NCBI GenBank assembly: GCA_017410145.1
Contig: JAFQRJ010000016.1
Coordinates: 1-63,349 of the forward strand
Direction: 5' to 3'
DNA from: Tyzzerella sp.
GTDB taxonomy: Bacteria; Bacillota; Clostridia; Lachnospirales; Lachnospiraceae
DNA: 63,349 bases
Positions 1 to 63,349 of this stretch are shown piece by piece. A model generated the notes under the pieces. That model saw nothing but the letters and a program-made list of their open reading frames with translations, searched no databases and was not told the origin of the DNA. Numbering within the stretch: the first letter of the stretch is position 1; each line of letters begins with the position of its first letter. Made by a program: the position numbers and the translations under genes.

Positions 1-19
1 CATTCTGTGTTAAATTCAT
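1..19 (-). CDS. start of a gene that leaves the left edge (product unknown)
   Basis: An ATG at 17-19 read on the minus strand opens a frame (Met-Asn-Leu-Thr-Gln-Asn) that runs off the window. A CGGAGG Shine-Dalgarno sequence at 27-32 sits about 7 bases upstream, which is what marks this as a real start. It follows the sugar isomerase-like gene in the same direction, so it may be the next gene of that operon. Six codons do not allow a product call. Confidence 0.5.
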
Positions 20-156
20 AATGAAACCTCCGTTTTGATTATTGTGTTTTTTCATCCTACCAAGATGACACCTTAATCATAACATTGAGGTTTCTTTTTA
101 TTCAATTGGCGTAATTACTGAATTACAGGAATGCTCCTCGTCGTCTAAACACTTTT

Positions 157-990
157 TTACATAACAATTTTTTTCATTGCATCAATAGTTTCTTTTAATC
201 CTTCAAGACAATGCTCCTCATCGAAGAAAAGTTCTGCAGTCAGCCAGTCATCATATCCGATTTCCCTTAACGCTTCCATTACAGCCTGATAATTCACATC
301 CCCCTCTAACAGATTCACAAATCCACTTAAGGTTCCGATTGCTCTTGAAAAATCTTTTAAATGGATCTTCTTAATCCGTTTTCCCAAAATACGAATCCAC
401 TGCTCCGGATACCCTGAGTACAACACATTGCCGACATCAAAATATGAGCCAACACATTCACTATTTGCTCGGTCAATAAAACCTTTCATTTCTATTGGTG
501 AAAGCAAGAATTTATTCCATACATTTTCTACACCAATTGTAATGTTGTATTGCTTTGCATAATCTTTATATTCATCTACCCATTCCACAGCTCTTTGATA
601 AGCTATTTCATAATCTACAATTTCACAGTCTGGTATGAAATCCACACCTACAGCTCCAGGAACAACCAATATAGTGTTACACCCTAAATAATGTGCCAGT
701 TCAATTTGTTTTTTCAAAATACCTTTTGCTTTGCTACGAACTTCCTCGTTATTAGAAGTTAATGAACAACTCCAATACATACCACATGCCAAACTATATG
801 TCTGCATTCCATATCTCTCGGCAATTTCTTTAATCTTTTCCATATCTTCCTTGGTGGAATGCACATTAACCGGTCCCTTCTCATCCAACCACCACTCGAC
901 ACCGTCATATCCCATTTCATTAGCTGTATTGTAAATCTTCTCAACTGACCAGTTTGCAGGACATGCGAGCGCACTAATTCCTAACTTCAT
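157..990 (-). CDS. sugar phosphate isomerase/epimerase-like TIM-barrel protein
   Basis: This 277-residue protein has the look of the xylose-isomerase-like / AP endonuclease family 2 barrel. It starts MKLGISALACP, has GYDGVEWW near residue 30, a GVENVW strand near 150, GSYFDVGNVL near 182 and IKKIHLKDF near 208; the Glu, Asp and His residues in these strands are where the family binds a divalent metal. No signal peptide is visible, so it is cytosolic. The start is well supported by AAGGAGGA at 997-1004. It lies downstream of an AraC-type regulator on the same strand, with its own probable promoter. The family includes IolE-type dehydratases, sugar epimerases and hydroxypyruvate isomerase-like enzymes; the exact substrate cannot be assigned. 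Confidence 0.8.
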   Translation of the reverse strand: MKLGISALACPANWSVEKIYNTANEMGYDGVEWWLDEKGPVNVHSTKEDMEKIKEIAERYGMQTYSLACGMYWSCSLTSNNEEVRSKAKGILKKQIELAHYLGCNTILVVPGAVGVDFIPDCEIVDYEIAYQRAVEWVDEYKDYAKQYNITIGVENVWNKFLLSPIEMKGFIDRANSECVGSYFDVGNVLYSGYPEQWIRILGKRIKKIHLKDFSRAIGTLSGFVNLLEGDVNYQAVMEALREIGYDDWLTAELFFDEEHCLEGLKETIDAMKKIVM

Positions 991-1043
991 ATCAATTCCT
1001 CCTTGAAATTTTAGTAATTTTTTTGTCTTTTTTATGTTTTGCC

Positions 1044-1076
1044 TTAAAAATCAACCATCACAGCCTTTATTTTCAT
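1044..1076 (-). CDS. possible 10-residue leader peptide
   Basis: A very short frame (MKIKAVMVDF, then TAA) lies between the predicted promoter at 1135-1162 and the sugar isomerase-like gene. It is preceded by a good GGGAGAG ribosome-binding sequence at normal spacing. It could be a leader peptide, a remnant, or chance; no runs of a single amino acid suggest classical attenuation. The call rests only on the ribosome-binding site and its place in the leader. Confidence 0.25.
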   Translation of the reverse strand: MKIKAVMVDF

Positions 1077-1134
1077 GATGTATCTCTCCCTTCACAAAGT
1101 TTTATATTGTGTAGTTTGCACAATTTCATTTTCT

Positions 1135-1162
1135 ATTTTAGCATTTCGTTTGTGGTTTTCAA
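1135..1162 (-). promoter_or_regulatory. probable sigma-A promoter of the sugar isomerase-like gene
   Basis: On the minus strand a -35 TTGAAA (1157-1162) and a -10 TAAAAT (1135-1140, preceded by TGC) are separated by 16 bases. It lies about 150 bases upstream of the isomerase-like start codon. The rest of 1163-1257 shows no gene. Confidence 0.45.
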
Positions 1163-1257
1163 TAATTCAGAAGCAACTACAAACATTACACATTACTTTT
1201 CCCAACAAAAAACCAAGAAATGTTTTCCAGATAAGGAAAAATGTGGGAAATAACATT

Positions 1258-1305
1258 AAAAAAGCGATGTATTTACGAATTCCATGTGTTCGCAAATGCA
1301 TCGCT
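1258..1305 (-). terminator. rho-independent terminator after the AraC-type gene
   Basis: A 17-bp inverted repeat (1263-1279 with 1289-1305, only two G-U pairs) begins 9 bases past the AraC stop codon. On the minus strand it is followed by a run of T (A at 1258-1263 on plus). It separates the regulator transcript from the isomerase-like gene promoter. Confidence 0.85.
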
Positions 1306-1313
1306 CTTTTCCA

Positions 1314-2090
1314 TTATTTGTTTTTTTTATTTCGCATCTTTTGTGGACTGACGCCTATTCTCTTTTTAAATAATTTTGAAAAACCTGCCAAGTCATTAAA
1401 CCCTGTAGCTTGCGCAACTTTATTGACGCTTAATGAATATTTACTCAAAAGTATTTCTGCACGCTTGATTCGTAAATCCAAGTAATATTCTTTTGGAGAA
1501 ACACCCACTTCTTCCGTAAACAAAGTACTAAAGTAACTTCTGTCCAAATGGAGTTCTTTGGCTATATCTCCAATAGGTATCGGAGTTGAAATATTATTCT
1601 GCATGATGATAATGCTTCTCTCTACATGAGAATTATATATTTTCTCTTGCTGCATCAATTGAAACATTTCAAATATTTTTCCGCAAATCCACGCACTGAC
1701 TCCTTTTTCGGATTTTTTTTCTACCTTTAAAATTGGAAGAAAACATTCCCTCAATTCAGATGATTTAATACAACCACCTTTTCGGATAGTTTCCGGAATC
1801 AAATTGTTTTCTTCAAAACCTATCCACGCATAAAACCAAGGTTCTTCTTTATCTGCTTCATAATAGAAAAACTCTTTTGGCCGAATCACAAAGCAATCAT
1901 TAGCAGTTAATTCGTATGTATCTGTTTCATTTTTAAAATATCCTTTACCCGAAAAGATAAAGTGAATCACATAATGTTCAAGGCCTGCTGTCAATCCATT
2001 GTTATGCCCTTTGTCACATTTCTCATATCCAACTGTAATTGGATTGATTGGCATATGACGTTCTAATTGTAAAGTGTATACTACCTTCAT
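1314..2090 (-). CDS. AraC family transcriptional regulator
   Basis: This 258-residue protein has an N-terminal cupin-like sensing domain (about residues 10-130, with GLEHYVIHFIFSGKG and VIRPKEFFYYEAD) and a C-terminal double helix-turn-helix of the AraC type (about residues 160-255). The latter contains SYFSTLFTEEVGVSPKEYYLDLRI followed by the family-typical NKVAQATGFNDLAGFSKLFKKRIGVSP, split here only by normal linkers. Such regulators bind a sugar or related ligand and usually activate adjacent catabolic genes, so the isomerase-like gene just downstream and the gene leaving the left edge are plausible targets. A CCTCCT (plus strand) ribosome-binding sequence lies about 12 bases before the ATG; an internal Met at residue 13 is a weaker alternative. 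Confidence 0.88.
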   Translation of the reverse strand: MKVVYTLQLERHMPINPITVGYEKCDKGHNNGLTAGLEHYVIHFIFSGKGYFKNETDTYELTANDCFVIRPKEFFYYEADKEEPWFYAWIGFEENNLIPETIRKGGCIKSSELRECFLPILKVEKKSEKGVSAWICGKIFEMFQLMQQEKIYNSHVERSIIIMQNNISTPIPIGDIAKELHLDRSYFSTLFTEEVGVSPKEYYLDLRIKRAEILLSKYSLSVNKVAQATGFNDLAGFSKLFKKRIGVSPQKMRNKKNK

Positions 2091-2110
2091 CTATTGTTTT
2101 TTCCTCCTCT

Positions 2111-2590
2111 TTACTTATGATATGGTTCTCCATTTATAATTCTATAACTTCGATACACCTGCTCTAATAATATTACCCGCATCAATTGATGTGGAAATGT
2201 CATCTTTGAAAAACTAAGCGCATAATTGGACTTGTTTAATACTTCCTTCCCAAGTCCAATGGAGCCCCCAATAATAAAGATAATATGGCTTGTCCCCTGT
2301 ACGCCAAGTTTGTCTATTTTATCTGCCAATTCTTCAGAGGATAACTGCTTTCCTCCAATCTCAAGTGTAATAACATAGGCATCGTCTTTTACATATTTTA
2401 AGATACGTTCCGCCTCTTTTGAGCGAATACTATCCTCTACCACTTCACTGGCATTATCTGGCGTCTTTTCATCCGCAACCTCTATTATCTCTAATCTGCA
2501 ATATTTACTAAGGCGCTTACTGTACTCTTCAATGGCATCTTTCAAATACTTTTCTTTTATCTTGCCAACAGTAATCACTGTTATTTTCAT
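2111..2590 (-). CDS. rlmH: 23S rRNA (pseudouridine-1915-N3)-methyltransferase RlmH
   Basis: This 159-residue SPOUT-class methyltransferase methylates N3 of pseudouridine 1915 in helix 69 of 23S rRNA, using S-adenosylmethionine on assembled ribosomes. It is full length for the family. Hallmarks are the start [15 protein letters not shown], the knot region [12 protein letters not shown] around residues 100-115, the [23 protein letters not shown] segment broken over the cofactor loop, and the conserved C-terminus NGEPYHK. Its ATG overlaps the stop of the upstream PHP gene by four bases (ATGA), so the two are translationally coupled. Confidence 0.97.
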
Positions 2591-3291
2591 TGTATTTTCC
2601 TCATTTCTCCGTGAAACATAATCTGACCTTCACCGTTTTTCAATGCGCTTACAAAGTCCTTACCACTTTTTAATCGTCTTTCGAACCCTACACCGGCACG
2701 GCCAAGTTTTGGTTCATCGATTACTCTATGAACATCACCACCAGAAGTCATAAATTTGTTTAATTTAATGGCGTCCTGCACTGCTAGTTCATTAACTTCA
2801 TCTGCATCACTTGCATTGTAAACTTCGATTCCATCACATACATCATATCGTGGTGCAAAATTAGGGTCAATATAGTCTCTGATCCGGTGCGGATGCGCAT
2901 GTACAAGGATTCCACCATACTCATGCACTAAGTCCGCATACTCTTCAATTCTTGCTGTATTCAACTCTGGATGCTCCAATAAAAAGTCCAAATCGATACC
3001 ATATATTAGTACCTCTTTCCCTTTTCCATAATGATGTTCAATCCCGAAAAAAACATCGAAATCCAGTTTGTCACCTTCCTCTTTTGCATCCATATATGCA
3101 TCATAATACATATTCATTCTAGTTTCCCAGTCCAAATCCCGTGGCACACTGGTATTTCCCTTTATAAAGTGGTCTGTAAGAATCAGTCCGGCATACCCAG
3201 CCTGCTTATAAGCCTTCACAAGTTCCTTTGGTGTACATTGTCCGCATGCACTTCCATTTAATGAATGAACATGAGTTTCGTATAAATACAT
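2587..3291 (-). CDS. PHP domain metal-dependent phosphoesterase
   Basis: This 234-residue protein carries the PHP fold of metal-dependent phosphoesterases. Visible metal-binding motifs are ETHVHS at residues 5-10, LTDH near 37-40, a GIEHHYG segment near 83, VHAHPHR near 130-136 and SGGDVHR near 182-188. The family hydrolyses phosphate mono- or diesters and includes histidinol-phosphate phosphatases of the HisJ/HisK type. The his operon in this window has no recognisable histidinol phosphatase, but it lies 17 kb away, so that role is only a possibility. The gene precedes rlmH with a four-base overlap. Confidence 0.85.
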
Positions 3292-3308
3292 GATTTGTTA
3301 TCCCCTTT

Positions 3309-4058
3309 TTATCCAATATAGAAATCCATCACAATCATGGTGATAAATCCGAATATAAGCGAATATGTGGCCATACGTTCGTATCCATGACTATGTGTTT
3401 CCGGAATCATTTCGTCACTCACAACATAAATCATGGTTCCACCAGCAAATGCTAATGCAAATGGTAAAATTGCGGTTGCTACAGACACAGCCGTAAAACC
3501 AATCATTGTCCCAACAATTTCAATCAAACCTGTAAAACTTGCAATTAAAAATACACGCCATTTGGACACCCCTGCCATAATAAGTGGTGATACAATAATC
3601 ATACCTTCCGGAATGTTTTGAAGTGCAATACCAACTGCTACTGTAATGGCATTGCTAATATCTTCGCTACCAAATCCTACACCGGCGGCAATCCCTTCCG
3701 GTAGATTATGTATAGCGATTGCGATAACAAATAACATAACTTTGTTCAGTGAATTCTGTGCTTCTGAATGAGTTTCCTGATCAATCCCCGTAATATGATG
3801 CAAATGAGGAGTGATTTTATCCGCAACATTTAAAAAAATTGCGCCTGTCAAAATCCCACAAACAGTTATCCAAACATTCCCTTCATCCAAAGAAGGGATA
3901 ATTAAACCTAGAACGGCTGCTGCAAGCATAATACCCCCGGCAAACCCAAGGATTGCATCATTAAATTTATGTGGAACCTTCTGAAATATAAATCCGATTA
4001 AAACACCTGCGATGGTGGCACCGCCAACACCGAGTGCTGTTAACATTGCTAATTGCAT
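3309..4058 (-). CDS. ZIP family metal transporter
   Basis: This 249-residue integral membrane protein has about eight hydrophobic segments and the two ZIP signature helices, HNLPEGIAAGVGFG near residue 118 and NIPEGMIIVSPL near 148. Their His, Asn, Pro and Glu residues form the metal path. A short His/Glu-containing loop (HLHHITGIDQETHSEAQ) lies between membrane segments 3 and 4, as in ZupT/GufA-type proteins. It probably imports zinc or another divalent cation across the cytoplasmic membrane. GGAGG six bases before the ATG fixes the start. It stands 17 bases upstream of the PHP gene and may share its transcript. Confidence 0.92.
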   Translation of the reverse strand: MQLAMLTALGVGGATIAGVLIGFIFQKVPHKFNDAILGFAGGIMLAAAVLGLIIPSLDEGNVWITVCGILTGAIFLNVADKITPHLHHITGIDQETHSEAQNSLNKVMLFVIAIAIHNLPEGIAAGVGFGSEDISNAITVAVGIALQNIPEGMIIVSPLIMAGVSKWRVFLIASFTGLIEIVGTMIGFTAVSVATAILPFALAFAGGTMIYVVSDEMIPETHSHGYERMATYSLIFGFITMIVMDFYIG

Positions 4059-4137
4059 AAAATACCTCCTGCGAAATAATCTCGTTATATTATTATATCA
4101 GAAAAACAGCGAAATGACACAACATTAAGCAAAATTT

Positions 4138-4172
4138 TAGGAGGGATTCACCTATATGTGTCTTCCCTCCTA
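4138..4172 (-). terminator. terminator hairpin after nfnAB
   Basis: A 9-bp perfect inverted repeat (4138-4146 with 4164-4172) with a 17-base loop starts 22 bases past the stop of the 462-residue subunit gene. The T tract is short (AAAATTTT follows), so termination may be moderate. The remainder of 4059-4137 is the leader of the ZIP gene. Confidence 0.6.
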
Positions 4173-4194
4173 CTCAAATCAAACATCAACTGAT

Positions 4195-5583
4195 TTATTT
4201 ATTGCTTAAATATTCATGGATACCTTGTGCACCAGCTTTACCTGCACCCATTGCTAAGATAACTGTTGCTGCACCTGTTACGGCATCACCACCGGCATAA
4301 ACGCCTTCTTTTGTTGTTTGACCGTTTGTTTCATCTGCAACAATACATTTCCATTTATTCACTTCTAATCCTTCTGTTGTTGAAGAAATCAGTGGATTTG
4401 GAGATGTACCAAGTGACATGATAACCGTATCTAATTCCATTTCAAACTCAGAGCCTTCTACTACAACCGGACGTCTTCTTCCCGAAGCATCTGGTTCTCC
4501 AAGTTCCATCTTCACGCATTTCATGCCTTTTACATACCCATTTTCATCAACAAGAATTTCTGTTGGGTTTGTCAAAAGATTGAATACAACACCTTCTTCT
4601 TTTGCATGATGAACTTCTTCCACACGGGCTGGAAGTTCTTCCTCGCTACGACGATATACAATATGTACATCAGCACCAAGACGAAGTGCAGTTCTTGCAG
4701 CATCCATTGCTACATTTCCACCACCGATAACAGCAACCTTTGTACCAGCAGCAATTGGTGTGTCATAAGATTCATCAAAGGCTTTCATCAGGTTGTTTCT
4801 TGTCAGATATTCGTTTGCTGAGAATACGCCGTTTGCATTTTCCCCAGGAATACCCATGAATTTTGGAAGTCCTGCACCGGAACCGATAAATACAGCTTCA
4901 AAGCCTTCATCTTCAATTAATTGATCAATTGTCGTTGATTTACCAATTACAACGTTTGTTTCAAACTTAACGCCAAGTTCTTTTACCTTGTCAATTTCTT
5001 TAGCAACAACTTTCTGTTTTGGTAAACGGAATTCCGGAATACCATATACAAGCACACCGCCAAGTTCATGTAAAGCCTCAAAAACAGTTACTTCATATCC
5101 CATTTTTGCAAGGTCCCCTGCACAGGTAAGACCTGCAGGACCGGAACCGATAACAGCTACTTTATGACCGTTTGTGCTATCTGCTTTTTCCGGTTTGATA
5201 TCATTTTCCAACGCATAATCAGCAACAAATCTTTCCAATTTACCGATAGATACCGGTTCACCTTTTAATCCACGGATACATTTGCCTTCACACTGAGATT
5301 CTTGTGGACATACACGACCACAGACTGCAGGAAGTGCAGATGATTTACCAATAATTTTATAAGCTTCTTCAAATTCACCAGTCTTTACTTTGCTAATAAA
5401 ACCAGGAATATCAATCGATACTGGACATCCTTGCACGCACTTAGCATTTTTACACCCAATACATCTGGAAGCTTCTTCCATTGCCTCTTCCTTGTTATAT
5501 CCGTAACATACTTCCTCGAAGTTTGTTGCGCGTACCTTTGGGTCTTGTTCTCTTACGGGAACCTTCTTTAATACATCAGCCAT
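4195..5583 (-). CDS. nfnB: NADPH-binding large subunit of NfnAB-type ferredoxin:NADP+ transhydrogenase (GltD/GltA-like)
   Basis: This 462-residue flavoprotein is homologous to the glutamate synthase small subunit. An N-terminal Fe-S region has CIGCKNAKCVQGCPVSIDIP (residues 41-60) and CGRVCPQESQCEGKC near 90-104. A first FAD site GSGPAGLTCAG lies near 147 and an NADP site GGGNVAMDAART near 287. No large glutamate synthase subunit is nearby. The adjacent partner (5583..6473) is the NfnA-type subunit, so the pair is best read as NADH-dependent reduced ferredoxin:NADP+ oxidoreductase. That enzyme couples NADPH oxidation or formation to NAD and ferredoxin by flavin-based bifurcation. The start codon overlaps the partner stop by one base. 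Confidence 0.88.
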   Translation of the reverse strand: MADVLKKVPVREQDPKVRATNFEEVCYGYNKEEAMEEASRCIGCKNAKCVQGCPVSIDIPGFISKVKTGEFEEAYKIIGKSSALPAVCGRVCPQESQCEGKCIRGLKGEPVSIGKLERFVADYALENDIKPEKADSTNGHKVAVIGSGPAGLTCAGDLAKMGYEVTVFEALHELGGVLVYGIPEFRLPKQKVVAKEIDKVKELGVKFETNVVIGKSTTIDQLIEDEGFEAVFIGSGAGLPKFMGIPGENANGVFSANEYLTRNNLMKAFDESYDTPIAAGTKVAVIGGGNVAMDAARTALRLGADVHIVYRRSEEELPARVEEVHHAKEEGVVFNLLTNPTEILVDENGYVKGMKCVKMELGEPDASGRRRPVVVEGSEFEMELDTVIMSLGTSPNPLISSTTEGLEVNKWKCIVADETNGQTTKEGVYAGGDAVTGAATVILAMGAGKAGAQGIHEYLSNK

Positions 5584-6473
5584 TATTCGTCACCTCCACA
5601 ATGTCCACATCCGCCATGATGTGTATCACCTTCTTGAACCTTCAACAATGCACGACCTTCTTTGGTCTTGTACATTTGTTGTCTCTTCATTGCCTGGTCG
5701 AAATCTACTAAATGACCATCGAATTCCGGTCCGTCCACACATGCGAATTTCACTTCGTTTCCTACTTGCAGACGACATGCTCCACACATTCCTGTTCCAT
5801 CCACCATAATAGGATTCATACTTACGATTGTAGGGATTTCCAATTTCTTTGTTGTAAGGCAGGCGAATTTCATCATGATCATCGGTCCGATTGCTACACA
5901 AAGGTCGTATTTTTTGCCTTCTTCATTTACCAACTGTTCAATCTTTGAAGTAACCATTCCTGCATGACCATAAGAGCCATCATCTGTACATGGATAATAA
6001 TTTCCTGCAACTGCCTTCATTTCTTCTTCTAAGATTAATAAATCTTTTGTTTTGGAGCCAACAATAACATCCGCTTTCACTCCATGATTATGTAACCATT
6101 TGACCTGTGGATAAACAGGAGCTGCCCCTACACCACCGGCTACAAAAAGAATATTTTTTTTCTTTAACTCTTCAATATCTTCATTTACAAATTCAGATGC
6201 ACATCCCAAAGGACCAACAAAGTCTCTGAAATAATCTCCTTCTTTTAAATGTGCCATTTTTTCTGTAGATGCTCCGATTGTCTGTAAAACAATCGTTACT
6301 GTTCCCGCTTCTCTATCGTAATCACAGATTGTAAGGGGAACTCTCTCGCCCTTTTCATCAATTTTTACAATTACGAATTGTCCCGGTTCACAATGTTTTG
6401 CTACTCTTGGCGCTTCCACATCCATGAGATAGATGTTGTTAGCCAACACTTCCGCTTTTTTAATCTGATACAT
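5583..6473 (-). CDS. nfnA: NAD-binding small subunit of NfnAB-type transhydrogenase
   Basis: This 296-residue protein is of the ferredoxin-NADP reductase / dihydroorotate dehydrogenase PyrK type. An FAD-binding barrel (about residues 1-100, with VPLTICDYD) is followed by an NAD-binding domain (FVAGGVGAAPVYPQVKWL near 110) and a 2Fe-2S site (MCGACRLQVG near 225 with CVDGPEFDGH). The match in type and order with nfnB supports the bifurcating complex rather than glutamate synthase. The C-terminus ends in an extra His/Cys-rich tail (DTHHGGCGHCGGDE) that could bind metal; its role is unknown to me. It is transcribed first, followed directly by nfnB. Confidence 0.87.
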   Translation of the reverse strand: MYQIKKAEVLANNIYLMDVEAPRVAKHCEPGQFVIVKIDEKGERVPLTICDYDREAGTVTIVLQTIGASTEKMAHLKEGDYFRDFVGPLGCASEFVNEDIEELKKKNILFVAGGVGAAPVYPQVKWLHNHGVKADVIVGSKTKDLLILEEEMKAVAGNYYPCTDDGSYGHAGMVTSKIEQLVNEEGKKYDLCVAIGPMIMMKFACLTTKKLEIPTIVSMNPIMVDGTGMCGACRLQVGNEVKFACVDGPEFDGHLVDFDQAMKRQQMYKTKEGRALLKVQEGDTHHGGCGHCGGDE

Positions 6474-6548
6474 GATATGCCTCCTATCACATGTTTTTCA
6501 TTAGTTACATCATACCCTTTATTACATGAAAATTCAATATTTAATACA

Positions 6549-7388
6549 CTATTGTCGTACAGTTTCTACACAATTGTTCATAAGCATGGCAATTGTCATT
6601 GGTCCCACTCCGCCAGGTACCGGTGTAATGGCACTGACCTTTCCTACTACATCATCAAAATCCACATCCCCGCAAAGTTTGTTATTCTCATTACGATGAA
6701 TGCCTACATCAACGACCACAGCGCCTTCTTTTACATATTCAGCAGTTACAAACTTCGGTTTTCCAATTGCCGCAATTAAAATATCTGCCCGTTTTGTTAT
6801 CTCTTTTAAATCCTTCGTTCTGGAATGTGTAATGGTTACTGTTCCATTTTCCCGAAGTAATAACATCGCCATAGGCTTTCCAACAATATTACTTCTTCCG
6901 ATTACCACACATTCCTTGCCCTCAATATCTATATTGGATCGCTTTAATAATTGAATCACGCCTGCAGGGGTACATGGCAAGAATCCTTTGCTTCCGATAC
7001 ACATATTTCCTACTGTTTCCGGATGGAATCCGTCTACGTCCTTTTCAGGAGCGATTGCGTGGATGACTGTATTTTCATCAATATGTTTTGGAAGCGGCAA
7101 CTGTACCAGTATCCCGTTTACCATCTCATTATGATTCAATTCGTCAATAATTGTCAGCAGTTCTTCCTGCGAAATCTGTTCTTCTAATTCGAAAGAAAGT
7201 GATTCGATGCCAATATAAGCACATGCTTTCTTTTTGTTATTAACATATACACAGGAAGCAGGGTCATTTCCAACTTGAATAACTGCCAAACACGGAGTAA
7301 CACCTTTTGCTTTTAATTCTTCAACTTCCGCTTTTAATTCATCTTTAATTTGTGAAGATATGAGTTTTCCATCAATTAATTTAGCCAT
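6549..7388 (-). CDS. folD: bifunctional methylenetetrahydrofolate dehydrogenase / methenyltetrahydrofolate cyclohydrolase FolD
   Basis: This roughly 279-residue enzyme interconverts 5,10-methylene-, 5,10-methenyl- and 10-formyl-tetrahydrofolate using NADP. It is full length. Motifs are YVNNKKKAC with the catalytic Lys near residue 55, QLPLPKH near 98, KDVDGFHP near 119, the nucleotide-binding GRSNIVGKPMAMLLL near 165 and the C-terminal PVPGGVGPMTIAML. I chose the ATG at 7388 (MAKLIDGK), which matches family N-termini. An ATG at 7397 is in frame but only three bases from the AGGAG sequence. It lies between fhs and nfnAB on the same strand, joining C1 chemistry to NADPH supply. Confidence 0.95.
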   Translation of the reverse strand: MAKLIDGKLISSQIKDELKAEVEELKAKGVTPCLAVIQVGNDPASCVYVNNKKKACAYIGIESLSFELEEQISQEELLTIIDELNHNEMVNGILVQLPLPKHIDENTVIHAIAPEKDVDGFHPETVGNMCIGSKGFLPCTPAGVIQLLKRSNIDIEGKECVVIGRSNIVGKPMAMLLLRENGTVTITHSRTKDLKEITKRADILIAAIGKPKFVTAEYVKEGAVVVDVGIHRNENNKLCGDVDFDDVVGKVSAITPVPGGVGPMTIAMLMNNCVETVRQ

Positions 7389-7403
7389 AGTTACCATTAT
7401 CTC

Positions 7404-9074
7404 CTAGAACAATCCGGTAATTACACCGTCTTCGTTTACATCAATACCATTTGCGGCAGGAACCTTTGGAAGTCCCGGCATTGTCATAATTGCTCCTGTA
7501 AGTGCAACTACAAATCCTGCGCCGGCATTTACATATACTTCTCTGATATGGATTTTAAAGTTCGTCGGTCTTCCAAGCAATGTTGCATCATCAGATAATG
7601 AATATTGATTTTTAGCCATACAAATTGGGAAATTACCATATCCCATGTCTGTAATCTTAGCTAATTGTTTCTCTGCAGCAGGGGCAAATTCCACACCGTC
7701 AGCGCCATAGATTTCTTTAGCAATGGTCTCAATCTTTTCTTTCAAGGATAACTCATCCTCATAAATTGGTTTGAAATTGCTTTCCTTGGTTTCTAATGTA
7801 TGGATCACTTTCTCTGCTAAAGCAATTCCGCCTTCGCCACCTTTTGCCCATACTTCGGAAAGTGCAAATTCACATCCTCTTTCTTCACAGAAGTTGCGAA
7901 TAAATTCATATTCAGCCTCTGTATCCGTTACAAAAGAGTTCAAAGTAACAACTACAGGAACGCCGAATTTTTGAACATTTTCAATATGTTTTTCTAAGTT
8001 AACGATACCTTTTGCAAGAGCCTCTAAATTCTCTTCGTTTAAGTCTTTCTTAGCAACACCACCGTTATATTTTAATGCACGAACAGTAGCAACCAAAACA
8101 ACAGCATCTGGTTTTAAACCACTCATTCTGCACTTAATATCCATAAATTTTTCAGCACCAAGGTCAGCACCAAATCCTGCTTCTGTAATAGTTATGTCGG
8201 CAAGTTTTAATGCCATCTTTGTTGCAATAACACTGTTACATCCGTGTGCAATGTTTGCGAACGGTCCGCCGTGAACTAAAGCCGGTGTATGCTCTAATGT
8301 CTGAATAAGGTTTGGTTTGATCGCATCCTTAAGGAGTGCGGTCATTGCACCTGTTGCCTGTAATTGTTCTGCAGTAACCGGTTCCCCTGCAAAATCATAT
8401 GCAACCACGATTTTTCCAAGACGTGCCTTCAAATCATTAATATCGCTGGCAAGACAAAGAATTGCCATAATTTCAGATGCAACTGTAATTACAAAATGGT
8501 CTTCTCGAACCATTCCGTCCATTTTATTGCCAAGACCGACAACCACATTACGAAGCACGCGGTCATTCATATCAAGACAACGTTTCCATACAATTTGTCT
8601 TGGATCAATTTGAAGCGAATTTCCCTGTTGAATATGGTTATCAAGCATTGCCGCTAATAAGTTATTTGCTGATGTAATTGCATGGAAGTCTCCGGTAAAG
8701 TGAAGATTTAAATCCTCCATTGGAACTACTTGGGCATACCCACCTCCGGCCGCTCCGCCTTTCACACCAAAACATGGTCCAAGAGAAGGTTCACGAAGGG
8801 CAATAATGGCTTTTTTATTCAATTTTGCCATTGCCTGTCCTAACCCAACAGATGTTGTTGTTTTTCCTTCTCCTGCCGGTGTTGGATTAATTGCTGTTAC
8901 AAGAACTAATTTCCCATTTGGACGTTCCTTGATTTCTTCCCATAAATCATCGGATAATTTTGCTTTATACTTTCCATATAACTCCAAATCATCTTCTTTA
9001 ATTCCAACACTGGCAGCAACCTCCTTAATCGGTTTCGTTACTGCTTCCTGTGCAATCTGAATATCTGTCTTCAT
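7404..9074 (-). CDS. fhs: formate-tetrahydrofolate ligase
   Basis: This 556-residue enzyme makes 10-formyl-tetrahydrofolate from formate, ATP and tetrahydrofolate. It is full length and has the P-loop-like [18 protein letters not shown] near residue 66 and the conserved [22 protein letters not shown] stretch split around residues 95-115. It also has [15 protein letters not shown] near 131 and [16 protein letters not shown] near 300. It feeds FolD, encoded 15 bases downstream, and formyl donors for purine synthesis. In this kind of anaerobe it also runs in the Wood-Ljungdahl methyl-branch direction or in reverse for formate handling. The spacing suggests an fhs-folD operon. Confidence 0.97.
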
Positions 9075-9104
9075 TTACGAATCCTCCTCATGTTTCCTTT
9101 GTAT

Positions 9105-11546
9105 TTATACGTACTCATCAATGTATTCTTCAAATTGTTCCATTGACATTAATACTTTTCTTGGTTTGGTTCCCTCTTCCGGACCTACAACACCCGCCTC
9201 AGCAAGTTGGTCCATAATTCTTGCAGCGCGGTTAAAGCCGATTTTGAACTTTCTCTGCAACATTCCAATGGAACCTTTATCACTTTCAATCACAAATTGT
9301 CCTGCATAGATAAAATATTCATCTCTATCATCTGCTCCGCCGTCTGCAAAGCCACCACCCGAATTTGTCTGTGCAGCATTGATATGGTTGGTAATATCTT
9401 CGTTATATTGTGTGCCGTCACCATTACTTACCAAATAATCCACAACTGCCTGTACTTCCGGGTCAGCTACAAACGAGCCTTGCACACGTACCGGTTTCGG
9501 ATATCCGGACGGATAGAATAACATATCACCTTTACCCAACAATTTTTCAGCACCATTCATATCTATAATGGTTCGTGAGTCCACACCTGACGACACTGCA
9601 AAGGCAATTCTTGAAGGCATATTTGCTTTAATAAGTCCTGTAATAACATTTACAGATGGACGTTGTGTCGCTACTACCAAATGAATACCACAGGCTCTCG
9701 CAAGCTGTGCCAAACGACAAATTGCATCTTCCACTTCTCCAGGTGCAACCATCATAAGGTCTGCCAATTCATCTACGATAATTACAATCTGTGGTAATTT
9801 TTGTGGTTTTTCCTCTTGTGTCTCAATATCCTGCACAGATTCAACTTTTGCATTATAACCTTTTAAATCGCGCACATTGTAATCAGCAAACAATTGATAA
9901 CGCCTTGTCATCTCTGCTACAGCCCAGTTTAATGCACCGGCTGCCTTTTTAGGATCTGTTACAACTGGAATTAATAAATGCGGAATCCCATTGTATACTT
10001 TCAGTTCAACCACCTTCGGGTCAATCATAATCATCTTGACCTCTTCCGGACTAGCCTTGTATAAAATACTCATAATCAACGTATTGATACAAACTGATTT
10101 ACCGGAACCCGTTGCTCCTGCAATCAAAACGTGAGGCATCTTTGCGATATCTGCCACAACAACTTTTCCTGCAATATCTCGTCCGGCGGCAAATGCAATC
10201 TTGGAAGGATGGGATTTGAATTCACTGGACTCCAATAAATCACGAAGCATAACTGCTGTATTTTCCTTATTCGGAACTTCAATACCAACTGCTGCTTTTC
10301 CCGGGATTGGAGCTTCAATACGTATGTCAGAAGCTGCAAGATTTAATTTGATATCATCTGCAAGACTTACAATCTTGCTAACCTTAACTCCCATTTCCGG
10401 TTGAAGTTCAAATCTGGTCACCGCAGGACCGCAGCTCACATTAGTCACTGTGGCATTTACGTGAAAGGTCTGTAATGTCTGTTCTAATTTGCGAGCTGTT
10501 TCTCTCAAATAAGCATCCGAATCCCCACCGGTTGCTTTACCTCTTGTCAGTAGATTCAGAGGTGGAAATTTATATGCCCTTTTTGGTTTCTCTACATTTT
10601 TCTTTATTTCTTTTTCAACATTTTCTGCCTCTGTGGCAGCGTTTTCACGACTTTCAATGGTACTTCTTCTTTTTCTTGTAGCCGGTTCTTCCTTTTCAGG
10701 TTCTACAAAATCTTCTTCCTCTGCAATCGGTGTTGCTCTGTCAATCACTAATTCTGATGGTTTTTCATATGTAAAAAGTGATTCTGAAGATTCTTTTGGC
10801 GGCTCTATTTCATGCATATTTTCCGCGGCATGGGAAGTCTTATCAAGTGTAGTGTCAAAGGACACGCCAGACACAACCTTGTCTACACGTTTCACCTGTT
10901 TCTCAACACGTTGTTTTTCAGTTTGTTCTTTTCTACGTTTCGCATCCTCTTTTGCAGTCTGGTATACTTTTTTCCCTTCTTCCCTAACAGTTCCCACAAA
11001 AGATTTACCTGTAAGTAGAACAAAAGAAATAATAAATAAAACGATCACAACAATGTATGTACCAACAACACCAATAGCCGGACACAGGAGATTAACAAGT
11101 AATCCTCCCAACCAGCCACCACCATCCTTGTGCATACTTGATAAAATATATATATCTTTTAATGTAGTTCCCTGATCATATCCATTAATAATTAATTGAA
11201 ACAATGTACAGCACATAAGGAAGACAACTAGGCAAGAACCCGCCTTGAAATAAGCATGTGCGTTTCCCTTATTTGATAAAACAAACGTAACCCCTATAAA
11301 TATTAATATCGGGACAATGTATGCCATAAAACCAAATACACCAAATAAAAAAGCAGATAGGGCATCTCCAATGAATCCACCTATCCCAAAATGTGAAATC
11401 ATTGCAAAGATACAAACTGCCAAAGATACTAGTATCGTGATTTCATCACGCATAAAATTTTGCTTTTGAGTGTTTTGATTATTTTTTGCTTTTGTATTTA
11501 CATTTCGCTTTGCCTGCGTTTTTTTTCTTTTCTTTGTCGATGCCAT
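9105..11546 (-). CDS. FtsK/SpoIIIE family DNA translocase
   Basis: This 813-residue protein pumps chromosomal DNA through the division or sporulation septum. After a very basic N-terminus come four or five membrane segments (about residues 30-175). A charged linker (190-330) is followed by the alpha/beta motor domain with Walker A GATGSGKSVC near 455 and Walker B IVIIVDELADLM near 562. The C-terminal gamma winged helix (about 745-813) has QFVIESDKGSIGMLQRKF nearby and reads KOPS/SRS-type sequences. The adjacency to tepA mirrors the tepA-spoIIIE order of Bacillus subtilis, here interrupted by a nuclease-like gene. An upstream repeat array lies in its presumed promoter region. Confidence 0.94.
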   Translation of the reverse strand: MASTKKRKKTQAKRNVNTKAKNNQNTQKQNFMRDEITILVSLAVCIFAMISHFGIGGFIGDALSAFLFGVFGFMAYIVPILIFIGVTFVLSNKGNAHAYFKAGSCLVVFLMCCTLFQLIINGYDQGTTLKDIYILSSMHKDGGGWLGGLLVNLLCPAIGVVGTYIVVIVLFIISFVLLTGKSFVGTVREEGKKVYQTAKEDAKRRKEQTEKQRVEKQVKRVDKVVSGVSFDTTLDKTSHAAENMHEIEPPKESSESLFTYEKPSELVIDRATPIAEEEDFVEPEKEEPATRKRRSTIESRENAATEAENVEKEIKKNVEKPKRAYKFPPLNLLTRGKATGGDSDAYLRETARKLEQTLQTFHVNATVTNVSCGPAVTRFELQPEMGVKVSKIVSLADDIKLNLAASDIRIEAPIPGKAAVGIEVPNKENTAVMLRDLLESSEFKSHPSKIAFAAGRDIAGKVVVADIAKMPHVLIAGATGSGKSVCINTLIMSILYKASPEEVKMIMIDPKVVELKVYNGIPHLLIPVVTDPKKAAGALNWAVAEMTRRYQLFADYNVRDLKGYNAKVESVQDIETQEEKPQKLPQIVIIVDELADLMMVAPGEVEDAICRLAQLARACGIHLVVATQRPSVNVITGLIKANMPSRIAFAVSSGVDSRTIIDMNGAEKLLGKGDMLFYPSGYPKPVRVQGSFVADPEVQAVVDYLVSNGDGTQYNEDITNHINAAQTNSGGGFADGGADDRDEYFIYAGQFVIESDKGSIGMLQRKFKIGFNRAARIMDQLAEAGVVGPEEGTKPRKVLMSMEQFEEYIDEYV

Positions 11547-11679
11547 GAGTATCCCCCTTGTCTCTTAACTATACTATTATAGCATTATTGGGAACTTGTG
11601 TCATCACTAATTTAGAGGAATTTTTAATATATGCATGGGTTTAATGTTGGGGTTTATAGTTTGATACGTGTTTAACATT

Positions 11680-11861
11680 TGTTTTGCATGGCAATTAGGT
11701 CTATAGAGAAACTTCTTGCTGTCAGAAACAATTTAAACTTGTTTTGCATGAGATTTTAAAGATATAGCATTGCGTTTAGGCCTATGCTAGAAAAATCATT
11801 TCTCAGAAACACTTAATCTGAAATATGAGTATCTCAGCATGTTATTTTTTGACATAAACCT
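11680..11861. repeat. left repeat array: three degenerate 36-bp copies (+,+,-) upstream of ftsK
   Basis: Each copy has an AGRYCTATR-like core followed, exactly 26 bases later, by CAGAAACA or a close variant. Between them is a potential small hairpin of the TTTCT..AGAAA kind. Copies start at 11697 (+), 11778 (+) and, on the minus strand, 11861. TTTTGCATG words at 11682-11690 and 11742-11750 precede the first two. The same three-copy arrangement with identical spacing recurs at 13478-13642. The whole intergenic stretch 11547-11928 contains no convincing gene. Confidence 0.75.
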
Positions 11862-11928
11862 AAATCCTGTTTTAAACTCTATAAAACCATCAAGAAAGCT
11901 CATTAAATTGTATCTGACAATGTGAAAT

Positions 11929-12714
11929 TTATTTATAGACCTGATTTTTATCCAGAAAATAATGTTGAACAATATTTTGAATTGTTTCCATTGTTAAGGG
12001 ATGCTCTTTCGTTTCATATGTAGTAATTAGTTGAACAGACGGAATAATACCATGAATTGTATAGTGTTGCAATTTATTATATACTTTTTGTGAATAACTT
12101 GGATTATCCATTAAGCCAAAATGCTCCCAATAATATACTGCACCTGTCTTTGGATGCCGAATTGTAAAGTCTGGATAAAAAACTGTTTCGCCTAACATCA
12201 AAGCGCATTCATATCTATATGGAAGTCTGTTCATATATAAAGCCAACTCAATCATAGATTCAGATTTTGATCTGACAGCATTTCCAAAGCCGTTATTATG
12301 CACTAATTGTTCAGGATAAAGTGAATTGTGTTCATATGGTTCGTTTACCCAATTGGTTAATTCTTCTGATAAAGGTGTAAAAAAGGGTGCAAGAAGATGT
12401 TTGTATTCAGAATCTTGAATAAGCAGTTGTTCGGCCTTGTCTTGAAATGAACTGTGTCTTAGATAAAAATCTATCGCCTTCTTTTCATTTTCTAAATCGT
12501 CCAATAATAGAGACAAAGACTTTTTGATTGCCAATTTTTCTGCTAATTGCCGATTCTCTTTTGGAATATAGGATTTGGTGTGACCATCACTTTGAAACCA
12601 TTTGGCATATTTGCCAGTGTGTGAGCAAACAAGTTTGCCAGGCGGCAAATATTTGAGTTGATTTTTAATAGAATTGACTTGCTTAGTTTGCAATAATAAT
12701 TTTGCAAATATCAC
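11929..12714 (-). CDS. uncharacterised protein with PD-(D/E)XK nuclease-like C-terminus
   Basis: I do not recognise a named family for this 261-residue protein. The N-terminal half is basic and helical, with KYLPPGKLVCSHTGKYAKW around residues 21-39 and a charged helix at 50-100. The C-terminal half has the pattern of a restriction-endonuclease-like fold. SESMIELALYMN is near 151-162, YPDFTIRHP near 180-188 and YYWEHFGLMDNPSY near 194-207, giving candidate acidic residues E152, D182 and E197; the usual Lys of the motif is not obvious. The start is a GTG overlapping the tepA stop (GTGA), so translation is coupled to tepA. Nuclease function is inferred from motif spacing only. Confidence 0.6.
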   Translation of the reverse strand: MIFAKLLLQTKQVNSIKNQLKYLPPGKLVCSHTGKYAKWFQSDGHTKSYIPKENRQLAEKLAIKKSLSLLLDDLENEKKAIDFYLRHSSFQDKAEQLLIQDSEYKHLLAPFFTPLSEELTNWVNEPYEHNSLYPEQLVHNNGFGNAVRSKSESMIELALYMNRLPYRYECALMLGETVFYPDFTIRHPKTGAVYYWEHFGLMDNPSYSQKVYNKLQHYTIHGIIPSVQLITTYETKEHPLTMETIQNIVQHYFLDKNQVYK

Positions 12715-13376
12715 TCCGCATTTTTGTCAATTAATTCATGCAATTTTTGAAAAGCTTCTTTAATTCCGCCAACTTCGTCAATTAAGCCTTCTTTCACTGC
12801 ATCTTCACCTTCCAGCATAGTTCCTACGTCTTTTACAAGCTCTGTTGGGTTTAGCATTAACTCTTCCACACGTTTTTGTGAAATATTAGAATGTGTAGAA
12901 ATAAATTTAGTAATTCTGTCTTGAGTTTTAATCATATTCATCAAACTTTGTTGTACACCGATAAACATACCATTTGAACGAACCGGATGTATGACCATGG
13001 TTCCACTTGGTACAATAAAAGAATAGTCTGTTGCTACAGCCAAAGGACCACCGATCGAATGACTTCCTCCAAGCACCAACGAAACTGTTGGTTTGCTTAA
13101 TGAGGCAATCATTTCCGCAATTGCCAGACCCGCTTCTACATCGCCGCCAAGTGTATTTAATAAAAAAAGTGCTCCTTGAATGTCTTTATTTTCTTCTAAT
13201 TCCGCCAATTGTGGCAATAAGTGGTCATACTTTGTAGATTTTGTATTGTTTGATGCAACATCATGACCTTCTATTTCTCCAATAATTGTAAAGACTTTTA
13301 TGGTATGTTGTTGTTTTGTGTTTTCTAACTCAATGGTTCCTGTTTCTTTAATTTCTTCTTGTTGTTGATTTTCCAT
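12711..13376 (-). CDS. tepA: TepA-like ClpP-family serine protease
   Basis: This 221-residue protein belongs to the ClpP/crotonase-fold peptidases of the TepA (translocation-enhancing protein) branch. After a Glu/Gln-rich N-terminus the fold begins near residue 25. LFLLNTLGGDVEAGLAIAEMI lies near 87-107 (continuous in the protein but quoted here only as a landmark). The nucleophile region GGSHSIGGPLA is near 124 and the His region MVIHPVRSNG near 147. It probably acts in the cytosol on proteins or signal-peptide remnants; the precise substrate is unknown. Synteny with spoIIIE supports TepA over true ClpP. A repeat array fills its upstream region, and a nuclease-like gene is translationally coupled downstream. 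Confidence 0.85.
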   Translation of the reverse strand: MENQQQEEIKETGTIELENTKQQHTIKVFTIIGEIEGHDVASNNTKSTKYDHLLPQLAELEENKDIQGALFLLNTLGGDVEAGLAIAEMIASLSKPTVSLVLGGSHSIGGPLAVATDYSFIVPSGTMVIHPVRSNGMFIGVQQSLMNMIKTQDRITKFISTHSNISQKRVEELMLNPTELVKDVGTMLEGEDAVKEGLIDEVGGIKEAFQKLHELIDKNAE

Positions 13377-13447
13377 ATCTGCATACTTCCTTATTTTTAA
13401 TTCATGTTAGTAGTATGCCAAATATTTAAAAAAATATTATCCTGTGT

Positions 13448-13642
13448 CATGCAAAACATTATTATTTTGCACATTTTAGACCTATACAATTTTTTCTTTC
13501 TTCCAGAAACAATAAAATAAGATTAACACATGATTTTGTAATTTTATTTAATACACTTAGGCATTTATATATAAATTTCTTGCTAAGAAACTAAAAGTTT
13601 AAATTATAAGTTCCTGCGAAGTAATTTTTCTTACATAGGCCT
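13448..13642. repeat. right repeat array: three degenerate 36-bp copies (+,+,-) upstream of tepA
   Basis: Copies start at 13478 (+), 13559 (+) and, on the minus strand, 13642. Core-to-CAGAAACA spacing is 26 bases in each, and copy-to-copy distances are 81 and 83, the same as in the array 1,781 bp to the left. CATGCAAAA at 13448-13456 is the reverse complement of the TTTTGCATG word of the left array, and TGCAAAA/TTTTGCA at 13450-13471 is palindromic. The stretch 13377-13693 holds no other visible gene. Confidence 0.75.
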
Positions 13643-13693
13643 AAACACAACGCTATAATGATAACATGCATACTAAATTACATATGCAACTCC

Positions 13694-13724
13694 CAAAAAA
13701 ACTCCGCGTCACTAACGCGGAGTT
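13694..13724 (-). terminator. rho-independent terminator after metY
   Basis: A 10-bp perfect GC-rich stem (13700-13709 with 13715-13724, 5-base loop) lies 10 bases past the metY stop. On the minus strand a run of T follows (A at 13695-13701 on plus). Confidence 0.92.
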
Positions 13725-13734
13725 TATGTCAATG

Positions 13735-15015
13735 CTAAACACATTCCAATGCTTGTTTTAAGTCATCAATAATATCTTCAATATTCTCGGTACCAACACT
13801 GAAACGAATTAAATCCGGTTGTACACCTGCTTCTAACAATTCTTGTTCGTTCATTTGGCGATGTGTATGACTGGCTGGATGGAGAACACAACTTCTGGAA
13901 TCTGCAACGTGTGTTACGATCGCAATCATCTTCAGCGCATCCATCATCTTCACGCAAGCATCTCTTCCACCTTTTACACCAAATGTAATGACACCACAGG
14001 TTCCGTTCGGCATATATTTTTGTGCCAAATCGTAGTATTTGTCACCTTCTAAAGAAGGACAATTTACCCAAGCAACCTTATCATGTGCCTGTAAAAATTT
14101 TGCTGCATTAACAGCGTTTTCACAATGTCTTGGCATTCTAAGATGTAAGGTTTCCAGTCCAAGATTAAGTAAAAACGCATTTTGAGGAGACTGAATGGAA
14201 CCTAAGTCCCTCATCATTTGTGATGTAGCTTTTGTAATGTAAGCGCCCTTCCCAAAACGCTCTGTATATACAAGTCCGTGATAGGTTTCATCCGGAGTTG
14301 TAAGTCCTGGGAATTTGTCTGCATGTGCATCCCAGTCAAAGTTACCGCTATCCACAATACAACCACCAACTGCTGTAGCATGACCATCCATATATTTTGT
14401 CGTTGAATGTGTGACAATATCTGCTCCCCATTCAAAAGGTCTACAGTTAATTGGCGTTGCAAATGTATTGTCAATAATAAGCGGAACACCGTGTGCATGT
14501 GCTACTTTTGCAAATTTTTCAATATCGAGTACATTGAGGCCCGGATTTGCAATTGTTTCACCCACAACAGCCTTTGTATTCTCTTGAAAAGCTGCATTCA
14601 ATTCATCCTCTGAAGCATCCGGGTCCACAAAAGTTGCGCTGATTCCCATTTTACGAATTGTGTGTGCGTATAAATTGTATGTACCGCCGTATACAGCCGA
14701 AGAACAGATAATATGGTCTCCTGCCTCAGCAATATTCATAATTGCATAAAAGTTAGCAGCCTGGCCGGAAGATGTCAGCATAGCCGCCACACCGCCCTCC
14801 ATATCACAAATTTTCGCTGCAACCGCATCGTTCGTAGGATTCTGAAGTCTGGTATAAAAATATCCGGAATCCTCTAAATCAAAGAGTTTTCCCATTGCAT
14901 CACTGTTTTCATACTTAAAAGTTGTGCTTTGATATATTGGAATTACTCTCGGCTCCCCATTTTTTGGTGTGTATCCGGATTGAATACATTTAGTTTCAAT
15001 TCTGTAGTCACTCAT
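13735..15015 (-). CDS. metY: O-acetylhomoserine sulfhydrylase (MetY) of the Cys/Met PLP family
   Basis: This 426-residue pyridoxal-phosphate enzyme makes homocysteine from O-acetyl-L-homoserine and sulfide. It is about the length of MetY, longer than cystathionine synthases. Motifs are YQSTTFKYENSDAMG near residue 28, RLQNPTNDAVAAKICDMEGG near 55, SSAVYGGTYNL near 105 and DNTFATPINCRPFEWGADIV near 182. The Schiff-base Lys is in HSTTKYMDGHATA near 208, and SVGTENIEDIIDDL closes the protein. It is a single gene ended by a strong terminator. Assignment to O-acetylhomoserine rather than another activated homoserine follows family resemblance. Confidence 0.93.
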   Translation of the reverse strand: MSDYRIETKCIQSGYTPKNGEPRVIPIYQSTTFKYENSDAMGKLFDLEDSGYFYTRLQNPTNDAVAAKICDMEGGVAAMLTSSGQAANFYAIMNIAEAGDHIICSSAVYGGTYNLYAHTIRKMGISATFVDPDASEDELNAAFQENTKAVVGETIANPGLNVLDIEKFAKVAHAHGVPLIIDNTFATPINCRPFEWGADIVTHSTTKYMDGHATAVGGCIVDSGNFDWDAHADKFPGLTTPDETYHGLVYTERFGKGAYITKATSQMMRDLGSIQSPQNAFLLNLGLETLHLRMPRHCENAVNAAKFLQAHDKVAWVNCPSLEGDKYYDLAQKYMPNGTCGVITFGVKGGRDACVKMMDALKMIAIVTHVADSRSCVLHPASHTHRQMNEQELLEAGVQPDLIRFSVGTENIEDIIDDLKQALECV

Positions 15016-15035
15016 CTTATTTTCCCTCCATCTGT

Positions 15036-15767
15036 CTATTCATCCCAGTTGTGATATACTTCCTGAACATCATCGTCCTCTTCCAATAGGTCTAACGTTT
15101 TCTGGATATTTTTAATATCTTTTTCATCTGTTAATTCCACATAGGTTTGCGGAATCATAGTTACTTCCGCATTAACCATTGGAATACCTGCTTCCTCTAA
15201 TGCAAGACGAACTTCACTAAAAGAATCCGGGTCAGTTAAGATTTCAAAACTATCTTCCTCTTCCACAAAATCTTCTGCTCCTGCATCTAAAGCTGTCATC
15301 ATTAAATCGTCTGCATCCAATTCGCACTCTTCTTTATCTACGATAATTTGACCTTTTTTATCAAACATAAAAGAAACGCAGCCGGATGTTCCAATATTGC
15401 CATTGCCTTTTGTAAATGCATTACGCACATTAGAAGCTGTACGATTTCTATTATCGGTCAATGTTTCTACAATAATTGCAGTTCCATTCGGACCATATCC
15501 TTCATATGTAATATGTTCGTAATTGGAAGCATCTGCATCACCAATTGCCTTTTTTATACTTCTTTCAATGTTATCATTTGGCATGTTATTCGCTTTTGCT
15601 TTTGCTATCACATCACGAAGTCTGCTGTTATTTGCAGGGTCTGCACCGCCACCTTCTTTTACAGCAACGGCAAGTTCTCTACCGATTTTTGTAAAGATTT
15701 TACCCTTTGCAGCATCGTTCTTTTCCTTTTTATGTTTAATGTTTGCAAATTTTGAATGTCCTGACAT
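15036..15767 (-). CDS. yebC: YebC/PmpR family regulator or translation factor
   Basis: This 243-residue protein is a full-length YebC homologue. It shows the invariant N-terminus [36 protein letters not shown] near residue 25, the [14 protein letters not shown] helix near 60 and the [14 protein letters not shown] strand near 85. Family members bind DNA as regulators, and recent work links the family to relief of ribosome stalling at proline runs. Which role applies here cannot be told. It is a cytosolic protein on the minus strand between mazF and metY, with short gaps on both sides. Confidence 0.95.
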
Positions 15768-15841
15768 TTCTTTTCCCTCTTTTCATTTTATCTAAAACAC
15801 TTGTACATTCTAGCACTCTTTTTTCATTTTGTACAGATTTA

Positions 15842-16189
15842 TTAGTTATGTAATTCCAAACTAACTCTCAATGCATTTTCAACCTGGCACATTAATTTGT
15901 TATCTACATGACAAATAAAATCTTTTAATCGCTGTTTGTCAATTGTTCTTACCTGTTCTAAGAGTACAACTGAATTTTTTACGAGATGATATTTACTCGC
16001 ATCAATTTCTACATGAGTAGGCAACTTCGCCTTGTTCATCTTGGAAGTAATTGCTGCACAGATTACCGTCGGACTATGTCGGTTTCCCACATCGTTTTGT
16101 ATGATCATCACAGGGCGTATTCCACCTTGTTCAGAACCAATAACGGGACTTAAATCTGCATAAAAAATATCTCCGCGTTTAATTTGCAC
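15842..16189 (-). CDS. MazF/NdoA-type endoribonuclease toxin without an adjacent antitoxin gene
   Basis: This 115-residue PemK/MazF-fold protein resembles EndoA of Bacillus subtilis. It begins [23 protein letters not shown], has [19 protein letters not shown] near residue 25, the [18 protein letters not shown] segment near 45 and [13 protein letters not shown] near 76. The family cuts single-stranded mRNA at short motifs. Its position just downstream of alr is the conserved Bacillus arrangement. There the antitoxin gene lies between alr and the toxin, but here the 78-base gap is too short to hold it. The antitoxin may be absent or encoded elsewhere. Confidence 0.93.
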
Positions 16190-16267
16190 TTATTTTCACA
16201 CTCCGATTTTTTAAGATACTGTAATTATTTCCCTCTTTTTCGGATGTATTCAAATAAACTCAATATT

Positions 16268-17443
16268 TTAAGCAAAGTAATCGACTTGTTCAGCTACATT
16301 ACCGTTTTTCACAAAGACTCTCGGAATCCGTTTTCCTAAATCACAAATAAATTCATAGTTAAATCTACCGGATAATTCACTTAAATCTTCCACTGTTATT
16401 GTTTCATTTCCATCATTTCCAATCAAGGTCACCTTATCTCCGAAGCTGACACCGTCAATATCTGTTACGTCGACCATAAACTGGTCCATGCATACACGAC
16501 CTACAATCGGTGCCTTTTTCCCTCGTATCAACACATATCCGATATTCGATAAATTTCTTGGATATCCATCAGCATAGCCCACTGGAATTGTTGCAATAAT
16601 CATATCTCGCTCAGAAACATAGATACCGCCGTAACTAATACCAGTTCCTGCCGGTATGTCTTTCACAAACGCCACGTGACTTTTTAAAGCAAGAGCCGGT
16701 TTTAATTGAACATTTTCCTTTTGAACTTCTTCAGATGGATACAACCCGTATGTAGAGATACCTGCACGAACCAAATCAAAATCTGCTTCGGGAACATCAA
16801 TAATTGCGGCGCTATTTGCACAATGTTCATATTGGAATCTCACATTATTTGCTTTTAATCTGTCTATCATCCAAACAAAATCCTTGATTTGTTTATGGGT
16901 GAATAATTTATCTGTTTCATCTGCTTTTGCAAAATGTGTGAAAATACCTTCCATACAAACATTTGGTAAATCAGCAATTCTTGAAATTGCAGAAACGGAT
17001 TCCTTGCTTATATCAAATCCTAATCTTGTCATGCCGGTATCTAATTTGATATGCATGTACGCAGTCATTCCTTCTCTTGTGGCCATCTGCGAAATCGCCT
17101 CTGCCATTTCTTCCGTGTAGACATTCATACGGATATCGTGCTTTAACATTTCCATGTATTGGTCTGGAAATACACAACCTAATACTAAAATTGGTTTTTC
17201 AATTCCTTCTGTTCTTAACACTATAGCCTCATCTAAAGTGGCAACTGCAAAGCCCCAGATATATTCCGTGTTTTCCAACATTTGTGCAATTTGAATTGCA
17301 CCATGACCATATCCGTCAGCTTTAATAACCACCATTATTTTTGTATGTGGATTTAAATTCTGTTTCATATGCTCTACATTAGATGCAATCGCATCTAAAT
17401 CAATTCTGGCATATACTCTGCTGTATGTTTTCAATCCATTCAC
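16268..17443 (-). CDS. alr: alanine racemase
   Basis: This 391-residue PLP enzyme converts L- to D-alanine for peptidoglycan. The catalytic Lys is in MVVIKADGYGHGAI near residue 41 and LDTGMTRLGF is near 134. The C-terminal beta domain has GISYGGIYVSE with the catalytic Tyr near 273, then VPVGYADGYPR-like and GRVCMDQFMVDVT stretches. GAGGTG before the ATG supports the start. mazF follows 78 bases downstream, which suggests a shared transcript linking cell-wall supply with the toxin gene, as seen in other Firmicutes. Confidence 0.96.
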   Translation of the reverse strand: MNGLKTYSRVYARIDLDAIASNVEHMKQNLNPHTKIMVVIKADGYGHGAIQIAQMLENTEYIWGFAVATLDEAIVLRTEGIEKPILVLGCVFPDQYMEMLKHDIRMNVYTEEMAEAISQMATREGMTAYMHIKLDTGMTRLGFDISKESVSAISRIADLPNVCMEGIFTHFAKADETDKLFTHKQIKDFVWMIDRLKANNVRFQYEHCANSAAIIDVPEADFDLVRAGISTYGLYPSEEVQKENVQLKPALALKSHVAFVKDIPAGTGISYGGIYVSERDMIIATIPVGYADGYPRNLSNIGYVLIRGKKAPIVGRVCMDQFMVDVTDIDGVSFGDKVTLIGNDGNETITVEDLSELSGRFNYEFICDLGKRIPRVFVKNGNVAEQVDYFA

Positions 17444-17546
17444 CTCTTACTTATGTTTTAAACATTACATCTATAATTACACTATATTCTTCAACTTCTT
17501 TTTCTTGCTTGACCGAAATGCAATAATGCTCTGCTATCTTCACATG

Positions 17547-17589
17547 AAAACGTGCAGAAAGTATGTTGTCATACTTACCCGCACGTTTT
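17547..17589 (-). terminator. terminator hairpin after rex
   Basis: A long near-perfect stem (17547-17565 with 17570-17589, 4-base loop) lies 10 bases beyond the rex stop. A TTTT follows on the minus strand and a longer T run on the plus strand, so it can work both ways. The remaining bases up to alr (17444-17546) show no gene. Confidence 0.8.
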
Positions 17590-17598
17590 TTCTGACAT

Positions 17599-18243
17599 TT
17601 ATTCTGTAAGTCTCCCTGTACTATGCCCAATCTTGTACGAGAGTCTCATCAGACTATCTGAAAGATGTACATTCTCTACAATGATGTGTTTCGGTAACTT
17701 CAAATCCGTATGTGCGAAATTCCATATACCCTTTATCTTTGTGTCCGCAAGCATATCGGCAACCTCACCCGCATTTGTCTTTGGGATCGTAAGCACTGCA
17801 ATTTCAATATCGTTCTCTTCAATAAACTGATTCAAATCCTTTAACATGCGAATAGCCACACCACGAATGGTAATTCCTTCTAAATGTGGATTTACATCAA
17901 AAATCCCCTTTAGTACAAAACCACTGGCTTCAAATGGCCCATAGTTTGCCAACGCCTGTCCCAAATTACCTGCACCAATGATAATAAAATTATGCTTCTC
18001 GTCCAACCCAAGGATTTTACCGATCTCCGTGTAAAGATATTTGACATTATATCCATATCCCTGTTGTCCAAAACCGCCAAAGTTGTTCAAGTCTTGTCTT
18101 ATCTGAGAGGCTGTTACATTCATTTTTTTACTTAAATCACTAGAAGAAATCCGTTCTACTTCGTTGTCAAGTAAATCACCAAGATAACGATAATATCGCG
18201 GCAACCTTTGAATGACTGCCTGTGAAATTTCTCTCTCTTCCAC
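17599..18243 (-). CDS. rex: redox-sensing transcriptional repressor Rex
   Basis: This 214-residue repressor senses the NADH/NAD+ ratio and controls fermentation genes. The N-terminal winged helix (residues 1-75) has AVIQRLPRYYRYL and KKMNVTASQIRQDLNNFGGFGQQGYGY-type sequence. The Rossmann domain has IIGAGNLGQALANY near 88. A C-terminal swapped helix ends the protein. I start it at the GTG at 18241-18243 (MEEREISQ). AGGAAGG lies 8 bases upstream and this gives normal Rex length; a longer in-frame extension to 18318 lacks family resemblance. It diverges from the ABC-F gene. No clear Rex operator was found in the 139-base gap. Confidence 0.95.
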   Translation of the reverse strand: MEEREISQAVIQRLPRYYRYLGDLLDNEVERISSSDLSKKMNVTASQIRQDLNNFGGFGQQGYGYNVKYLYTEIGKILGLDEKHNFIIIGAGNLGQALANYGPFEASGFVLKGIFDVNPHLEGITIRGVAIRMLKDLNQFIEENDIEIAVLTIPKTNAGEVADMLADTKIKGIWNFAHTDLKLPKHIIVENVHLSDSLMRLSYKIGHSTGRLTE

Positions 18244-18317
18244 TTGAATCACCTTCCTGTTTATCAATATATTACATTTAATTATATAGAATAGTTCTTT
18301 TAAAGTCAATTTTTTCA

Positions 18318-18345
18318 TTGTATTTTATAGTGTTTTCAGTATAAT
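18318..18345 (+). promoter_or_regulatory. sigma-A promoter of the ABC-F gene
   Basis: TTGTAT (18318-18323) and TATAAT (18340-18345) are separated by 16 bases, 37 bases before the ATG. AGGGGG at 18371-18376 is the ribosome-binding site. Confidence 0.65.
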
Positions 18346-18382
18346 GAAAAGAAATACATTTATTATATTTAGGGGGTAAGAT

Positions 18383-20302
18383 ATGATTCTTGCATGTCAT
18401 AATATCTCAAAGTCATTTGGCGAACAGGTGATTATCAAATCAGGTTCGTTCCATATAGAAGAACGTGAAAAAGCCGCACTTATTGGATTAAACGGTGCCG
18501 GGAAATCAACAATATTGAAAATGATTATAAAAGAGTTGGATGCAGATGCCGGCGATATCATTTTAGCAAAAGGTAAATCCATTGGGTACCTTTCCCAACA
18601 TCAGGATTTGACAAGCCAAAACACCATTGTTGAGGAACTGAAAACTGCTCGTGCAGAGCTTATAAATATGGAGCATCAGATTCGTGCAATGGAGCACGAA
18701 ATGAAACATATGGAAGGTGCAATGCTTGAATCACAGCTTCACTCTTACCATCTTTTGACCCAGCGTTTTGAACAAGAAAATGGTTATGCATTTCAAAGTG
18801 AATTGGTTGGTGTGTTAAAAGGTCTCGGTTTTTGTGAAAATGAATTTACAAAGGAAGTTCATACCCTTTCTGGTGGTCAGAAAACTCGGGTTGCATTAGG
18901 AAAATTACTGCTAACTAAGCCGGATATCCTACTTTTGGACGAGCCAACCAACCATTTAGATATGAATTCCATTGCATGGCTTGAGAACTATTTGTCGAAT
19001 TATGATGGCGCAGTCCTTATTGTTTCCCACGACCGCTACTTTTTGAATCGTGTGGTAACAAAGGTAATTGAAATTGAACAAGGTGAAATTATGATGTTCC
19101 AGGGAAATTATTCTGATTTTGCCCAAAAGAAAAAACAAATGCGTGAAGCAAAGATTAGAGAATATTTAAATCAGCAACAAGAAATCAAACATCAGGAAGC
19201 AGTCATAGAAAAACTTCGTTCCTTCAATCGAGAAAAGTCCATCAAGCGTGCAGAAAGTCGCGAAAAAATGCTGGATAAAATGGAACGCATTGAAAAACCA
19301 ATTGAAACAAAAAATGAACTTCATTTTTCTCTGGAGCCTTCCTGCATAAGCGGAAATGATGTGTTGTCTGTTGAAAATTTAAGTAAATCTTTTGGCTCTC
19401 AAACTTTATTTCAAAATATTTGTTTTGAAATAAAACGTGGGGAACACGTGGCGATCATCGGTGATAACGGGACTGGAAAAACAACTATGTTAAAAATATT
19501 AAATGAAGTAACTGCAGCAGATACCGGTTTGTTTCGACTAGGTTCAAAAGTAAAAATCGGTTATTATGACCAGGAACACCAAGTGTTACACATGAACAAG
19601 TCCATTTTTGACGAAATATCGGATGATTATCCTACACTTACAAACACACAAATTCGTAACACGTTGGCTGCCTTTTTATTTACTGGTGATGATGTTTACA
19701 AATTAATCAAGGATCTAAGCGGTGGCGAACGCGGACGTGTTTCCTTGGCAAAGCTTATGTTATCAGAAGCCAACTTTTTGATTCTGGATGAACCTACCAA
19801 CCATTTGGATATTGCTTCAAAAGAAATCTTAGAGAAAGCATTAAATGAATATACGGGAACTGTTTTATATGTCTCCCATGACCGTTACTTTATTAATCAG
19901 ACAGCCACACGGATCATGGATTTAGTAAATAAAAGTCTCGTAAATTATATCGGCAACTATGATTACTACCTTGAGAAAAAAGAAGAATTAACAGCCGCAT
20001 ACACAAATGCAACTCCAGTTGCCTCTTCTTCGCTCAATCCACCCTCTGTTTCTGATACAAAGTTAGACTGGAAAGCACAAAAAGAAGCGCAGGCTAAGAT
20101 GCGCAAACGTCAAAGTGATTTAAAAAAAGTGGAAGAACGAATCGGGATACTGGAAGCACGGGATGCAGAAATTGACAAAGAGATGACCAATCCGGACATC
20201 TTTACCAACAGTGTGAAATGTCAAGAATTATCTCAAGAAAAGGCTTCCCTTCTGGAAGAATTAGAAGCCCTTTATGAGACATGGGAGTCATTGGCCGAAT
20301 AA
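18383..20302 (+). CDS. ABC-F family ATPase (YdiF/Uup-like)
   Basis: This 639-residue protein has two ABC ATPase domains and no membrane segments, as in ABC-F factors that act on the ribosome. The first domain has Walker A GLNGAGKST near residue 36, signature LSGGQKTR near 163 and Walker B LLLDEPTNHLDM near 183. The second has GDNGTGKTT near 360, LSGGERGR near 447 and LILDEPTNHLDI near 467. A charged linker (about 240-310) and a C-terminal coiled coil (about 560-639) complete the architecture. Members either resolve stalled ribosomes or protect against antibiotics; the linker type here is not diagnostic. It is the only long plus-strand gene in its neighbourhood. Confidence 0.92.
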   Translation: MILACHNISKSFGEQVIIKSGSFHIEEREKAALIGLNGAGKSTILKMIIKELDADAGDIILAKGKSIGYLSQHQDLTSQNTIVEELKTARAELINMEHQIRAMEHEMKHMEGAMLESQLHSYHLLTQRFEQENGYAFQSELVGVLKGLGFCENEFTKEVHTLSGGQKTRVALGKLLLTKPDILLLDEPTNHLDMNSIAWLENYLSNYDGAVLIVSHDRYFLNRVVTKVIEIEQGEIMMFQGNYSDFAQKKKQMREAKIREYLNQQQEIKHQEAVIEKLRSFNREKSIKRAESREKMLDKMERIEKPIETKNELHFSLEPSCISGNDVLSVENLSKSFGSQTLFQNICFEIKRGEHVAIIGDNGTGKTTMLKILNEVTAADTGLFRLGSKVKIGYYDQEHQVLHMNKSIFDEISDDYPTLTNTQIRNTLAAFLFTGDDVYKLIKDLSGGERGRVSLAKLMLSEANFLILDEPTNHLDIASKEILEKALNEYTGTVLYVSHDRYFINQTATRIMDLVNKSLVNYIGNYDYYLEKKEELTAAYTNATPVASSSLNPPSVSDTKLDWKAQKEAQAKMRKRQSDLKKVEERIGILEARDAEIDKEMTNPDIFTNSVKCQELSQEKASLLEELEALYETWESLAE

Positions 20303-20578
20303 AGTCTTTTGTATTTCATTCACAATAGTCTGACTACTTATATTTGCAATTTCTTCTTTGTTATAATCGATGACAAAAACAAATGCAAATATAAGTGCTG
20401 CGATAATCAGTCTAAGTAAAAATGTACTGCGAGGAGCAATTTGCTCGTCATCATTTTGATACAATGAATGATATGTAGAATTGTATCTCGGATGAATGGC
20501 CGGGGGAGAATTTTTCTCACTGTAATTTTTTCGTACTTCCTGCAAAAGTTTTATTCTTCTCTTTTCAACCTCATTCAT
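20288..20578 (-). CDS. small single-pass membrane protein, unknown function
   Basis: This 96-residue protein is of no family I recognise. A charged N-terminus (MNEVEKRRIKLLQEVRKNY) and a polar linker lead into one strongly hydrophobic helix (about residues 52-68, FLLRLIIAALIFAFVFVI). A short acidic/amphipathic tail follows. Its 3' end overlaps the 3' end of the ABC-F gene by 15 bases in convergent orientation. The transmembrane segment, normal codon use and an upstream gap with a terminator argue that it is real. Confidence 0.6.
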   Translation of the reverse strand: MNEVEKRRIKLLQEVRKNYSEKNSPPAIHPRYNSTYHSLYQNDDEQIAPRSTFLLRLIIAALIFAFVFVIDYNKEEIANISSQTIVNEIQKTLFGQ

Positions 20579-20596
20579 ACGATTACTCCTATTAAT

Positions 20597-20636
20597 AAAA
20601 AAGCATATACTACTGACTATACTGTAGTATATGCTT
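20597..20636 (-). terminator. rho-independent terminator of the his operon
   Basis: A 13-bp perfect stem (20601-20613 with 20624-20636, 10-base loop) lies 30 bases past the last his gene. It is followed on the minus strand by a T run (A at 20597-20602 on plus). Confidence 0.9.
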
Positions 20637-20666
20637 TATATTTTAAAATAGAATTTGTTCTGAGAA

Positions 20667-21851
20667 CTATCTGTCAGCCAGTTCTTTCACAATATCATCC
20701 CAACTAACACCCTTTTCTACCATAAGAACCATAGCATGGTATAAGAAATCCGATAATTCATATTTGATTTCCTCTGGGTTTGGATTTTTAGCAGCAATGA
20801 CAAGTTCAGTGGCTTCCTCTCCCACTTTCTTAAGAATTTTGTCGATTCCTTTATCAAACAAATAATTGGTATAAGAACCTTCTTTTGGGTTAATCTTGCG
20901 ATCCAAAATCGTAGCGTATACACTTTCAAATACCTGAAGTGGATTTAACACATCACTGTCTGCCTCAACAAGTTGCTGAAAGAAACATGATTTTGCACCT
21001 GTATGACAAGCTACTCCCACTTGATCTACTTTTGCTAAGATAGTATCGTTATCACAGTCAAGGGTCAACGATTTCACATACTGATAATGTCCCGATGTTT
21101 CACCCTTTATCCATCTTTCTTTTCGACTTCTGCTGTAATATGTCATTTTACCGGTCTTCAAGGTAAACTCATATGCATCCCGGTCCATGTATGCAAGCAT
21201 CAAAACATCACTTGTCTTATAATCCTGTACAATGACGGGGATTAATCCTTCTCCATTTAATTTAAAATCTGAAAATGCCATCTTGCTCTCAAGCAAATCT
21301 TCCCTCGTCGAAATCCGAGTCAAATCCTTGTTCTGTGTAAGCACGATTGTCTCAAGGTTGGTCATGTCTACTACTGCATTTTGATCTTCACATTGACAGA
21401 AAAGAACTTCGCTTGCATACATTTCAATTTCTGTTTTATATTGTGAAAATACTTTCTCATTCTCTACCGACACGAGGATTTTCTCTTTTCCGAACCGTTT
21501 TGATACTTCTTCAAGAAGCAGCGTATCTTCTGAATTCACAAAATCTACGACAACTTTTTTCGCACCTGCATATAGCATTTTTTTGACGTCTTCCAAACGT
21601 TTTACGTTTCCTCCTGCAATCATAGGAATATGAATCACACGGTTAATTTTTTTTATAATATCAATGGAGAGATCATGCTCTACATCGCTGTCTGACAAAT
21701 CAAACACACAGAGTTCATATGCCCCTGACTCGCTATATGCTTTCGCCAATTCCACAACATCCTCACATATCACTTCCGTGTCGTCAAATCCTTTTACTGC
21801 ATTCCCCTGCTTTATAAAAATACATGGGATAATTCTTTGATATGTACTCAC
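20667..21851 (-). CDS. hisIE: HisIE with an extra N-terminal degenerate HisF-like domain
   Basis: This 394-residue protein has three parts. Residues 1 to about 195 align with the HisF barrel ([36 protein letters not shown]) but are shorter. The HisF catalytic Asp11 position is Phe and the Asp130 position is Glu, so cyclase activity is unlikely. Residues about 205-300 are phosphoribosyl-AMP cyclohydrolase HisI, with [14 protein letters not shown] and [10 protein letters not shown] as metal sites. Residues about 305-394 are phosphoribosyl-ATP pyrophosphatase HisE ([15 protein letters not shown]). It performs steps 2 and 3 of histidine synthesis. It is the last gene of hisZ-G-D-B-IE, one base after hisB. 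True hisF, hisH, hisA and hisC are not in the window. Confidence 0.92.
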
Positions 21852-21852
21852 T

Positions 21853-22443
21853 TTACAAACTTCCTTTCGTCGACCAAACGTCTTTCATTCTTGGTTCTTC
21901 CATAGTTGCAGCATCCAGAGCCTTCCCTAACGCTTTAAAGAGCGCTTCTGCCATGTGATGTGCATTGCCCGGCTCCAATATCTTTAAATGCAAATTCATT
22001 GCTGCACTATAGGATAAAGCATAGAAAAATTCACGGAACATTTCGGTGTCAAAATCGTCTAATTTTCCAATTGGAAACTCTGCCTGGAAATTCAAATATG
22101 GTCTACCTGATAAATCAATTGCACACATTGCCAGCGTCTCATCCATCGGCAACAAAAAGCTTCCATAACGTTTAATTCCTTTTTTATCCCCAAGAGCCTT
22201 TAAAATCGCTTGTCCCAAAACAATTCCAACATCTTCTACCGTATGATGACAGTCTACGTGCAAATCACCCACAACCTGCAAGTCCAAATCAAATAAACCA
22301 TGCCTTGCAAATCCGTCTAACATATGGTCAAAAAAACCCACGCCTGTATGTATATTTGTTTTTCCGGTTCCATCCAAATTCAAAGTCAGATTAATATCTG
22401 TTTCTTTTGTTGTTCTAACAATATTTGTAATTCTGTTTTCCAT
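21853..22443 (-). CDS. hisB: imidazoleglycerol-phosphate dehydratase
   Basis: This 196-residue single-domain HisB removes water from imidazole glycerol phosphate. It is full length and carries the duplicated metal-binding signatures: [16 protein letters not shown] near residue 36, [12 protein letters not shown] near 64, and later [26 protein letters not shown], broken around 150-175. There is no fused phosphatase domain, unlike in enterics, so a separate histidinol phosphatase is required. It sits in the his operon between hisD and the HisIE fusion, with a 10-base gap to hisD. Confidence 0.97.
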
Positions 22444-22453
22444 ATATATTCAC

Positions 22454-23746
22454 CTACTTTTCAAAACGCACCTTTATGGAATTCGCGTGTGCTGTCAATT
22501 GTTCTGCATTTGCAAAACTTTCAATATCTTTGTGTACTTCTTCTAACGCCTCTTTTGAATAAGCTATAATACTTGATTTCTTAATAAAATCATCCACGCT
22601 AAGTGGCGAAAAGAATTTTGCTGTTCCATTGGTTGGAAGTACATGGTTTGGACCTGCAAAATAATCCCCTAACGGTTCACTGCTGTATTCGCCAATAAAA
22701 ATTGCACCTGCATTGCGCACCTTCATCATGACATCATACGGATTTCTTGTCATAATTTCCAAATGCTCCGATGCGATTTCATTTGCAATATCAATTGCGT
22801 CTCTCATGGTGTCTGCAACTAATATATAACCGTAATTATCCAAAGATTTTTTCATAATCTCTGTACGGCTCAATTCTTCCACAAAAATATCCACTTGCTC
22901 AGATACCTCTTTTGCAAGTTGTTCACTTGTTGTTACTAAGATTGCAGATGCAAGTTCGTCATGTTCTGCCTGAGACAAAAGGTCAGCGGCAACATATCTC
23001 GGATTGGCTGTTTCGTCTGCAATAACCAAAATTTCACTTGGACCAGCAATAGCATCAATATTCACATGTCCGTATACTGCTTTTTTTGCAAGAGCAACAT
23101 AAATATTACCAGGTCCCACAATTTTGTCAACTTTCGGGATGCTCTCTGTTCCATATGCAAGAGCTCCGATTGCTTGCGCTCCCCCTATTTTATATATCAC
23201 ATCTGCACCTGCTTCTTTTGCTGCAACCAGTGTATTCGGATTAACCTTGCCATCTTTGCCCGGTGGTGTCACCATTACAATCTCATCAACACCGGCAACC
23301 TTCGCAGGAAGAATGTTCATAAGTACCGAAGAAGGATATACGGCTTTTCCACCAGGCACATAAACACCCACTCTCTGTAGAGGTGTTACCTTTTGCCCCA
23401 GCATGGTTCCATTTGGTTTACTGTCAAACCAGCTGTACTGTTTTTGTTTTTCATGATATTCCCGGATGTTCTTCTTTGCCTTGCGAATGATTTCAAGGAG
23501 AGACGCATCTACTATTTCATAAGCTTCCCGAATCTCATCTTCTGTAACCCGAATCGTCGAAGCATCAATACTAGCGCCGTCAAATTGTTTAGTGAAATCA
23601 AAAAGTGCCTGGTCTTTTTGCAGTTTAACAGCATTTAATATTGCTGCAACTCTTTCCTCATATTCTGTATATTGATTTGGACTACGTCTAAGCAAATCTT
23701 CCAGAAGATTCTTTTTTGTATTTTCATCCAACTTTAGAATTCTCAT
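22454..23746 (-). CDS. hisD: histidinol dehydrogenase
   Basis: This 430-residue zinc enzyme oxidises L-histidinol to L-histidine with two NAD+. It is full length. Motifs are VTPLQRVGVYVPGGKAVYPS near residue 117, GGAQAIGALAYGTESIPKVD near 190, VGPGNIYVALAKK near 213, and IDAIAGPSEILVIADETANP near 234. The zinc/active-site region has LSQAEHDELASAILVT near 264. EEVHKDIESFANAEQLTAHANSI near the C-terminus supplies further conserved residues. Two bases separate it from hisG. Confidence 0.97.
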   Translation of the reverse strand: MRILKLDENTKKNLLEDLLRRSPNQYTEYEERVAAILNAVKLQKDQALFDFTKQFDGASIDASTIRVTEDEIREAYEIVDASLLEIIRKAKKNIREYHEKQKQYSWFDSKPNGTMLGQKVTPLQRVGVYVPGGKAVYPSSVLMNILPAKVAGVDEIVMVTPPGKDGKVNPNTLVAAKEAGADVIYKIGGAQAIGALAYGTESIPKVDKIVGPGNIYVALAKKAVYGHVNIDAIAGPSEILVIADETANPRYVAADLLSQAEHDELASAILVTTSEQLAKEVSEQVDIFVEELSRTEIMKKSLDNYGYILVADTMRDAIDIANEIASEHLEIMTRNPYDVMMKVRNAGAIFIGEYSSEPLGDYFAGPNHVLPTNGTAKFFSPLSVDDFIKKSSIIAYSKEALEEVHKDIESFANAEQLTAHANSIKVRFEK

Positions 23747-23748
23747 CC

Positions 23749-24393
23749 TTATCCCTCCTGTAAAACGGTGCGCAATTTTGCAAGTAAATCTTTAATGCGC
23801 TCGTTTTCCATCCTCATACTTACCGGATTTACAATCATACGTGCAGAAAGCGGACAAACCTCTTCAAGCACATCCAATCCATTCTCGCGCAGTGTAGAAC
23901 CTGTTTCTACAATGTCTACAATAACCTCAGACAAGCCTACAAGCGGTGCCAGTTCAATAGAACCATTTAACTTGATAATTTCTACAGTCTGATGCTTTTT
24001 GTTGTAGAAATAATCCTTTGCTATCTTAGGATATTTTGTAGCAACACGTATCAGTTCGTGATGCTTTAAATATTCTGCAGCTGACGCAGGACCACAGACA
24101 CACATGCGACATTTTCCAAATCCAAGATCACACACCTCGTGCACCTTTCTGCCTTCTTCCAGAATGGTATCCTTTCCAACAACTCCAATATCAGCTGCTC
24201 CATATTCTACATAGGTCGGAACATCCGGTCCTTTTGCCAAGAAAAATTTTAATTTTAATTCTTCGTTCACAAAAATGAGTTTTCTGGAATTCTTATCTTG
24301 GATTTCTTCGCATGTAATTCCCAGTTGTTCCAATAATTCCATTGTCTTCTTTGCAAGACGGCCCTTCGTCAATGCAAATGTCAAATATCTCAT
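23749..24393 (-). CDS. hisG: ATP phosphoribosyltransferase, short form
   Basis: This 214-residue HisG is the short form. It catalyses the first committed step (ATP plus PRPP) but lacks the C-terminal regulatory domain and needs HisZ. Visible motifs are FALTKGRLAKKTMELL near residue 6, KFFLAKGPDVPTYVEYGAADIGVVGKD (landmark around 50-76), RVATKYP near 116 and the PRPP site VGLSEVIVDIVETGSTLRENGL around 150-170. HisZ is encoded immediately upstream, 16 bases away, which fits the hetero-octamer HisGZ. Confidence 0.97.
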   Translation of the reverse strand: MRYLTFALTKGRLAKKTMELLEQLGITCEEIQDKNSRKLIFVNEELKLKFFLAKGPDVPTYVEYGAADIGVVGKDTILEEGRKVHEVCDLGFGKCRMCVCGPASAAEYLKHHELIRVATKYPKIAKDYFYNKKHQTVEIIKLNGSIELAPLVGLSEVIVDIVETGSTLRENGLDVLEEVCPLSARMIVNPVSMRMENERIKDLLAKLRTVLQEG

Positions 24394-24409
24394 ATTGTAT
24401 CCTCCAGTT

Positions 24410-25663
24410 TTACTTTATCGTTTTTGAAACACTCTTTCCTGTTCCTGTGAGCAAGTTTACCATCTCAATGTCATTTGTATTTCTCAAATACATCATACTC
24501 ACGCACAAATTTTGCTTTGCACAGGAAATATATTCCTCGATTTTCTTATCCTCTCTCTTTAAAACCAATTCTGTTGGTTTACCATTAGCACGAAATTCTT
24601 TTGCTAGTTTAATTGCCTCCGCCTGTCTGTTGGCATCATAAAGAATAAACGTATTCTTGTTCTTATAAGGGATTGAAAGCTTCTGTCTTGCAAATGCATT
24701 TAAAAGTTCATCCACAACAATAACGAATCCTATCGATGGAGATGCTTTTCCAAATTTCTCTAATAAATGGTCATAACGTCCACCTTTCACAATAGCATCA
24801 CCTGTGCCGTATGTATATCCGCGGAATATAATGCCTGTGTAATATCCATAGGTTCCACTCATACTCAAATCAAATGTAACATATTTCTCTACACCATAAG
24901 CCGTTAATAAATCATACAGCGCTTCTAAGCGCTTCAATGCTTCAATTGTTCTAAAATTCAAAGCATATTTCTTGGCTTCCCGTAGAATCTCCACGCCACC
25001 TATTAATTCCGGCAAAATCTGAAATGCAGCTTTGGTTGTCTCCTTTGTATTCGCATTTTGCAAAAGTTCTTCCACGCCAAAATAATTTCGATTGCTGATA
25101 AATTCACGAAGCTTAAGTTCCTCTTCCTTGTCCAAACCTGTTTCTGCAATAAAGCTTTCAAAAAATTCCACATTTCCAATATGGATTTGGAACTCACCTA
25201 AGCCTACTTCTTTTAAACTCTCCACAGCCATAGCAACCATCTCAGCATCTGCCTCCACAGAATCCAATCCTATAAGCTCGGCTCCGGCCTGTGTGGTTTC
25301 ATGTAATCTTCCTCTGTAGCTGGAATGATTGATAAATGTATTTCCTTTATAGCACAGACGAATTGGTAGTTTCTCTGTATCATATAAGGTAGTTGCCATT
25401 CTTGCAATGGATGGCGTAATATCCGGTCTTAAGACCAATGTATTACCCTCGCGGTCAAAAAATTTATATAATTCCTTTGACGGAATGGTTCCCACTTCTT
25501 TTCCAAACACATCAAAGTACTCAAACATCGGGGTTTGAACATTATGATAGCCGTATAAGGCAAATACTTTCTGTAGTTTGTTTTCTAACTCGTTTTTCTT
25601 GCGGTATTCGGCGCTGTAAATATCTCTCACGCCGTCCGGTGTATGTAAATTCTGCTGTTTCAT
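24410..25663 (-). CDS. hisZ: ATP phosphoribosyltransferase regulatory subunit HisZ
   Basis: This 417-residue protein is a histidyl-tRNA synthetase paralogue lacking the anticodon domain, typical of HisZ. It starts with HTPDGVRDIYS, has the class II motif 2-like VLRPDITPSIARMATTLY near residue 75 and GRLHETTQAGAELIGLDS near 117. Motif 3-like GRYDHLLEKFGKASPSIGF follows near 295. It forms the feedback-regulated complex with short-form HisG. It is the first his gene of the cluster. The 14-base gap to recU upstream leaves no room for a T-box leader, so his transcription probably comes from further upstream. Confidence 0.94.
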   Translation of the reverse strand: MKQQNLHTPDGVRDIYSAEYRKKNELENKLQKVFALYGYHNVQTPMFEYFDVFGKEVGTIPSKELYKFFDREGNTLVLRPDITPSIARMATTLYDTEKLPIRLCYKGNTFINHSSYRGRLHETTQAGAELIGLDSVEADAEMVAMAVESLKEVGLGEFQIHIGNVEFFESFIAETGLDKEEELKLREFISNRNYFGVEELLQNANTKETTKAAFQILPELIGGVEILREAKKYALNFRTIEALKRLEALYDLLTAYGVEKYVTFDLSMSGTYGYYTGIIFRGYTYGTGDAIVKGGRYDHLLEKFGKASPSIGFVIVVDELLNAFARQKLSIPYKNKNTFILYDANRQAEAIKLAKEFRANGKPTELVLKREDKKIEEYISCAKQNLCVSMMYLRNTNDIEMVNLLTGTGKSVSKTIK

Positions 25664-25677
25664 GAAGTCCTCCTAAC

Positions 25678-26211
25678 CTAGTCCCTTTCTTCTAAATCCA
25701 TTTGTAATGCATCTAAAAACGGAACATAGCATCCATTTTTTAATTGCATAAAATAGTTTGGATTCAACTCCTCATAACGGATACTTTTTCGTCCGCCATC
25801 CTTCGCTCGATTCCAAAACTGAAGTAATTCATCATATTTCATATAATATAATGTATTTCTTGCACTATAATAAATAATCAAGAAAGCAATTCCATCCTGC
25901 TTTTCAAATTCACCCATAAAATTCACTTGATGCTCATGAATATTCTGCAATGGAAATGTGTCTGTATTACATTCTTTTGCATCAAAGCAGACCGGAATCC
26001 CTTGTACAGCTCCAATATAGTCTACCGTACTTCTCTGATCAAAGTAAGCCAATGTAATATGGCGATGTTCTTTATCAATCTGAACCGGAGTAATTGGCGT
26101 TGGAATCTTTTGAATCAACGCAAGTCCTTGCTCCAAATACTTTTCATTTGTACGATTAAGAAATTCCTCCAATGTAGAACCTCTAAGTCCTCTTGAGTTC
26201 CATGTTCCCAT
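25678..26211 (-). CDS. recU: Holliday junction resolvase RecU
   Basis: This 177-residue protein has the RecU family layout. It contains NSRGLRGSTLEEFLNRTNEKY-like N-terminal sequence, then AYFDQRSTVDYIGAVQGIPVCFDAKE with the catalytic Asp/Glu-x-Lys residues of the nuclease fold near 55-80. TDTFPLQNIHEHQVNFM is near 83 and AFLIIYYSARNTLYYM near 109. It cleaves four-way junctions during recombination and segregation and works with RuvAB in Firmicutes. It lies between a pseudouridine synthase gene and hisZ. Confidence 0.92.
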   Translation of the reverse strand: MGTWNSRGLRGSTLEEFLNRTNEKYLEQGLALIQKIPTPITPVQIDKEHRHITLAYFDQRSTVDYIGAVQGIPVCFDAKECNTDTFPLQNIHEHQVNFMGEFEKQDGIAFLIIYYSARNTLYYMKYDELLQFWNRAKDGGRKSIRYEELNPNYFMQLKNGCYVPFLDALQMDLEERD

Positions 26212-26216
26212 GTGAA

Positions 26217-27185
26217 TTATCCTTCTCTTTTCTCTGCATCTAAAATTGTCTGGAATAATGTTGGAATTGGTGCTGCAAAGTGTTTTTCACTAAGCGCCTC
26301 CAATTCACCTTCTAGTTTTGGCATCTCTATGCGATAGGCGTGTAAGAGTTGACTATCCAGCTTGTATTTGCTCTTATACGCATCATTGATCCTTCGATTA
26401 CCATATTTGTAATCTCCAATGATAGCATGCCCTTCTGATGCCAAATGCGCACGAATCTGATGGGTTCTTCCTGTAATCAAATGCACCTCTAAAAGTGTAC
26501 ACCTTTCATTAGACCACAGCGGTCTGTACTCAGTCTCAATCGGAAGGGCATCTGCCTCTTTAGACTGTAATATACTTACTTTATTCGTATTTTCGTCTTT
26601 TGTCAAATATCCTTTGATATATTTTTTTTCTTTTATCTCTCCAAGGACCAGACAACGGTAATATTTTCTCAAAGAACGCTCTTTAAAAAGGGCTCCCATC
26701 TCCTGAAGTCCAATCAAACTTTTTCCTGCAATTATAAGTCCGCTTGTATTTCTGTCTAAGCGATTACAAATAGATGGTTTAAAAGAGCGCAGTTCCTCCT
26801 CTGTGATTTGTCCACTGTCTAACAGATAAGATATCACATGTTCGACCACTGATGTATCTTTCATTTCTGCCTTTTGCGAAAGCATACCCACAGGTTTATT
26901 AATCATAAGCACATTGGAATCTTCATAAATGATGTCTAACTTCTCATCTGTGCGAACAATCTCTTGCTTTGAAAATTTAGCAATGGTATCATCTGCAAGA
27001 AAAATCTTCACAGAATCTCCAACCGTCAGTTTCTCATTTCCGGTAGCCTTCTTTCCATTAAGTACAATATTCTTTTTTCGAAGCATTTTATAAATAAAAC
27101 TTTTTGGTGCTTCATTTAGGTATTTTGCGAGAAGCTTGTCAAAACGCTGACCGGCTTCATTTACACTTACAATAATCTCCTGCAT
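26217..27185 (-). CDS. RluA family pseudouridine synthase
   Basis: This 322-residue protein has an N-terminal S4 RNA-binding domain (about residues 12-70, RFDKLLAKYLNEAPKSFIYKML region). The RluA-type catalytic domain has the invariant Asp in NRLDRNTSGLIIAGKS near 142 and HQIRAHLASEGHAIIGDYKYG near 245. Members isomerise uridines in 23S rRNA or tRNA; RluC- and RluD-type targets cannot be separated by eye. It is in a tight minus-strand run, five bases upstream of recU. Confidence 0.93.
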   Translation of the reverse strand: MQEIIVSVNEAGQRFDKLLAKYLNEAPKSFIYKMLRKKNIVLNGKKATGNEKLTVGDSVKIFLADDTIAKFSKQEIVRTDEKLDIIYEDSNVLMINKPVGMLSQKAEMKDTSVVEHVISYLLDSGQITEEELRSFKPSICNRLDRNTSGLIIAGKSLIGLQEMGALFKERSLRKYYRCLVLGEIKEKKYIKGYLTKDENTNKVSILQSKEADALPIETEYRPLWSNERCTLLEVHLITGRTHQIRAHLASEGHAIIGDYKYGNRRINDAYKSKYKLDSQLLHAYRIEMPKLEGELEALSEKHFAAPIPTLFQTILDAEKREG

Positions 27186-27195
27186 ATTTTCTCCA

Positions 27196-27771
27196 TTACA
27201 ATGAAAGATTTAAGATAACCCGGCGAATTCCCAACTCTCTTTCTTTCTCTTGTTCTTTTTCTTCTATAGCAAGTTGATTCATTTCTTTGATTCGTGATAA
27301 AAAGTTCTTATAATTGTCAAATATCTTCACAGAAACCTTTGTATATTTATTGGAATCTAAATATTTCTTTATATGCTTTGCAGCTTCATTTGTATCAACC
27401 TTTTCCTTGGAAGTGTAACCACAAATGGTGTTGCCTGAAATCACAATACAATCAACCGGCATAATCTTCTTTTCACTTGTAAACACCATATCAAATACTG
27501 TTGTTAAATGCTCTGCGTTGGCTTTAATTTCTTTTTCCGTCTTACTGTGAACCGACTTATGTGGTGCAATCATAATCACTTCTACCAATGCTTTCGAAGC
27601 CGGCAGACAACCGAGTACAGCAACCACTGTTAACAGATTTAACCTGTCACCCGTTTGCCAGATACCTAGAACAAACAAAGCAATTACAATCCCAAACTCA
27701 ATGACTGTCTTTATAATAACATTTCTTTTATGCTGACGAATATAGCCAGCATCCCCTTTTTTGATTTTCAT
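27196..27771 (-). CDS. conserved membrane protein with two transmembrane helices, unknown function
   Basis: This 191-residue protein starts MKIKKGDAGYIRQHKRN. I chose this ATG because an AAAGGGA sequence lies 5 bases upstream, whereas the longer frame starts at TTG. Two hydrophobic helices (about residues 20-37 and 45-60, VIEFGIVIALFVLGIW and LTVVAVLGCLPASKALVEV) are followed by a soluble alpha/beta region with FDMVFTSEKKIMPVDCIVISG and a charged C-terminal helix. No named family is recognised. It lies between an SDR gene and the RluA-type gene, overlapping neither with this start. Confidence 0.7.
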   Translation of the reverse strand: MKIKKGDAGYIRQHKRNVIIKTVIEFGIVIALFVLGIWQTGDRLNLLTVVAVLGCLPASKALVEVIMIAPHKSVHSKTEKEIKANAEHLTTVFDMVFTSEKKIMPVDCIVISGNTICGYTSKEKVDTNEAAKHIKKYLDSNKYTKVSVKIFDNYKNFLSRIKEMNQLAIEEKEQEKERELGIRRVILNLSL

Positions 27772-27785
27772 TTGTGTCCCTTTCT

Positions 27786-28541
27786 CTACCAAAATTTATC
27801 CATCGCATCCAAAAGTAATCGATGGGGTAAAATCTTAGTTGCTGCCTTTGTAGCCTTCATGGCTGCTCCATATATAGAAACCTCCTTGCCATCTCTTGCA
27901 TCAATAAGAGCCTGTTTTACAACAGCTTCCGGCTTAACCATTGTTGCCTCTTTCATAGGATTGTCTTGTTTCCCTGCCGTTTCAAAAAATTCTGTATCCA
28001 CTGGTCCCGGACATACTGCCGTAACATAGATTCCGTCTTTGTGAAGTTCAGTCCGCAAGCTTCTCGAAAAGCTAAGCACATAAGATTTTGTAGAAGCATA
28101 TACACTAAAGGAAGGCTGTGGACAAAAGGCTGCCGCTGATGCCAAATTCACAATCCGACTGCCCTTACACATATAAGGAATACAAATCTTTGTCATATGG
28201 GTAAGCGCTCTGCAGTTCAAATCAATCATTTCTAATTGTTCTCTGCACGAAAGCTCCTTCACTTCCCCTTTTTTGCCAAATCCGGCCGCATTCACAAGCA
28301 TCCGGACATTCGGTTTCTTCTCTTCTAAAAGCTTCTCCAGAATTTCGTAAATATCATCATCAAGTAAATCGCCCTGCAAAATGCGAACATTAGTAAGCAT
28401 GCGGCTTTGTAATTCCTCTAGACGTTCTCTTCTACGTGCAATCACCCATATTTCATCCAGTTCTTTATATAAATGTTCTATTTGTCTGACAAACTCTCTT
28501 CCCATTCCGGAAGATGCACCTGTAACAATTGCAATTTTCAT
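27786..28541 (-). CDS. short-chain dehydrogenase/reductase
   Basis: This 251-residue NAD(P)-dependent oxidoreductase starts at MKIAIVTG, where AGAGG is 7 bases upstream; a longer frame to 28610 would overlap the preceding gene. The Rossmann motif TGASSGMGREF is near residue 8, NAAGFGKKG near 88, the catalytic Ser in SAAAFCP near 140, and YASTKSYVLSF with Tyr and Lys near 153. VCPGPVDTEFF follows near 183. This is the classical SDR layout of the DltE/YqjQ kind. Substrate unknown. Confidence 0.92.
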   Translation of the reverse strand: MKIAIVTGASSGMGREFVRQIEHLYKELDEIWVIARRRERLEELQSRMLTNVRILQGDLLDDDIYEILEKLLEEKKPNVRMLVNAAGFGKKGEVKELSCREQLEMIDLNCRALTHMTKICIPYMCKGSRIVNLASAAAFCPQPSFSVYASTKSYVLSFSRSLRTELHKDGIYVTAVCPGPVDTEFFETAGKQDNPMKEATMVKPEAVVKQALIDARDGKEVSIYGAAMKATKAATKILPHRLLLDAMDKFW

Positions 28542-28545
28542 GAAT

Positions 28546-30444
28546 CTACCTCTTCTTTTTGTGTACGTTACGTATTGCTTTTTTCTTCTTCGGAGCCGAC
28601 CTTCTTTCACCGTTTTTCTTCTGCGTCGGTTGTCCGTATTTTCTATCCTGTCTTGGTCGAATTAAACAATGCTTATCAAAACCAACCAAATCCATTCTGT
28701 TTGCTTCTTTTAATGCCTCTAGAACCAAATCATAATTCTTCGGATTTCGATACTGAATCAGCGCACGCTGCATAGCCTTTTCATGTGGATTCTTCGGCAC
28801 ATATACCGGCTTCATTGTTCTTGGGTCCACGCCAGTGTAATACATACATGTAGAAATGGTAGATGGGGTCGGATAAAAATCCTGCACCTGCTCCGGCATA
28901 TAACCCAAGTCACGCAAATACTCAGCCAAAGCAACCGCTTCCTTCATGGTAGAACCCGGATGCGAAGACATCAGATAAGGAACTAAAAATTGTTTCTTTC
29001 CTAATCTCTCATTTATTTGCTTGTATTTCTTTGTAAACGCTTGATATACACTGTTGTCCGGCTTGCCCATCATCTGTAATACTGGGTCTGCCACATGTTC
29101 AGGGGCAACTTTGAGTTGTCCGCTGACATGGTGCTCACAAAGTTCTTTAAAGAAACTATCATCCTTATCTGCAATTAAGTAATCAAAACGAATACCCGAA
29201 CGGATAAAGACTTTCTTTACGTTTGGTAATTCCCGTAGCTTACGCAGTAATTTCAAATAGTCCTTGTGGTCCACCTTTAAATTTTTACACGGTGTCGGGA
29301 ATAAACACTGCCTGTTTACACAAGCTCCTTTTGTAAGTTGTTTATCACACGCAGGTGCACGGAAATTTGCCGTTGGTCCACCCACATCATGAATATATCC
29401 TTTAAAGTCCTTATCCCATATAAACTTCTTTGCTTCCTCTATAAGGGATTCATGACTTCTTGCCTGAATAATTCTTCCCTGATGAAAGGTTAAAGCACAG
29501 AAGCTGCAGCCTCCGAAACATCCTCGATTACTAATCAGACTGTATTTTACCTCTTCTATAGCCGGAACCCCGCCCAATTCTTCATAGGATGGGTGGTAGG
29601 TCCTCATATATGGAAGACCATATACTCTGTCCATCTCTGATTGCGATAACGGTTTTGCCGGTGGATTTTGAACCACATATAAATGCTCCGAATAGGGTTC
29701 CACCAGTCGTTTTCCCGAAAATGGATCTGTATTACAATATTGCTTATAAAAGCTTCTCGCATAATTTAATTTATCTTCTTTTAATTCATCCCATGATTCC
29801 AAAATCAATGCATCATACACATTATCTAAGGATTTTACTTTGCAAACCGTTCCATCAATATAAGTGATATCTTCAATCGCAAGTCCGCTGTCTAATGCTT
29901 CTGCAATCTCCACAATGGAACGCTCCCCCATTCCATAAGAAATCAAATCAGCACCTGAATCTAATAAAATAGAACGCTTCAACTTGTTTGACCAATAATC
30001 ATAGTGTGCCATTCTACGAAGACTTGCTTCTATTCCGCCAATGATAATCGGTGTTTTTTTATATATCTGACGAATCAGATTACAATAAACAATGGTTGCA
30101 TAATCTGGACGTTTCCCCATAACACCTCCCGGTGTAAATGCATCACTTGCTCTGCGCTTTTTAGATACAGAATAATGGTTCACCATAGAATCCATATTCC
30201 CACTGGATACCAAAAAACCAAGTCGCGGCTCACCATATTCATTTATACTATTTTTATCTTTCCAATCCGGTTGTGAAATCAACCCAACTCTAAATCCATG
30301 GGACTCCAGAATACGCGTAATAATAGCATGTCCAAAGGACGGGTGGTCCACATAAGCATCTCCTGTTACATAGACAAAATCTACCTGATCCCATCCACGC
30401 TCAAGCATATCCTTTCTACAGATTGGTAAAAATCTATTTTCCAT
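28546..30444 (-). CDS. YgiQ family radical SAM protein
   Basis: This 632-residue protein has the YgiQ N-terminal domain ([22 protein letters not shown] region, with [18 protein letters not shown] near 28). The radical SAM cluster motif is in [19 protein letters not shown] near 312, with CxxxCxxC spacing. A C-terminal domain and a long basic tail ([18 protein letters not shown]) complete it. The family uses S-adenosylmethionine and a 4Fe-4S cluster; its substrate is not established to my knowledge. The basic tail suggests nucleic acid contact. It overlaps the HAD gene by one base (TAATG). Confidence 0.9.
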
Positions 30445-31112
30445 TACAATACCTCATAGGTTTTATTTTTAATATCATCGAAATCCTGAATATAATAATC
30501 AGCCAATTCTCGTTTTAAGTTTTCTTGGGGTTTGGAAAATGGGTCCTCAACCGCACAAACCTTCATACCGGCATTCTTACCTGCCATAATCCCCTTTGGA
30601 ACATCTTCAAACACCAGACACCTGTCCGGATTTACACCCAGACTTTCTGCCGCTTTCAGATAAACATCTGGCGCCGGTTTGCCGGCTAGTGCTTCATCCG
30701 AGGTCCAGACAGTATGAAAATATTCTAGTACCTGATTGTTTTTTAAGGTCCCCTCTGCTAAATCTCTTGAATTACTCGTAGCAATTCCAAGTTTAATACC
30801 TGCCTCATGCATGTTTTTAATAAATTCAAACGCACCTTTTTTTAGTTGAAGTTGTTTGGTATAGACCTCATACGCCATCTCGTGCCATTCATCTTCCAAT
30901 TCTTTTCTTGTATGCGGAAGCTCCGGAAACAAATCCAGAAAATATTGTGCCGTCTCAGAGTAGCTTTTCCCTTCCATTCCTTCATGAAAGCCTTCCGGCT
31001 CAGTCAAATTATATTTAGCTAAAAATAGTTCATCAATGTTGGTCCATATCCACATGGAATCAATCAAGGTTCCATCAATATCAAAAATTATAGCATCAAT
31101 GTTATTTAACAT
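30444..31112 (-). CDS. HAD superfamily phosphatase, beta-phosphoglucomutase-like
   Basis: This 222-residue protein has the HAD motifs in order. Motif I is [10 protein letters not shown] near residue 10, motif II is IATSNSR near 114, and motif III/IV includes [38 protein letters not shown] around 144-180. The cap is alpha-helical as in subfamily I. The second position of motif I is Asp, so it can act as a phosphatase or phosphoglucomutase; the exact sugar or nucleotide phosphate is unknown. Its start overlaps the end of the rsuA-like gene by seven bases. Confidence 0.9.
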
Positions 31113-31810
31113 AACTTTTCAATCTCCTTTTGTGTCAACGGACGATACTCGCCCAAACCCAAGTCTTCATCCAGTTTTAATGTTCCCATCTCTAAGCGCT
31201 TCAGGTAAATTACTTTTTTCCCCACAGCCTCAAACATGCGTTTCACCTGATGGAATTTTCCTTCCTGAATTGTCAATTCTATTTCAGAAATGGCATCCGA
31301 TTTTAAAACAACCAGTTTCGCAGGCTTTGTGCATTCATCTTCACCAATATCAAGGCCCTTTGCAAATGCATCGATATCTTCCGTATCCACAATGCCTTCC
31401 ACTCTTGCATAATAAAGCTTGTCCACGTGTTTTTTTGGTGATAGTAATCGATGTGCAAGTTCGCCGTCATTTGTAATCAAAAGCAGGCCTTCCGTATCCT
31501 TGTCTAAACGCCCAACAGGAAACAAGTCCTTACGTTTCTTACTATCAATCAAATCCAAAACGGTTTTTTGTTTACTATCAGAAGTCGCCGAAATTACTCC
31601 GGCTGGTTTGTTTAACATATAATATTCATAAGTCTCATATGTTACTGCAATTCCATTGCAAGTCACACTTTGAGTATCAATATCAATTTTTACATCAGGA
31701 TTTTTTACTATCAGCCCATCAACCGCTACTTTTCCCTGACGAATTAATTTCTTTACTTCCGTTCTGGTTCCGACACTCATATCTGCCAGATATTTGTCCA
31801 AACGAATCAT
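31106..31810 (-). CDS. RsuA/RluB family pseudouridine synthase
   Basis: This 234-residue enzyme begins MIRLDKYLADMSVGTRTEVKK, the S4 RNA-binding domain. The catalytic Asp is in VGRLDKDTEGLLLITNDGELAHRL, near residues 100-122. The C-terminal EGKFHQVKRMFEAVGK region is typical of RsuA (16S rRNA uridine 516) and of its paralogues. I use the ATG at 31808-31810, which overlaps the upstream stop as TAATG; the longer frame runs inside the preceding gene. Confidence 0.93.
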   Translation of the reverse strand: MIRLDKYLADMSVGTRTEVKKLIRQGKVAVDGLIVKNPDVKIDIDTQSVTCNGIAVTYETYEYYMLNKPAGVISATSDSKQKTVLDLIDSKKRKDLFPVGRLDKDTEGLLLITNDGELAHRLLSPKKHVDKLYYARVEGIVDTEDIDAFAKGLDIGEDECTKPAKLVVLKSDAISEIELTIQEGKFHQVKRMFEAVGKKVIYLKRLEMGTLKLDEDLGLGEYRPLTQKEIEKLC

Positions 31811-33192
31811 TATGACATCCATCTCCATCCTGGTAAATATTTGTTCTTTAAGGAACCGTTTGCAAGTTTCCCCCATCCAAGCGGATAACCATCCACCAAG
31901 ACAAGGAACCAGCCCTTATCTTTTGGTGAAACCAAATCGTCTACATCAATGGTTTCCCCCTTCAGATATTTTAAAATACGTTCATCCTCAGCCTTCATGC
32001 TAACACAACGTTTGTATTCTTCCTGTTTCAAACACATAGCCAGTGACTGACTAGGTTCAAAACGATTTTTCTTTAAATCTCCCAAATACAAACCGGTACG
32101 AAGAAAACGGATTCCTTTCACATTCGGTACACCTTCCGGCATATAATATACCTTTTCACTGTATATTTCTAAACGGTTCCAATCCATTTCCCAGTCAATA
32201 TCTGAGAAGAACTCTAAAATTTCTTCCGGAACCTTCTTTGCACGTTCTTTTGAAGGACGGACATTCGTGGTTTCTTTTGACTCCCCTTTTTGTAAAAGAG
32301 CAAGATAATGTCCTTCCCCATGCATCCTATGTGGCCATATGCGAACCGTCTTCGAAAAGCTGCTGTCCTTTGAAATCGTTACCTCTGGTTTCCCTTTGGC
32401 AAACCCTTCATATGGCACAATCTCTTTGATTACAAACTCCGGATACTGCTCCAATAAATATTCAATAGTTCCTTCATTCTCCTCTGGGTCAAAGGTGCAG
32501 GTTGAGTATAAAATCATACCACCCGGTTTCAACATCCTTGCGGCCTGCGTAATGATACTTCTTTGTATTTTCGCAAAAAATTCAGGGCCATGTTCTTCCC
32601 AAGCTTTCACCATTTTTTTATCTTTGCGGAACATTCCTTCACCGGAGCACGGCGCATCTATCAGGATTTTGTCAAAATATTCAGGGAAATAGTTTTCTAA
32701 TTTTCCCGGTTCTTCGCTGAGTACCAATACATTGCCAATTCCAAATACTTCAATATTTTTCAGAAGTCCTTTGGCTCTGGAATTGCTGATATCATTGGCC
32801 ATTAGTACACCCGTACCATTTAATTTCGCGCCAAGCTCAGTTGCCTTACCCCCAGGCGCAGCACATACATCAAGCACCTTGTCACCTGGTTCAATAGGAA
32901 GTCTATTTGCAGGTGTCATTGCACTTGGTTCTTGCAGATAGTATAAGCCTGCAAAATAATAGGGATGCTTGGAAGCTTGCACCGTTTCCCCATCATAGTA
33001 GAATCCGTTCTCAATCCATGGAATTGGATTGATATCAAAGGGACAAATTTTTCCAAACTCTTCCACACTGATTTTCTTCGTATTCACGCGAAGACCATAG
33101 AGTCTGTTTTCTTCATAACATTTTATATATTGATCAAATTCTTCGCCAAGAAGAACCTTCATCTTTTCCACAAATGCAACTGGTAAATTCAT
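31810..33192 (-). CDS. RsmF/NOL1-NOP2-Sun family rRNA cytosine-C5 methyltransferase
   Basis: This 460-residue protein starts at MNLPVAFVEKM, six bases after GGAGG. The SAM-binding motif is VLDVCAAPGGKATELG near residue 110. The two catalytic cysteines appear in IDAPCSGEGMFRKD near 180 and YSTCTFDPEENEGTIEYLL near 232. A C-terminal extension (about 290-460) with RFLRTGLYLGDLKKNRFEPSQSLAM resembles the PUA-like domain of Firmicute RsmF proteins. It methylates cytosines in 16S rRNA; the precise position is not predictable. Confidence 0.92.
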   Translation of the reverse strand: MNLPVAFVEKMKVLLGEEFDQYIKCYEENRLYGLRVNTKKISVEEFGKICPFDINPIPWIENGFYYDGETVQASKHPYYFAGLYYLQEPSAMTPANRLPIEPGDKVLDVCAAPGGKATELGAKLNGTGVLMANDISNSRAKGLLKNIEVFGIGNVLVLSEEPGKLENYFPEYFDKILIDAPCSGEGMFRKDKKMVKAWEEHGPEFFAKIQRSIITQAARMLKPGGMILYSTCTFDPEENEGTIEYLLEQYPEFVIKEIVPYEGFAKGKPEVTISKDSSFSKTVRIWPHRMHGEGHYLALLQKGESKETTNVRPSKERAKKVPEEILEFFSDIDWEMDWNRLEIYSEKVYYMPEGVPNVKGIRFLRTGLYLGDLKKNRFEPSQSLAMCLKQEEYKRCVSMKAEDERILKYLKGETIDVDDLVSPKDKGWFLVLVDGYPLGWGKLANGSLKNKYLPGWRWMS

Positions 33193-33218
33193 TATTTTCC
33201 TCCATATCAGCATTATCT

Positions 33219-34052
33219 TTAAGTATAACATTTTACCTTGCGATTTTCAATATATCTTAACACCCAATATGGATTAATACTCATTTCTTTTCCATTCGGA
33301 TAAATATAAATTCCAAGATGTAAATGGACAGCAAATTTTCCTGTGGTTCCTTCCGGTCCATATCCACTATCTCCCATAAAACCTAAGATATCTCCGGCTC
33401 TTACTTCATCACCTACATTTAAGTTTGCATAAGATTCCAGATGGGCATAGTAAAAATATGCGCCGTTTGGGGATAGAATCCCAATCCGATAACCACCTTT
33501 ATCAAGCCACCCTTTTTTACTCACCACACCATCCGTCATGCTTATAACCGGATATAAACCTCTTTCATTCTTACCTGCCATAATATCAACCCCCTCATGT
33601 CCCCTTTCGCCGCCATAAGTTCGTTCAGACATCCATGAATTGGCATAGGACACCGTCATACTTTTATCTGCTGTGAATTCCGGTACGGGAAAATATTTCA
33701 CATCATTCCAGATAACCTCTGTAGTTTTTATGAATTCACTGTAGTTTTCTTCTTTTTTCCATTCTTTTTCTAGTTTGTTAAAGATGTCTTCCATTAGTGG
33801 CTTTTTTAAATCTTGATAACCGAACTTGCTCTCCAGCAAATATAATCCAACATATTTCCCTGGTTTTGAAACTGTCTGTAAAAATGAAACAACTTCCTCG
33901 CCAATATGCTGTTCACGATATAGCGCAGATGTTAAAATATCCTCTTGCAATCTGGTTTTTCTACTATCCGCTACAATTTTTCCTGTCAAAAGTGAAATGA
34001 AAAAAATACTTACGACAATAAATAATAGATATTTATATATTTTTTTAAGCAT
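33219..34052 (-). CDS. membrane-anchored M23 family metallopeptidase
   Basis: This 277-residue protein starts at MLKKIYKYLLF (AAGG 8 bases upstream). One N-terminal hydrophobic helix serves as signal anchor (about residues 5-25). A helical stalk (30-120) leads to an M23/LytM domain with the zinc ligands in RGHEGVDIMAG near 160-170 and HLHLGIYIYP near 250. The enzyme probably cuts peptidoglycan peptides outside the membrane, or acts as a non-hydrolytic SpoIIQ-like partner. The canonical HxxxD and HxH are present, so activity is plausible. It heads the long minus-strand gene run and diverges from ylbJ across 83 bases. Confidence 0.9.
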   Translation of the reverse strand: MLKKIYKYLLFIVVSIFFISLLTGKIVADSRKTRLQEDILTSALYREQHIGEEVVSFLQTVSKPGKYVGLYLLESKFGYQDLKKPLMEDIFNKLEKEWKKEENYSEFIKTTEVIWNDVKYFPVPEFTADKSMTVSYANSWMSERTYGGERGHEGVDIMAGKNERGLYPVISMTDGVVSKKGWLDKGGYRIGILSPNGAYFYYAHLESYANLNVGDEVRAGDILGFMGDSGYGPEGTTGKFAVHLHLGIYIYPNGKEMSINPYWVLRYIENRKVKCYT

Positions 34053-34135
34053 ATCAAAAACCTTTTTTCTTTCACTATATGCGCATAAACAGGCCAATTT
34101 CTCATAAAATGTAAAAAAACAATTCGGTAGCTGCT

Positions 34136-35056
34136 ATGAAACTGTTAAAACAATATTCTTGTATACTTCTTATGGTTGGATTTCTTGTTGTTATGCTATG
34201 TTTCCCAATGGAAACCTTTCTTGGCGCATCAAACGGACTTTTATTATGGTTTCAAACCATTCTGCCGACACTACTCCCGTTTATCGTCTTATCCAATATA
34301 TTAATTAGGTCAAACTGTGTTTTTTACATATCTCGTACCATAAAACCTTTTATACAGAAACTGTTTTGCGTGTCTGGTGATGCCTGTTATGCTATCTTGA
34401 TTGGTTTCTTATGTGGTTATCCAATGGGAGCAAAGGTTGTTGCCGATTTGCTTTCAACAAAACGAATTTCAAAAAAAGAAGGACAATATCTGCTTTCTTT
34501 TTGCAACAATACAAGCCCTATGTTTGTCATCAGTTATATTGTCATGCAGACCTTAAAAGATAAAGAGTTGCTTTTAGTTACCCTGCTTATCCTATTCTTG
34601 TCGCCTGTTATATGTAGTCTTTTTTTTCGTAGGTTTTATCATATTACCTCAACATCTGTCCGTTCATTGCAAACGAAAAATGATATCTGTTTTAACTTTC
34701 AGATGTTTGACGATGCAATCATGAACGGGTTTGAAACAATTACAAAAGTGGGAGGATATATGATTCTGTTCTCTATTTTATTTACACTGGGCGAAAAGCT
34801 ACCGATTACATTTTTGATGCCTTTATTAGAAATTTCAAATGGAATTCCATTGATTATGAAATTATCATCAAATTTTACCGTCGTTTATCCATTTATTTTA
34901 GGTTTAACCTCCTTTGGAGGATTATGTGCTGTTGCACAAACAAATTCCATGATACAAAACACAGAACTCCGTATTATCCCATACATAATACAAAAGCTGA
35001 TTACCGCATTGGTAACCAGCCTGATTGCATTACTATATGTTCATTTTGTTTATTAA
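34136..35056 (+). CDS. ylbJ: YlbJ-like sporulation integral membrane protein
   Basis: This 306-residue protein has about eight membrane segments and the two Gate-domain halves of the YlbJ/SpoVV family. These are visible as WFQTILPTLLPFIVLSNILI near residue 38, GFLCGYPMGAKVVADLL near 98, SFCNNTSPMFVISYIV near 121 and, in the second half, LGLTSFGGLCAVAQTNSMI near 255. In Bacillus this protein helps move dipicolinic acid into the forespore. The neighbours rsmD and coaD match the Bacillus rsmD-coaD-ylbJ order, although here ylbJ points the other way. Its ribosome-binding site is weak. Confidence 0.87.
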   Translation: MKLLKQYSCILLMVGFLVVMLCFPMETFLGASNGLLLWFQTILPTLLPFIVLSNILIRSNCVFYISRTIKPFIQKLFCVSGDACYAILIGFLCGYPMGAKVVADLLSTKRISKKEGQYLLSFCNNTSPMFVISYIVMQTLKDKELLLVTLLILFLSPVICSLFFRRFYHITSTSVRSLQTKNDICFNFQMFDDAIMNGFETITKVGGYMILFSILFTLGEKLPITFLMPLLEISNGIPLIMKLSSNFTVVYPFILGLTSFGGLCAVAQTNSMIQNTELRIIPYIIQKLITALVTSLIALLYVHFVY

Positions 35057-35061
35057 GAGGA

Positions 35062-35655
35062 TTATTCAGCAAGAACGTCAATACCAAATTCCGCTTCCAT
35101 GCCACGTTCTGATTTTTCCGGAATCTCTAATTCTGCGCGGTTAGAACGAACAATTTCATAGCATTCACGAAGTGAATTAACTAACCCATCGTATTTTGTC
35201 GTATAACTGTCTAATGTATGTCCGATAATGCCTTCTGCAGTCGCCATTAAATCATTTGTGTACTGCATGGCACCGATACGGATATCGTTTGCATCGTTTG
35301 TAGCATTGTCTAAGATTTGTTGTGCCTGTTCTGTAGCTGCCAATACAATATCATTAGCCTGTGCATAAGCGCGTTGCATAATTTCATGCTCACTTACTAA
35401 TTCTTTTGTTGTAATCTGAGCTTCTTGAATCATGCTTTCTGCCTTGGCCTGAGCATCAGCAATAATTGCATCTTTGTTAGCAATGATTTTTTGATAACGT
35501 TTGATCTCATCCGGAGTCTTCATACGTAATTCACGTAATAATTCATCCATCTGATCCTTGTTCACAATGATTTTAGTTGTTGACAATGGTTGGAATTTAC
35601 AACTATCAATGTATTCTTCGATTTCTTCAATAATTTGTTCGATACGGCTACTCAT
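35062..35655 (-). CDS. coiled-coil protein, DivIVA/SepF-like helper of unknown function
   Basis: This 197-residue protein is almost entirely helical. An N-terminal acidic segment (IEQIIEEIEEYIDSCK) and a short basic stretch precede a long coiled coil (about residues 50-165) rich in Ala, Gln and Glu, with IIADAQAKAESMIQEAQITT and EQAQQILDNATNDANDI. There is no membrane segment or enzyme motif. The pattern is DivIVA- or ATPase-subunit-like but too low in complexity for a firm family. It follows coaD by one base and ends five bases from the convergent ylbJ. Confidence 0.65.
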   Translation of the reverse strand: MSSRIEQIIEEIEEYIDSCKFQPLSTTKIIVNKDQMDELLRELRMKTPDEIKRYQKIIANKDAIIADAQAKAESMIQEAQITTKELVSEHEIMQRAYAQANDIVLAATEQAQQILDNATNDANDIRIGAMQYTNDLMATAEGIIGHTLDSYTTKYDGLVNSLRECYEIVRSNRAELEIPEKSERGMEAEFGIDVLAE

Positions 35656-35656
35656 T

Positions 35657-36148
35657 TTATTTGCTCCTTCTCTCTTTTATCTTTTCTGTTACTTTTTCCG
35701 CCACAAATTCCGGTACAAACTGTGTAATATCGCCGCCAAAACTTGCGACCTCTTTTACTGTTGTAGAACTAAGGTACGAATATTCAAGACTGGTAGTTAA
35801 AAATAATGTTTCTACATCAGCATTCAGTTTGCGGTTCGTCTGCGACATCTGTAATTCGTATTCAAAATCAGTAATTGCACGTAAGCCTCTTACAATTACC
35901 TTTGCATCCATTTGTTTAGCAAAATCGATTAGCAACCCTTCAAATGGAACAATTTTCACGTTTTTTAGATTTTTTGTGACTTCGGATAATATTGTAACAC
36001 GTTCTTCGACAGAAAACAACGGCGTTTTTGCTTTATTTTGCAATACACCCACAATTAATTCATCAGAAATGCTAGCAGCACGCTCAATGATATCTAAATG
36101 ACCGTATGTAACAGGGTCAAAACTGCCCGGATAAATTGCTCTTAACAT
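35657..36148 (-). CDS. coaD: phosphopantetheine adenylyltransferase
   Basis: This 163-residue enzyme makes dephospho-CoA from 4'-phosphopantetheine and ATP, the penultimate step of CoA synthesis. The nucleotidyl-transferase HIGH-type motif is [14 protein letters not shown] near residue 8. [23 protein letters not shown] is around 88-110 and [19 protein letters not shown] around 124-142. I use the ATG at 36146-36148 (MLRAIYPGS), 10 bases from GGAGG. An ATG two codons earlier overlaps the rsmD stop but is only 4 bases from it. Confidence 0.96.
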
Positions 36149-36153
36149 AAACA

Positions 36154-36708
36154 TTACGCCTCCTTTTCCAAAAAAATGTGCTTATTAGTTTTATACTCTT
36201 TTTCTTTAATAATTGCAAATCCTAATTTATCAACATAAGAAAAATCTGTCTCTAAAGATGCTTCTACAATAATAATACCATCATCTGATAATAACATGGA
36301 GTTGCTTAAATACTCAAGCACTCTTTTCTCGTGTAATTGATTGTATGGCGGGTCCATAAAAATATAGTCAAAGGTTTTGTTTCCTTCCATGCGACTGAGC
36401 GCATTGATAACATCTGTTTCATATACATCTGCTCTGTCAGCGAGTTTCGTATATGATAGATTGTCTCTAATGCAAGCTATCGCATTCTTACTCTGCTCAA
36501 CAAAGCTTGCGTGAGCCGCCCCACGACTTAACGCCTCAATACCAATCGCACCACTTCCGCTAAACAAATCCAAAAAGTTCGAATCAGCAAGATATTCCGA
36601 AATCATATTGAAAAGTGTTTCTTTAATTCGGTCTGTGGTCGGTCTGGTATCCATTCCCTCAACGGTCTTCAGTTGTAAACGTTTCGCAGTTCCTGCAATG
36701 ACACGCAT
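36154..36708 (-). CDS. rsmD: 16S rRNA (guanine-966-N2)-methyltransferase RsmD
   Basis: This 184-residue SAM-dependent enzyme methylates G966 of 16S rRNA in the assembled 30S subunit. It is full length. [15 protein letters not shown] opens it and [16 protein letters not shown] is near residue 21. The SAM site [20 protein letters not shown] is near 44-63, and the catalytic IFMDPPYNQ is near 116. It precedes coaD with a one-base TAATG junction possible, the usual Firmicute pairing. A structured RNA with its own terminator lies immediately upstream. Confidence 0.96.
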
Positions 36709-36741
36709 GATATATCTCCTTGTTTTTTATATCTTTAGTAT

Positions 36742-36771
36742 AAAAACGAGAGGCTAAATAGCCTCTCGTTA
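36742..36771 (-). terminator. rho-independent terminator of the structured RNA upstream of rsmD
   Basis: A stem of 11-12 bp (about 36745-36756 with 36759-36770, loop of 2-3 bases) is followed on the minus strand by TTTTTA. It ends the transcript that starts near 36859 and lies 34 bases before the rsmD start codon. Confidence 0.92.
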
Positions 36772-36859
36772 AGAACTTCATCACTCGGTCAATTTTTATT
36801 TTACCGTCCTGTCAGAACCGTCACAGGACTCATCTTTGATGAAGAAGAACTTTGTTCTC
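36742..36859 (-). ncRNA. probable free-standing structured RNA of about 118 nt, family not assigned
   Basis: Between a strong promoter and a strong terminator lies a stretch with no reading frame but a clear fold on the minus strand. A small 5' hairpin of the AGAAC/GTTCT kind comes first. An outer 8-bp stem pairs 36837-36844 with 36776-36783. Inside it, a 7-bp hairpin pairs 36823-36829 with 36806-36812, and a short CGGT/ACCG hairpin pairs 36803-36806 with 36786-36789. Together these make a three-way junction, followed by the terminator. This looks like a small RNA gene or leader rather than spacer. I cannot name its family from memory. Confidence 0.65.
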
Positions 36860-36865
36860 TTACAT

Positions 36866-36894
36866 AGTATACTCAAAAAACAAAGCTTTTACAA
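36866..36894 (-). promoter_or_regulatory. sigma-A promoter of the structured RNA
   Basis: On the minus strand TTGTAA (36889-36894) and TATACT (36866-36871) are separated by exactly 17 bases. The -35 overlaps the stop codon of the XRE gene. Transcription would start near 36859. Confidence 0.7.
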
Positions 36895-37203
36895 TACCTT
36901 TTCTAAAATATTTTTCGCTAAACATTTTCCAAAAATGAAACCACGATAGAAGTTTTCACTTGTAATATCAATTCCCATAACCTCTGCATATTTTATTATT
37001 TGATCAAACGGCGCTTTCCCTTGCTTCCGCTCTATCCTCTGAATCTCCCACAATGGTATGCCGGTTGCTTTAGCTATATCTCGCTGTGTCATCTTTAATT
37101 TTTTTCTATAGGCTAATAAAGCATCAACCAGCATATCGCGAACGATTTCCATTTTCTCCTCAATAGTTAATTTCATAAATTCATCTTCGTAAATATAATC
37201 CAT
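36889..37203 (-). CDS. XRE-type helix-turn-helix protein
   Basis: This 104-residue protein starts at MDYIYEDEFMKL (AAAGGAG 7 bases upstream); the longer frame to 37293 has no such support. An acidic N-terminus is followed by a Cro/C1-type helix-turn-helix at about residues 40-95, with AYRKKLKMTQRDIAKATGIP and LWEIQRIERKQGK. The C-terminal helix has FGKCLAKNI. It may regulate the toxin-antitoxin genes lying 159 bases upstream on the same strand, or be an independent regulator. The gap 37204-37362 holds its promoter region and no visible gene. Confidence 0.8.
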   Translation of the reverse strand: MDYIYEDEFMKLTIEEKMEIVRDMLVDALLAYRKKLKMTQRDIAKATGIPLWEIQRIERKQGKAPFDQIIKYAEVMGIDITSENFYRGFIFGKCLAKNILEKVL

Positions 37204-37362
37204 GTTTTGTCTCCTTTTATTGCTCATTGTATTCCTAGTACGACTTTTGGTTCGTTTTCTAATCTCTTCATTGTACGTAAATTTAATCTGCACACAAACA
37301 AAACAGTGCGACTTTGCGTTACTGCGATGTGAAATTTATTTAATTATTAAATGGATTTTATT

Positions 37363-37692
37363 TTAGAAACTATACCCAGTCTCACTATGTATGATGTTTT
37401 TCCAATCTTGTCTGTCCTTTAGGACTCTTAGAATTGTTATTTGATTTCTAGTTTTATCAACTACAAAGAAAATATTATATGATGAAAATGGTTTTATCCG
37501 AATCTCATATCCTTGATACTTAATACCAATACCCCGATAACCAAAGGGAAATGTGGCAAGATTCCGTCTATGTTTGTCATACAGTATTAAGAAATTATTT
37601 GCGGCTTGTACATTTTTCAGGGAGAAAATCATGTAAACCACAAAATTATCCAAATCATTCTTTGCCTCTTTTGTCTGTATTAAATTATACAT
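37363..37692 (-). CDS. ParE/RelE family toxin
   Basis: This 109-residue protein has the compact RelE/ParE fold pattern. It shows LIQTKEAKNDLDNFVVYM at the N-terminus, RRNLATFPFGYRGIGIKYQGYEIRIKPFSSYNIFFVVD in the middle (broken here only as a landmark, residues about 42-80) and ILRVLKDRQDWKNII at the end. Members either cleave mRNA on the ribosome or poison gyrase. The start ATG lies within the end of the antitoxin gene (CATGTATAA, an 8-base overlap), which favours it over an ATG four codons earlier. Confidence 0.85.
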   Translation of the reverse strand: MYNLIQTKEAKNDLDNFVVYMIFSLKNVQAANNFLILYDKHRRNLATFPFGYRGIGIKYQGYEIRIKPFSSYNIFFVVDKTRNQITILRVLKDRQDWKNIIHSETGYSF

Positions 37693-37849
37693 GAAACAAC
37701 CCATATTTTTCGCGAATCTGTCTTACTGCCTCGTCACATGAAATAACATCTCCCCGTTCCATATCACGAATACCTTTATCTAATTCTCGGAATAACTCCT
37801 CTCGGGCTTTTTGAATTTCATCCGTTTCTTGTTTTGCTAGCGCCTGCAT
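37685..37849 (-). CDS. 54-residue antitoxin partner of the ParE/RelE toxin
   Basis: A short frame of 55 codons including the stop is preceded by AAAGGAGC with 7-8 bases to its ATG and overlaps the toxin start by eight bases. The product begins MQALAKQETDEIQKAREEL, continues with a charged helix (FRELDKGIRDMERGDVIS) and ends with CDEAVRQIREKYGLFHV. The ERGDVISCDEAVRQIREK-type ending resembles the toxin-wrapping C-terminus of RelB/ParD-like antitoxins. The small size, overlap and order antitoxin-toxin are typical of type II modules. Together with the toxin it probably forms an autoregulated complex. Confidence 0.82.
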   Translation of the reverse strand: MQALAKQETDEIQKAREELFRELDKGIRDMERGDVISCDEAVRQIREKYGLFHV

Positions 37850-37949
37850 ATAACATGCTCCTTTCTGAGATTTTCTTAATTATATCACACAACAAATATT
37901 CTCGCAAGGACTTTCAAAAAAAAACAACTGCCGCCCCATGAACTAGGTG

Positions 37950-37976
37950 AAAAAGAGAGGCGAAAACTCACCTCTC
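37950..37976 (-). terminator. rho-independent terminator of the sugar-utilisation operon
   Basis: A 9-bp stem with one G-U pair (37955-37963 with 37968-37976) and a 4-base loop is followed on the minus strand by CTTTTTC. It lies 35 bases past the IolB-like gene, the last gene of the cluster. Confidence 0.85.
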
Positions 37977-38010
37977 CACTACTAAAACACGAAACTGTAT
38001 CTCGTAGTTA

Positions 38011-38802
38011 TTATTGTAACACCCAAGCATGTTCCGGATCATTACTACGATTAAATCCTTGATAATCACCAGCCATCAACCATAAGAAATAGGTCTGATA
38101 TCCAGGTGTACTAACAGTGGTATGATATCCGTATGGGAATTCCACAAGTTCATCATTTTTCACCCTATAAACTTCGTCCACAGAACCATCTGCAGTGTAA
38201 ACACATTGAATTCCAAAGCCTTGTTCTGGATCAAATAAGAAATAATAAATTTCTTCTGCAATACATTCCTCTGGCATGTTGTTTACATCATGCTTGTGTG
38301 GTGGAAATCCTGCCCAGTTACCTGGAGTTACATAACATTCACCGATAGTAAGAACTTTTGCATTAGAATTACCATCCACGATAAAGCTGGTTTCTCTTTC
38401 GTATGGCACTACACCTAATGTTTTGAGTACTACATGTTCTTCCGGTAAAAGTTGCGGCTCTGTCTTTTCATTTACAATCGCACCACAAACCGCAATTTTT
38501 ACATGACCATTACCGATGACTTCTAGTTTCTGTTCTATCGGCATATAGAAACTAACTGCTTTTTTATTTTCAAATACCGTATTTCTATTTCCAATCTTTT
38601 CCCATACAACATCATCAAATTTAACAGTACAATAACCTTCTAAAATAATAAATGCAGTCTCTTTATTTTCTGTGTCGTATGCTACGCTTTCACCATCTTC
38701 TAATTCGATGATACCAAACTCTAATTTTTTTAATGAACATTCCCCAATCTTACTGATTGGTGTATATCCTGATGCTTTCTTGTAACTTTTTTTGAAATTC
38801 AT
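38011..38802 (-). CDS. IolB/KduI family sugar isomerase (5-deoxy-glucuronate isomerase-like)
   Basis: This 263-residue protein is a bicupin of the IolB family. Its C-terminal cupin has the metal ligands in FPPHKHDVNNMPEE near residue 166, then EEIYYFLFDPEQGFGIQ near 183 and FPYGYHTTVSTPGYQTYFLWLM near 222-243. IolB isomerises 5-deoxy-D-glucuronate to 5-dehydro-2-deoxy-D-gluconate in inositol breakdown. The next genes include a PfkB kinase and a class II aldolase, which would fit the next two steps, but the upstream inositol genes iolG, iolE and iolD are absent from the cluster. A related uronate-like or deoxysugar substrate is equally possible. It is the last gene of the cluster. Confidence 0.85.
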   Translation of the reverse strand: MNFKKSYKKASGYTPISKIGECSLKKLEFGIIELEDGESVAYDTENKETAFIILEGYCTVKFDDVVWEKIGNRNTVFENKKAVSFYMPIEQKLEVIGNGHVKIAVCGAIVNEKTEPQLLPEEHVVLKTLGVVPYERETSFIVDGNSNAKVLTIGECYVTPGNWAGFPPHKHDVNNMPEECIAEEIYYFLFDPEQGFGIQCVYTADGSVDEVYRVKNDELVEFPYGYHTTVSTPGYQTYFLWLMAGDYQGFNRSNDPEHAWVLQ

Positions 38803-38847
38803 GTCCTATTTCTCCCTTCTTATATGTACACTTGACATGTATTATTC

Positions 38848-40278
38848 TCAACAACCAAATACTTCCTCTGCTCTCGCCACAATTCCATAATCCGCATAAT
38901 CAAATATAGGCGCTTTCTTATCCAGATTAATTGCAATGACAGTACCGGATTGTTTCATTCCTGCGATATGATGAACTGCACCCGATATTCCAACTGCAAT
39001 ATAAACTGCTGGACTAACTGTTTTCCCTGTCATACCCACCTGTTTTTCATATGGAAACATTTCAGAATCTACTGCGAGTCTTGAGCAGGCCGTTTCCCAG
39101 TGTGGACCGTTCTGTGCATTTTTTCTATCCACGTAAGATTCTACCAGCTCTTTGGCACCTTTCGCGCCTTTCCCCATTGCACAAATTACATCTGCAATTC
39201 CTTCTGTTGCGGTTCGAATGGTTGCCATTTGCGGTCTAGTAATGCAGCCAATCTTTGCAATAATATTACCCGAAAATGCCGGGCGATACATGTAGAGATT
39301 CTCGCCATCCGTTTCCAACGCGGTGCAATCGGCACACAAACCTGTTTGGAGCAAGGCTGCAACTCTCGGAGCCATTTGTTTGCTCCATGCATCGCTGTCC
39401 CACAAAATTGCAGACGGCTCTTCCTCACGCACCCGCTTTACAAACTCTTTAGCAAAATCATATGCTTGAGTCTCTGCTTCTGACCTATTGAAGACTCGAA
39501 TATCATCGCTGATTGTTTCAGCCATCTCCAGGCATTTATCCCCAACAATCCAAACCTTCTTTAGTTTTGCACCATCATACTTCCTTGGGCTGATTCTATC
39601 TTTTTCTTTTCTAAGACCTTCTTCGATAATTGTATCTAACATTGAGGCGTCTACAAATTTACATTTCCGCTTTCCATCCTCATTCTGAAAAGACGCCATT
39701 ACTTTTGTCGGTGAACCTTTTAGGCCACAGCGTTCCTCATCTGCACCAATATCATCTGCATTCCACACAATGACTTCCGTGCATTTTGAACGAATGTTTG
39801 GAAGTCTGAGATGATTAATCCTTTCTACAGTAATTAGTGCTGGATAGGCGGCCATCTGCTCTCCCATTGTTCTTGTCTGACAAGTAATCTTTCCGTCTGT
39901 ACACACAATTTTCATTACATTTGTAATCAAGGATAGTCCTGCTTGTACTGACACTGACGGACCTGTTTGTCCGGTATCTCCATCTATGGTCTGACGACCG
40001 CAGATAACTAAATCAGGCTCCAATCTTTTTATAGCTAAGGACAACGCGTATGATGTAGCCAAGGTATCTGCGCCGGCAAATGCACGGTCACATAATAAAT
40101 ATGCCTCTTTTGCGCCTAACCTGGTCAAATTTAAAAGAAACTCCTTCGACTTTTCCGGTCCCATAGATAGTAGAGTTACTTCCGCATTTGGAATCTGAAG
40201 AGCAGCCTCATAAGCACAGGCATCAAATGGATTAATCTCACCTGAAACTGTCTGTTTTACACATACTACAATTCTCAT
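38848..40278 (-). CDS. fused electron transfer flavoprotein (EtfB-EtfA)
   Basis: This 476-residue protein joins both ETF subunits in one chain. Residues 1 to about 215 are EtfB (MRIVVCVKQTVSG, DLVICGRQTIDGDTGQTGP near 90, PALITVERINHLRLPNI near 150). Residues about 230-476 are EtfA, with the FAD-binding C-terminal domain VYIAVGISGAVHHIAGMKQ and TVIAINLDKKAPIFDYADYG around 420-460. ETFs accept electrons from flavin dehydrogenases, here presumably the GlcD-type protein encoded in the same cluster. The neighbours suggest a soluble dehydrogenase-ETF complex, possibly bifurcating; no quinone oxidoreductase is nearby. The fusion removes the need for balanced subunit expression. Confidence 0.9.
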   Translation of the reverse strand: MRIVVCVKQTVSGEINPFDACAYEAALQIPNAEVTLLSMGPEKSKEFLLNLTRLGAKEAYLLCDRAFAGADTLATSYALSLAIKRLEPDLVICGRQTIDGDTGQTGPSVSVQAGLSLITNVMKIVCTDGKITCQTRTMGEQMAAYPALITVERINHLRLPNIRSKCTEVIVWNADDIGADEERCGLKGSPTKVMASFQNEDGKRKCKFVDASMLDTIIEEGLRKEKDRISPRKYDGAKLKKVWIVGDKCLEMAETISDDIRVFNRSEAETQAYDFAKEFVKRVREEEPSAILWDSDAWSKQMAPRVAALLQTGLCADCTALETDGENLYMYRPAFSGNIIAKIGCITRPQMATIRTATEGIADVICAMGKGAKGAKELVESYVDRKNAQNGPHWETACSRLAVDSEMFPYEKQVGMTGKTVSPAVYIAVGISGAVHHIAGMKQSGTVIAINLDKKAPIFDYADYGIVARAEEVFGC

Positions 40279-40291
40279 CTATTTTCCACCC

Positions 40292-41764
40292 CTATGTGCG
40301 TGCCTGATAGATTGGTGCCAACGCATCATGAACAGCTACATATTCTTCAAATAATTTTGCATATTTTTCTGTGTTTTCCTTGATTGGAGTAGTTACACTT
40401 TCAATCTTAATACATGCTTTTACAGCTTCCTCATAAGTTTTAAATACACCCATTGCAACACCAGCTAACATTGCTGAGCCCAAAGAAGAATCGCTACTCA
40501 CCGTTTTAACCAGCTCCATTCCAAGACAATCTGCTGTAATCTGTCTCCATAGTTCACCCTTTGCACCACCACCGATGATGGTTGCCCTACCAGAAGGCGC
40601 AATTCCAATCTCTTCTAAGGTTTTCTTAGAATGTAACAAGGATAATGCAACGCCTTCCAAAACACTTCTTGTAAAATGTGCTTTTGTATGAGTCGCACGC
40701 ATACCTATAAAGCTTCCGCAAAGTAAAGGGTCCGCATATGGTGTAAGCTCACCGTTAATATAAGGATGATACATCAAACCTTCTGCCCCAATTGGAACCT
40801 CTTTAGCACCTACATTTAACTCTGCATAATCTCCACCAAAGGTATCTCGATACCAGCGATAAGAGCTTGCCGCTGCCTTTGTTGCTGTTCCCGGATACCA
40901 TAATCCATCAGCCACATGTGCATAATTGACCAAATGCTGATTCGGATACGGTTTTTCTGTAATGACACAGATTCTTCCGGCTGTTGCAAGTTTCACTGTT
41001 ACATCTCCCGGATTTACCGCACCGGATGCGAATATCTCCATCACAGTATCTGTGGTTCCGCAGATGACAGCAGTCCCTGCTTTCAAACCACACTTTTTAG
41101 CCGCCTCCACTGTAACATTTCCAATGACATCTGTCGGTTTCACGATTGGTGGTAGCATATCCTCCTGAATCCCTGCAAGTGCTTGCAATTCTTTCGACCA
41201 TTTATTTGCATTGCAGTCAAATAGCATACTTCCCTGGGCTTCAATATAGTCGGTACAATACACTCCCGTAAGACCATATCGGATATAGTCTTTTTCAAAG
41301 AAAATATAGCGAATTTTCTCAAAATTCTCCGGCTCATTTTCTTTCACCCACAAAATTTGTGGCAAAGTCCAAATGGTGTCCGGCTTATGAAAACTCTTTT
41401 CAAAGATAAGTTCCCCATATGTTTCACGCAAATAAGTTGCCTGACTACGAGAACGAGAATCTGTCCAGTGAATAGCCGGACGAATCGGCTCCATATTTTC
41501 ATCGCACATTACCCATGTATGAGTTGCAGAGTCAATGGCAACTGCCAAAATATCTCCTGCATCAATCCCACTCTTTTCCAAAATTGCTCTAATATTCTTA
41601 GAAAGCGCAATATCCCAATCTGCGGGTGCCTGCTCACACCAACCCAGATTAGGATAATATGTTGGATACTCTACGGTATTCTCTTGTATGATTTTTCCTG
41701 TCGTATCAATCAGTGTTGCTTTGGTGGAACCCCCACCAAAGTCAACTCCAAGTAAATATTTCAT
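40292..41764 (-). CDS. FGGY family carbohydrate kinase
   Basis: This 490-residue protein shows both actin-like halves of FGGY kinases: LLGVDFGGGSTKATLID at the N-terminus, WCEQAPADWD near residue 46, AIDSATHTWVMCDE near 79, CGTTDTVMEIFASGAV near 238, and the C-terminal IIGGGAKGELWRQITADCLG with SSLGSAMLAGVAMG near 400-445. It resembles xylulokinase-type members but the sugar is uncertain. It phosphorylates a ketose or polyol with ATP in the cytosol. It overlaps the PfkB gene by four bases (ATGA), so the two kinases are co-translated. Confidence 0.92.
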   Translation of the reverse strand: MKYLLGVDFGGGSTKATLIDTTGKIIQENTVEYPTYYPNLGWCEQAPADWDIALSKNIRAILEKSGIDAGDILAVAIDSATHTWVMCDENMEPIRPAIHWTDSRSRSQATYLRETYGELIFEKSFHKPDTIWTLPQILWVKENEPENFEKIRYIFFEKDYIRYGLTGVYCTDYIEAQGSMLFDCNANKWSKELQALAGIQEDMLPPIVKPTDVIGNVTVEAAKKCGLKAGTAVICGTTDTVMEIFASGAVNPGDVTVKLATAGRICVITEKPYPNQHLVNYAHVADGLWYPGTATKAAASSYRWYRDTFGGDYAELNVGAKEVPIGAEGLMYHPYINGELTPYADPLLCGSFIGMRATHTKAHFTRSVLEGVALSLLHSKKTLEEIGIAPSGRATIIGGGAKGELWRQITADCLGMELVKTVSSDSSLGSAMLAGVAMGVFKTYEEAVKACIKIESVTTPIKENTEKYAKLFEEYVAVHDALAPIYQART

Positions 41765-42687
41765 GATAATTTAATTCCCCTGTCTTTTAAAAATTCAAGT
41801 ACAGTTCTTTCATCCGGCACACTCTGTCTTGCCCCCATCCCTGTGCATTTAATCGCAGAGGTTGCACTGGCAAACAAGCAGCAATCCATGTATGAATAAC
41901 CTTTTACCATAGCTGCAGCAAAAGCCCCGTGGAATACATCTCCGGAACCGTTTGTGTCCACTGCCTCTACTAGAAATGCAGGATATTTCACAACTTCTAC
42001 TCCGTCATAAATGATGCCACCATCTTTGCCACAAGTAATTACAACAATTTCCGGACGATATAGTTCATATAAACGCGCTGCCGCATCCTCTATCGTTTCA
42101 CATCCTGTATGACCCAGAGCAAATTCTTCTGATGGAATCATTACATCGGTAAGCTTTAAGAGACGCTCTACGCCTTCATATAAACCACCGCAATCATATA
42201 ATACCTTTGTATTATTTTCTCTTGCAATTTTACATGCTTCCTCTGCTGCATCTATCTCATTTCCATCAATCATTAGGATTTGGCTATCTACAATTGCCTG
42301 CTTTTGACTCTCATTTAATTGTAATGACGGAAGATTTCCTTTGTCAAATACTATGGTTCGTGTAGCTGTATCCTGCGCCAGCCAAATAATAGAAGTAAAA
42401 GAACGATATCCGGACAATACATCCACACAATCTGTATTAACGCCATACTTTTCAAAATCATTCTGAAGAAAAACACCTCCGTTGTCGTCTGACAACACTC
42501 CGATATATGCTGTTTGCTCTCCTAATTTCTGTGCAGCAACCAAGCCGGTGCCTGTCGGACCACCGCCTGATGGTTTGCTGGATATCGCTTTTAACTTTGT
42601 ATCCTCTTTTGGATAATTTGGAACTGTCACCAAAGTATCCATGACACAAGCTCCAATTCCTACTATCTTTACTTTTTTTCCTGTCAT
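41761..42687 (-). CDS. PfkB/ribokinase family sugar kinase
   Basis: This 308-residue kinase starts at MTGKKVKIVGIGACVMDTLV, six bases after AGGGTG; a longer frame would overlap the aldolase gene. The N-terminal GGGPTGTGLVAAQKLGE is near residue 43 and the C-terminal signature VDTNGSGDVFHGAFAAAM, with the catalytic Asp, is near 245. The closest functional parallels are kinases acting before class II aldolases, such as IolC, tagatose-6-phosphate kinase or sulfofructose kinase. Sequence alone does not choose among these. The aldolase gene directly upstream supports a phosphorylation-then-cleavage step. Confidence 0.92.
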   Translation of the reverse strand: MTGKKVKIVGIGACVMDTLVTVPNYPKEDTKLKAISSKPSGGGPTGTGLVAAQKLGEQTAYIGVLSDDNGGVFLQNDFEKYGVNTDCVDVLSGYRSFTSIIWLAQDTATRTIVFDKGNLPSLQLNESQKQAIVDSQILMIDGNEIDAAEEACKIARENNTKVLYDCGGLYEGVERLLKLTDVMIPSEEFALGHTGCETIEDAAARLYELYRPEIVVITCGKDGGIIYDGVEVVKYPAFLVEAVDTNGSGDVFHGAFAAAMVKGYSYMDCCLFASATSAIKCTGMGARQSVPDERTVLEFLKDRGIKLS

Positions 42688-42697
42688 ATCTAACACC

Positions 42698-43543
42698 CTA
42701 ATTATCTGCCTTACCTTCTGCACCAAGCAAACGAATCTTATTGATACAGAATTCTTTTACAGTTTCAATTGGCTTTTTCATGAAATTATCCAATGCAATA
42801 CTTTTATTTGGATTATTTAACTCTTCTTGCAATGCATCTTGGAATGCATAACAAATGTCTGTTGCAAAATTCATTTTACGAATTCCAGATTTTACCGCCA
42901 GCTTAATTTGCTCATCTGGTATTCCTGAACCTCCATGAAGCACCAACGGAGTATGATTTGTAGCTTCTGAAATAGCCGCAATTCGATCAATATCCAACTT
43001 TGGCGTATTTTTGTAACGCCCGTGAGCATTTCCAACTAAAACAGCCAAACAAGAAACTCCTGTTTCTTTCACAAAACGTGCCGCTTCTTCCGGCTCTGTA
43101 AAATCATCCATAGAATCATCTGTTACCATGCCAACATGACCTAATTCACCTTCCACGCCAACACCAACATAACCACATGTTTCTACAGCGTGTTTTGTCA
43201 TTGCTACATTCTCATCGAATGAACATGCCGAACCATCTAACATAATACCTGTTGCGCCCCAACGAAGCATACGTGTCATTTCCAACTCAGATGGACCATG
43301 GTCTAAATGAAAACATACCGGAACACTTGCTTTTTGAGAAGCTGCTATTACAGATGGTGCCAAATAGTATCCTGCTTCTTCTTTTACAAGTCTTGGATAA
43401 ACCTGCATAATAATAGGAGCTTTTGTTTCCTCTGCTGCCTTAATTACACCCATTACTGTTTCCATATTGTAAACATTGAAGGCAGGGATGGCAAAACCAC
43501 CATCCTGTGCCATTTTAAGTACTTTATCTAATGAAACTAACAT
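42698..43543 (-). CDS. class II fructose-bisphosphate aldolase family protein
   Basis: This 281-residue zinc aldolase shows the family ligands and motifs. FAIPAFNVYNMETVMGVIKAA is at 17-37 (landmark), the Zn site HLDHG near 79, GVEGELGHVG near 128, VLVGNAHGRY near 166, and LHGGSGIPDEQIK near 197 with FATDICYAF near 217. It cleaves a ketose bisphosphate or ketose phosphate to dihydroxyacetone phosphate and an aldehyde. In this operon the substrate is presumably the product of the adjacent kinases. GatY/KbaY, IolJ and FBA-type activities are all possible. It follows the Fe-S protein gene. Confidence 0.93.
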   Translation of the reverse strand: MLVSLDKVLKMAQDGGFAIPAFNVYNMETVMGVIKAAEETKAPIIMQVYPRLVKEEAGYYLAPSVIAASQKASVPVCFHLDHGPSELEMTRMLRWGATGIMLDGSACSFDENVAMTKHAVETCGYVGVGVEGELGHVGMVTDDSMDDFTEPEEAARFVKETGVSCLAVLVGNAHGRYKNTPKLDIDRIAAISEATNHTPLVLHGGSGIPDEQIKLAVKSGIRKMNFATDICYAFQDALQEELNNPNKSIALDNFMKKPIETVKEFCINKIRLLGAEGKADN

Positions 43544-43556
43544 ACTAGTTCCCCCT

Positions 43557-44642
43557 TTATGCTAAAATCAAATCTTCCAATGTGATGATTTGAACATCTA
43601 ACTGTTCTACTGAACAAAGTGCTGCATATTCAGATACACTTGCTGTCACAATCGTATCTGCCCCAACACCTTTTGCATTGCGGATACGGTCCTTAGCAAC
43701 ATCAACAATTACATCGTTCATCCATTCTTTCATCAAGATGTTTCCTGCCCACATAGTGTCTTTTCCATTGCAAAGCATTTCTTTTAATGTTGCAAATGCA
43801 GATACTACTTTTCTTGGTTCTTCGATTTCTCCCAAATCTCTTGCTAATTGGAATGGGTCCTGATATGTCACTTCTTTTCCACTATTTGTAGCAGTCAATT
43901 TTCCTTCAGCAAGTAATTCTGCCAAATATGTAGTAAATGTAACTGCTTCTGCATTTAATTCAACGCCCCACTCTTTGTATTCACGTTTGAATACTTTTGC
44001 ATCTTGAGGATCATATACAACAACCTTTGCAAATCCATTTAATACATCTGCACATGCTGCCATTTGTTCCTTAGTTTCGTTTGCTGCACTAATAAGATAT
44101 TCTAATTGTGCACCACTTGTTGGTTCCTCTGCAAGTACTGTAAATTCCACGCCTACTTTTTCCAATACTTTGATTGCTTTCACAGCAGCTTCAGGCACTT
44201 TGTAACGAGCATCTACACCTAAGAAAAGTACAACATTTTTTTTATCTGCGTGTTTTGCAATTGCTTCTGCTAACTTAGCATCTAATTCTGTTATACCATA
44301 TGCATTCCCTGTTTCCAAGCAATTGTCAACCAATACGTTAATATATTCCGGAAGCACACCTTCCATAGCTGCTTGCAATCTTGTTTCTTTTGTGAACATG
44401 ACAGGATCCCATCCTGTTACACATTCTTTTACACAAGCTGAGCAGCATGCACATTCATAAATATTATCCATAATATCACTAAGTGGAATGGCTTCACGAT
44501 TTACTAAGGAAATTCCAAGTGCTCTTGCTCTTGCTGTATTTCTTTCTAACCCTGTCGCATTTCCGATTGGGCAGATGTGATGACACATCCAACAAAAACG
44601 ACAAGAATCTACATGTTCTTTACATTTATCTGACATCATCAT
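43557..44642 (-). CDS. 4Fe-4S protein, partner of the FAD-linked dehydrogenase (GlcF/HdrD-like)
   Basis: This 361-residue protein has two N-terminal 4Fe-4S motifs, CRFCWMCHHICPIG near residue 14 and CACCSACVKECVTGWDP near 64. A long alpha/beta region (about 130-361) resembles GlcF/HdrD C-terminal domains but lacks the usual paired CCG cysteine motif. It probably relays electrons from the FAD dehydrogenase encoded 20 bases upstream to the fused ETF. The product is cytosolic, with no membrane helices. The missing CCG cysteines are a real difference from GlcF and HdrD. Confidence 0.82.
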   Translation of the reverse strand: MMMSDKCKEHVDSCRFCWMCHHICPIGNATGLERNTARARALGISLVNREAIPLSDIMDNIYECACCSACVKECVTGWDPVMFTKETRLQAAMEGVLPEYINVLVDNCLETGNAYGITELDAKLAEAIAKHADKKNVVLFLGVDARYKVPEAAVKAIKVLEKVGVEFTVLAEEPTSGAQLEYLISAANETKEQMAACADVLNGFAKVVVYDPQDAKVFKREYKEWGVELNAEAVTFTTYLAELLAEGKLTATNSGKEVTYQDPFQLARDLGEIEEPRKVVSAFATLKEMLCNGKDTMWAGNILMKEWMNDVIVDVAKDRIRNAKGVGADTIVTASVSEYAALCSVEQLDVQIITLEDLILA

Positions 44643-44662
44643 AACTTTGTACCCCCTTCTTT

Positions 44663-46087
44663 TTATAATCCCAACTTAAATGGATTCATGATTCCATTCG
44701 GGTCAAGTGATTTTTTGATTCCTTCAAATACTTGCATAGCTGAGCCATACTGTTCTTTCATCAAACGACCAAGTTTGATACCTACACCATGGTGGTCATT
44801 TACCACACCGCCGTTAGCAAGGGCTGCACGCACACCGCATGTCCAGATTTCTTGGTGAAGTCTAAGTGCTTCTACAGGATCTTCCGGTACATCAATTCCT
44901 TCTACGATAAAACGGTCATAAATCATACAACCCCATTCATACCAGTGTGAGAAGTGTGCGATAAACTTCGCTTGTGGGAAGTTTGTTTCAATTGCTTCCT
45001 TCATAGCCCAGTAAATCTTTTCAATCTTATCGTATGGAGCAATGGTATCCATAGTACCGAACATTTGTGGAATATCCATCATGTGTCCCGGGTAGAAGAA
45101 TGTAATCTTTTCATTCCACCATTTTTCACCATATTCGCTTCCGAGGTCTTCTGCACCGTATTTTGCAAATGTTTCCAGAAGAATCTTTTCTTCTACATCA
45201 ACCATTTCCTTGCATCCTTCGTATGCAATGTTCATAAATGCACCCGGTTTTTCCACACCGACAATCTTCTTAATCAATGAAGCTGTTTCTGCAGGGTCAT
45301 ATAAACGCATAACAGAAGGTTTGAATTTCTGTAACAATTCACGAGAAGCTTCGAATGCTCCGTGCATATCTTGGAATAAGAAACCACGGAAACGTCTTTC
45401 TTCCGGTTGGTCAAAAATACGAATCTGTGCTTTTGTAATAACACCAAGTGTTCCTTCAGAACCAATAAAGATTTGGTTCAGGTCCGGACCAGCTGCATGC
45501 TTTGGTGCCGGAGATGTATAAATGATATCTCCGTTTGGAAGAACAACTTCCATTTGAAGTACCATGTCATCAATCTTACCATATTTTGTAGAGACAACAC
45601 CGATACCTCTATGTGCAAGGAAGCCACCTACTGTAGAGCATGTAAGTGATGAGGGATAGTGCATAGTTGCTTTTCCAACTTCATTTGCTGCCCATTCAAT
45701 GTGTTTATAGATAGCACCTGTACCACATTCGATGTACATTCCTTCTGTATTTACTTCATAAATCTGATTCATTCTCTTAGTATCTAAGATAATACCGCCA
45801 CAAACCGGAATCGCACCACCTTGTGTTCCGCCGCCGGCACCCCATGTTGTAACTGGAATTTTATAATAGTTTGCAATCTTAAGAACCTTAGATGTTTCTT
45901 GTGCATCTTTTGGTGCTACTACGAAATCTGCTTCCGGCATACGTTCGCCTCTGTCAGCCCACATACGTGACAACCAGTAATAGTCAACGCTGTGTGTCAC
46001 CTTATCAATCTGTTTTACAGAACAGTTTTCTTTTCCGACTGCATCTTCTAACTCAGTCAAAATCATTGCGTGTAAAAATTTGTTCAT
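44663..46087 (-). CDS. FAD-binding oxidoreductase, GlcD/D-lactate dehydrogenase-like
   Basis: This 474-residue flavoenzyme has the FAD_binding_4 (VAO-type) domain at about residues 40-215, with PVTTWGAGGGTQGGAIPVCGG near 75-95 and LTCSTVGGFLAHRGIGVVS around 143-161. The GlcD C-terminal oxidase domain (about 220-470) has VVNDHHGVGIKLG near 430. The family oxidises 2-hydroxy acids such as glycolate or lactate, or sugar alcohols and sugar acids. With the Fe-S protein and fused ETF in the same operon, it is likely the substrate-oxidising subunit of a soluble flavin-ETF complex. Its substrate is expected to be a sugar-derived acid or polyol. Confidence 0.9.
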   Translation of the reverse strand: MNKFLHAMILTELEDAVGKENCSVKQIDKVTHSVDYYWLSRMWADRGERMPEADFVVAPKDAQETSKVLKIANYYKIPVTTWGAGGGTQGGAIPVCGGIILDTKRMNQIYEVNTEGMYIECGTGAIYKHIEWAANEVGKATMHYPSSLTCSTVGGFLAHRGIGVVSTKYGKIDDMVLQMEVVLPNGDIIYTSPAPKHAAGPDLNQIFIGSEGTLGVITKAQIRIFDQPEERRFRGFLFQDMHGAFEASRELLQKFKPSVMRLYDPAETASLIKKIVGVEKPGAFMNIAYEGCKEMVDVEEKILLETFAKYGAEDLGSEYGEKWWNEKITFFYPGHMMDIPQMFGTMDTIAPYDKIEKIYWAMKEAIETNFPQAKFIAHFSHWYEWGCMIYDRFIVEGIDVPEDPVEALRLHQEIWTCGVRAALANGGVVNDHHGVGIKLGRLMKEQYGSAMQVFEGIKKSLDPNGIMNPFKLGL

Positions 46088-46111
46088 TTTCTTTTTCTCC
46101 TTTATTTTCTT

Positions 46112-47521
46112 TTATATTTTTTTGATTGTTTCATCTATTTTTAGATTCGGAAAATACTTACAAAATTCTTTTAATTCTTTTGTATAGTCACCTTCAATTT
46201 CTACAAAGTGATGAATGTATGGACCTTCAATCAGTCTGTCTTCCCATGCCTGTAAATCTTCAAATTCTCCCCATAAATAGGTTCCATGAGTAATCGGACC
46301 AGGTGCTGTCTTGCAAGTTCCGGCAAGCATCATATAATCTCCGTTTTCCTGGTCCATGCGTGCCACTGTGAATTCGCCTTCTTTGACCTTGAACCACTCT
46401 CTTTGATTTACAAGCTCTGCCTTGCATTCTGGATCCTTTACGGATAGCGGGAACGGGCCGCAATGCCATAAAAGTTCTGCATTTCTATTCTCAGGATGAC
46501 GTACTGTAAATTCACCCAAGAATGGCTTTTGTTCTCCAAATGATGCCGAACTAAGAAGTGCCATCGTCATCGCACAGTGCATATCACTTTCACAGCTGAT
46601 AATATATCCCATATCAGCCAAAATCCCATAGACAGCACATGGTGCAAGTCCATCAAACATAACAGGTGTCGCAGTCCAGCATTCTGCACTGATTACATCT
46701 AGTTTGAATTCCTCAAACAAGTTTTTGTATGTAACCACAAGACATGCCATACCTTCTAAATATGGTGGTGTTAACTTGTCCATTTCATAGTTATCCTTGA
46801 ACACCTGTACATATTTTGCAATTTCCTCTGCCTTTTCTTCCTTCGTCTTATTGAAACGTTCTTGAATCATTGCCATATTAATTGGAATAATCTTTACTCC
46901 GAATTTCTGCATCAATTCCCCTTCATTCCATATAACAGAGAAGAAAGGTGTTGGACGTGTTCCAATTTGACCGATTCTCATTCCTGTAAAGTTTTTGACC
47001 ATACATGTTACACGTGTAAATCTTTCAAAGGCTTCTTTGAACTCGTCTGATTCCACTCTGCAACATGGAATATGTGAGAACGGAATACCAAAACGTTGTA
47101 ATTGTCTGGAAACACCAAAAATACCACATTGGGAGTCTGTTGGTCTTTCTCCGTGTACATAATATTCATCATCAAGTGGTGCCCATAAGCAAACCGGCTT
47201 TCCAAGTGCCTTTGCAATATCAGCCACAATCTCTTCATTTCCAAAATTACAGTTAATCACAATCACTGCATCTACTTTTTCTTTTTGGAATCTTTCTATG
47301 ACCGCTTCTGCCGAAGCATCATCAAACATCAAATCATTGCAACCAAGTCCATTGATATTTACAAATTCCACATGTTCGCTTGTGAAATTGTCTTCGATAT
47401 ATTTCACAAAACGATGTCCTCTTTCCTCAGCTGATTCCCAAGCCAAGAATGTTTTTGGAGGACGCTGTGGACGATCACGTCTCATCGGTGCCAATCCAAT
47501 TTTTACTTTGTAACTTAACAT
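46112..47521 (-). CDS. L-fucose/L-arabinose isomerase-like protein
   Basis: This 469-residue protein starts at MLSYKVKIGLAPMRRDRPQ, 9 bases after AAAGGAG; the longer frame overlaps the permease gene. It has the fucose/arabinose isomerase architecture. An N-terminal Rossmann-like domain has VDAVIVINCNFGNEE near residue 85. The mid-domain has RIGQIGTRPTPFFSVIWNEGEL around 183-204. The C-terminal barrel has AECWTATPVMFDGLAPCAVYG with the metal-binding region, and SCESDMHCAMTMALL near 300. These enzymes interconvert aldoses and ketoses with Mn2+. In this operon it would make the ketose for the kinases. Confidence 0.85.
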   Translation of the reverse strand: MLSYKVKIGLAPMRRDRPQRPPKTFLAWESAEERGHRFVKYIEDNFTSEHVEFVNINGLGCNDLMFDDASAEAVIERFQKEKVDAVIVINCNFGNEEIVADIAKALGKPVCLWAPLDDEYYVHGERPTDSQCGIFGVSRQLQRFGIPFSHIPCCRVESDEFKEAFERFTRVTCMVKNFTGMRIGQIGTRPTPFFSVIWNEGELMQKFGVKIIPINMAMIQERFNKTKEEKAEEIAKYVQVFKDNYEMDKLTPPYLEGMACLVVTYKNLFEEFKLDVISAECWTATPVMFDGLAPCAVYGILADMGYIISCESDMHCAMTMALLSSASFGEQKPFLGEFTVRHPENRNAELLWHCGPFPLSVKDPECKAELVNQREWFKVKEGEFTVARMDQENGDYMMLAGTCKTAPGPITHGTYLWGEFEDLQAWEDRLIEGPYIHHFVEIEGDYTKELKEFCKYFPNLKIDETIKKI

Positions 47522-47558
47522 AACAAGAAACTCCTTTCTTTTTTTATATCTTATCTTT

Positions 47559-48455
47559 TTACAATACATTTAGTACAATCAAGCCTGCAAATGAGATGAG
47601 AAGCCCTATCACGCATTTCAAAGTAAGCCGCTCACCGAACAACAACGCCGACATACCTGATGAAATAATCAAGGATGCTCCCTGATTCAGCGGATAAAGT
47701 TGTGCCGAATCCAGATATCCTGCCGACATCGTCTTAAAATAGGAATTTGCGAACAGGCAGATAGACATTACTAGAATATATCCAAAAACCTGCTTAATTC
47801 CCGTCGTTTTCTTTTCTCCATCTGTTTGCTCTATCTTGTTGAAAACACAATAAAACACAAGCAGTGTAAGAGTGGAAAAAATGTATGTATAGAAATTAAA
47901 AATCGCAATCGGTGTATCTCCTGCCCTCTTCATAAAAAGCTTTTGTGAAAAATCGGTAAGACCATTTGCTACACCGCATACTATCAAAAGAATCAATGAT
48001 GTAATGGTCATTTTTCCTTTGATAGAGTTGTTATAAGAACACATAATATACACTGCGATAAATAAAATTCCGATTCCTATCCATTGTGTTGTCTTAATAG
48101 ATTCATTAAAAAATAATTTTCCTGCAAGGAGCGGGACAAGTACACCAAGCATCAGAAATACATCAAGCATCATATATGCGCCTTTTTTAACCGATATCAG
48201 CCAGCATACTACAAATACCGATGTGGTAATTCCTGACAAAGCTGAAACCGCCAATAACGAAGCAGACGGTACGATATCATTAATGTTACCATCAAGGAGA
48301 ATCACCCCCAAACCAATCAAAATACAGAATATCATACGAATTGTATTGGCAAACATGGCATCCTTATATCCTTGTACGTAGCCACTTGTCATCTTTCCAC
48401 AATATCCTTTTGCAGCTCCTGCCAATAAAGATATTGCCAAAAATAAATATCCCAT
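47559..48455 (-). CDS. DMT/EamA family transporter
   Basis: This 298-residue protein has ten hydrophobic segments in two EamA-like halves. The C-terminal half ends with YPLNQGASLIISSGMSALLFGERLTLKCVIGLLISFAGLIVL (about residues 255-297; motif landmark GERLTLK). It probably moves a small metabolite, sugar or amino-acid-like compound across the membrane, in or out. It is the only transporter in the sugar cluster and lies directly upstream of the isomerase-like gene. GGTGG lies before its ATG. Direction and substrate are unknown. Confidence 0.88.
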   Translation of the reverse strand: MGYLFLAISLLAGAAKGYCGKMTSGYVQGYKDAMFANTIRMIFCILIGLGVILLDGNINDIVPSASLLAVSALSGITTSVFVVCWLISVKKGAYMMLDVFLMLGVLVPLLAGKLFFNESIKTTQWIGIGILFIAVYIMCSYNNSIKGKMTITSLILLIVCGVANGLTDFSQKLFMKRAGDTPIAIFNFYTYIFSTLTLLVFYCVFNKIEQTDGEKKTTGIKQVFGYILVMSICLFANSYFKTMSAGYLDSAQLYPLNQGASLIISSGMSALLFGERLTLKCVIGLLISFAGLIVLNVL

Positions 48456-48488
48456 TCTGTCACCACCTCAAGTACTATATTTATCTTA

Positions 48489-49400
48489 TTATGGAAGTAC
48501 GTTGTATCCCATCGACCATGTGTCGGCACCAATGCACTCATACACAAGTTTTCGCAGGTTCGGATACATTTCAAATTGTTCTAATGGCATGTCTTTCACG
48601 TATTGCGCATATACAATCGTGATTTTTTTCTTAGTATCAATCAGCACTAAACCGCCATGACGTCCTACACATACAAAAGCATCATTTTTCTCAGTTTCTT
48701 TGTATATAAGTTCATTTATCAGAATATCTACACTTTCTTTTGACAGAAGCCGATATCCATTTTGTGAAATACCACCACTGCACATTGCTTCGCAAAAACG
48801 CGCATAATCATCTACAGAAGTCAAAATACATCCATCATGTTTCTTTACGATTGATTCTACATCCGCATCATAACCAACAAATTCTTCACTTTCGTTTTCA
48901 AAGCGGTATTGCAATGCAATACGTTTTCTGCTCTTACTTGTCAAGTTGAAAGAGGTAGACTTCATTTTCAGAGGACCCGTTATTTGTGTATGTATAAACT
49001 CTTCAAATGGTGTCTGTGAAATTGCTTCAATCAATTCTTTCATATTCAAAAAGTTAAAAACCTTTTCGTCTGGATCATTTGCCCGACTATACTCTGTAAT
49101 CATAGTGCGAACAGTAATACCTTCCGGGAAATTCGGAAGATACTGACACACTTGATCATTCAATGAAACTTTATAACCTTGAACCAGGCGCATAAGTGCA
49201 ACACAGTTCATGATTTTTGTCCCCGATTGCATAAAATATAAATTTCTGCCTATCGATTTCATCTTTTTCGAAAAACTTGACGTATTTCTTTTGCTTCGGA
49301 ATACATTTACATGGTCATAATAAATACAAATGTCATAACATGGAATTTTATAAATTTTGCCGATATTATTAATAAATTTTGTCAATTTTTTAAAATTCAT
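48489..49400 (-). CDS. beta-lactamase-fold serine hydrolase
   Basis: This 303-residue protein is of the class C beta-lactamase / esterase / DD-peptidase type. The nucleophile SxxK is in MQSGTKIMNCVAL near residue 57. KVSLNDQVCQYLPNFPEGITVRTMITEYS is around 77-105, TPFEEFIHTQITGPLKMKSTSF around 130-151, and CILTSVDDYARFCEAM near 192. The final HGG-type motif is VGRHGGLVLID near 247. There is no signal peptide, so it acts in the cytosol, fitting an esterase or deacylase of imported glycosides better than antibiotic hydrolysis. That role is inference from context. Confidence 0.8.
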   Translation of the reverse strand: MNFKKLTKFINNIGKIYKIPCYDICIYYDHVNVFRSKRNTSSFSKKMKSIGRNLYFMQSGTKIMNCVALMRLVQGYKVSLNDQVCQYLPNFPEGITVRTMITEYSRANDPDEKVFNFLNMKELIEAISQTPFEEFIHTQITGPLKMKSTSFNLTSKSRKRIALQYRFENESEEFVGYDADVESIVKKHDGCILTSVDDYARFCEAMCSGGISQNGYRLLSKESVDILINELIYKETEKNDAFVCVGRHGGLVLIDTKKKITIVYAQYVKDMPLEQFEMYPNLRKLVYECIGADTWSMGYNVLP

Positions 49401-49438
49401 GCGGTTATTTCACCCTATCCCTTTAAATTTATAATTTA

Positions 49439-51763
49439 TTATAATTCAATCAGTAACATGGCTGATCGGAGTCCATCTGCCTCCGCATACACCTTTAAAT
49501 CACCTTTTTCAGTTCCAATCTGCACCGCAACGGAAATCTTGCCTGCTCTCATACGTCTATCAGTATCGGTCACCGGATTATGGTCACAAATATCCGAACC
49601 TGTTCCTACCACTTTTCCTAATGAATTCGTGGTAAAACTTACATAAGGTGCTGCTGTTGGTACTTCCAAACCATTTTCATCCACACAGGAACAGGTCATT
49701 AAAACAATATCCTGTCCATTTGCTTCTACATTGTGATTTTCCTGTTTTAATACCAACGCATACGGTTTCCCTGTAGTCACACGTTTATCTTCAATCACCT
49801 GTACACCATCATTATAACCAACGGCCAAAAGTACACCCGGTTCATACGTTACCATCCATCTTGCACTGGCAAAGCGCTCTACTGCTTTTCGTCCCTGGCT
49901 CACACCATTTAGGAACAATTCCACTTCATCACAATTAGTGTATGCGCCAACCTGAATCTCTTCTCCTTCTCTACCCTCAAAATTCCAGTGAGGCAACAAA
50001 TGAAGAATTGGTCTATCCTGAATAAATAAAGACTGATTCTGATAAAAAGCATCCTTCTTCTGCATATATAAATCAATTGCACCTGATTGTGAGGAAAGGC
50101 GTGGCCATACACATTCTCCACGATGTTCAAAGGCTGTCCACTGGTAAGCACCAACCACCCAATCTCTGTCGCCAAAGAATTTCCATGTATTTTCTCTACC
50201 GCGGAACCAATGATTCGTATCCTTATCAAATGCGTTAATATATCCTTTTTCTGGTGCATCATCATAGTACCAACCACGAGTAGTTCCTGTAGCACAACAT
50301 TCCGATGCAAAAATCATTTTGTCAGGATATTTTTCATGTAACTCATCGTATTTATGTAAATTATAGTTGATTCCAATTGCATCTAAATAATCATAGACAG
50401 TGGAATCTCCAGGTGCATCCACAGCACAGATTACCATGCGAGTATCGTCTAATTTGCGTACTGCATCCATCATTTTTCTACAAATACGAATCCCAGATTC
50501 ACTTGAAAACTTTGGCTCCTCATTGCCTACAGACCAGAATAAGATTGATGGTCTGTTTCGGTCACGTTTTACGAGCATTTCTAACTGTTCCAAACCTTCA
50601 TCAGTAGACTCGAACCATCTGGTTTCTGCCATTACAATAAATCCCATTTCATCCAGTGCATCCATGGTTGCTTCCGCATGTGGATAGTGACTGCAGCGGA
50701 ATCCATTAGCACCCATTTCCTTCATAACCGCAACCTTATGTCTTTGAATATTGTCCGGTACTGCTTTTCCTGTAAGACCAAAGTCAGCATGTGCACATAA
50801 ACCATTAATGAATATTTTCTTTCCATTTAATGACAATCCATTTTCAGGAGTAAATTCAAAGTGACGGAATCCAAATTTTGTTTCATAAGAATCTACTTCT
50901 TCCCCATTCATAATCAAACGTGTACGTGCGAGATATTGATGTGGATCCTCAATGCTCCATAAATGAGGGTTTTCCACACTTTCGTTGAAGGACACTACAA
51001 ATTTCTCTTGATACGGTAGCTCCATCTCTTGGCTCATGGATAACACAATTTCTCCATCATTGATAATATCGGTTACCACTGTAAGCTGTGTATCTGAGTA
51101 GTCATCATTTCTCAAAGTGTTTTCCACCGTCAAATTCCAACCAGCGTCTGTTCTTTCCGGTTTTATATACACGCCATACAAATCTACCGAAACGAGTTCT
51201 GTCTTTACAAGCCATACATGACGGTAAATTCCTGCGCCTTGATACCACCAGCCTTCGAAACTGCTACTGCCATCTACATACACAGCCAATACATTTTCCT
51301 GATCGAATTCCACATAATCTGTGATATCTACCTCGAAACTGTTATAGCCACAAAAATTGTGTTTCAATAGACAACCATTTAAATATACTGTGGCATGGGT
51401 AGCTACCCCTTCAAAATACAAACAGAGTCTCTTTGTTTTATCTTCTTCTGTTAAAGTGAATTTCTTTCTATACCAAGCATTCTCATATTTGAAATAACCT
51501 AAAGCATTATTGTTTTCTTTCTTAGGTTCTTGGCTAATAATATAATCATGAGGCAAATCTACAGTAATCCATGTTTCAGGATTCATTTCATGTTCTCTAC
51601 TAAAGTCATCTTCCACTGCTATGTATGTTTTACTTGCAGGGCCAAAACGGAAACGTTCCGTTTTCGCCTGTGTATAAATAGGACCTTTCTGCGTTGGAAC
51701 TTTGTATTTCACATCTCCTAGATGAAATAACCAATTCTCATCAAATAAAATCTTTTTTCTCAT
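49439..51763 (-). CDS. glycoside hydrolase family 2 (beta-galactosidase-type)
   Basis: This 774-residue cytosolic enzyme has the GH2 order. A sugar-binding jelly roll (about 1-175, WYRKKFTLTEEDK, GWWYQGAGIYRHVWLV) is followed by an Ig-like domain (175-275) and the TIM barrel (275-560). The acid/base Glu is in FWSVGNEEP near 412 and the nucleophile Glu is in MIFASECCATGTRGW near 477. A C-terminal DUF4982-like and Ig-like region ends the protein. It cleaves a terminal beta-galactoside, glucuronide or mannoside; the type cannot be settled by eye. It is part of the glycan cluster and no signal peptide is seen. Confidence 0.92.
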   Translation of the reverse strand: MRKKILFDENWLFHLGDVKYKVPTQKGPIYTQAKTERFRFGPASKTYIAVEDDFSREHEMNPETWITVDLPHDYIISQEPKKENNNALGYFKYENAWYRKKFTLTEEDKTKRLCLYFEGVATHATVYLNGCLLKHNFCGYNSFEVDITDYVEFDQENVLAVYVDGSSSFEGWWYQGAGIYRHVWLVKTELVSVDLYGVYIKPERTDAGWNLTVENTLRNDDYSDTQLTVVTDIINDGEIVLSMSQEMELPYQEKFVVSFNESVENPHLWSIEDPHQYLARTRLIMNGEEVDSYETKFGFRHFEFTPENGLSLNGKKIFINGLCAHADFGLTGKAVPDNIQRHKVAVMKEMGANGFRCSHYPHAEATMDALDEMGFIVMAETRWFESTDEGLEQLEMLVKRDRNRPSILFWSVGNEEPKFSSESGIRICRKMMDAVRKLDDTRMVICAVDAPGDSTVYDYLDAIGINYNLHKYDELHEKYPDKMIFASECCATGTTRGWYYDDAPEKGYINAFDKDTNHWFRGRENTWKFFGDRDWVVGAYQWTAFEHRGECVWPRLSSQSGAIDLYMQKKDAFYQNQSLFIQDRPILHLLPHWNFEGREGEEIQVGAYTNCDEVELFLNGVSQGRKAVERFASARWMVTYEPGVLLAVGYNDGVQVIEDKRVTTGKPYALVLKQENHNVEANGQDIVLMTCSCVDENGLEVPTAAPYVSFTTNSLGKVVGTGSDICDHNPVTDTDRRMRAGKISVAVQIGTEKGDLKVYAEADGLRSAMLLIEL

Positions 51764-51780
51764 GGTGTACCTCCATGTTT

Positions 51781-52854
51781 TTATACTTTAAATCGTTGGT
51801 CCTCTCCTGCTCCAAAACGAATGCGGTTTATCGTACCATCTTTTGAATATGTAATCACATCAAACAAAGCTTCTTCAATTGTGTCACGTTCACGTTTCGG
51901 TGCAACGCAATATTCAACCATTGCAGAACTGCAATCATATTCTCCAACCTTGCAATTTCCTGTATTAATCATCAACAAATTTGCATCTTCATTATAATGA
52001 TATCCATCACGATGTGTATGTCCAAAAATATGTAGCGGCATATTGGATTTTGTTTTCGTATAATCACCTTCAATATGAAGTTCAGCGTTTACATATTTCT
52101 CTTTCGCATTAAATGCTCTAATCATATCCAAAGTAATAGATGCATTCGCACAAGGTGGTGTTACAAACCCATGAATCAAAGCTCCATGACTAGACAAAAT
52201 ATAAGTCCAATCTTCCTTTGATGTATCCAAAGCAGTTTCTGCAAACCATTTCAATTGTCTATCCGAGAATCGGTCCCAGCCTTCTGAAACCCACACTGCC
52301 AACTCACCATTTTTCTCTTCAGGACATGCGTATGCGTCTAAAAAAATGACTCTTATTTTCTTCTCTGGAAAATCCACGTAATAATAGGTTGATTCCTCAT
52401 TTTCCTTATCATGAACCGCATTTCCTTTTGCAAGTGGTTCTAAAATCTCACGGTTCCATTCATAATCCCACACAACATATTTATGTGGAACACGTTTGTT
52501 ATCATATAGTCCATTCCAAGGCTCATTGTGATATCCATTATCATCATGATTTCCTCGAGTCACATATGTAGGCACGTTTGCCTTTTGAAATAGTTCTACA
52601 TAATCATGCAAATACTCAATGGAAGCTTCTTTACTGCTTATACCATGAAGAATATCGCCACCGAGAATCACACAATCTACATTTGTCCTATTTGCAATCT
52701 CTACCATTGCTTCACATTGGCGCAGAACGCCTTCCCGCTCCGACGCATAATCCACATGCATATCGGTTGCATATACGAATGAAAACTGTATATCTGGAAT
52801 CTGATTCAATTTTTCAACTATTTTATTCACTTCGTTTATATAATGTTCTAGCAT
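51781..52854 (-). CDS. calcineurin-like metallophosphoesterase
   Basis: This 357-residue protein starts at MLEHYINEVNKI, seven bases after GGAGG and overlapping the upstream stop by one base (TAATG). It has the metallophosphoesterase motifs in order: YATDMHVD near residue 28, LGGDILHG near 64, TRGNHDDNGYHNEPW near 96, LSSHGALIHG near 205 and HIFGHTHRDGYH near 263. It coordinates two metal ions and hydrolyses a phosphate ester. In a glycoside cluster it may act on a sugar phosphate or on a phosphodiester-linked glycan; this is context inference. Confidence 0.88.
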   Translation of the reverse strand: MLEHYINEVNKIVEKLNQIPDIQFSFVYATDMHVDYASEREGVLRQCEAMVEIANRTNVDCVILGGDILHGISSKEASIEYLHDYVELFQKANVPTYVTRGNHDDNGYHNEPWNGLYDNKRVPHKYVVWDYEWNREILEPLAKGNAVHDKENEESTYYYVDFPEKKIRVIFLDAYACPEEKNGELAVWVSEGWDRFSDRQLKWFAETALDTSKEDWTYILSSHGALIHGFVTPPCANASITLDMIRAFNAKEKYVNAELHIEGDYTKTKSNMPLHIFGHTHRDGYHYNEDANLLMINTGNCKVGEYDCSSAMVEYCVAPKRERDTIEEALFDVITYSKDGTINRIRFGAGEDQRFKV

Positions 52855-54056
52855 TAGAATTCCTCCACAACATTTTTGCCCATTAACCAAGCTTTCATAT
52901 TAATGCTCAATAAATTCCAATTTTGAAACCCTGAATTCATAATAGGTGTTCCATCTTCAGGATCATAATACTCATGTATTTCACCACAGTTTTCTAAATC
53001 CTTTTCAAACATTCTAATTGTCTTTTCCGCAAGTTCCTTTGCTTCATCAAAAAAGCCATACTTTACAAGACCTTTAAATACCATGTAATTAGAAATTCCC
53101 CATACTGGTCCCAACCAACAAGATGGATTCCCCGATGGTTTTACTACATACATTTTTTCATATTTCGATAGAGTTCTTACGCCATGTGGGGCCCAAAAGG
53201 ATTTTTCATCCAACAAATTCTCTCTCACCATTCGTTCTGCTTGCTCCTGTGTTGCGATACCACTCCACATTGCCATAAAGCCAGACCAACAACCGATGCG
53301 CTGAATCAAACAATCCCAATGTCTTGGCGCACCTTGATGTTGATGTTCCGTAATCGGCAAAAGATTCAAGTCTACACTGTAATACATTCCATCTTTCTCG
53401 TCATAACAATGTTCTTGAACACTGTTTTTTAAATGCTCTTTTTCGAATTGATACTTAGAAATATCAACCTTTAAAAGTTTTCCCAAATAACAAACAGCCT
53501 CCAATTCCTTATACATCAAACAATTCAAATAAATCGAACCCGAACTGTCTAATGGTCTATAGAAAGTAGAAGGATCATTGTCCACGCCAATCGCCCCATC
53601 ATCATGCCAAAAATAAATTCCGTTATGGTGTCGGAAATTATTTATGTAATAGTCTATAAATTTTAACAAATCACCAAAGTATGGTTTCAACCATTCTGAG
53701 TCTCCTCCATTATTCTTTACAATGAAAACGGCGTGTTGAGCTAAACATGGTTTATGAATATTTGTCTTCTCATTTGTAGTGCAAAAATTCCATGGCAAAT
53801 ATGTATCCCTTGTTATCTGAAGTGGAATTCTCCCCTGCTCGTCAATATGTTCTAAGAAATTGATCACACAACCTTTTTCATACTCACTGATATCTTCTTT
53901 CACAAACTGACGTAATGCAACATTGGTAAGCCAACAATCCCAATCCCACAGTTGGTTAGAATATGTGCTTCCTGGAACAATAAACTTATGCCTCAATTGT
54001 CCCTCTGGTTCACGGAACATTTTTCCATAATTTTTTAATGCATATGTTTCTATCAT
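52854..54056 (-). CDS. GH63/GH37-like (alpha/alpha)6-barrel glycosidase
   Basis: This 400-residue protein resembles the MGH1-like catalytic domain of glucosidases (mannosyl-oligosaccharide glucosidase / trehalase fold). It shows STYSNQLWDWDCWLTNVALR near residue 30-49, a GRIPLQITRDTYLPWNF stretch near 95, YYINNFRHHNGIYFWHDDGAIGVDNDPS around 137-165 and PSGNPSCWLGPVWGISNYMVFKGL around 306-330. Family members release glucose or related sugars from alpha-linked oligosaccharides. No signal peptide is present, so it is cytosolic. The exact GH family number and linkage are uncertain from sequence alone. It lies between GH3 and the metallophosphoesterase gene. Confidence 0.82.
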   Translation of the reverse strand: MIETYALKNYGKMFREPEGQLRHKFIVPGSTYSNQLWDWDCWLTNVALRQFVKEDISEYEKGCVINFLEHIDEQGRIPLQITRDTYLPWNFCTTNEKTNIHKPCLAQHAVFIVKNNGGDSEWLKPYFGDLLKFIDYYINNFRHHNGIYFWHDDGAIGVDNDPSTFYRPLDSSGSIYLNCLMYKELEAVCYLGKLLKVDISKYQFEKEHLKNSVQEHCYDEKDGMYYSVDLNLLPITEHQHQGAPRHWDCLIQRIGCWSGFMAMWSGIATQEQAERMVRENLLDEKSFWAPHGVRTLSKYEKMYVVKPSGNPSCWLGPVWGISNYMVFKGLVKYGFFDEAKELAEKTIRMFEKDLENCGEIHEYYDPEDGTPIMNSGFQNWNLLSINMKAWLMGKNVVEEF

Positions 54057-54092
54057 ATAGTCTCCTTCATAACTTTTTATTCGTAAATAGCA

Positions 54093-56111
54093 TTATCCAA
54101 GCATACTTTTTCCTTGCTGTCCAAGAGTATATGGAGTTTGTCCTTCCACGCAAACATCACCCTGCAATCGGATATCTCTACTAGAAGAACCCACATAAAC
54201 GTCATATCTTCCATCCTCTACAATCCATTTGCGAAGCAAGGCATTGTAATACGCCAATTCTCCAATTGGAATTCCAATATGAACAGTCTGAAGTTCTCCT
54301 TTTTTTAGTCTGATTTTTTCAAATGCTTTTAATTCTTTTATTGGCTTCGTAACCGTGGAAACAGGATCCCCCACATATATTTGCGCCACTTCTGCGCCAT
54401 CACAATCACCAATATTTTCGATTTCAAAAGATACGTCGAGGTTTTCTTCCATTTGTTTTACACACAAATTGGTGTATTTAAATTGCGTATAGGAAAGACC
54501 ATGTCCAAATGGATAACAAATTTCTTCTGGATGTTTATCATAATATCTATAACCAACATCCAAGCCCTCTTTGTATGTAATTTTTATGCCGTCACCTGGA
54601 TATTCCAAATCCTTTCGCATGGTAGTTGGAAATGTCTCTGGCAGTTTCCCAGATGGATTTACATTTCCTGTCAACACCTCTGCAATCGCACTTCCGGCCG
54701 CCTCTCCTCCAAGCCACATTTGAACAATTGCATCTGCTTTGTTTTTCCAATCTCCGAGAATCATTGCACTTCCAGACTGGATAACAACAACTACTTTCTT
54801 TTCATGTTTCTTACCCAAATCACAAGCCCAATTTACAATCATTTCATAATTTGGATTAAAATGTGCATCTCGTCTGTCCAAGCACTCTGTATCCTCAGAT
54901 TCCATAGCTCCAATAAACATAATAACAGCATCGGAATCATCTATAAACTCTGCAAATTCTCCAATACGTGGCCAGAGCATGGTAGAAGAAAATTCTTTCT
55001 TCTTGTAAAAATCTTTGTATTGGATTTCTACATCACCCAAATTTCGAATCATTGCCTCTAACGGACTATCAATATATTCCGGCTTCACATTCACTTCGGC
55101 ACTTCCCTGACCACAGACAAGTGGAGTTTGCGCGAAATCTCCTATTACCGAAATTTTGCGATATTTCTTGGAATTCAAAGGCAATGCATTATTCTCATTT
55201 TTCAAAAGCACAATACCTGAAGCCGCAATTTCTTTTGCAATCTCATGTTGCCTACCCCTATCATATGTCCTCTTTTTAGGACGTTTTTGCATTACAAATG
55301 AGAGAATGCGTCCTACGGCATCGTCGATTTGTTCTTCCGTAATCACATCGTTCTTAAGCCCTTCCAAAATGTCTTCCAACATGTGTTCATGGTTTGGCAT
55401 TCTTAAATCCAATCCTGCACGAATTGCGCTACAGGTATCGTGCACTGCACCCCAATCTGATACCACAAAACCATCGTAATCCCATTCCCTTTTTAAGACA
55501 TCTGTTAAGAGAAAACGATTTTCTGAACACCAAACGGAACCCACTTTGTTGTAAGCACACATAACGCTTGCAGGCGAAGCTTTTTTCACTGCAATTTCAA
55601 ACCCTTTTAAATATAGTTCTCTCAGCACTCTTTCATCAATTTCCACATTGATCGAGTCTCTATATGCTTCTTGATTATTCGCCGCAAAATGCTTTAAACT
55701 TGTACCTACTCCGAGGCTTTGTATTCCTTGTATATACGCTGCGGAGATTTCACCTGACAGTACAGGGTCTTCAGACAAATACTCAAAATTGCGTCCACAC
55801 AGTATATGACGTTTTATATTAATTCCCGGTGCAAGAAGCATGTCTATGTCATGTTCTATACACTCATTTGCAAGTGCTTCCCCTAGTTTGTAAATCATCT
55901 CTTTGTCCCAAGTTGACCCTACACAACACAAATTAGGAAAGAGAACTGCTTCCTTTTCTAAATCAGTTCTGACCCCATGTGGTCCATCGGCTAATGAAAC
56001 AGAATTGATTCCCAGACGTTCCACTGCATACGTTTCCATAGATGCCGCACCTGTAAGAAAGTTTGCCTTTTCTTCTAATGTCATTTGCTTTACTAATTTT
56101 TCAATTTCCAT
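54093..56111 (-). CDS. glycoside hydrolase family 3
   Basis: This 672-residue enzyme starts at MEIEKLVKQM; a longer frame begins with TTG inside the GH20 gene. The GH3 N-terminal barrel has LADGPHGVR near residue 35, LAPGINIKRHILCGRNFEYLSEDP near 95-118, and the nucleophile Asp in GFVVSDWGAVHDTC near 220. A C-terminal (alpha/beta)6 domain and fibronectin III-like end (ICYPFGHGLSYTQFKYTN near 535, then VAQIYVGDPVSTVTKPIKELKAFEK) complete it. It removes terminal beta-glucose, beta-xylose or related units from imported glycosides. It is cytosolic, lacking a signal peptide, and follows the GH20 gene with a short coding overlap. Confidence 0.93.
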   Translation of the reverse strand: MEIEKLVKQMTLEEKANFLTGAASMETYAVERLGINSVSLADGPHGVRTDLEKEAVLFPNLCCVGSTWDKEMIYKLGEALANECIEHDIDMLLAPGINIKRHILCGRNFEYLSEDPVLSGEISAAYIQGIQSLGVGTSLKHFAANNQEAYRDSINVEIDERVLRELYLKGFEIAVKKASPASVMCAYNKVGSVWCSENRFLLTDVLKREWDYDGFVVSDWGAVHDTCSAIRAGLDLRMPNHEHMLEDILEGLKNDVITEEQIDDAVGRILSFVMQKRPKKRTYDRGRQHEIAKEIAASGIVLLKNENNALPLNSKKYRKISVIGDFAQTPLVCGQGSAEVNVKPEYIDSPLEAMIRNLGDVEIQYKDFYKKKEFSSTMLWPRIGEFAEFIDDSDAVIMFIGAMESEDTECLDRRDAHFNPNYEMIVNWACDLGKKHEKKVVVVIQSGSAMILGDWKNKADAIVQMWLGGEAAGSAIAEVLTGNVNPSGKLPETFPTTMRKDLEYPGDGIKITYKEGLDVGYRYYDKHPEEICYPFGHGLSYTQFKYTNLCVKQMEENLDVSFEIENIGDCDGAEVAQIYVGDPVSTVTKPIKELKAFEKIRLKKGELQTVHIGIPIGELAYYNALLRKWIVEDGRYDVYVGSSSRDIRLQGDVCVEGQTPYTLGQQGKSMLG

Positions 56112-56118
56112 CCTCACA

Positions 56119-57795
56119 TCACCTCTCAAGATATAGAAAAACTTCTTCTATTTTTGAAAGTTCACTTTTCTTGTTTTTCTCTAACCACTTATTTCTATAT
56201 TTGTCTAACCAAGCCTTTGTATCTGTCACTCTATCGATATCAAGCTTCGCTATCTTCGCATATAGCTCTGCCATAACACAGATTCCTTCAGCACTAATCA
56301 TCATCTCTTGTCTATATTCATCATTCTTCCAGGTCTGACCTGATAGTTCGTTTGAAATCAACAAATATTCTCTTTGTATCATCTGAACAGTTTCCAGTTC
56401 TATTGATAAAGCTTTGACTTCTTCATTAAAACGACAATCAAAATAGTATTGAAGCAGGTTGCACCAATAAACTACATCTTGCATCTTGCTTATTCTCTTT
56501 AAATATTGTATGGCATTTTCTTTTTCATACAATAGGAAGTTTACACCCTCATAAAACTTCTCATCTAATTCACGCTTAACTGTCCATGATTTTTGAGCGC
56601 CTAATACCACGCCGTACATAGAAAGTTCCAAACTACATGGATTTCCCCAATCCCCCCAGTTTGTATTAAGCATACCTATTGCACCATTCTTATATCCATA
56701 CTCTGCCATTTTTGAAATATTTTGTTCTTCAGCAATGACATATTCGCATAATCTATTCCAACTATTTGTGCCTGGGCAAACAATTTGCTTTCTGTCTAAT
56801 TTGGCAAAGCGAAGGATTTTATCTTCTGAAGGATTTTCACAGTATTCCCAATTTAAGAAAAGTACGTCCTCTGGAATCAGTTCTATTGTTTCAGGATGTA
56901 GCAATAAAATATCTGCCCACATCATTATTTTTTTGTTTTTCTGTTGTAGATAATTGATAATTTGTTTTACAAATGAGATATAGTCTTCACTATTCTTCAA
57001 ATCAAATGTTTCATCACAACAAATATTGAACACATCACTTTCAAAGAGTGGATAATATTGTTCCATCAGACTTTTCACAAGTTCAAAACTTTCCTTTTCT
57101 GATGGATCGATGGTATGATGTGCCATTCTTTCCTTCCAGAAATTTGGACTTGCTTCAAAATCTTTCAATATACGAAGATGTCTATATTTATCCTGCTCCA
57201 ATAATTCATATAAATGTCCAAAGGTTGCCAGTGATGGAATAAATTCTATAAAATTCTCGTGTGCATATCTGTCGATTTCTCTTATTTCCTCTGCTGTTAA
57301 ATAACCTGTCTTCTGATTCAATTCTTTGCATTCTTCAAATTCAAAAGTATGTTCCACATATATCTGCAAAGAATTTAACTTATAATATGCCATCTGATCT
57401 ACCAGTTTTTTGATAGTTTCAACAGTAGGAACTTTACCACGTGTTACATCATGGTAAAAACCTCTGTACGGAAAATCCGGCTTATCCTTGATATGCAAAT
57501 AAGGAATTCTTTCGTGTTTCCAGATTTGTCTCAACGTCTGCACTGCATAAAATGCTCCAGCAGGGCCTGATGCTTCAATCCAAATGCCTTCACTGTCAAT
57601 TCGAAGTTCATATTCTTCTCCTTGTTCCTGCAAAATGTTAATATGTATTTTTATTCCCTCTTCATCAAATGGCAACTTTGATAAAGCAGTTATAATTCTG
57701 CTATCGCAGGTAAGGTCTTTATAATTTATTGTAGTTTTATCTAAAAAACCATTTTTAATATCCAACGTTTTGACACTAGGTATAAGATTTAACAT
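56119..57795 (-). CDS. glycoside hydrolase family 20-like (beta-N-acetylhexosaminidase fold)
   Basis: This 558-residue protein has an N-terminal GH20b-like domain (about 1-105, YELRIDSEGIWIEASGPAGAFYAVQTLRQ region). The catalytic barrel has FPYRGFYHDVTRGKVPTVETIK near 107-128 and LNSLQIYVEHTFEF near 138. The catalytic Asp-Glu pair is in VFNICCDETFDL near 260, and KIMMWADILLLHP is near 287. Members remove terminal GlcNAc or GalNAc by substrate assistance. A long helical C-terminus (400-558) is present. The DE motif is intact. It is encoded in the glycan cluster, cytosolic; a modest distance from typical HexA sequences leaves specificity open. Confidence 0.88.
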   Translation of the reverse strand: MLNLIPSVKTLDIKNGFLDKTTINYKDLTCDSRIITALSKLPFDEEGIKIHINILQEQGEEYELRIDSEGIWIEASGPAGAFYAVQTLRQIWKHERIPYLHIKDKPDFPYRGFYHDVTRGKVPTVETIKKLVDQMAYYKLNSLQIYVEHTFEFEECKELNQKTGYLTAEEIREIDRYAHENFIEFIPSLATFGHLYELLEQDKYRHLRILKDFEASPNFWKERMAHHTIDPSEKESFELVKSLMEQYYPLFESDVFNICCDETFDLKNSEDYISFVKQIINYLQQKNKKIMMWADILLLHPETIELIPEDVLFLNWEYCENPSEDKILRFAKLDRKQIVCPGTNSWNRLCEYVIAEEQNISKMAEYGYKNGAIGMLNTNWGDWGNPCSLELSMYGVVLGAQKSWTVKRELDEKFYEGVNFLLYEKENAIQYLKRISKMQDVVYWCNLLQYYFDCRFNEEVKALSIELETVQMIQREYLLISNELSGQTWKNDEYRQEMMISAEGICVMAELYAKIAKLDIDRVTDTKAWLDKYRNKWLEKNKKSELSKIEEVFLYLER

Positions 57796-57921
57796 AAAAA
57801 ATCCTCCATCTCATTCTGTCCCTTTATCCATACAAGCATATACAATATCTATACTGTCGCTACATTCATCCCTTTTTTATAGTGCAAATCCGCAAACACG
57901 AGAAAAATAATTTTCTTAGAA

Positions 57922-60084
57922 TCATTCATGCGTTTTCACTAAATACCACATACGTGAATTGTTGCTACTGTCATCTGACTGAACTGTAATTCCTTCGCGT
58001 AGTTCCTTTCCGGTAAATTTCTTGCCACTTATTTCATCTACATAAAGTGCTGATTCAATAGCCTCTATCACAGAAAGCACAACCTCTTTTCTTTCTTCAG
58101 GTGCATCCTGCAAAAAGCTAAGTAAAATTCTATCTTTGTCCTCATTTGTATAGTAATAAGCACTGTAATTTGTTTCATAAGGGTTTAAAATGCTATAATA
58201 CTCTCCGCGCAAAATCAAATCTTCATATTTTCGGTAAGAAGCAATCTGCGCTTTCACACGTTCTTTCATTGCTTCGCTGGATTTTGGCAAATGAAGTTCA
58301 TAACCAAGGGCCCCACCAAGGGCTACTTCACAGCGATATTTTAGTTCCCTAGCATCTTCACATGCCTTGTGGTCTGAAACATGACAACTCATAGTAGACG
58401 CCGGATATCCCATCATAGACGAATATTGAATTCGGATACGCCTGTGCGGGTCTGTCATATCACTGGTCCAAATCATAGTTCCGTATTTCATCATTCCAAG
58501 GTCATACCTTCCACCACCACCAGAGCAAGTCTCAATCATTGCATTTGGAAATTGCTTATGGAACCACTCAAGAAGCTCATAAACACCTAAAATGTGGCGG
58601 TACGCCGTCTCTCCCTGTCTTTCTTTTGGTAGATAATTCGATCCTACTTGACAAAGATGACGATTCATATCCCACTTGAAGTAATCAATCTCGATACCGG
58701 CAAAGGTTTTTGTAAACATATCTTTTAAGTATGCAATCACCTCTGGATTACTCATATCAAGCACCCACTGGTCTCTGCTAAGCATTTTTTCTCGTCCCGG
58801 GCATTCTATACACCATTCTGGATGTGTACGATACAAGTCCGAATCTGGATTTACCATTTCCGGCTCTACCCAAATACCGAATTTTAAGCCATAACTTTTC
58901 ATTTTATCCACAAAGGATTTTAAGCCATTTTTAAATTTGTTTGGATTTGGATACCAGTCACCAAGTCCTGCTTTGTCATTATTTCTTGCTCCAAACCAGC
59001 CATCATCCATTACAAGCATATCTATGCCAGATTCTGCGGCTGCTTTTGCGAACTTTTCCATAACATCCTCATCAATGTCAAAGAAACAAGCCTCCCATGT
59101 ATTTAACACAACAGGTCTGTTTGTAAATGGTTCTTCCGGCAGAATATGTTCTCTAATAAACGTATGGAAATTACGAGTCATCTTACCAAGTCCTTCTGAC
59201 GAATACGACATGACAGCCTCTGGCGATACGAAACTTTCTCCCGCTTCCAACAACCAATTGAAATTCTCACTTCCAAGTCCAATCTGTACTCTTGTTTTTC
59301 CTAATGCATCCACTTCTACTTCATCCAAAAAATTACCGCTGAATACGAAGTTGAACCCATATGCATCACCTTCTGTCTGTGTGGTTTCCCTATCACACAA
59401 AATAACAAATGGATTAAACTCATGACTGGATGCACCACGTCTGCTATACACGTTATGCTGTCCGACAAACAACGGATTTCTCTGATACTGACGTTCTCTA
59501 TTATTTCTGCCATAAAAACTAATCATGTCATAATTATCTTTTGGCAGGTCTAAAAGAAGGCTCATACATTTTTCAATGGTAACCGCTTCCTCGCCATAAT
59601 TTGTAACTCGAACATAACGTGAAATCACATCTTCTTTCGCAAAAACAGTATAATAAATCTTTACCTCTAACTTCGTATGTTCATCTACCAACGTAATTTC
59701 TAACGTTTCTGTAGTTTCATTACCTTCTGCATATGGAAGCCCCTGAAGATTGATTCTTCCTTCCAGAACTTGATATCCTCTGTATTTTAAAACGGTAACT
59801 GCATTTCCATCGGCATTTTTTACCCTCAAAGAACAGGTTCTTAAATCTCCACTATCAAACCCCACATATTCCTGCATATATGCATCTGGAAGAAAATTGA
59901 ATCTGCTTTTTTCATAGTACGGAGCAAAATCTACTATTTTACTTTTGTGTTCTGGCACTTCGCCTCTCTTATCTCCATAATAGAGATGTACTAAGAACTC
60001 TTCCTCAACCACCTGGAATACATATTTTGTGTTCTGCGTTTCTATTGAAAAAAACGATTTTTCCTTATCATATACAATTGCCAT
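57922..60084 (-). CDS. glycoside hydrolase family 36 alpha-galactosidase
   Basis: This 720-residue enzyme starts at MAIVYDKEKSF, six bases after GGAGG; an earlier in-frame start would sit inside the previous gene. A beta-sandwich domain (1-290) precedes the barrel (310-620). VLNTWEACFFDIDE is near 338, MDDGWFGARNNDKAGLGDWYPNPNKF around 365-390, the nucleophile Asp is in YFKWDMNRHL near 475, and the acid/base Asp is in SCSGGGGRYDLG and MIWTSDMTDP around 517-538. It removes alpha-1,6-galactose from raffinose-type or galactomannan-derived sugars. The 126-base gap to the GH20 gene holds no gene but may carry a promoter. Confidence 0.95.
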   Translation of the reverse strand: MAIVYDKEKSFFSIETQNTKYVFQVVEEEFLVHLYYGDKRGEVPEHKSKIVDFAPYYEKSRFNFLPDAYMQEYVGFDSGDLRTCSLRVKNADGNAVTVLKYRGYQVLEGRINLQGLPYAEGNETTETLEITLVDEHTKLEVKIYYTVFAKEDVISRYVRVTNYGEEAVTIEKCMSLLLDLPKDNYDMISFYGRNNRERQYQRNPLFVGQHNVYSRRGASSHEFNPFVILCDRETTQTEGDAYGFNFVFSGNFLDEVEVDALGKTRVQIGLGSENFNWLLEAGESFVSPEAVMSYSSEGLGKMTRNFHTFIREHILPEEPFTNRPVVLNTWEACFFDIDEDVMEKFAKAAAESGIDMLVMDDGWFGARNNDKAGLGDWYPNPNKFKNGLKSFVDKMKSYGLKFGIWVEPEMVNPDSDLYRTHPEWCIECPGREKMLSRDQWVLDMSNPEVIAYLKDMFTKTFAGIEIDYFKWDMNRHLCQVGSNYLPKERQGETAYRHILGVYELLEWFHKQFPNAMIETCSGGGGRYDLGMMKYGTMIWTSDMTDPHRRIRIQYSSMMGYPASTMSCHVSDHKACEDARELKYRCEVALGGALGYELHLPKSSEAMKERVKAQIASYRKYEDLILRGEYYSILNPYETNYSAYYYTNEDKDRILLSFLQDAPEERKEVVLSVIEAIESALYVDEISGKKFTGKELREGITVQSDDSSNNSRMWYLVKTHE

Positions 60085-60085
60085 A

Positions 60086-62062
60086 CTAGTCCTCCTGTAA
60101 TGCAATCTTTTCTGCCAATATTATCTCATGGGCATTCTTGCGAATCTCGATAAAAAAGATTCCCGAATTCAGAACCCATCCCTTTTTACATGTAGAGTAA
60201 TATGAAAATGCATCTTTTCCAAGTTGCATTTGTACATTGATTTTCTCATGCGCTTTAATAAATACCTTATCAAATGCCTTTAGCTCACGAATAGGTCTGT
60301 AAATTATTGGATTAAGCTCGCTTACATATAGCTGAATCACTTCTTTTCCATCCACATCACTTACATTTTCCACTTGGAAGCTTACATTCACTTTATCATC
60401 ACAAACTTCCACCTTTAAATTGGAATACTGAAACTCCGAGTAACTAAGACCATATCCAAACGGATACAAAACATCTACTCCATAGCTTTCGAAATAACGA
60501 TATCCAACATTCAATTGTTCTTCATATACCATAACCGCTTCATCACGGGTTGTATGTTCTGATGGGATATCATCCAGTGAATAAGCATATGTTTCTGTCA
60601 ATCTTCCAGATGGATTAACCTTACCAGTCAACACATTTGCAACCGCCTGAGATACGTTTTGTCCACCGAATCCAGCAAGTACAATTGCATCTGCTTTATT
60701 TTCAAACTCAGACAAATCCACTGCTGAACCAGCATAAACAACAACCACTAACTTCTTGGCATACTTTCTCAAAAACATAAGTGCATCTAATTCTTCCGGT
60801 GTTAACTTGATATCTCGTCTATCGGTTTCTTCTACTTCAGCACCTGCACCTGTTCCTACTGTCAGAATCGTTACATCGCTCTGTTCACTATTCAAACATG
60901 CTTGTCTAATATTTCCCATACTGACATTGGCACCATAAATCTTTCCTATGCTTTCAGAATAGAACGCATCATAACCCAGATTTCGTAATGCCGCATCCAA
61001 TGGGACAAACGGTCTGTTTGGAATAACCGCACTACTTCCACCACCATGATAGTAAATCTGAGACGGCAAGCCAGTCACATAAATCTTTTCATCTTTAAGT
61101 GGCAAAACTCCATTGTTTTTCAGAAGGACAATACCTTCTTCTTCCACCTCTTGGGATATTTCAATTCTTTCTTCTACAGAATACTGAACCTTTTGCAATT
61201 TCTTCTCAGCAGTGGCTTTTTCTCCAAGCGCTATAATTCTTCTAGAACACTTATCTAAACATTCTAAATCAATGCGTCCTTCTTCCAAATGTTCTCTCAT
61301 TTCCTGTGCATGTTTCTCGTTATGAGGAAATTCCAAATCAAGATCAGAATGGAGTGTGTCAAGTGGGTTCTGTACTGCCTCCCAGTCAGACACAATGACA
61401 CCATCAAATCCAAACTCATTCCTTAATACAGCATTGAGTTTCTTATTGGCACTCATACGAACACCATTTACTAAATTATAAGAAGTCATCACCGTCCAAG
61501 GTTTTGCCTGTACGGCTATCTCAAAAGGTTTCAAATAGATTTCTCGTAATGTTCTTTCATCCACTTCGGAAGACAACCAATATCTAGAATACTCACGATT
61601 GTTGCAACAATAATGTTTCAAGGACGTACCAACATGTCCTTCCTGTACTCCTTCAATAAAGGCCTTCCCAAACACACCTGCCACGTAAGGGTCTTCTGAA
61701 AAATATTCAAAATTTCTTCCGCATAATGGTGTTCTTTTTATATTTACGCCTGGTCCTAAAAGGACATCGACGTTATGTTCTATGCAATCATCAGCAATAG
61801 CTCGTCCCATCTTGTGTGCCAAAGACACATTCCATGTCTGTGACAACATCTGATAACACGGGTAAGCAACTGATGGATAGATACTATCATTTGCCCAACT
61901 GTCTGTTACAGCGAGGCAACGGAGCCCTACCGGACCATCACTTACTTTCACTTTTCCAATTTTTCCATCCAGGTCATCGGTTTCCCACCAGTCCTTTGCC
62001 ATTACCAATTTTAATTTTTCATTATTTGATATGTTGTTTTGTATTGTATGTTTTTCTGTCAT
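60086..62062 (-). CDS. glycoside hydrolase family 3, second copy
   Basis: This 658-residue GH3 enzyme is about as long as the GH3 at 54093 but clearly distinct. It starts MTEKHTIQNNISN (GGAG at usual spacing). KVSDGPVGLRC is near residue 39, LLGPGVNIKRTPLCGRNFEYFSEDP around 103-127 and the nucleophile Asp in DGVIVSDWEAVQNP near 226. Its C-terminus has YPFGYGLSYSEFQYSN near 530 and a fibronectin III-like end. There is no signal peptide. It is the first complete gene of the glycan cluster read on the minus strand and abuts the GH36 start. Two different GH3 enzymes suggest two terminal beta-linkages. Confidence 0.93.
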   Translation of the reverse strand: MTEKHTIQNNISNNEKLKLVMAKDWWETDDLDGKIGKVKVSDGPVGLRCLAVTDSWANDSIYPSVAYPCYQMLSQTWNVSLAHKMGRAIADDCIEHNVDVLLGPGVNIKRTPLCGRNFEYFSEDPYVAGVFGKAFIEGVQEGHVGTSLKHYCCNNREYSRYWLSSEVDERTLREIYLKPFEIAVQAKPWTVMTSYNLVNGVRMSANKKLNAVLRNEFGFDGVIVSDWEAVQNPLDTLHSDLDLEFPHNEKHAQEMREHLEEGRIDLECLDKCSRRIIALGEKATAEKKLQKVQYSVEERIEISQEVEEEGIVLLKNNGVLPLKDEKIYVTGLPSQIYYHGGGSSAVIPNRPFVPLDAALRNLGYDAFYSESIGKIYGANVSMGNIRQACLNSEQSDVTILTVGTGAGAEVEETDRRDIKLTPEELDALMFLRKYAKKLVVVVYAGSAVDLSEFENKADAIVLAGFGGQNVSQAVANVLTGKVNPSGRLTETYAYSLDDIPSEHTTRDEAVMVYEEQLNVGYRYFESYGVDVLYPFGYGLSYSEFQYSNLKVEVCDDKVNVSFQVENVSDVDGKEVIQLYVSELNPIIYRPIRELKAFDKVFIKAHEKINVQMQLGKDAFSYYSTCKKGWVLNSGIFFIEIRKNAHEIILAEKIALQED

Positions 62063-62140
62063 ATCTAATTTCTCCTAGAAAAAAATCTATTTTTACAATA
62101 CTTTCTTTAAGACTTTTGCAATTACAAGCGTAATTATATC

Positions 62141-62168
62141 TAGGCGAGACGGATTAGCGTCTCGCCTA
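62141..62168 (-). terminator. GC-rich hairpin between the repeat protein and GH3 genes
   Basis: A perfect 11-bp stem (62141-62151 with 62158-62168) with a 6-base loop lies 10 bases past the stop of the repeat protein. No T run follows on the minus strand, so it may attenuate or stabilise mRNA ends rather than terminate fully. Confidence 0.6.
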
Positions 62169-62178
62169 AATAGTTAAA

Positions 62179-63349
62179 TTATTTTTGTTTTAATGATTCT
62201 ACTAATGCATTCACTGCTTCTTCTCCACTTGTAAAACCAGTTCCGTAGAAATAACCGGTTGTTACAATTGTCGGCGTTGCTCCAGTTACCTTTGTATCTG
62301 CTCTATATTTTGTAATATGATCTATTCCCGCGTATGAATATGTACTGCCTTCTATTTTGGAAACAGTATCCGCTAATCCGTCTTCCAAATATAAGGTATA
62401 CTCTGTTTCTCCCGTTTGAACGAAGAATACATTTAGTCCATCACCTTCGATTTTCGCAACTTGTTCCGCTGTTAAAGGAACTGTCTGCTTTGTAAATCCA
62501 CTATCTGTATAATCGTTGTAAATATCCAGCTCGAAATAACAACTGTCGTTATTTTTATACAGAATTGTTCGATATACTGGTTTTCCACCCATATCTAACA
62601 GTACTCTGGCATACGCACTCGAATTATTATTTTGCTCCGATATTTCTGGATATTTAAAGTTTGACTGATATATGAAGCCAACTCCCTCATCTGCTTTCAT
62701 AAGCGTTTGTGATTTTGTATCAGTTGTAATTCCACCAGAACTTAATTCTGTATATTGGGCAAATTGGGTAAATGCTTTGTTTGTAGTGTAAACGCCAATA
62801 ACCAAATTATTAATATGCTCTGTAGTTACATCAAACTCATATTTTCCTTCAGTGTTTGCTTCAATCTCAGATTCATTAAGTTTAACTGCCTCTACTCCAT
62901 AACCAGTTTCTAAGGATATTTCAAATGATACCTTGTCACCAACTTGATATGTATCATTTAAGCCTATAATCGTCGACTTGTCTGAAATAGTCTTCTCCAC
63001 GGAAATAGGTGCAAGCAATGTATTAGCTGCTTCTTTTGCATCCATACCTTTTCCGTAGAAATAACCAGTTGTTACAATTGTCGGTGTTGCTCCAGTTACC
63101 TTTGTATCTGCTCTATATTTTGTAATACGATCTATTCCCGCGTATGAATATGTGCTGCCATCTACTTTAGAAACAGTATCCGTTAATCCTTCTTCCAAAT
63201 ATAAGGTATACTCTGTTTCTCCCGTTTGAACGAAGAATACATTTAGTCCATCACCTTCGATTTTCGCAACCTGTTCTGCTGTCAACGAAACTGTTTTTTT
63301 CGTGAAGCCACTATCTGTATAGTCGTTGTAAATATCTAATTCAAAATAA
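62179..63349 (-). CDS. C-terminal part of a large repeat-containing protein (continues past the right edge)
   Basis: The frame is open from the stop at 62179 to the window end, giving at least 389 residues without a real start. Two nearly identical domains of roughly 100 residues (about DIYNDYTDSGFTKQTV to YFYGTGF) are separated by 810 bp, i.e. a 270-residue period. Between them lies a beta-rich region with YQVGDKVSFEISLETGYGVEAVK. The domains look like beta-sandwiches such as carbohydrate-binding or cell-surface modules, but I recognise no named family. There is no LPxTG or membrane anchor at the C-terminus. It probably belongs to a large secreted or cell-bound protein acting on glycans before the cytosolic hydrolases. 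Confidence 0.75.
   Translation of the reverse strand, partial: YFELDIYNDYTDSGFTKKTVSLTAEQVAKIEGDGLNVFFVQTGETEYTLYLEEGLTDTVSKVDGSTYSYAGIDRITKYRADTKVTGATPTIVTTGYFYGKGMDAKEAANTLLAPISVEKTISDKSTIIGLNDTYQVGDKVSFEISLETGYGVEAVKLNESEIEANTEGKYEFDVTTEHINNLVIGVYTTNKAFTQFAQYTELSSGGITTDTKSQTLMKADEGVGFIYQSNFKYPEISEQNNNSSAYARVLLDMGGKPVYRTILYKNNDSCYFELDIYNDYTDSGFTKQTVPLTAEQVAKIEGDGLNVFFVQTGETEYTLYLEDGLADTVSKIEGSTYSYAGIDHITKYRADTKVTGATPTIVTTGYFYGTGFTSGEEAVNALVESLKQK
62241..62539. repeat. direct repeat copy 1 within the repeat protein gene
   Basis: About 299 bp matching 63051-63349 almost base for base, at a period of 810 bp. Most of the differences seen are single bases. The second copy is cut by the window end, so the full repeat length is not visible. 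Confidence 0.85.
63051..63349. repeat. direct repeat copy 2 within the repeat protein gene
   Basis: The partner of 62241-62539. Near identity at DNA level indicates a recent duplication or ongoing gene conversion between domains. Confidence 0.85.

Follow-up and report, generated by a model that had tools for sequence, protein, structure and literature searches.

The window analyzed here, a 63,349-nucleotide stretch of a Tyzzerella contig, contains two groups of short degenerate repeats that lie with the same geometry around a tepA-like gene and the nuclease-like gene beside it. The question raised by this locus is why the geometry of the two groups should be shared, and whether the repeats belong to one of the genes between them. 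We consider it probable that the groups are two copies of one small non-autonomous repeat element and that the adjacent PD-(D/E)XK-type nuclease is its cognate enzyme.

Repeat arrays at the tepA locus

All six copies reported in the initial annotation were found again in the 63-kb window at the same positions, strands, and spacings, and a seventh, which it had missed, was recognized at 11942(-) (25.9 bits with a matrix of the six). When each copy was scored with a matrix of the other six, the seven copies received 15.7 to 31.1 bits, whereas the best other place in the masked window reached 6.9 to 8.5 bits in these leave-one-out scans. Shuffled windows (ten per site) gave best scores of 13.1 to 20.1 bits, and the margin over the best of ten was thin for the weakest copy, 13478 (15.7 versus 15.3 bits). 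Chance in AT-rich DNA was rejected on the basis of the leave-one-out scores against the rest of the window and the shuffles.

The left array consists of four units rather than the three first described (+11697, +11778, -11861, and -11942, in steps of 81, 83, and 81 bp) and forms a single imperfect palindrome of ~300 bp, with its right arm extending over the 3' end of the nuclease gene (Table 1). In the right array the fourth slot (13723) is occupied by a terminator-like hairpin of the metY-like gene. The best alignment of the two arrays is in reverse orientation (101 nt, 72%); E2 and R2 are identical at 27/34 positions and E3 and R3 at 22/34, and R4 is nearer to E1 (23/34) than to E4 (20/34), with E1 and E4 themselves sharing 26. 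The identical geometry is real and follows from the two arrays being copies of one element; the 1,781-bp offset to which the initial annotation drew attention is a by-product of two copies sharing an internal layout. As a separate observation, unit E4 (11909-11942) lies on the stop region of the nuclease gene, and the protein of its paralogue in the same genome ends in HYFL, eight residues before the end of the window protein.

Table 1. Features of the tepA locus (window coordinates)
Feature	Position	Strand	Remark
ftsK/spoIIIE gene	9105..11546	-	old neighbor
Left palindromic array, ~300 bp, four units (+ + - -)	11669..11971	.	outer limits by eye from alignment
Unit E1, AGGYCTATR - 17 - CAGAAACA	11697..11730	+	
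Unit E2	11778..11811	+	
Unit E3	11828..11861	-	
Unit E4	11909..11942	-	absent from initial annotation; overlaps last nuclease codons
Nuclease gene, 261 aa	11929..12714	-	residues ~121-258 form a PD-(D/E)XK-type C-terminal domain; separate N-terminal domain
tepA-like ClpP-family gene	12711..13376	-	old ftsK neighbor in genus, probably bystander
Right array, three units recognizable	13449..13675	.	diverged, mainly reverse-oriented copy; limits approximate
Unit R4	13478..13511	+	E4 counterpart by position
Unit R3	13559..13592	+	E3 counterpart
Unit R2	13609..13642	-	E2 counterpart
metY-like Cys/Met metabolism gene	13735..15015	-	old neighbor

Each unit is ~34 bp long and is made up of AGGYCTATR, 17 variable bases, and CAGAAACA. 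When the seven window units were compared pairwise, the boxes (9 + 8 bp) agreed at 10 to 16 of 17 positions and the middles at 2 to 12 of 17; the boxes, but not the 17-bp middle, are conserved. Covariation was assessed in the symmetric units of related elements in other genomes, using 48 of 57 distinct units, of lengths 33 and 34. Pairing within the middle was observed in 127 of 224 cells for the 33-mers (126.1 expected) and in 64 of 128 cells for the 34-mers (58.6 expected), and 3 of 15 column pairs exceeded chance at p < 0.05. A conserved hairpin within each unit, which had been proposed for every copy, is thus not supported overall. To judge from their sequences, the units look more like paired protein half-sites held at a fixed distance.

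The order metY-tepA-ftsK is the older one in the genus, as judged from nine other genomes (two of the nine stretches compared, L169 and L170, are without a metY match). The initial annotation had suggested a comparison with genomes that lack the nuclease, and in eight of the nine the arrays are absent together with it: tepA has no adjoining nuclease and no unit rises above background. The ninth, G201 (L167), has a nuclease remnant at tepA; palindromic units were seen beside it by eye, a weak observation given that the best score with the window matrix is only 4.1. At the empty site L166, as measured from match ends, tepA is separated from metY by ~115 bp and from ftsK by ~80 bp, against 358 bp and 1,164 bp in the window. 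Arrays and nuclease are jointly present or absent on both sides of tepA, and tepA itself has not moved. A shared regulator of ftsK and tepA, one of the functions first suggested for the repeats, was rejected, since metY-tepA-ftsK is the older order and eight genomes have tepA-ftsK without arrays. The suggestion that they are the ends of a mobile or recombination unit came nearest, in that arrays occur at tepA only with the nuclease, but tepA is probably not cargo and has the look of a bystander with an array copy on either side.

In distant BLAST searches, the locus matched just parts of tepA and metY genes, or unannotated sequence along its tepA portion, the viral contigs searched contained zero nuclease relatives, and the phage and plasmid protein searches gave partial, mainly C-terminal matches (2 phage and 9 plasmid records), none covering 80%. 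A plasmid or phage element was rejected, since the BLAST, viral-contig, and protein searches gave no full-length relative.

The nuclease family and its repeats

The fold matches of the nuclease C-terminal domain are PD-(D/E)XK nucleases; the conserved E..D..E core is present along with the fold, and the candidate catalytic residues (E152, D182, and E197) are invariant. The N-terminal domain is predicted well (pLDDT 93.3), and fold searches with it returned long-helix look-alikes only. There were zero Pfam matches to the window protein, Pfam, NCBIfam, and PHROGs gave no useful family for the nuclease, and PF01797 was absent among the 25 of 30 weak families listed for 59 homologues. For the protein set, 16 of 80 homologues were excluded, 8 that were short and 8 with stops in the matched span (in six of the latter the sole reason was a match extending beyond the natural stop, whereas L101 contains two internal stops and L112 a frame break); one further analysis (A4) took in 58 of the 64 loci that were left, with the window gene added and L051 omitted. 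In the tree the window nuclease was unresolved and was not placed next to the other nucleases with AGGTCTATR units. The homologues examined here come from Lachnospiraceae, Treponema, Kallipyga, a Peptoniphilaceae, and related bacteria, and at least two nuclease matches occur in 30 of 64 positive genomes.

The genome of the window, G000, contains a second nuclease (G000:C29, locus L051), a 56% paralogue of the first. This nuclease and a neighbor that we take to be a merR-like bystander, named by eye from its open reading frame, are flanked by two ~315-bp four-unit arrays, which are inverted relative to each other and 88% alike. The unit here is GGGTATR-N18-ATATAGAAA, the layout is - - + + at ~71/52/71, and array copies are present at three further G000 sites. 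A perfect 31-bp tandem duplication (L051:4087-4148) adjoins the second-nuclease array. Nuclease remnants were noted in the genus at L167, L237, and G202:C54:46505-46784, and G201 retains decayed nuclease copies at the two sites used in G000, next to tepA and next to the merR-like gene.

A genome-wide search, which the initial annotation had suggested doing with a profile, located the window unit in the window only; elsewhere in G000, an assembly estimated to be 68% complete, matches with two or three mismatches were not above the control. Because this unit was found solely beside its nuclease, the window copy may be young, declining, or confined. The GGGTATR unit behaves differently. Counted with up to two mismatches, it occurs 26 times in G000, where the control gives 6, and 38 times in G203, where the control gives 2; G203 is the genome with the closest genus homologue of the second nuclease (69%), which has units on both sides. 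In the remaining genus genomes the matches and controls were 11/13 (G200), 11/6 (G201), 13/12 (G202), 8/11 (G123), 3/4 (G204), 6/5 (G205), 6/8 (G206), and 12/9 (G207). No nuclease was found in G200, G123, G206, and G207, where the counts are at background; G202 and G204 have more distant nucleases, and G201 and G205 have mainly fragments or distant ones. Among the genus loci, where flanks were read at 8 of 12 added loci, L235, L239, and L241 gave little repeat signal.

Spacing was analyzed with 36 of the 38 matches in G203, 20 of 26 in G000, and 4 of 13 in G202, chance-like two-mismatch matches being excluded. In G203, 28 of the 36 units examined form 14 pairs, all (-,+) at 53-54 bp, and 8 are solitary. 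The selection on spacing that had been proposed for the window is not needed there, where copying suffices, but fixed spacings do recur elsewhere, as in these 14/14 close pairs. Alignment of the 14 pairs revealed an 87-bp core, with a third, symmetric unit often present on one side, and no target duplication was seen in this alignment. The core shared by these elements consists of two units, spanning 84 bp in both window arrays, 86-87 bp at four of five sites of the second G000 family (128 at the fifth), 87-88 bp in G203, and about 84-85 bp in G210 and G212. Core units are inverted wherever units have direction and symmetric in G210 and G212. Their polarity is opposite in the two directional types, with the 3' boxes facing inward in the window and outward in the GGGTATR family (G000 second family and G203).

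Across the family, 81 loci were examined (80 homologue loci plus L051). One stem core recurred in at least two units within 700 bp at 26 of 81 loci and in at least three units at 18 of 81, whereas shuffled flanks led to expectations of 0.1 and 0.00 loci, respectively. Stretches 1.5-2.2 kb away had none (0/51), against 19/51 for the flanks of those same loci. The strict repeat rule was not passed by 55 of the 81 loci; it misses L051 and the three loci with AGGTCTATR units. In a second count, over 80 loci, the flanks contained 2.3-2.5 units per kb, compared with 0.78 at greater distance, 0.37 within the gene, and ~0.4-0.5 in shuffles. The 5' and 3' flanks of the same gene share repeats at 13 of 53 loci, compared with 2 of 53 for mismatched flanks, and two-sided flanking is present at the window gene, L051, and the G203 gene.

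Dispersal of the flank motif was searched in the genomes of 14 of the 80 loci, mostly picked for a visible motif beside the nuclease. Forward matches (control) numbered 30 (0) in G212, 18 (0) in G210, and 11 (1) in G211, and the other eleven genomes searched had 0-5 matches with controls of 0-3. Dispersed cognate repeats were seen overall in G203, G000 (second unit), G212, G210, G211, G213, and G234. G212 contains 154-bp three-unit elements whose surroundings appear unrelated by eye, and its two nucleases have different units, GGGCA at L088 and GGGTA at L096. Units of the AGGTCTATR type, similar to the 5' box in the window, numbered 5, 8, and 5 in the genomes of L098, L101, and L103, and there were none in five other genomes searched. 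A single palindrome motif did not separate nuclease-positive from nuclease-negative genomes among 200 genomes of the family (p = 0.14; 37 versus 28 controls in 64 genomes and 44 versus 59 controls in 136). A crude test for an intergenic position of the dispersed units, run with a poor control, placed 20 of the 29 G212 units and 9 of the 29 G203 units inside long open frames.

Several other arrangements were noted. In one nuclease clade (L090, L092, L207-L210, and L217-L226), many of the elements are nested palindromes, with inner arms like TTATGTAAACC ... GGTTTACATAA between the outer and inner units, and a similar arm lies behind L097. Head-to-tail unit arrays that are not palindromes directly follow the nuclease genes at L034, L101, L103, L107, and L236. 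The Treponema loci L140, L141, L146, L150, and L151 have repeated palindromic units upstream, not downstream, of the nuclease.

Proposed element, alternatives, and known systems

The association between nuclease and repeats is well supported. Its likeliest reading is that the repeats are moved or maintained by the nuclease, with binding, cutting, a route of copying, and present activity all inferred. The element would be a set of ~34-bp units, each with two conserved end boxes and a variable middle of fixed length, built on a two-unit core of 84-88 bp with further units outside it. The nuclease may bind paired units and cut at or near them, and the element would then be copied or re-inserted elsewhere with the help of host repair, while the nuclease gene would stay put, flanked by element copies. 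Support for this reading comes from the association itself, the two-sided flanking at some loci, the dispersed copies in several genomes, the joint absence of arrays and nuclease at the empty site, the different repeat types of different nucleases in one genome, and the invariant candidate catalytic residues.

A simple transposon would require that the nuclease and a neighbor gene be enclosed by long terminal inverted repeats, with lone arrays as MITE-like remains. Each of the two G000 nucleases, together with one neighbor, is indeed bracketed by similar arrays in inverted orientation, and arrays without a gene exist. We nevertheless regard a transposon as unlikely: tepA has kept its original position, with metY and ftsK on either side, and so was not carried in; the best alignment at the 13 shared-flank loci is direct in nine and inverted in four; no transposase was recognized in the genes adjoining the two G000 nucleases, the neighbors being the genes that were read; and there are several units per element. 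It is more doubtful still that the repeats are operator arrays, bound by the nuclease or some other regulator to control its own gene and genes scattered elsewhere, and spread by ordinary recombination. Conserved boxes, a fixed length, and a variable middle resemble dimer sites, and the arrays are in gene flanks, but an operator would not need multi-unit elements that are dispersed over different sites and keep a constant spacing.

The initial annotation had also considered RNA elements. Structured RNAs transcribed from the arrays, and used by or controlling the nuclease in a guide-like or antitoxin-like manner, would account for the folding of the left array, which is far better than that of shuffles (z = -5.3 for one strand and -4.9 for the other), for the tandem unit arrays directly behind some nuclease genes, and for the 3 of 15 column pairs in symmetric units that pair above chance. 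However, palindromic DNA folds as RNA by construction, the right array has a z of just -1.6 and -2.1, the middles of the symmetric units are without overall covariation, and there were zero Rfam matches, all of which leaves this explanation improbable. That a RAYT or IS200-type Y1 transposase elsewhere in the genome owns the repeats, with the nuclease nearby by chance, we think very improbable. The overall layout is REPIN-like, and G000, G210, and G213 have one Y1_Tnp match each, but no Y1_Tnp was found in G208, G209, G211, G212, and G214 (MAGs that may be incomplete), of which G212 and G211 are repeat rich; the flank association is with the nuclease; and the GTAG tag is present in 1/57, 1/19, and 0/7 units. 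A RAYT as the driver is weakened by its absence from five of eight genomes and by the near absence of the tag.

For an enzyme that is retained together with a population of short repeats, the standard example is the pairing of RAYTs with REPINs. A REPtron is a usually single, apparently nonmobile tnpA-REP gene with cognate REPs both adjoining it and dispersed (PMC8266576, PMC2817692), and REPINs are inverted doublets with fixed spacing (PMC3116915). The system described here resembles REP/REPIN-RAYT systems (see also PMC3733652) in that a gene for a DNA-cutting enzyme is flanked by its repeats, cognate repeats are dispersed in several genomes, inverted doublets have a fixed spacing, and different enzymes have different repeats in one genome. 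The enzyme, in contrast to a RAYT, is PD-(D/E)XK-like and not HuH/Y1 (PF01797), and the units, in contrast to REPs, measure 33-35 bp, vary in the middle while conserving the ends, lack the GTAG tag almost entirely, and are assembled into elements of two, three, or four. The hosts differ from those of REPtrons, and several nucleases per genome are common, whereas the REPtron gene is usually single. The system is laid out like a REPtron but is not a member, having no PF01797, no GTAG tag, and, in five of eight genomes, no Y1 transposase.

The best reading is that of a REPIN/RAYT-like system, a fixed nuclease accompanied by its own dispersed cognate repeats, in which neither the enzyme nor the repeats have the signature of RAYT and REP. 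We lean, by a modest measure, toward the broader view that it is a second, independently evolved system of this kind, in which a solitary PD-(D/E)XK-type nuclease of Lachnospiraceae, Treponema, and relatives spreads and maintains its own multi-unit palindromic elements, with a motif for each nuclease and no HuH transposase. Limited searches of open-licence papers turned up no description of a PD-(D/E)XK-based counterpart of REPIN/RAYT. If the broader view is true, the arrangement of an enzyme with a short-repeat population arose more than once, here on an unrelated nuclease, and it would account for a class of palindromic repeats found in genomes of Lachnospiraceae and Treponema. It would also provide a new enzyme-DNA pair whose recognition, cutting, and copying are testable, and because several nucleases with different repeats can occur in one genome, specificity is directly testable.

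Tn7-type ends act with TnsA/TnsB; no TnsB, TnsC, or TnsD-like partner was recognized beside the two G000 nuclease genes, the arrays are dyad symmetric, and the neighbors read at the window and at L051 are host-type genes. MITEs and BIMEs are short, noncoding, symmetrical, and dispersed. The arrays have these same properties (for BIMEs, see also PMC2817692), but no parental DDE transposon was seen and they are linked to a solitary nuclease. The C-terminal ~120-130 residues of PDC-S68, a candidate defense protein in PADLOC, are homologous to the nuclease domain (E 5e-29); PDC-S68 is ~1,200 aa long versus 261 aa for the window nuclease, and this C-terminal domain is what they have in common. The domain was also found inside open frames of ~1,110-1,260 codons (G035:C1, G079:C13, G088:C6, G174:C8, and G190:C6), as in PDC-S68, so that one domain occurs in two very different settings, the solitary gene and the long PDC-S68-like frames.
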